DNA from: Gemmatimonadota bacterium
Lineage (GTDB): Bacteria > Latescibacterota > UBA2968 > UBA8231
Assembly: GCA_002712305.1 (NCBI GenBank)
Contig: PATE01000033.1
Coordinates: forward strand, 1 to 21,330
Reading direction: 5' to 3'
Length of the DNA: 21,330 nt
Shown here: positions 1 to 21,330 of the stretch, piece by piece
Layout of the letters: the number at the start of each line of letters is the position of its first letter
Numbering within the stretch: position 1 is the first letter of the stretch
Position numbers and translations under genes: made by a program
The notes under the pieces: model-generated
What the model saw: the letters and a program-made list of their open reading frames with translations, nothing else
The model's database searches: none
Told to the model about the DNA's origin: nothing

Positions 1-246
1 GTCGCCCTCTCCGTGCTGATCGAGCCCACACGCAGTGTGGGCGATCGGATCACGGGATATCTCGACGTAAACGTACGATCGAATACGGAAGCCCTGGGAG
101 ACGAATTGGGCATCGACGTCGGGCCGAATGTGGACATCAACTGGAATCAAACAGCGACCATCAACACCGGCCTCAGTTTCGGTGTGGCAGGTGATGCGAA
201 ACAGGACGATCTCGCGTTCACATTGAGCCTACTGATGGCCTATTGA
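1..246 (+). CDS. C-terminal fragment of a probable outer-membrane beta-barrel protein
   Basis: Partial gene; its 5' end lies left of the window and the open frame runs from base 1 to a TGA at 244-246 (81 codons visible). The visible part shows alternating polar/hydrophobic stretches, and the last strand ends LAFTLSLLMAY. It has a terminal aromatic residue with hydrophobic residues at alternate positions before it, as in the beta-signal recognised by the BAM complex. That suggests an outer-membrane barrel (porin, transporter or similar), but the exact family cannot be told from this fragment. It is followed 37 bp later by a strong hairpin terminator and converges on the acetyltransferase-like gene. 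The barrel assignment is inference from the C-terminal pattern only. Confidence 0.55.
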   Translation, partial: VALSVLIEPTRSVGDRITGYLDVNVRSNTEALGDELGIDVGPNVDINWNQTATINTGLSFGVAGDAKQDDLAFTLSLLMAY

Positions 247-283
247 GTTTACCCTTCTGAGTGCGGTCTCCCCGCCCGGAACG

Positions 284-321
284 AAAAGCCCCCAAGACCA
301 GGATGGTGTTGGGGGCTTTTT
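284..321. terminator. Bidirectional intrinsic terminator between convergent genes
   Basis: A perfect 12-bp inverted repeat (284-295 with 309-320) has AAAAGCCCCCAA on the left arm and its complement ending in TTTT on the right. The interior adds a further ACCA/TGGT pairing (297-300 with 304-307). The right side gives a T tract for the plus-strand gene ending at 246. The A-rich left side gives a T tract for the minus-strand gene ending at 346, so one hairpin can serve both. Confidence 0.9.
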
Positions 322-345
322 GTATGTGGATCGCTCACCAGTTCG

Positions 346-1623
346 TCATTGGCCCACGAACTTCGGTGCCCCGCAGCCGTCGTTGACGACCAGACTTCGC
401 GGCGGAATCTGGGACCGGGATGGAATGAGCAGATCTGTTTCCAGGCGATTCTCGACGATCGTACCGTCTCCGACCTCGACCTCTTCGCCCAGAACAATCT
501 GCCCCGGACGATGATCACCTGATTTCACGGTCCCGATCACGACGGATGCGTTGATCCGGCATCGTGGACCGATATCGACATTGCCATAGATCTCTACACT
601 GGGGCCGATGATGGAGTGATCGCCAATGCCGACGGGTCCGAAGACATCGGCGTCGGTGCCGATAAAGACGTGATCACCGATGCGTGGGTGACGCCGTCGC
701 AGTCTACGGGTGAGTCCCCCGAGGGTGCACGGGAGCAGGTGGCAGCCCGAACCGATGATTCCTGTCTGGCCCGTCGTCAGCCCACGATGGGGATGGTCGA
801 GAAAGTTCGCATCCCCAATCCGGGTCTCGGGGTGGATGTCGGCCTGATAGTAACGACCACCCAATTCGGCGATGGCCCTTGGAATCAGGGGTACGGGCAG
901 GCGGGTCAGACCGTCGATGCCAGGGACCGGGTCACTCTGGGTGAGACTATGGGCGATATCGTGATAGAAAAGCACACGCCAGCCAGGATACGTGCTGGCC
1001 ACCAGCTGCATCTGGTAGTCGAAGACGGAATCGTAGGGAAAGCGGCGCAGATACTCGCGATAAGGATCGGGATCTCGCGAGTCGATGGCCTTGTCGATTT
1101 CGGCTGCGAACTCTGACTCCATGAGACCGGCGTCGTCCACATCGCAAGCGTGGCGCAGGTAGGCATCCCATACGGCCGGATCTTTCAGCGACGCGAAACG
1201 ATTCCACCACGCCCGACGCTTGAGTTGGGGCAGATCGGCGAGGAGGCTGAAGGTTGCCCCCATGGCGCGGTCGTCGAGATCAGCACCGTCATCGACGGCC
1301 AGCAGCGACTGGGCGACCATGGCATACACCTGGTCGACCATCTCACCGATGGCGTCTTCCAGGGAACGACGCCGATCGAGGGGGTCGATATTGTGGGAGC
1401 CCGGAGCCACGCACTCGAGCAGATTGCCCAGAACCGTCTCGAGAATATCTCGATTGACGAATCCCCGTCCCGAGCGCTGCGCCAACACGGCTGGGTTCAC
1501 CGGATCGATGCGCAGCGCAGCGAGTTCTTCCTCTGTGTACTGAGGTGCCAGAAGTCCGAGCAGCTGCGGCAACAACTCTTGCTTGCGCAGGCGATAGGTA
1601 TCGTCGAAAAGACCGGTGGACAC
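346..1623 (-). CDS. Serine O-acetyltransferase-like protein with left-handed beta-helix and long N-terminal domain
   Basis: 425 aa with a GTG start (1621-1623), an AGAGACG stretch upstream and a 37-bp gap after the rhamnose mutarotase gene. Residues ~262-415 form hexapeptide-repeat (left-handed beta-helix) sequence. The core matches serine acetyltransferase (CysE): DIHPETRIG (262-270), catalytic-type Asp276-His277 in FLDH, TLGG (300-303), then RHPRIGD with His312 where CysE has its second catalytic His. CysE transfers acetyl from acetyl-CoA to L-serine, giving O-acetylserine for cysteine synthesis. Residues 1-240 are mostly helical and much longer than in typical CysE (about 270 aa in total). 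The usual C-terminal GVPA-type tail is absent and a long helix continuation with a Pro-rich end is present. No cysK lies nearby. The acyltransferase fold is clear; the acceptor could be another hydroxyl or amino compound. Confidence 0.75.
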   Translation of the reverse strand: MSTGLFDDTYRLRKQELLPQLLGLLAPQYTEEELAALRIDPVNPAVLAQRSGRGFVNRDILETVLGNLLECVAPGSHNIDPLDRRRSLEDAIGEMVDQVYAMVAQSLLAVDDGADLDDRAMGATFSLLADLPQLKRRAWWNRFASLKDPAVWDAYLRHACDVDDAGLMESEFAAEIDKAIDSRDPDPYREYLRRFPYDSVFDYQMQLVASTYPGWRVLFYHDIAHSLTQSDPVPGIDGLTRLPVPLIPRAIAELGGRYYQADIHPETRIGDANFLDHPHRGLTTGQTGIIGSGCHLLPCTLGGLTRRLRRRHPRIGDHVFIGTDADVFGPVGIGDHSIIGPSVEIYGNVDIGPRCRINASVVIGTVKSGDHRPGQIVLGEEVEVGDGTIVENRLETDLLIPSRSQIPPRSLVVNDGCGAPKFVGQ

Positions 1624-1660
1624 GCGACGTCTCTTTGCTCTAGGGATCCGGGTTGGATCA

Positions 1661-1969
1661 CTAGTCCATGTGGAAGGCTTCTTCGAGGTGGACGATGACG
1701 GGTGACGCGTCGGAATTGCATTCCATCAGCGGCTCCATGTAGCGCCACCACTGCTGCATCATATCCTCGTCGGGCAGCGACTCCAGACGCGTAGGATCGT
1801 CGATCTCGAGATAAGCGAACAGGGTGAGACCATCGCGAAAAATGCTGTAGTTGCGGATGCCTTGATCTGTCAGCAACTGCGACAGATTCGGCCAGATTTC
1901 ATCGTGACGACGTTTGTATTCTACTTCGTTGCCTGGCTTCAACTGCATCTTGAATCCGACGCGGGCCAT
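1661..1969 (-). CDS. rhaM: L-rhamnose mutarotase
   Basis: 102 aa, essentially the length of E. coli RhaM (104 aa). The family pattern is clear throughout: FKMQLKPG, YKRRHDEIWP, NYSIF, WWRYM and SPV near the end. Tyr18 and His22 of the YKRRH motif correspond to the catalytic Tyr/His of RhaM. The enzyme interconverts the alpha and beta anomers of L-rhamnose in the cytoplasm and feeds rhamnose isomerase. ATG start at 1967-1969; the ribosome-binding site is weak. It leads a two-gene minus-strand unit with the acetyltransferase-like gene. No rhaA, rhaB or rhaD is in the window, so its role in a rhamnose or other deoxysugar pathway is inferred from the family alone. Related mutarotases acting on other sugars cannot be excluded. 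Confidence 0.9.
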   Translation of the reverse strand: MARVGFKMQLKPGNEVEYKRRHDEIWPNLSQLLTDQGIRNYSIFRDGLTLFAYLEIDDPTRLESLPDEDMMQQWWRYMEPLMECNSDASPVIVHLEEAFHMD

Positions 1970-2009
1970 GGTCTATTTCACTCTGTGATGAAGGGCATTG
2001 CGGCCGTAG

Positions 2010-2038
2010 ACGATACACGTTTCCCCAACTTTCATCAA
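2010..2038 (-). promoter_or_regulatory. Candidate sigma-70 promoter for rhaM and the acetyltransferase-like gene
   Basis: On the minus strand, TTGATG (2038-2033) and TATCGT (2015-2010) are separated by exactly 17 bp and lie about 40 bp upstream of the rhaM ATG, in the 117-bp divergent gap. The match to consensus is moderate and no experimental support is available. Confidence 0.35.
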
Positions 2039-2086
2039 TCGCTATCTTGACCTCTTCCTGTCACCTCAACGACGACGGTTCAACCC

Positions 2087-2875
2087 ATGCATCCCTTCGA
2101 GAGTTTGGTGGTCCCCTCGGGCCAGGTCGGCATTCACTGGTTCGGCCAGAGCAGCTTTGCCCTCAAGAGTTCTGCTGGTGATGTGATCCACATCGACCCC
2201 TACTTCCCCCGCGAGCGACCTGCGGACGGCTTCATTCACGATCGAGCGCCATTGATGGAGGAGTCTCTGAAGGTCGATGGCATTCTGCTGACCCACGATC
2301 ACGGCGATCATACATGCATGGAGTCCATCGACCGGATTCGAGCCACATATCCGGATGTAGTGTACGTGGCTCCCCCGGAGAGTGCTGCCCGTCTTCGTGA
2401 AGGGGGCATCGACGATGCGCTGATCACGGAGGTCACTGCTGGCGACACAGCGACCCTCGGCGGCATGACGGCCCATACGGTGTTTGCCAAACCGCCCGAC
2501 GGTGACCCCGCCAACGACATTGCGAGCCCAGACGTACAGCACCTGGGATATGTCGTCGATGCTGGCGGCATACGGGTCTATGTCTCGGGAGATCCCATCA
2601 ATACTTTTGCCGATCACGAGTCGCTGCTGGCGCCCATTCGCGAGTTGCAGCCGAAGGTCGGATTCCTCACCAATCATCCATCCGAGGGCGAGTTCCCCTT
2701 CTTCGATGGAAGTTCCCGCACCGCCGCAGCCTTGGGACTGAAAGCCGCCGTACCGGCCCACTACGGCTGTTTTGTTTCCCGTGACTACGATCCGACCGAG
2801 TGGGCGGCAAGTCTGCCTGCGAGCGTCGATGCACTGATCATTCCTTACAATCAGTCCGTTCTGTTCGCCGGTTGA
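2087..2875 (+). CDS. UlaG-like metallo-beta-lactamase-fold hydrolase
   Basis: 262 aa. The N-terminus (GIHWFGQSSFALKSS, then HIDPY) is typical of the UlaG/UPF0173 branch of the metallo-beta-lactamase superfamily. The metal-binding signature HxHxDH is intact (His70, His72, Asp74, His75 in THDHGDH). Further ligands are probably the Asp in VSGDP and the His in PAHYG. UlaG itself is an L-ascorbate-6-phosphate lactonase of about 350 aa; this shorter protein is more likely a general metal-dependent hydrolase, perhaps of a sugar lactone or phosphate ester. ATG at 2087 is the only reasonable start but has a poor ribosome-binding site. It is followed 62 bp later by the PrpD-family gene on the same strand, suggesting joint transcription. 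The substrate is unknown. Confidence 0.8.
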   Translation: MHPFESLVVPSGQVGIHWFGQSSFALKSSAGDVIHIDPYFPRERPADGFIHDRAPLMEESLKVDGILLTHDHGDHTCMESIDRIRATYPDVVYVAPPESAARLREGGIDDALITEVTAGDTATLGGMTAHTVFAKPPDGDPANDIASPDVQHLGYVVDAGGIRVYVSGDPINTFADHESLLAPIRELQPKVGFLTNHPSEGEFPFFDGSSRTAAALGLKAAVPAHYGCFVSRDYDPTEWAASLPASVDALIIPYNQSVLFAG

Positions 2876-2937
2876 ATTGCGGAAAACCTTCGTCCCGAGC
2901 GCCCCAACTCCAGCCGTAATAAGGTGAGACGCCTTCG

Positions 2938-4452
2938 ATGACGCTGCACAAGGTCCGTACCCACGCCGAGGGAGATGTTCTGCCTCGGTCCGAGCAGTTG
3001 GCCTGGAAGATGGCAGAGTTGGCCACCGCCGAGCGTCCAGTAGATGACGACGCAGTCACGATGGTGGGCAACCGATTGCTCGACAATGCCGCTGTCGCCC
3101 TCGGCGCGATCAATCGCGATCCCGTGCGGCATGCCCGACTGCTTGCTCTGGGCTACGAGCACCCGCAGCGCCGGGGCGCAGCCCTGTTCGGGTTGCCCTC
3201 TGATCGGACCTTTCATTGTGAGTGGGTGGCGCTGGCCAATGGTGTGGCCGTGCGTGAGTTGGACATGCACGACTGCTACCTGGCGGCTGATTACTCGCAC
3301 CCGGGTGACAATATTCCCGGTGTATTGGCCGCGGCACAGCAACGCCGTTGTGATGGAGCGGCACTGACACGAGGGTTGCTCACCTCCTATGAGATCCAGA
3401 TGGCGTTGGTATCGGGGATCTGCCTGCACGAACACAAGATCGATCACGTGGCCCACCTTGCGCCGGGCGTCGCGGCGGGCGTCGGAACCTTGCTCGGTCT
3501 CGACACGGAGACGGTGTATCAGGCCATTAACCAGTCTGTTCACCTCGCCTGTGCGACGCGGCAGTCCCGCAAGGGTGATATCACGAGTTGGAAGGCATAC
3601 GCTCCGGGGCAGGCGGGCAAGTCGGCGCTGGAGGCAGTTGGTAGAGTGTTGTTGGGTGAACGAGCGCCGTCCCCGATCTACGAGGGACGTGACGCCGTGA
3701 TCGCCCGGATGTTGTCGGGGCCTGAGGCCGAGTACATCGTCCCTCTGCCTGAAAACGGCGAACCCTTGCGAGCCATTCTCGACTCGTACACGAAAGAGCA
3801 CTCTGCCGAATATCAGGCCCAGGCTTTGATCGATATCGGTTTCGCGCTACACGCTCGTGGCCTCGAGCTTGAGGCGATCGAGGACGTACAGATTCGTACC
3901 AGTCATCACACACATCACGTGATCGGCACCGGGGCCAACGATCCACAGAAGATGGACCCCGATGCATCGAGAGAAACCCTCGATCACAGTGTCATGTATA
4001 TCCTCGCCGTCGCCTGGGAAGATGGGACGTGGCACCATGTGGACAGCTATACGTCTGAGAGAGCCCATCGCTCATCGACGGTGAGCCTCTGGCACAAGAT
4101 CCGCACCGAGGAGGTGGCCGAGTGGACCCAGGCCTATCACGATCCAGATTTTCGTGGGAAGAAGTTTGGCGCCGAGGTCGTGGTGACCATGAAGAATGGC
4201 GACCACGTGGTACAGCGGTTGGACAATCCGAATGCTCACTCCCTGGGAGCAAGGCCTTTCACTCGGCCAGAATACGTCGGCAAACTACGATCGATGAGTG
4301 AAGATGTTGCTGAATCTTCCGAGATCGACCGGTTCATCGGCCTCGTCGAACGGCTCGAAGAGTTGAGTGCTGACGAGGTGGCGAGGCTGAACGTCGAAGT
4401 GCCCGCCCATGTCCTGGAGGATGCGACGGCGGATCGAGTGGGAATCCTGTAG
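2938..4452 (+). CDS. MmgE/PrpD family protein (2-methylcitrate dehydratase-like)
   Basis: 504 aa, close to E. coli PrpD (483 aa). The central block around residues 100-131 (NGVAVRELDMHDCYLAADYSHPGDN, shown in parts: NGVAVRELDMHD, then SHPGDN) aligns with the PrpD signature. The following region with KIDHVAHL, the AxNQSVHLAC stretch and SWKAYAPGQAGKSA is also family-typical. PrpD dehydrates 2-methylcitrate in propionate breakdown; relatives include cis-aconitate decarboxylase and enzymes of unknown substrate. No prpB, prpC or acs partner is present, so the substrate is left open. ATG at 2938 is preceded by AAGGTGAG about 11 bp upstream. The gene converges on the short-chain dehydrogenase gene, with stop codons 17 bp apart and no clear terminator between them. 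Confidence 0.85.
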   Translation: MTLHKVRTHAEGDVLPRSEQLAWKMAELATAERPVDDDAVTMVGNRLLDNAAVALGAINRDPVRHARLLALGYEHPQRRGAALFGLPSDRTFHCEWVALANGVAVRELDMHDCYLAADYSHPGDNIPGVLAAAQQRRCDGAALTRGLLTSYEIQMALVSGICLHEHKIDHVAHLAPGVAAGVGTLLGLDTETVYQAINQSVHLACATRQSRKGDITSWKAYAPGQAGKSALEAVGRVLLGERAPSPIYEGRDAVIARMLSGPEAEYIVPLPENGEPLRAILDSYTKEHSAEYQAQALIDIGFALHARGLELEAIEDVQIRTSHHTHHVIGTGANDPQKMDPDASRETLDHSVMYILAVAWEDGTWHHVDSYTSERAHRSSTVSLWHKIRTEEVAEWTQAYHDPDFRGKKFGAEVVVTMKNGDHVVQRLDNPNAHSLGARPFTRPEYVGKLRSMSEDVAESSEIDRFIGLVERLEELSADEVARLNVEVPAHVLEDATADRVGIL

Positions 4453-4469
4453 TAACCAGTCGAACGACT

Positions 4470-5273
4470 TCAACTGCGTCGGTACATGGCCTCCCATGTA
4501 TCGCGGGCCTGCCAACCGAGCAGGCGCCTTGCTTTGTCGACACGGTGTTTACGGTCGGGTGTACCGGCAGCGATGAAGAAAACTTCGTAGGGGTTTTCCA
4601 TGGCCGGTGCACGCAAACCGCACAGCATCGATTCCCCCGTGTCTTCCCAGGACACGGTGAAGGAGCCCACGCCTGTTCCTCGCTGCTCAGGCAGAATCTC
4701 ACGAGGTCGGAATCCACAGAACAGATAGGTGAGGACCTCCAGCCCCTCACGTTCGGCGAACACACGCGTCACCTGGTTTCCGAGGTATTTCGACATGGCA
4801 TACAGGTCGTCCCCCGGATGCAGGGGAACATCGTCGACGACCTCGTGATCATGCCAGTAGTCGGCGTTGTGATTCATTCCTGCGTGAAAAGGGCCGGTGT
4901 GAATCAGTCGTTTCAGACCGCACTCGGCGGCGGCTTTCGCCACATTGTAGGCGCCGATCATATTCACGGTGAATGCCATCTCTGGATGAGGTCGTACGAC
5001 GGTCAGATTGATCGCCGCATCCATCCCCTCACAGGCCTGGCGTACCTGGTCGTAGTCGCGCACGTCCACCACAGTGCACTCGTGCGGCGCCCCCAACACT
5101 TCTGGAAGAGGAGCACGAGCGCTCTGGCGCCGCTCTTCGTCCACCACCTGTTGCAGTGGAATCGCATCGGTGCAGCGGAGCGTGTAGTGGTCCTTGAGCG
5201 AGGCGATGGTCGCCGCCCCAACGGGCCCACCGGCTCCGAAGATGACGACCCGGCCTGATTCGACGGTTGCCAT
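4470..5273 (-). CDS. NAD(P)-dependent epimerase/dehydratase family protein (extended SDR)
   Basis: 267 aa. The Rossmann nucleotide-binding motif GAGGPVG (residues 13-19) and the catalytic YAMSK (Tyr158, Lys162) are both intact, so it is probably an active oxidoreductase or epimerase. The size and the C-terminal arrangement, including KARRLLGW near the end, resemble uronate dehydrogenase and sugar-nucleotide epimerase relatives; the substrate is not readable. ATG at 5271-5273 follows a strong purine-rich site (GAGGGGGG). It is the last gene of the long minus-strand block, 12 bp after its paralogue. A sugar-acid role is suggested by the nearby GarR-like reductase, as inference. Confidence 0.8.
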   Translation of the reverse strand: MATVESGRVVIFGAGGPVGAATIASLKDHYTLRCTDAIPLQQVVDEERRQSARAPLPEVLGAPHECTVVDVRDYDQVRQACEGMDAAINLTVVRPHPEMAFTVNMIGAYNVAKAAAECGLKRLIHTGPFHAGMNHNADYWHDHEVVDDVPLHPGDDLYAMSKYLGNQVTRVFAEREGLEVLTYLFCGFRPREILPEQRGTGVGSFTVSWEDTGESMLCGLRAPAMENPYEVFFIAAGTPDRKHRVDKARRLLGWQARDTWEAMYRRS

Positions 5274-5285
5274 AGATCACCCCCC

Positions 5286-5933
5286 TCAGCGGCCGGCAGG
5301 GGCGAATCGCCCTGCACTTGCAACGTGTTCGATGCTCCACTGATATCCGGCCGAATCCACTTCCCGATAGAGTGCCTTGCGCACGGCGCCGACCACATCA
5401 TCGCCGCTGGTGCCTTCAGCCGCATCGAGATCTCCAAACCGCAGACACAGGCATGCCAGTTTTCCTACGCGTGCCAACTCACGTCCCACCAGTTCGGCCG
5501 TGTAGGGTGCCAGGTGTTGGGCTTCGGCGCGCGGGTTCGGCATCCAGTGCGACCCCACGACGTAGTCTTCCGGATAGTCCGCAAGAAGGGATAGATGGCT
5601 GAGCAGGATGACGCGCCCGATCCCCAGTTCGTGCGCGGCGTTTATCATGCAGTATGTGCCACGGGCCACGACATCGAGGACCTCGTGTTCGGGCCCTTCC
5701 ACAGAACCGGGGTCGTACGGCTGCCCGTGCACGACCACATCCATGTTGGACAGAGCACGTGTCGCAGAGGATGGAACACGCAGGTCGGCGCGGTGGTATG
5801 ACTCGAGTGTGAGACCCAGATCGGATTCAGGCTCTGCAGACAGGCCGATGGGGCGCACCTCATGGTCGTCGCCAAGGTCGCGACACAGCAGGGCCCCGAT
5901 CGGGCGGTCGGCTCCGGTGATGGCGATTTTCAT
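5286..5933 (-). CDS. Short, degenerate SDR/epimerase-like protein
   Basis: 215 aa, clearly of the NAD-dependent epimerase fold (MKIAITGADRPIG at the start, VVVHGQPYDPG, RGTYCMINAAHELG, RVILLSHLS). Two key elements are altered. The TGxxGxxG loop reads TGADRPIG, with Arg10 instead of the middle Gly, and the YxxxK site reads YTAEL (Tyr144, Leu148), so the catalytic lysine is missing. The C-terminal substrate domain is short. It begins 1 bp after nadK and ends 12 bp before the intact SDR, so the two SDRs are almost certainly co-translated. It may be a non-catalytic partner or a binding protein, or may use a different chemistry. There is no frameshift or internal stop, so it is not an obvious pseudogene. 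Confidence 0.7.
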   Translation of the reverse strand: MKIAITGADRPIGALLCRDLGDDHEVRPIGLSAEPESDLGLTLESYHRADLRVPSSATRALSNMDVVVHGQPYDPGSVEGPEHEVLDVVARGTYCMINAAHELGIGRVILLSHLSLLADYPEDYVVGSHWMPNPRAEAQHLAPYTAELVGRELARVGKLACLCLRFGDLDAAEGTSGDDVVGAVRKALYREVDSAGYQWSIEHVASAGRFAPAGR

Positions 5934-5934
5934 A

Positions 5935-6723
5935 TTACCAGGAGAGCTTCGATGTCAGATTGTGATAGAAGTAGCTCTTCTCGAAATAGATGAGACGAGC
6001 CCGCGTGTCTGCCTGTTCGATGTGAAGTTCGTCCCCCGGCGTCAGATCGCCCATGGGACGCCCATCCGACGTGAGTAGAACAGACGGTTCTTTCGTTTCG
6101 GGGGTGATCACGAGCCGAATCTTGGATTCAGGCGTCAGGATCAGCGACCGAGAGGTGAAGTTGTATTCGTTGATGCCATCCAGCACGAGACATCGTACTT
6201 CCGGCATCACGATCGGCGCCCCCGCTGACAACAGAAACCCTGTACTGCCCGTCGGTGTGCCCACAACGACGCCATCGGCGCAGATCGTACGGATTTTCGT
6301 GCCGTCGACGTAAACATCGACAAAGACGAGCCGATTGCTCGTGCGCACCATCACCTCGTTGACGGCACGCAACTGTCCGGCGGGATAACGACACTGCAGC
6401 ACGAGTCGTTCGCTCACCAGGTAGTCGCCGGCGACGAGGCGACTGAGGATCTGATCCAGTTCGGTACGATCACCGGCGGTCAGGAACCCCACGGTCCCGT
6501 AGTTGATCGCCAGAACCGGACTCTCAGGACACAGGTCGAGGGATCGCAGAACCGTGCCGTCTCCCCCCATGGCAACCACGAGATCAAGGTCGGCTGGAAT
6601 AGGTGGATCACCAAGGGCGACCAGTTCAATTCCATGCCGCGCGAAGAGATTCCCTACCTCTTCGAGGGGAAAGTCTTGATCATCGTCGCGGACCAACACG
6701 CCCACGCGGCGCAGGTCGATCAC
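5935..6723 (-). CDS. nadK: NAD kinase
   Basis: Phosphorylates NAD to NADP. The family motifs are all visible: GGDGT (residues 53-57 from the chosen start), INYGTVGFL, the NEVMVR stretch, DGVVVGTPTGST and SDGRP. Length from the chosen GTG (6721-6723) is 262 aa, starting MIDLRRVGVLV as family members do. A second in-frame GTG at 6784-6786 would add 21 Pro-rich residues and overlap garR by 23 bp. I prefer 6723, where GAAGAGAGAG lies just upstream, but cannot settle it. The gene sits between the GarR-like reductase and two SDRs; NADP supply for dehydrogenases would fit, but nadK often lies in mixed housekeeping operons. The usual Ala-Tyr after the PTGST loop is Gly-Phe here. Confidence 0.92.
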   Translation of the reverse strand: MIDLRRVGVLVRDDDQDFPLEEVGNLFARHGIELVALGDPPIPADLDLVVAMGGDGTVLRSLDLCPESPVLAINYGTVGFLTAGDRTELDQILSRLVAGDYLVSERLVLQCRYPAGQLRAVNEVMVRTSNRLVFVDVYVDGTKIRTICADGVVVGTPTGSTGFLLSAGAPIVMPEVRCLVLDGINEYNFTSRSLILTPESKIRLVITPETKEPSVLLTSDGRPMGDLTPGDELHIEQADTRARLIYFEKSYFYHNLTSKLSW

Positions 6724-6763
6724 GGGCTCTCTCTTCGGTGAGTTCGGCGGAAGAAGTGGCGAC

Positions 6764-7678
6764 TCAGCTTGAGGCGCGAGCCTCACAGCCTGCCTGGGCC
6801 TCGTACGCTTTGATCAGCGCCTGTGTTCCCTCGTCCTCGAGGCCCATTCGTTCGACGATATTGAAATACTGATGGGCTAGACTCACGGCAGGGACGGCGA
6901 GTTTCACATCGTTGGCCGCTTGCAGGACCAACTTCAGGTCCTTCTGCTGCAGGCGGACCATGAAGCCCGGCGCGAAGTCTCCCTTGACGATACGTGGCCC
7001 GAGATTGCTCATCTGCCAGGAACCTGCGGCGCCACCACTGATGGCATCAAGGACCTTCTGCACATCGAGATTGGACGCTGCGGCCAGCATAAGCGCCTCT
7101 GCCATGGCCAGATTGGCACCCGCCACGGCGATTTGATTGCACGCCTTCGTCGTCTGCCCCGCACCGTGATCACCGATGAGATTGACATTCTTCCCCATCG
7201 CTTCGAAGACGGGCAGGCAGTGGTCGAAAGCTTCCTGCTTGCCTCCCACCATGATCGACAAGGTGCCATTCACCGCGCCCACATCACCGCCGCTAACGGG
7301 CGCGTCGAGCATACGAATGCCCTTTTCGGACAGTTGCTCGGCGATCTGCTGCGTGACACGGGGCGAGATCGTGCTCATGTCGATGACGGTGGATCCCGAC
7401 GCGGCACTGTGAATCACGCCATCCTCACCCAGGATCACATTCTCTACATCGGGCGTGTCGGTGACGATAGTGATGATGACGTCGCTGCCGACCGCTGCCA
7501 GGGCAGGTGTATCAACTCGATCGGCACCGGCATCAACCACCTCTTGGACACGAGGCCGATCACTTCGATTGTAAACCTTCAGCTTGTAGCCGGCTTTCAT
7601 CAGGTTCAGCGCCATGGGTGCGCCCATGATGCCCAGACCTACGAAACCGATCTGTGTATCACTTGGTGTGGCTGGCAT
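6764..7678 (-). CDS. 2-hydroxy-3-oxopropionate (tartronate semialdehyde) reductase-like dehydrogenase
   Basis: 304 aa, beta-hydroxyacid dehydrogenase family. The dinucleotide motif GLGIMGAPMA is at residues 14-23, the substrate-binding DAPVSGGDVGA starts at 125, and the catalytic Lys178 lies in GQTTKACNQ. Within the family the sequence most resembles GarR/GlxR, which reduces tartronate semialdehyde to D-glycerate in glyoxylate and aldarate catabolism. 3-hydroxyisobutyrate dehydrogenase and gamma-hydroxybutyrate dehydrogenase are near alternatives. ATG at 7676-7678; it starts 17 bp after the ppiD-like gene and is followed by nadK. Two SDRs further downstream may act in the same sugar-acid route, which is inference. 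Confidence 0.85.
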   Translation of the reverse strand: MPATPSDTQIGFVGLGIMGAPMALNLMKAGYKLKVYNRSDRPRVQEVVDAGADRVDTPALAAVGSDVIITIVTDTPDVENVILGEDGVIHSAASGSTVIDMSTISPRVTQQIAEQLSEKGIRMLDAPVSGGDVGAVNGTLSIMVGGKQEAFDHCLPVFEAMGKNVNLIGDHGAGQTTKACNQIAVAGANLAMAEALMLAAASNLDVQKVLDAISGGAAGSWQMSNLGPRIVKGDFAPGFMVRLQQKDLKLVLQAANDVKLAVPAVSLAHQYFNIVERMGLEDEGTQALIKAYEAQAGCEARASS

Positions 7679-7695
7679 ACCGGTTGTCTCTCGGC

Positions 7696-9507
7696 TCAGA
7701 AAGAGTAAAAGAAGTTGTGGCGATAGTCTTCGATCTCTGCTCGCTCATACACTTGAGCATACCAGGCGTTCAGGGCCTCCCGCCGACGAACGTCCAGGAT
7801 CTGAGCTTCGATGGCCGGACGCTGCTGATCGAACAGCGTGTCGTCTGCAGGTGCTCGCTCTGTCACCCGCAGCAGGTAGGCTCCATTTCCCTGGGTGATC
7901 ACTTCGCTGACGTCACCGTCGTTCAGAGCGAAAGCTGTGGCGACAAACTTTCCGCCTCGCCCCACACCGGGCACAAAGTCTGCGCGACCGAAAGATCCTG
8001 CTTGTTTTACCTCGAGGCCCGCCGCTACGACGGCAGACGAAAAGTCAGCCTGCGCGTCCGGGCGAATCGCTTCCAGAGCCTGTCCGGCGATGGCGGCTCT
8101 CTTTTCGTTGCGCACCATGAACTCAATCTGCGTGCGAACCTCTTCAAGAGGTGCTGTGCCCTCGACGCGACGACTGGTTGAAGTGGCGACAAAAAAGCCA
8201 CCCTCCACGGAACCGACGGGACTGACGTCGCCGGGTTCGGCGTCGAAGAAACGATTCACGACCCACTGGGTACCGGTACCCAGGCCACGTAACTCCTGTC
8301 CCTTGCCCGCGTGGCCAAGGTCGCGGACCTCGAGCTGCTCGATCTGGGCGGCTGACTCGAATCCTCGTTCGATCGCCAAAGCTTGGAAGGCCTCTGCCGC
8401 TTCGAGCAAGTCATCATCGGTTTCCGGCGATGGGCGGTATTTCAGCAGAATGTGGCGGGCACTCAGTTTCGTCTCACCTTCTTCCTCGATGATCTCGTCC
8501 ACCTTGATCAGGTGCCAACCAAACTGTGTCTGTACCGGCTGGGAGACGTCTCCGGCTTGCAGCGAGAAAGCGACCTCTTCAAAGGCGGGCACCATGGCCC
8601 CTCGGCCGAAGGTGCCCAACTCGCCACCATTTGGGGCGCTCGTCTCGTCTTCGGAGACGGCGATCGCCATTTCGGCGAAGTCGGCACCGGCATCAACGAT
8701 CTCGCTGCGCAGGCGCCCGATTTCGTCCTGCACTCCGGCGGAGTCGGCGGCACTGGCAATACGCGGAAAGACGACGACGGAGATACCAACCTGCTCCGGA
8801 TGGTGCAGATCGGCCGACATCTCCTGGTACTTGGCGGCAACCTCACTCTCCGATACCGATACCTGATCCTCGGCGACCGTCGTCGACGCAACGAAGGCGT
8901 AATCGACGGAGACCTTCTCATTCACGTCGGTATATTGCTGACGCACCTCGGTGGGTGTGACACGTACCGTCTCTAGGAGAAGAGATTGCAGACGCTGATT
9001 GACCAGATAATTGCGGGTCATGGCCTCGACCTGCAGGACGAAGGCAGCGGCATTCTCATCATTGTACGTATTACGGTCTGTCATGAATTGCTGGTAGAGA
9101 CTCGGATCGAACTGACCGTCGCGCTGGAAAGACGGCAAGGACTGCACCACCGCAGGTGGAGAATTCCGCGCGAAGAACGCCACCTCCTGGTCTGACAGTT
9201 GGATCCCCAGACGTTCGACCTCCTGCCGCAGAAGGATCTCTCCGAGCATGGCATCCCAGACCTCGCGTACCATGGTGCCATTGTCGCGGGGGGCGTCGTC
9301 CTGTTTCTGACGGGCGGCGTTCTGCATGGCTTGCTGGAACGTGCGAAGGGAGATTTCCTCCCCATTGATCACGCCCACGGTATCGGCCCCAGCGTTTCCA
9401 GAGGTGCCGGAATAGTCGGCGCCCCACTCAACGACGATGAGGCCCACGAAGGCGAGGATCACGATCCACATGATAATGGCCGTGCTCTCTCGCAGTTTGG
9501 TCATCAT
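7696..9507 (-). CDS. PpiD-like membrane-anchored peptidyl-prolyl isomerase/foldase
   Basis: 603 aa, close to E. coli PpiD (623 aa). One N-terminal membrane segment (about residues 10-28, IIMWIVILAFVGLIVVEW) with a basic start places the rest in the periplasm. A SurA/PpiD-type chaperone region follows (about 45-185). A parvulin-type rotamase domain covers roughly 235-340, with GGELGTFGRG and FGWHLIKV. A second, less complete parvulin-like unit begins at ARHILLKYRPSP (350-361), and a further degenerate one lies around 500-550. PpiD helps newly exported outer-membrane and periplasmic proteins fold near the Sec translocon. The start is ATG 9505-9507 (a second ATG follows directly), with AGGAG upstream at the end of the oppF-like gene, 6 bp away. 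Confidence 0.85.
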   Translation of the reverse strand: MMTKLRESTAIIMWIVILAFVGLIVVEWGADYSGTSGNAGADTVGVINGEEISLRTFQQAMQNAARQKQDDAPRDNGTMVREVWDAMLGEILLRQEVERLGIQLSDQEVAFFARNSPPAVVQSLPSFQRDGQFDPSLYQQFMTDRNTYNDENAAAFVLQVEAMTRNYLVNQRLQSLLLETVRVTPTEVRQQYTDVNEKVSVDYAFVASTTVAEDQVSVSESEVAAKYQEMSADLHHPEQVGISVVVFPRIASAADSAGVQDEIGRLRSEIVDAGADFAEMAIAVSEDETSAPNGGELGTFGRGAMVPAFEEVAFSLQAGDVSQPVQTQFGWHLIKVDEIIEEEGETKLSARHILLKYRPSPETDDDLLEAAEAFQALAIERGFESAAQIEQLEVRDLGHAGKGQELRGLGTGTQWVVNRFFDAEPGDVSPVGSVEGGFFVATSTSRRVEGTAPLEEVRTQIEFMVRNEKRAAIAGQALEAIRPDAQADFSSAVVAAGLEVKQAGSFGRADFVPGVGRGGKFVATAFALNDGDVSEVITQGNGAYLLRVTERAPADDTLFDQQRPAIEAQILDVRRREALNAWYAQVYERAEIEDYRHNFFYSF

Positions 9508-9513
9508 GGTGCT

Positions 9514-10626
9514 CTAACTCTCCTGATCCGCCGAGGCTGCCGCCGGCGATTCCGATGTTGCAGTCGGTGCCGCGATGGTAAGCGACTCCGTCTCGAGGTT
9601 GAATCCAGCCTGCTGCTGCTGCGAATCGTTGTAGTGCAGCAGACAGGCGACACGGCGCCCGTCTCCCGGGTCGACGAATTCGGGCACGACACGGCGACAG
9701 ACGTCGCGTGCCTCCGGGCACCGCGGATGAAAGGGACAGCCACTGGGGACTGCCGCCGGACTGGGTACGTCGCCGCTAAGAACGATCCGCTGCTGTCGCG
9801 CCGCCGGATCGGTGACCGGTACCGAAGACAATAGGGCTCGTGTATACGGATGCGCCGGGGCCCCATAGAGCTGATCCCGCGTCGCCAATTCTACGACCTT
9901 GCCCAGATACATGACCGCCACACGGTCTGCGATGTGGCGCACGACACTCAAGTCGTGTGCTATGAAAAGATACGTCAGACCGAGATCGCGCTGAATATCC
10001 TGCAGCAAGTTGACGATCTGGGCCTGAACAGACACGTCGAGCGCCGAAACAGGTTCGTCGGCGACGATGAATTCTGGATTCACGGCCAGAGCACGGGCGA
10101 TCCCAATGCGTTGCCGCTGTCCGCCGCTGAACTCGTGCGGATAACGACTCCTGGCGCTGCCCGGTAAACCCACCATGTCAAGCAATTCGTCCACCCGACG
10201 ATCTACCTGGTCACCTTCTGCCAGGTGATGGATCCTCAGCCCTTCCCCGATGAGCGTGCCGATACGCATGCGCGGGTTCAATGAGCTGTATGGATCCTGG
10301 AAGACGATCTGCATCTTCTGGCGCAACGCCCGCAAATCACTGCCTTCCACGTCGTTGAGACGAGTCCCTCTAAAATACACCTCCCCTGAAGTGGCGTCGA
10401 GCAATCGCAGAATCAACCGACCCAGCGTCGTCTTGCCGCAGCCACTCTCGCCCACGACACCGAGGGTTTCTCCCTCCTGCACCTGCAGGGATACACCATC
10501 CACAGCGCGGACGTGTCCCTCCACGCGTCCCCAGATGCCGTGACGGATCGGGAAGTGTTTACACAAGGAGTTCAACTCGACCAGCGGAACCCGTGCCGAG
10601 GATTCGGGCTCGGTGGGGTCACTCAT
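9514..10626 (-). CDS. Oligopeptide/dipeptide ABC transporter ATP-binding protein (OppF/DppF type)
   Basis: 370 aa from ATG 10624-10626, which overlaps the stop of the preceding ATPase gene in ATGAGTGA; this coupling decides the start over an ATG at 10680. Walker A is GESGCGKTT (59-67), the signature is FSGGQRQR (166-173), Walker B is FIVADEP, and the H-loop is IAHDLS. The C-terminal oligopeptide-transporter domain carries four cysteines (297, 303, 310, 328) in the family's Cys-rich motif. It powers peptide or nickel uptake together with the OppD-type partner. The C-terminus has an unusual 40-residue low-complexity tail rich in Q, A, S and T. No permease (OppB/C) or binding protein gene is in the window. 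Confidence 0.9.
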
Positions 10627-11665
10627 TGTGAACCTCAACTGCATCATGTTTCCAGCAGTCAACGAAGTGGTCGTCTCCACAGGAAACCAGCTGAGAGGGC
10701 GTCTTACGACAGGCGTCCTCGGCCAACGAACATCGGGGGGCGAATCGACAGCCCTCTGGGAAAGACGTCGCTTCGGGGACTCGACCGGGGATCACTTCCA
10801 GGCGATCGACCTGTCGATCCAGGTGTGGGATCGAGCGCAGCAGTCCACGCGTATAAGGGTGCCGTGGACGGGCAAACAGATCTGCCGTGGGTGACATTTC
10901 GACGATCCGTCCGGCATACATGACGGCCACCTGATCCGCGACTTCGGCGACAACGCCAAGATCGTGCGTGATCAGCAGGACGGCCATGTGAAACTCATCC
11001 TGTAATCTCTTTAGCAGATCCAGAATCTGCGCCTGAATCGTGACATCGAGCGCCGTCGTTGGCTCGTCGGCGATCAGCACGTCCGGATTGCACGACAATG
11101 CCATGGCGATCATCACCCGTTGACGCATTCCGCCACTGAGGTGGTGCGGATACTCGTCCACACGCTGTTCGGGAGCTGGGATGCCGACATGGCGCATCAT
11201 CTCGATGGCTCGCGACCGTGCTTCAGCCGAACTCACGCCCTGGTGCAACCGGACCGCCTCAGCGATCTGCTCACCGCAGGTCAACACGGGGTTGAGACTC
11301 GTCATCGGCTCCTGGAAGATCATCGCCACCGCGTCGCCTCGGACCTTGCGCATCTCGTCGTCGGGCAACTGCAGAAGATCTCGTCCTGCCAGTCGAATCT
11401 CCCCACCCTCAACGTAGCCGGGAGGAGACACGAGACGCAGGACGGAGAGCGCCGTCACACTCTTGCCGCAGCCGCTCTCCCCGACCAATCCAAGGGTCTG
11501 ACCACGCCCCAGCGTAAAGGAGACGCCATCGACAGCACGTCCAATCCCCTGCTCGGTCCGGAAATATGTGCGCAGATCGCGGACCTCAAGAATGGGATCG
11601 CGTGAGGAATCCGGCTTGTGCGGCGATGAGTCCGGTGATGGAGTTGCCGACGTGTTGGACGTCAT
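10619..11665 (-). CDS. Oligopeptide/dipeptide ABC transporter ATP-binding protein (OppD/DppD type)
   Basis: 348 aa. Walker A is GESGCGKSV (62-70), the Q-loop is IFQEP, the signature is LSGGMRQRV (177-185), Walker B is VLIADEP and the H-loop is ITHDL. The C-terminal oligo_HPY domain has cysteines 306, 312, 319 and 337. The first ~22 residues are a Ser/Pro-rich extension before the ABC core (ILEVRDL). ATG at 11663-11665 shares ATGA with the stop of the octanoyltransferase gene upstream. Together with the OppF-type protein it forms the usual heterodimeric ATPase pair of peptide importers. Its membrane partners must lie elsewhere, so the cargo cannot be assigned. Confidence 0.9.
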
Positions 11666-12462
11666 GAGTCGATGGAAGCGGCAGTCTGACGGCGATGCAG
11701 GTGGTCGTGGGACCCGTATTTCACGTTTTCCAATTCGTCGGCTCGCAGTTGCTCCTCCTGGCTCAGATCACCGGGCTGCAATGTCACTCCGAGTTCCTCG
11801 GCAAACCCTTCGGCGACGCGGCGTGCGAGCGTATCCATGTCGACCTCGGACAGAAGCTGCTTCAGATGAATGGCGGAAGCCTCGATGGAAGCGACTGATT
11901 CTTCCTCGACGATCTCGGCCAGCAGCTGATGTTGTCCCCCGACGAGCAGGGAACCGTGCTGTAAGAGGGCACCTCTGATTCTCCGCTGGGCGCTGCCCAC
12001 CAGTTTCCGTCCACGCACGGTGATTTCAGAGCGGGAGGTGCTGGCAAAACAAGCTGCGCGATGGCCACTTCCCACGCGGCCCCGGGACAGTTCGACATCA
12101 ACGCCGAAAAGCCGCAACCCCTTCTGCAGGCAGCGACCGACCGTCAGATACGTCTTCTGTATGGAGTCATCGCCCTCGGGTGACAGCGACCCGAAGCAAT
12201 ACGTCAGTTCGTTCCAGTGGAGTACGGCTCGCCCCCCCGTGGGACGCCGCACGAGCCCCACACCGAGTTGGTGGCATCGATCGAGATCGATGTCATCGAG
12301 ATCCTGGCCGTATCCGAGGCTGAGGGTCGGAGGGTTCCAGCCGTAGGTGCGCAGAACCGAGTCACCCGACGATCGCACCGTCTCCAGCAGCGACTCGTCG
12401 ATCGCCATGTTGGCTGCGCCCGTGGCCGGCCCCGAGGCGATCCAGCGGAGAAATCCGCTCAA
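11662..12462 (-). CDS. Octanoyl-[ACP]:protein N-octanoyltransferase-like (LipM/LplA family)
   Basis: 266 aa, BPL/LplA/LipB fold. Motifs are [10 protein letters not shown] (18-27), [11 protein letters not shown] (72-82), a candidate acyl-accepting Cys138 in AACFASTS, and [11 protein letters not shown] with Lys153. Cys in ACF followed by the GRKLVGSAQ motif is the arrangement of LipM, which moves octanoyl from octanoyl-ACP to a lipoyl domain; LplA would use free lipoate and ATP. Being downstream of acpP and fabF fits an ACP-dependent enzyme. The start is TTG at 12460-12462, overlapping the rnc stop as TTGA. An ATG 54 bp further in would delete the conserved [10 protein letters not shown] segment. 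LplA remains an alternative. Confidence 0.8.
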
Positions 12463-13274
12463 ATCTGACCGAGACGCTGTAATGCGTCACGAGCGGCCAT
12501 CTGCTGCGCTTCCTTCTTGCTGCGGCCCGTGCCATTACCGACGGCCTCACCGGTGATACTGACTTCGACGCTGAAAACCTTCTCGTGATCTGGACCTGTT
12601 TCGTCCTGGACCTGGTATTTGGGATGTCCAGAACCCAGGCTCTGCACGTGTTCGAGAAGTTTGCTCTTGAAATTGATGAAGTCTTCGCGTCGGTGAAGTT
12701 CATCGATGTCGTGCAGGGCAACGCGCTCGATAAAGCTTCGTGCCGCCGGCAGGCCGCCGTCGAGATGAATCGCGCCGATGAGTGCCTCAAAGGCGTCGCT
12801 GAGGATAGAGTCCTGGTCGTCGCCGCCGGCATTGCGCTCTTCTGGACTCAGCAGGATAAAGCGGCCCAGGTCGATGCTTCGGGCGCGCCGGGCCAGGACG
12901 GTTCGGCTCACGGCGAGGGACTTGATCTGCGTCAGATCCCCCTCGCGACGGTCTACGTAGAGGCGGAACAGGACCTCGGCCACCACCACATCGAGCACGG
13001 CATCACCGAGATACTCGAGCCGTTCGTTGGAGTCGACACCGTGCCCCTGATTTGAGTAGACATACGAACGGTGTTTCAGGGACTGAACCAGGAGACTCAC
13101 GTCACGGAAGCGATACTGGAGATGACGCTCCAGATCACGGATCATCGTTCTGGGTAGCTCGGTCTCAGATGATCTCGGCAACCATCGAATAACGGCTCCA
13201 CGCAGCCAGAAGAGCCAACGTCCACCTCGCTCGTTGGCATCACCATGTGCGGCGACTGGCGCGACGGCACCCAT
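12459..13274 (-). CDS. rnc: Ribonuclease III
   Basis: Endoribonuclease for double-stranded RNA (rRNA and mRNA processing). 271 aa from ATG 13272-13274. The RNase III signature NERLEYLGDAVLD begins at residue 83 and the second acidic site is in DAFEALIGAIHLDGG. A C-terminal dsRNA-binding domain starts near residue 195 (NFKSKLLEH) and ends with SKKEAQQMAARDAL. Residues 1-43 are an Arg/Trp-rich extension not found in E. coli (226 aa). An internal ATG at 13143-13145 would give 228 aa, so the true start is open. It begins 14 bp after fabF and overlaps the octanoyltransferase gene by 3 bp. The fab-rnc linkage (acpP-fabF-rnc) is common in bacteria. Confidence 0.93.
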   Translation of the reverse strand: MGAVAPVAAHGDANERGGRWLFWLRGAVIRWLPRSSETELPRTMIRDLERHLQYRFRDVSLLVQSLKHRSYVYSNQGHGVDSNERLEYLGDAVLDVVVAEVLFRLYVDRREGDLTQIKSLAVSRTVLARRARSIDLGRFILLSPEERNAGGDDQDSILSDAFEALIGAIHLDGGLPAARSFIERVALHDIDELHRREDFINFKSKLLEHVQSLGSGHPKYQVQDETGPDHEKVFSVEVSITGEAVGNGTGRSKKEAQQMAARDALQRLGQI

Positions 13275-13288
13275 AGGTTACGAGACCC

Positions 13289-14530
13289 CTACGCCGCGCG
13301 CCCGAAAATCAGTGCCGCATTGTGGCCACCGAAGCCGAAGGAGTTGTTGAGAGCGACGTCGACATTGCCCTCGCGGGCCGTCTTCGGCACGTAGTCGAGG
13401 TCGCACGCCGGATCTGGGTTGTCGAGATTGATCGTCGGCGGCAAGACTCCATGCTTCACGGCCATGATGCAGGCGATGGTTTCGATGGCTCCTGCGGCGC
13501 CGAGCAGATGGCCCGTCATCGACTTGGTGCTGCTCACGGCGAGGGAACGGGCGTGATCGGCGAAGACACCCTTGATCGCCGCCGTCTCTTGCGTATCGCC
13601 CACGAGGGTCGACGTGCCGTGAGCATTGATGTAGTCCACATCGGTCGGATCGAGTTCGGCATCCTTCAGGGCCAGGCGCATTGCTCGCTGCCCGCCCTCA
13701 CCCTCCGGCGCCATGTCGGTGATGTGATAGGCGTCAGCCGTGAACCCCAGACCTCGAAACTCGGCGTAGATCTGCGCGCCGCGAGCGCGCGCGTGTTCAT
13801 ACTCTTCCAGAACCAGGGCACCAGCCCCTTCTCCGAGGACGAATCCGTTGCGATCGGAATCGAAGGGGCGTGAAGCGAGTTCGGGTTCGTCATTGCGTAC
13901 GGCCAGGGCTCGAGCGGCGGCGAAACCGCCGACGGAAACCGGCGTGACGGCGGCCTCGGTACCCCCGGTCACCATCACGTCGGCATCACCATACTGGATC
14001 TTCCGAGCCGCCTCGCCGATGGCGTGGGCCGCCGAAGCACAGGCAGACACGGTCGTATAGTTTGGCCCTTTTGCACCCAACTTGATCGAGATCATGCCCG
14101 CAGACATGTCACAGATCATCATCGGCACGAGGAAAGGACTGACCTTGCCCGGCCCTTTTTCTCTCAGGACCGCGTTCTGATCCTCCAGCGTGCCGATCCC
14201 ACCGATTCCGGAACCGAAAATCACACCGAATCTCTCGGCATCTTCATCGGAGATCTGCAGGCCTGAATCATCGAAGGCCTGCTGCGCCACGTGGACCCCA
14301 TAGTGAACGAAGGGATCATTGCGACGTGCCTCTTTTCGATCGAGCGCGGGTTCCGGATCGAAATCCTTCAACTCTCCAGCGATCTGTACACGGAAGTCGG
14401 ACGCGTCGAAACGCGTGATCTGCCCGATACCAGACCGACCATTGAGTATGGCGTCCCAGAAGGACGAAAGGTCATTCCCGTTGGGTGCCAGAGCACCCAT
14501 CCCGGTCACTACCACACGGCGGCGTGACAT
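13289..14530 (-). CDS. fabF: 3-oxoacyl-ACP synthase II (KAS II)
   Basis: 413 aa, the usual family length. It condenses malonyl-ACP with the growing acyl-ACP. The Cys-His-His triad and lysine are visible: Cys164 in [12 protein letters not shown], His304 in NAHGTST, Lys336 in STKSMTGH and His341. The C-terminal [11 protein letters not shown] motif is intact. ATG at 14528-14530 is preceded by GAGGAG. It lies 54 bp after acpP and 14 bp before rnc, inside the fab cluster. Confidence 0.97.
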
Positions 14531-14584
14531 TGCGCTCCTCGTTTTGCGGCGAAGCCGCCTTCATTGCGGGCGTGGAAGCGGCTC

Positions 14585-14824
14585 TTAAGCCTTAGAGTGC
14601 TCATCCAGATACGCGATGGCGTCCTTCACGGACCCCATCTTCTCTGCATCCTCATCGGGGATGTCGATACCGAATTCTTCCTCGAAGGCCATCACCAGTT
14701 CGACCGTGTCCAGGGAGTCGGCCCCCAGATCGTCGACAAAAGATGCGTCCGTCGTGACTTGCTCGGCGTTGACGCCCAACTGCTCGACGATGAGATCGCG
14801 GACTCTCTCCTCGATCGATGCCAT
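14585..14824 (-). CDS. acpP: Acyl carrier protein
   Basis: 79 aa, strongly acidic. The phosphopantetheine attachment site is Ser37 in [18 protein letters not shown], the classic ACP helix II sequence. It carries acyl chains as thioesters for all Fab enzymes in this block and would supply octanoyl-ACP to the downstream octanoyltransferase. ATG at 14822-14824 follows the best ribosome-binding site in the block (GGAGGA, 6 bp upstream), which suits a very abundant protein. The 168-bp gap upstream is the largest in the block and may hold its own promoter. Confidence 0.97.
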
Positions 14825-14992
14825 CGTAGTTCCTCCATCTTGGTCTGTTGTTGAAATTGCTGGTAGACGTGGTCGCTCCGGGCTTCATCAGGCGAATTCA
14901 GGGACGACGCACGTATATAATATGAAGTAGGCCAAATGCCTATATAAGCCCCACCCGGATGCGGCGCAACCACACCGGGCAAGACCTGCTCG
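14825..14992 (-). promoter_or_regulatory. fabG-acpP intergenic region, possible acpP promoter
   Basis: A 168-bp gap in an otherwise tightly packed block. Its middle (14911-14947) is a short A+T-rich island with TATTAT and TATATA on the minus strand, in contrast to the surrounding G+C-rich DNA. A weak 5-bp stem (14954-14958 with 14975-14979) without a T tract lies nearer fabG. No good -35 box at correct spacing was found, so the promoter reading is tentative; it rests on composition and on the known need for high ACP levels. Confidence 0.25.
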
Positions 14993-15739
14993 CTACATCG
15001 TCATGCCCCCATCGACAGCCAGAACCTGGCCGGTGACGTAGGCAGACCGGTCAGAGGCGAGAAATTCGACCGCATCAGCGACCTCTTCCGGTGTCCCGGG
15101 GCGGCTGAGGGGGACATTCGCCATCATTCCCTCTACGGCGGCCTCGGTCAAATCACCCGTCATTCCCGTATCAGGGACGAAACCGGGAGCCACGACGTTG
15201 ACGGTGATATTTCGCGACGCCAATTCTCGAGCCAGACTCTTCGAGAACCCGATCAAGCCCGCCTTGGAAGCAGCGTAGTTGGCCTGCCCGGCATTGCCGA
15301 CGATACCCACGACAGAGGAGATGCTGATGATGCGTCCGGAGCGCGCCTTCATCATGGGTCTGGCGACTGCCTTGGAACAGGTGAAGGCTCCCTTCAGATT
15401 CGTCTCAAGGACGGCGTCCCAATCCTCTTCCTTCATCCGCATGAGCAGATTGTCACGCGTGATCCCCGCATTGTTCACCAGAATGTCAGGTCCGCCGAGT
15501 TGGTCGCTCACTTCCTTGACCAGGTCGCCCACCTGTTCTGCGTCGGTCACGTCCACACTGCGGGACAGAGATCGGGCCCCCGCCTGCGCGACGAGGGTTG
15601 CCGTTTCGGCAGCAGCCTCGGCATTGCGCGCGCACACAGCCACATCGGCTCCGCTGGCCGCCAACCGCAACGCGATAGCCCGACCGATTCCTCGCGAACC
15701 ACCGGTGACGATGGCGATTTTCCCTGATAGCTCAGCCAA
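14993..15739 (-). CDS. fabG: 3-oxoacyl-ACP reductase
   Basis: 248 aa. NADPH-dependent reduction of 3-oxoacyl-ACP. Motifs are TGGSRGIG (12-19), NNAG (89-92), the catalytic Ser142, Tyr155 and Lys159 (ISSVVG ... YAASK), and the C-terminal TGQVLAVDGGMTM. The start is TTG at 15737-15739 with AGGAG nine bases upstream; no ATG or GTG is available at the conserved N-terminus. It starts 19 bp after fabD. Confidence 0.97.
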   Translation of the reverse strand: MAELSGKIAIVTGGSRGIGRAIALRLAASGADVAVCARNAEAAAETATLVAQAGARSLSRSVDVTDAEQVGDLVKEVSDQLGGPDILVNNAGITRDNLLMRMKEEDWDAVLETNLKGAFTCSKAVARPMMKARSGRIISISSVVGIVGNAGQANYAASKAGLIGFSKSLARELASRNITVNVVAPGFVPDTGMTGDLTEAAVEGMMANVPLSRPGTPEEVADAVEFLASDRSAYVTGQVLAVDGGMTM

Positions 15740-15758
15740 TTGATTTCACTCCTGTGTC

Positions 15759-16688
15759 TCAGGCTCCCGTAACTTCAGGCCCCAGTTCAGCCAATTCCTG
15801 CGCCGTTCCCATCGAACGAACCTCCAATGCCCGGTCGATACGCCTCACCAGCCCCTTGAGCACGGCACCGGGACCGACCTCATATGCTCCAGTGACACCG
15901 GTTCCGACGACGGCCTTCACCGAGTCTGTCCAGCGCACGGGTGCCGTCATCTGCTCGATCAGCAACTGCTGGAGGCGCTGAGGATCTGTTTCCGCCGTGG
16001 CGCTCACGTTGGTGACCACCGAGGCCCGAGGAGCAGAGAAGGACGCCTGCTGAAGTTGCGTCGCCAGTTCGTCGGCGGCTGGCACCATCAACGCAGAGTG
16101 AAAGGCACCACTCACGAGCAGGTCCACGACCCGTTTGGCGCCGGCTTCGTTTGCCGCCACCCCAACTCGAGCAACAGCATCGGCTTCCCCGGAGATGACG
16201 ATCTGCCCAGGGGCGTTGAAGTTGGCCGCTACGACGACCCCCTCGTCGGCCTCACACAGTCCCACGATCTGCTCATCGTCGACGCCAAGGATCGCCGCCA
16301 TCGCTCCTGGCCTCTGGCTACCTGCGGCCTGCATCAACTCGCCTCGGCGGTGCACCAGTTGCAGAGCAGCGCCGAAATCAAGTACGCCCGCCGCGACGAG
16401 GGCTGAATACTCACCCAGACTGTGTCCGGCAACGACCGATGGTTCCACCCCCTGCTCGCTGAGCAGTCGTGCACAAACCACACTGTGCAGGAAAACCGCC
16501 GGTTGGGTAACACTGGTCTTGGAAAGCTCTTCCATGGGGCCGTCGAAGCAGATCGTCGACAGCGAGAACCCGATGGTGTCGTCAGCTTCTTCGTAGAGCT
16601 GTCGCGCTACCGGATAGGCCTCAGAGAGGTCCTTGCCCATGCCGACCAGCTGCGAGGCCTGGCCGGGGAAAAGAAAGGCCGTCGTCAT
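15759..16688 (-). CDS. fabD: Malonyl-CoA:ACP transacylase
   Basis: 309 aa. It transfers malonyl from CoA to ACP. The N-terminal FLFPGQASQLVGMG is typical; the nucleophile is Ser90 in GHSLGEYSAL, the partner His197 is in SGAFHSALM, and TQPAVF (61-66) is also family-typical. ATG at 16686-16688 shares ATGA with the fabH stop, indicating translational coupling. Confidence 0.97.
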   Translation of the reverse strand: MTTAFLFPGQASQLVGMGKDLSEAYPVARQLYEEADDTIGFSLSTICFDGPMEELSKTSVTQPAVFLHSVVCARLLSEQGVEPSVVAGHSLGEYSALVAAGVLDFGAALQLVHRRGELMQAAGSQRPGAMAAILGVDDEQIVGLCEADEGVVVAANFNAPGQIVISGEADAVARVGVAANEAGAKRVVDLLVSGAFHSALMVPAADELATQLQQASFSAPRASVVTNVSATAETDPQRLQQLLIEQMTAPVRWTDSVKAVVGTGVTGAYEVGPGAVLKGLVRRIDRALEVRSMGTAQELAELGPEVTGA

Positions 16689-17686
16689 GCGGCCGTTCCC
16701 CAGCGCAGCAGAGCAGACCCCCAGGTGAGACCACCGCCCACGGCGGTCAGTTGCACGAGATTCCCCGGCTGAAGGCGCCCCTCGTCGAAAGCCTCGGACA
16801 ACGCGATAGGGACCGTACCGGCCGTCGTATTGGCCATGTGTTTGATGTTGCTCATCACCCGATCGGCGGGAATCTTCATCTTGTTTGCCGTGGCATCGAT
16901 GATTCGCTGATTGGCCTGGTGCGGGACGAACAGATCGAGATCTTGAGGGGTCAATTCGTTGCGCTGCAGAAGGCTGAGGGAAACCTCCGCCATGCGCTGA
17001 ACCGCGAACTTGAACACCGTTCGCCCTTCCTGGCGAATGAAGTGGAGTCGCTGCTCGACGGTCTGCTTCGTGGCCGGCCAGAGAGATCCGCCGCCGGGGA
17101 CATTGAGATCATCACATCCTGATCCGTCGGCGTGCAATTCGAAGTCGATGAGTCCACTGTCGTCCTCAGAGGCTTCGAGCAGGACGCCCCCGGCCCCATC
17201 CCCGAAGAGAATGCACGTGGAACGATCGGTTGGATCGGTGATGGCACTCATGCGATCGGCACCGATCACGATCACCCTCTTGTGCGTGCCACTGGTGATG
17301 AACTGGGCGCCTGTGACCAGGGCGTAGACAAAGCCGGAGCAGGCGGCTAGCAGATCGAAGGCCCAGGCTTTTGAGGCGCCGATCCGGTCCTGCACCAGGC
17401 AGGCCGTTGAGGGACACACCATGTCGGGTGTGATCGTGGCGACGAGAATCAGATCGATATCGTCGCCGGATATCCCTCGACGACGCAACAGACCCTTGGC
17501 CACTTCTGTGGCCATGAACGAAGTCGGCTGATCGTCGAGGATTCGGCGTTCAGCGATTCCGGTCCGCTCGCGGATCCACTCGTCGGACGTGTCAACGGTC
17601 CGCTCTATATCTTCGTTCGTCAGAATCCGATCGGGCAGGAAACGTTCACATGCGGTAATCGTCGCGCGGGGCGAGGAGGAGGCCAC
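16685..17686 (-). CDS. fabH: 3-oxoacyl-ACP synthase III (KAS III)
   Basis: Primes fatty acid synthesis by condensing acetyl-CoA (or another acyl-CoA) with malonyl-ACP. From GTG 17684-17686 it is 333 aa, starting MASSSPRATITACERFLP, with Cys116 in AACSGF, His256 in PHQANQR and Asn286 in ANTTAG as the catalytic triad. The family motif DTSDEWIRERTGI is intact. A longer frame opens at an ATG at 17821 inside rpmF and would add 45 Arg/Pro/Ser-rich residues with no family counterpart, so the GTG is chosen although its ribosome-binding site is poor. It follows rpmF by 52 bp; plsX, often found between these two genes, is absent. Confidence 0.95.
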   Translation of the reverse strand: MASSSPRATITACERFLPDRILTNEDIERTVDTSDEWIRERTGIAERRILDDQPTSFMATEVAKGLLRRRGISGDDIDLILVATITPDMVCPSTACLVQDRIGASKAWAFDLLAACSGFVYALVTGAQFITSGTHKRVIVIGADRMSAITDPTDRSTCILFGDGAGGVLLEASEDDSGLIDFELHADGSGCDDLNVPGGGSLWPATKQTVEQRLHFIRQEGRTVFKFAVQRMAEVSLSLLQRNELTPQDLDLFVPHQANQRIIDATANKMKIPADRVMSNIKHMANTTAGTVPIALSEAFDEGRLQPGNLVQLTAVGGGLTWGSALLRWGTAA

Positions 17687-17738
17687 GGAGTCGAAAGCGG
17701 GACTGGACGTGGGACGAGACGCGAGCTCGCCTGCGTCT

Positions 17739-17921
17739 CTAGTCCGCCGGCTCCTGGTAGGTGCGACCTCGATAGGTGCCACAACTCTTGCACACCGTGT
17801 GGGGGCGCGATGCCGACCCACACTGAGGACAGGTGCTACGAGCTGTCACTTTGAGTTTCCAGTGGGTCCGACGCTTGTTGCGTCGAGTACGGGAGATTCG
17901 TCGCTTGGGTACCGCTGGCAT
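17739..17921 (-). CDS. rpmF: Ribosomal protein bL32
   Basis: 60 aa, highly basic. The N-terminus [13 protein letters not shown]-like (here [18 protein letters not shown]) is diagnostic. Two CxxC pairs (Cys31/34 and Cys44/47) form the zinc-ribbon version of L32. It is a large-subunit ribosomal protein. ATG at 17919-17921 follows AGAGAG. The yceD-rpmF-fabH order is the conserved bacterial arrangement. Confidence 0.96.
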
Positions 17922-17982
17922 GATGTATCTCTCTGTTCGTGTGCCCCGCGGGGGCGCGGGAGTGGTTCGTTCGGTTTCGTCT

Positions 17983-18534
17983 TCAGGTGCCTTGCTTCAG
18001 TTGGGACAGGGCCGCCCATCGAGGATCGACCTCATTCTCGGCGCAATCGCACGCCCCGTGATTCAGATCTGCCCCACACTGCCCACACAATCCCTTGCAG
18101 TCTTCTCGACAATGAATCCGCAGCGGCATGTCGAGAGCGACCGCATCTCGCAGAGCGTCTACGAGCGTCACCTCTCGGACACCCGGATCGACGACGAGGA
18201 TCTCGTCCTCATCTTCGATCGCCTCTAACTCTTCAGGCCCGGCTTCCTTGCGCTGTATGAACAACCGGAACTTCGTATCGAAGGATGCCGTCGTCGGCGC
18301 CAGGCACCGACCACAATCCCCAAGTAGCTCACCGTGCACTTTGCCCTTCAATGTGAAGGTTTGCAGGGTGTGCCCGATCGTCATCGACACGTCGATCGGT
18401 GCATCGAACCGCAACTGACCATCTTCGATGCCCACCTCAGCGGCACCGATCTGAAATGAGCACTCACTGATCCCTTCGTCAATCTCGTCGAGGACGAGGA
18501 CCCAGTCTGGCGGAATGTCAGTCGCGCGCGTCAC
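17983..18534 (-). CDS. yceD: YceD/DUF177 family protein (23S rRNA accumulation protein)
   Basis: 183 aa from GTG 18532-18534, close to E. coli YceD (173 aa). The family pattern is present: a first Cys pair in CGRCLAP (Cys74, Cys77), an acidic stretch, then the C-terminal Cys-rich motif [17 protein letters not shown] with further cysteines (142, 146, 150, 153, 162, 164). YceD homologues lie beside rpmF in most bacteria and affect 23S rRNA levels; the biochemical role is unclear. A frame reaching back to 18618 would overlap ndk by 73 bp and add 28 unconserved residues, so the GTG 11 bp after the ndk stop is preferred. The Cys set suggests metal binding, which is inference. Confidence 0.88.
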
Positions 18535-18545
18535 AATTCGTGCCG

Positions 18546-18953
18546 TCAATCGCCGAAATAGAAGGCGATCTCCTTGGCAGCATTCTCGTTGGAATCTGAC
18601 GCATGGACGGCGTTGCACTGAATATCCGTGCCGAATTCTGCCCGGATCGTCCCGGGAGCGGCCTTGGTGCTGTCCGTCTCGCCGATGAAATCACGGAGAT
18701 GAGCCACGGCGTTCTCGCGCTCGAGAGCGACCTGAACGGATCGGCCCGAGGTCATGAAATCGACGAGCTCGCCGTAGAAGGGGCGCTCCTTGTGAACCTC
18801 GTAGAAGGCCTCGGCCTGTTCGCGCGTCAGGTGGTTCATCCGCATCTGGCGAATGACAAATCCCTCGACCTCAAGGCGCTGCAGAATATCACCGATCGCA
18901 TTCTTGGCGACGGCGTCGGGCTTGACCATCAATAGCGTGTTCTCCCCGCTCAC
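18546..18953 (-). CDS. ndk: Nucleoside diphosphate kinase
   Basis: 135 aa. It transfers the gamma-phosphate of NTPs to NDPs through a phospho-histidine. The active site is His117 in NAVHASDS, and the start TLLMVKPDAV is typical. The family lysine and arginines lie in KPDAV, KERPFY and GTIRAEF. GTG at 18951-18953 with AGGAG seven bases upstream. It is the first gene of the long minus-strand block and follows a leader of about 170 nt with an internal terminator. ndk at the head of a yceD-rpmF-fab operon is not the standard arrangement. Confidence 0.97.
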   Translation of the reverse strand: MSGENTLLMVKPDAVAKNAIGDILQRLEVEGFVIRQMRMNHLTREQAEAFYEVHKERPFYGELVDFMTSGRSVQVALERENAVAHLRDFIGETDSTKAAPGTIRAEFGTDIQCNAVHASDSNENAAKEIAFYFGD

Positions 18954-18988
18954 GCGGCAACTCCTGTGGTGTTAAGACGTGTTGGGCT

Positions 18989-19042
18989 GCAAATGAGTCG
19001 CAAATGAGCTGCAGTTGAGTCTGGGGATCGACTCTGGGGATC
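18989..19042. repeat. Short tandem repeats in the ndk leader
   Basis: Three 9-base copies spaced exactly 11 bp apart, GCAAATGAG at 18989 and 19000 and the variant GCAGTTGAG at 19011, are followed directly by TCTGGGGATC twice with a 13-bp period (19020 and 19033). They lie between the leader terminator and the ndk ribosome-binding site. The 11-bp phasing puts the copies on one face of the helix, which suits a protein-binding site, but they could also be RNA elements or simple slippage products. Confidence 0.6.
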
Positions 19043-19045
19043 AGC

Positions 19046-19082
19046 AAAAAAACGGGCCGGCCCCTCGTGCTTGGCCCCGGCC
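19046..19082 (-). terminator. Intrinsic terminator inside the 5' leader of the ndk-fab block (attenuator-like)
   Basis: On the minus strand, GGCCGG (19082-19077) pairs with CCGGCC (19060-19055), with a short inner CC/GG pairing. The hairpin is followed by CG and seven T (19052-19046). No minus-strand gene lies upstream of it before the divergent promoter pair, so it can only act on the ndk leader transcript. Just upstream, a GGTC-GCAA-GGCC tetraloop hairpin (19090-19079) uses four of the same bases as its 3' arm. The two structures are mutually exclusive. Confidence 0.65.
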
Positions 19083-19128
19083 TTGCGACCTCTTGATCTG
19101 TCAAGCTGCAGCCTGCGATAAGTGCATG

Positions 19129-19157
19129 AATTTAGGGGCCATTAGGCAAAGTGTCAA
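19129..19157 (-). promoter_or_regulatory. Promoter of the ndk-fab block
   Basis: On the minus strand a perfect TTGACA (19157-19152) and TAAATT (19134-19129) are separated by 17 bp. The expected transcription start is near 19123, giving a leader of about 170 nt to the ndk GTG, or a product of about 78 nt if transcription stops at the leader terminator. Confidence 0.65.
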
Positions 19158-19174
19158 CGGCTCGGGCCTCCTGC

Positions 19175-19203
19175 TTGACAGGGTTTCACACCCCCGGTAA
19201 CCT
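19175..19203 (+). promoter_or_regulatory. Promoter of the HD phosphohydrolase gene, near-leaderless
   Basis: A perfect TTGACA (19175-19180) and TAACCT (19198-19203) are separated by 17 bp. The expected start, about 7-8 bases after the -10 box, falls at 19210-19211, only about 3 bases before the ATG at 19214. No Shine-Dalgarno sequence precedes that ATG. It diverges from the ndk promoter with the two -35 boxes 17 bp apart. Confidence 0.6.
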
Positions 19204-19213
19204 AGCCCGCACG

Positions 19214-20563
19214 ATGGCCATTTCCCATCCACTTCTCGACGACGACGGCAAGGCGATTCGTGACCCCATTTGGGGCTACGTGCACATCCCGGTCCCTCTG
19301 CTCGCTCTGGTAGACACCGAAGACTTCCAGCGTCTTCGCAACATCAGCCAACTCGGTTTTGTGCATCTCGTCTATCCAGGAGCGCGTCATTCCCGCTTCG
19401 AGCACTCCCTTGGGGTCTATCACCTGGCCAAGCAGTTTCTCCAGAGACTCCTCGAGTCCGACCCTCCCCTCGAGCTGGCCGACGAGGACATCCCGGTGTT
19501 CCTGGCCGCCACCCTGCTTCATGACCTCGGCCACTACCCCTTCTCGCACACCCTCGAGGAGCTGACTCCTTTCTTCGTCAGCCATGAGCAGCGCGCTCGG
19601 CGGCTGATTGAAGACCCGAAGGGCGAAGTCTACCGTGTTCTTCGCGACGAACTGCAAGTAGACCCCGCTCGTGTGGCAAATGTCATCGACTACGAGGGTG
19701 CCGATCGGAAGATTCCCGATCGAGATCTGTTGCTGGCCAACATCCTGTCCGGAACCCTCGACCCCGACAAGATCGACTACCTGCTGCGTGATTCCATGTT
19801 CTGTGGGGTCCCCTTTGGTGAGAGTGTGAATCGCGATCGGCTCATCGCCGCTATTCGATACGATTCGACTCGCCGTCGACTGGCGATCACGAGCAAGGGG
19901 GTTTCCGCGGTAGAATCGCTCGTGTTCACGAACTATCTCATGTATCGCAATGTCTACTGGCACCACACGGTGCGGGCCGCAACAGCCATGTTCAAACGAT
20001 CGGTTCAGGATGTTCTGATGCATCCCGACTGCTCGCTACGAGCCGAGGATTTCCACCGTGTTACAGAGGGTGAATTGCTCATGAGGTTGGCCCAGGAGCA
20101 GGAGCGTCTGGGCCTCGAAGGAGCCCGCCGCCTTCTCGACGGTGTCGTGCGGCGACGGCTGCACAAAGTGGCCAGTTTCATCTATCCCGGCGAACGCAAG
20201 CAGGGACTGTTACACTATCTGTATGACCTGTATCAGAACCCGGACAAGCGTCGCCTGAAGGAAGTGGAGTTGTGTCGGCATTTCGCGGGTCAGCTGGGTC
20301 GGGAATCAACAGGTGACGAGATCCTCATCGATATCCCGCGGTTCGACAAGACACCAGAGGTCGACCTAAAGGTCTTCTATCGAGAAGCCGTGCCGAGTGA
20401 CAAACCGCAGCCTCTGAGTTTTGATGACCCCGAAGTCTCAAGGCTGCGCGAATCCCTCGTCGACAACTTCGAAGATCAGGCAAAGATCTTTCGGATTTTC
20501 TGCGTCGGCGATGTGGATATGCTCGAGCGAGTCGGAGCCGACGTGAAACGCCATCTCTCCTGA
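19214..20563 (+). CDS. HD-domain phosphohydrolase (COG1078, dNTPase/SAMHD1-like)
   Basis: 449 aa. The N-terminus (DPIWGYVHIP, then DTEDFQRLRNISQLG) and RHSRFEHSLGVYHLA are typical of COG1078 proteins such as B. subtilis YwfO and the E. faecalis dNTPase EF1143. Metal ligands are His64, His103-Asp104 in LLHDLGHYPFSH, and an Asp of LDPDKIDYLLRD (183-192), the same layout as SAMHD1. Probable activity is hydrolysis of dNTPs to nucleoside and triphosphate, balancing nucleotide pools; this is interesting next to ndk, which makes NTPs and dNTPs. The chosen start is ATG 19214. An in-frame ATG at 19151 would put the promoter inside the coding region and adds 21 unconserved residues. The exact substrate is not readable. 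Confidence 0.88.
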   Translation: MAISHPLLDDDGKAIRDPIWGYVHIPVPLLALVDTEDFQRLRNISQLGFVHLVYPGARHSRFEHSLGVYHLAKQFLQRLLESDPPLELADEDIPVFLAATLLHDLGHYPFSHTLEELTPFFVSHEQRARRLIEDPKGEVYRVLRDELQVDPARVANVIDYEGADRKIPDRDLLLANILSGTLDPDKIDYLLRDSMFCGVPFGESVNRDRLIAAIRYDSTRRRLAITSKGVSAVESLVFTNYLMYRNVYWHHTVRAATAMFKRSVQDVLMHPDCSLRAEDFHRVTEGELLMRLAQEQERLGLEGARRLLDGVVRRRLHKVASFIYPGERKQGLLHYLYDLYQNPDKRRLKEVELCRHFAGQLGRESTGDEILIDIPRFDKTPEVDLKVFYREAVPSDKPQPLSFDDPEVSRLRESLVDNFEDQAKIFRIFCVGDVDMLERVGADVKRHLS

Positions 20564-20589
20564 CGCGTCATAGGAGAACGTGGCCTTTC

Positions 20590-20604
20590 GGCGGACGTTC
20601 CGCC
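20590..20604. other. Small perfect hairpin between the HD gene and the exported CsgG-like gene
   Basis: GGCGGA and TCCGCC are separated by three bases, giving a 6-bp stem 26 bp after the HD gene stop. There is no T tract, so it is not a standard terminator. If the downstream gene starts at the GTG 20580, the hairpin falls inside its coding sequence. Confidence 0.35.
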
Positions 20605-20642
20605 CTCTGCCTGCCACCCTCTCCTCGCATCTCGGATCGATC

Positions 20643-21330
20643 ATGCTCCAGGCCAACCTCCGACAGCTGACTCTGCGCTTCGCCATCACGATCGTGGCGG
20701 CCCTATCCCTGACTGCGAGCCTGGCAGCAGGACCTCTAGGCCAGCCGCCGCCTCCAGGTCCTGTTCGCCTGGGGATCGCCAAGTTCTCGACCAATGGATA
20801 CGGCACGGCAGATGCCTCCGTCAGTATTCGCGCAGCCCTCGAGACGGCTTTTCTGCAGAGCGGTCAATTCGAACTGGTCGACCGTCAGCACCTGGAGTCA
20901 CTGCTCGAGGAAATCTCTTTTCAGCAATCTGGGGTGACCAGTTCCGAGACGGCCATCGGACTGGGTGATCTGGGCAACGTACAGACCTTGTTGTTCGGCG
21001 AAGTGGGGCGCATCGATGCAAAGACCTTCACCCTTACACTGCGCTTCGTGGACGTAGCAACGGGTAAGGTCCTGCACATCGAGCAGGCGAATCTGCCGCG
21101 CGATGCCAAGGCAATCTCGCGGGGTGCAGCGCAATTGGGTCGGGCCCTGGCGCAATTGGTGCCCGGTTTCGCCCCGACAACGACGGTGATGATCGCCGCG
21201 GGGTCTTTCGCCATGGGGCGAGACGATGGCCCCGCTGACGAACGTCCCGCACACACGGTCTTTGTTGACAGCTTCGCCATCGACCAGACCGAGGTCCATC
21301 GCGCAGCCTACGCCCTGTATGCGGCGCGTG
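20643..21330 (+). CDS. Exported CsgG-like protein fused to an FGE/sulfatase-modifying-factor domain (partial)
   Basis: Open to the window end (229 codons visible). Residues 1-29 look like a signal peptide: a basic start, the hydrophobic FAITIVAALSLTASL, then AAG. Residues ~41-175 resemble the CsgG/curli-assembly or LpoB-like fold (VRLGIAKFST, FELVDRQHLESLLEE, LGNVQTLLFGEVGRID, LTLRFVDVATGKVL). From ~182 a formylglycine-generating-enzyme-type domain begins (VMIAAGSFAMGRDDGPADERPAHTV, shown in part, then DSFAIDQTEVHRAAY). The catalytic cysteines of a true FGE would lie beyond the window; many such domains are non-enzymatic or bind ligands. ATG 20643 is assumed. An in-frame GTG at 20580 with AGGAG three bases upstream, 16 bp after the HD gene stop, is a real alternative. 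Confidence 0.75.
   Translation, partial: MLQANLRQLTLRFAITIVAALSLTASLAAGPLGQPPPPGPVRLGIAKFSTNGYGTADASVSIRAALETAFLQSGQFELVDRQHLESLLEEISFQQSGVTSSETAIGLGDLGNVQTLLFGEVGRIDAKTFTLTLRFVDVATGKVLHIEQANLPRDAKAISRGAAQLGRALAQLVPGFAPTTTVMIAAGSFAMGRDDGPADERPAHTVFVDSFAIDQTEVHRAAYALYAAR

Follow-up and report, generated by a model that had tools for sequence, protein, structure and literature searches.

The ndk gene in the window, by which we mean the entire analysed stretch of 21,330 nucleotides, is preceded by a terminator-like hairpin that is best explained, at about even confidence, as a lineage-specific, leaky promoter-proximal terminator, setting or coarsely tuning the output of the ndk-yceD-rpmF-fab operon. 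According to this model, a conserved sigma-70-type promoter would drive the operon, its 5' leader would have grown by roughly 100 nt in this species (represented by the window's genome, G000), gaining the hairpin along with a run of seven U residues, and this element would end a fraction of the transcripts early, with the rest reading through into the operon. We infer the transcription start, the termination itself and the partial readthrough alike. The model is favored by the conservation of the promoter but not of the leader, by a hairpin with U7 that exceeds chance expectation, by the use of intrinsic terminators in this genome, by a stability below that of 3' terminators, by a hairpin followed by U5 in a more distant relative (G015), and by the lack of an upstream minus-strand gene. 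Against it stand the absence of the terminator from the nearest relative (G001), the internal loop and 2-nt gap in the hairpin, a full-leader fold without the terminator, and the origin of the hairpin-bearing leader in a single metagenome-assembled genome (G000; 4.77 Mb). Because close relatives lack the hairpin, we consider it a premature terminator of local occurrence and probably partial effect rather than a new riboswitch.

Table 1. Features at the ndk locus, in window coordinates.
Feature	Position	Strand	Basis
rpmF, ribosomal protein L32	17739..17921	-	PF01783
yceD (DUF177)	17983..18531	-	PF02620
ndk, nucleoside diphosphate kinase	18546..18953	-	PF00334, E 1.6e-51
Predicted ndk 5' leader, 169 nt	18954..19122	-	start inferred 6 nt after -10
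Intrinsic-terminator-like hairpin + U7	19046..19082	-	sequence, folding, shuffles
GGTC-GCAA-GGCC tetraloop hairpin, -4.0 kcal/mol	19079..19090	-	sequence, folding
Small hairpin CTTGA-CAGA-TCAAG, -2.0 kcal/mol	19092..19105	-	sequence, folding
ndk operon promoter TTGACA-17-TAAATT	19129..19157	-	sequence, conservation, genome enrichment
HD gene divergent promoter TTGACA-17-TAACCT	19175..19203	+	sequence; CCCTGTCAAG block
HD-domain phosphohydrolase gene, divergent	19214..20563	+	PF01966 + PF19276; family-conserved

A conserved promoter and a variable leader

The minus-strand genes recognized by Pfam are ndk, yceD, rpmF, fabH, fabD, fabG, fabF, rnc and a lipoate ligase-like gene, and a gene for an HD-domain phosphohydrolase, whose ATG at 19214 comes from a rough gene call, diverges from them. 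The operon order proposed in the initial annotation is borne out by Pfam and by conservation, HD-ndk-yceD-rpmF-fabH being the order in nearly every locus of the family that extends far enough to cover it, and ndk-yceD-rpmF-fabH recurring in other families of the class. In many bacteria plsX is located between rpmF and fabH; it was not found between them here (cluster 16685-17921), as judged by Pfam and gene order.

Upstream of ndk, TTGACA (19157-19152) and TAAATT (19134-19129) are separated by 17 nt on the minus strand, exactly as had been claimed for a strong promoter, and a TTGACA and a TAnnnT box are kept in all of the class genomes readable at this site (44/44), at a spacing of 17 nt in 43 and of 16 nt in one. 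In two genomes from a different family, the boxes read TTGAC(C/T)-17-TACCTT. In the window's genome, the promoter pattern, at no more than one mismatch, has 15 matches, versus 0 for a reversed control. The ndk operon promoter is thus well supported as real by its conservation. On the opposite strand, TTGACA-17-TAACCT ends approximately 10 nt before the start codon of the HD gene (19175-19216), a distance so short that the HD mRNA probably has little or no leader; the -35 region of this promoter (CCCTGTCAAG on the minus strand) is kept in most family members.

The leader presents a different picture. It measures 169 nt here, against 40-114 nt in the 45 further genomes examined, and in most relatives the same promoter is found directly before ndk, with a leader of 40-78 nt that has no terminator. 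The leader is thus unconserved across the class while the promoter and the gene order are conserved, a pattern that speaks against a conserved RNA sensor. The only other genome of the genus compared, G001 (Ndk 86% identical), is 86% identical in the promoter region, and there the similarity continues into the beginning of the leader and ends short of the terminator. When the leader DNA was searched against the family, the match in G001 was confined to the promoter plus ~76 nt at the start of the query, G015, G005, and G009 matched at the promoter region, and the remaining matches were short and chance-like. The terminator stem is absent from G001, the leader of which forms its own 9-bp hairpin (-15.0 kcal/mol) without a U-tract, and leaders of other relatives also contain hairpins without U-tracts.

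Two direct repeats, both short and imperfect (GATCCCCAGAGTC/GATCCCCAGACTC, and CTCATTTGC present twice), lie between the terminator and ndk (18985-19042) and suggest that the leader may have grown recently, in tandem. No sign of a dispersed repeat was seen, other matches to the leader in its own genome being of 16 nt (E 0.88). A potential leader peptide (ATG CAC TTA TCG CAG GCT GCA GCT TGA) was dismissed, as it starts before the predicted start site and has no recognizable ribosome site; no aptamer, leader peptide or conserved antiterminator is visible in the leader. In families f3 and f4 (loci L025, L026, L117, L118, and L121), the initially transcribed region upstream of ndk is CTTCATCTTCA, after which a short inverted repeat (GCG/CGC, GCC/GGC) flanks TGATA, its stem apparently varying; these UGAUA-loop hairpins near the start, examined by eye, are too short to claim.

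The terminator-like hairpin

The small CTTGA/TCAAG hairpin, the tetraloop hairpin and the terminator of the initial annotation are all found on the minus strand where it had placed them. The terminator, situated ~40-76 nt after the predicted start, is composed of GGCCGG (19082-19077), CCGGCC (19060-19055), CG, and T7 (19052-19046), and its stem has two registers, GGCCGG/CCGGCC (-14.2 kcal/mol) or GGGCC/GGCCC (about -11 to -12 kcal/mol), both leaving a stem that adjoins the U-tract. In the stronger register the stem is interrupted by a 2x2 internal loop, due to which a simple terminator scan missed the hairpin, and is separated from the U-tract by 2 nt. Only 6 of 2000 dinucleotide shuffles of the leader yielded a hairpin of -14 kcal/mol or lower together with 7 or more U in 8. 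As had been claimed, gene calls place no minus-strand gene before the terminator, so that the layout is that of a 5' premature terminator, with a promoter upstream, a same-strand gene downstream and no upstream gene, and the GC-rich hairpin with its U-tract is stable beyond chance.

How such hairpins are used elsewhere in the genome was assessed by running a rough, self-trained gene finder over 375 kb, made up of the window and a further 354 kb in separate stretches. The 150 nt after stop codons contained 15 hairpins of -14 kcal/mol or lower with at least 6 U in 8 (53 per 100 kb), versus 20 in coding DNA, both strands counted (3 per 100 kb), and at -14 kcal/mol with 7 U only 3 were present in 674 kb of coding strands; by this measure, the genome uses intrinsic terminators after stop codons. 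The post-stop hairpins mostly form clean stems, at about -19 to -28 kcal/mol; the one in the ndk leader is weaker and has an internal loop. Naville and Gautheret (2010; PMC2965389) describe the same trend, with averages of -16.5 kcal/mol for 5' terminators and -20.2 kcal/mol for 3' ones. The premature-termination role that the initial annotation assigned to the hairpin is therefore plausible as far as the conserved promoter, the absence of an upstream minus-strand gene and the similar post-stop hairpins go, termination itself being deduced.

A hairpin of similar layout is present in G015, a more distant member of the same family, in which neither of the small hairpins is kept. It is an unrelated, perfect 11-bp hairpin (GGCCGGAGCGG/CCGCTCCGGCC, -23.9 kcal/mol; L014, minus strand, upstream of ndk), located ~10 nt after the predicted start and followed by GCTTTTT, and it is missing from the other members of the G015 genus compared. 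Among the 46 leaders, hairpins of -14 kcal/mol or lower with at least 5 U were observed three times, in G000, G015 (-23.9 kcal/mol), and G042 (-15.1 kcal/mol, its U-rich stretch separated by CCTTA), versus ~0.25 expected, an excess that points to, without proving, a recurrence of terminator-like hairpins in ndk leaders.

Alternatives to the proposed leaky termination

The main rival to leaky termination is a neutral or stabilizing hairpin in a fast-evolving 5' UTR, at most protecting the 5' end of the mRNA, with the U-tract incidental. We regard this as possible, though clearly less probable. It fits the wide variation of leader length and structure beside a conserved promoter and conserved genes, and the hairpins without U-tracts in G001 and in other leaders, but a U7 run immediately after a hairpin is unusual both for this leader, by the shuffles, and for coding DNA.

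A regulated attenuator or riboswitch-like element, as originally proposed, in which the small hairpins would serve as an antiterminator or as a sensor of a nucleotide or ribosomal signal, appears unlikely. It is consistent with the minimum-energy fold of the full leader, which breaks the terminator (-58.9 versus -56.1 kcal/mol with it) and pairs GCTGCAG near the start with CTGCAGC downstream of the terminator. Much of the stability of the full 169-nt fold (z about -1.7 to -2.2) comes from this pairing, and an 85-nt segment of the leader shows no unusual stability (z = +0.46). However, the GCTGCAG/CTGCAGC helix cannot be a classical antiterminator, since it needs RNA made after the decision point. 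The initial annotation also held that only one of the tetraloop hairpin and the terminator could form, but the tetraloop coexists with the shifted GGGCC/GGCCC stem: in the RNA up to the U-tract this combination is the best structure (-24.6 kcal/mol) and is nearly isoenergetic with the originally annotated register (-24.0 kcal/mol), so that no clean switch exists. No mutually exclusive antiterminator formed before the U-tract was found. The leader has no match in Rfam, either at gathering thresholds or at E up to 5, and thus belongs to no riboswitch family described there. Conservation of both hairpins in relatives, by which the original proposal was to stand or fall, is seen neither in the single congener nor in the family: in G001 the first small hairpin keeps 3/5 pairs (2 broken) and the tetraloop hairpin 2/4 (2 broken). 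With the hairpins broken in G001 and G015, and the region absent from most relatives, which have the same operon without any such leader, no conserved aptamer with covariation is seen, nor is there a leader motif conserved across the class, as would be expected of an L32 leader. Nothing, then, supports a riboswitch in the ndk leader.

More speculative, and improbable in our estimate, is the idea that ndk leaders of the family repeatedly gain unrelated promoter-proximal terminators, as in G000 and G015, for lineage-specific attenuation via some signal. An independent small RNA of ~76 nt, with ndk reached by readthrough or from another promoter, would fit the promoter-terminator spacing but is very improbable, as the same promoter lies directly before ndk in most relatives (40-78 nt leader) and the RNA sequence is not conserved.

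Known leaders and significance

The ndk-leader hairpin most likely belongs to a known type, the 5' premature terminators (PMC2965389), with which it shares a position between promoter and first gene, no upstream same-strand gene, a stability below that of typical 3' terminators, and poor conservation. It differs from the attenuators of that study in having no evident antiterminator fold acting before the U-tract and in being present in one genome, with a different hairpin in G015. Two sets of predicted attenuators, the rnk-leader and the fabH-leaders (PMC2965389), lie upstream of related functions, a regulator of Ndk and fatty-acid synthesis, and would lend some support to regulation at ndk, but the likeness considered is that of a 5' terminator before genes of related function, the ndk leader having a different gene and gene order and no Rfam match. 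Ribosomal-protein autoregulatory leaders are comparable in that the operon encodes ribosomal protein L32, but rpmF is the third gene here, and neither a conserved leader structure nor an Rfam match is present. A literature search found no ndk attenuator, and searches on the rpmF-plsX-fabH operon and on Latescibacteria with riboswitches returned nothing on this leader.

The firmer result is comparative, in that the promoter and the gene order are conserved through the class and the leader is not. If the leaky terminator is real, it would add to the growth-linked operons whose output is determined by early termination, in a lineage represented here by metagenome-assembled genomes only, and if such terminators do recur, they would point to attenuation of an operon that unites the synthesis of nucleotides, ribosomes and lipids.
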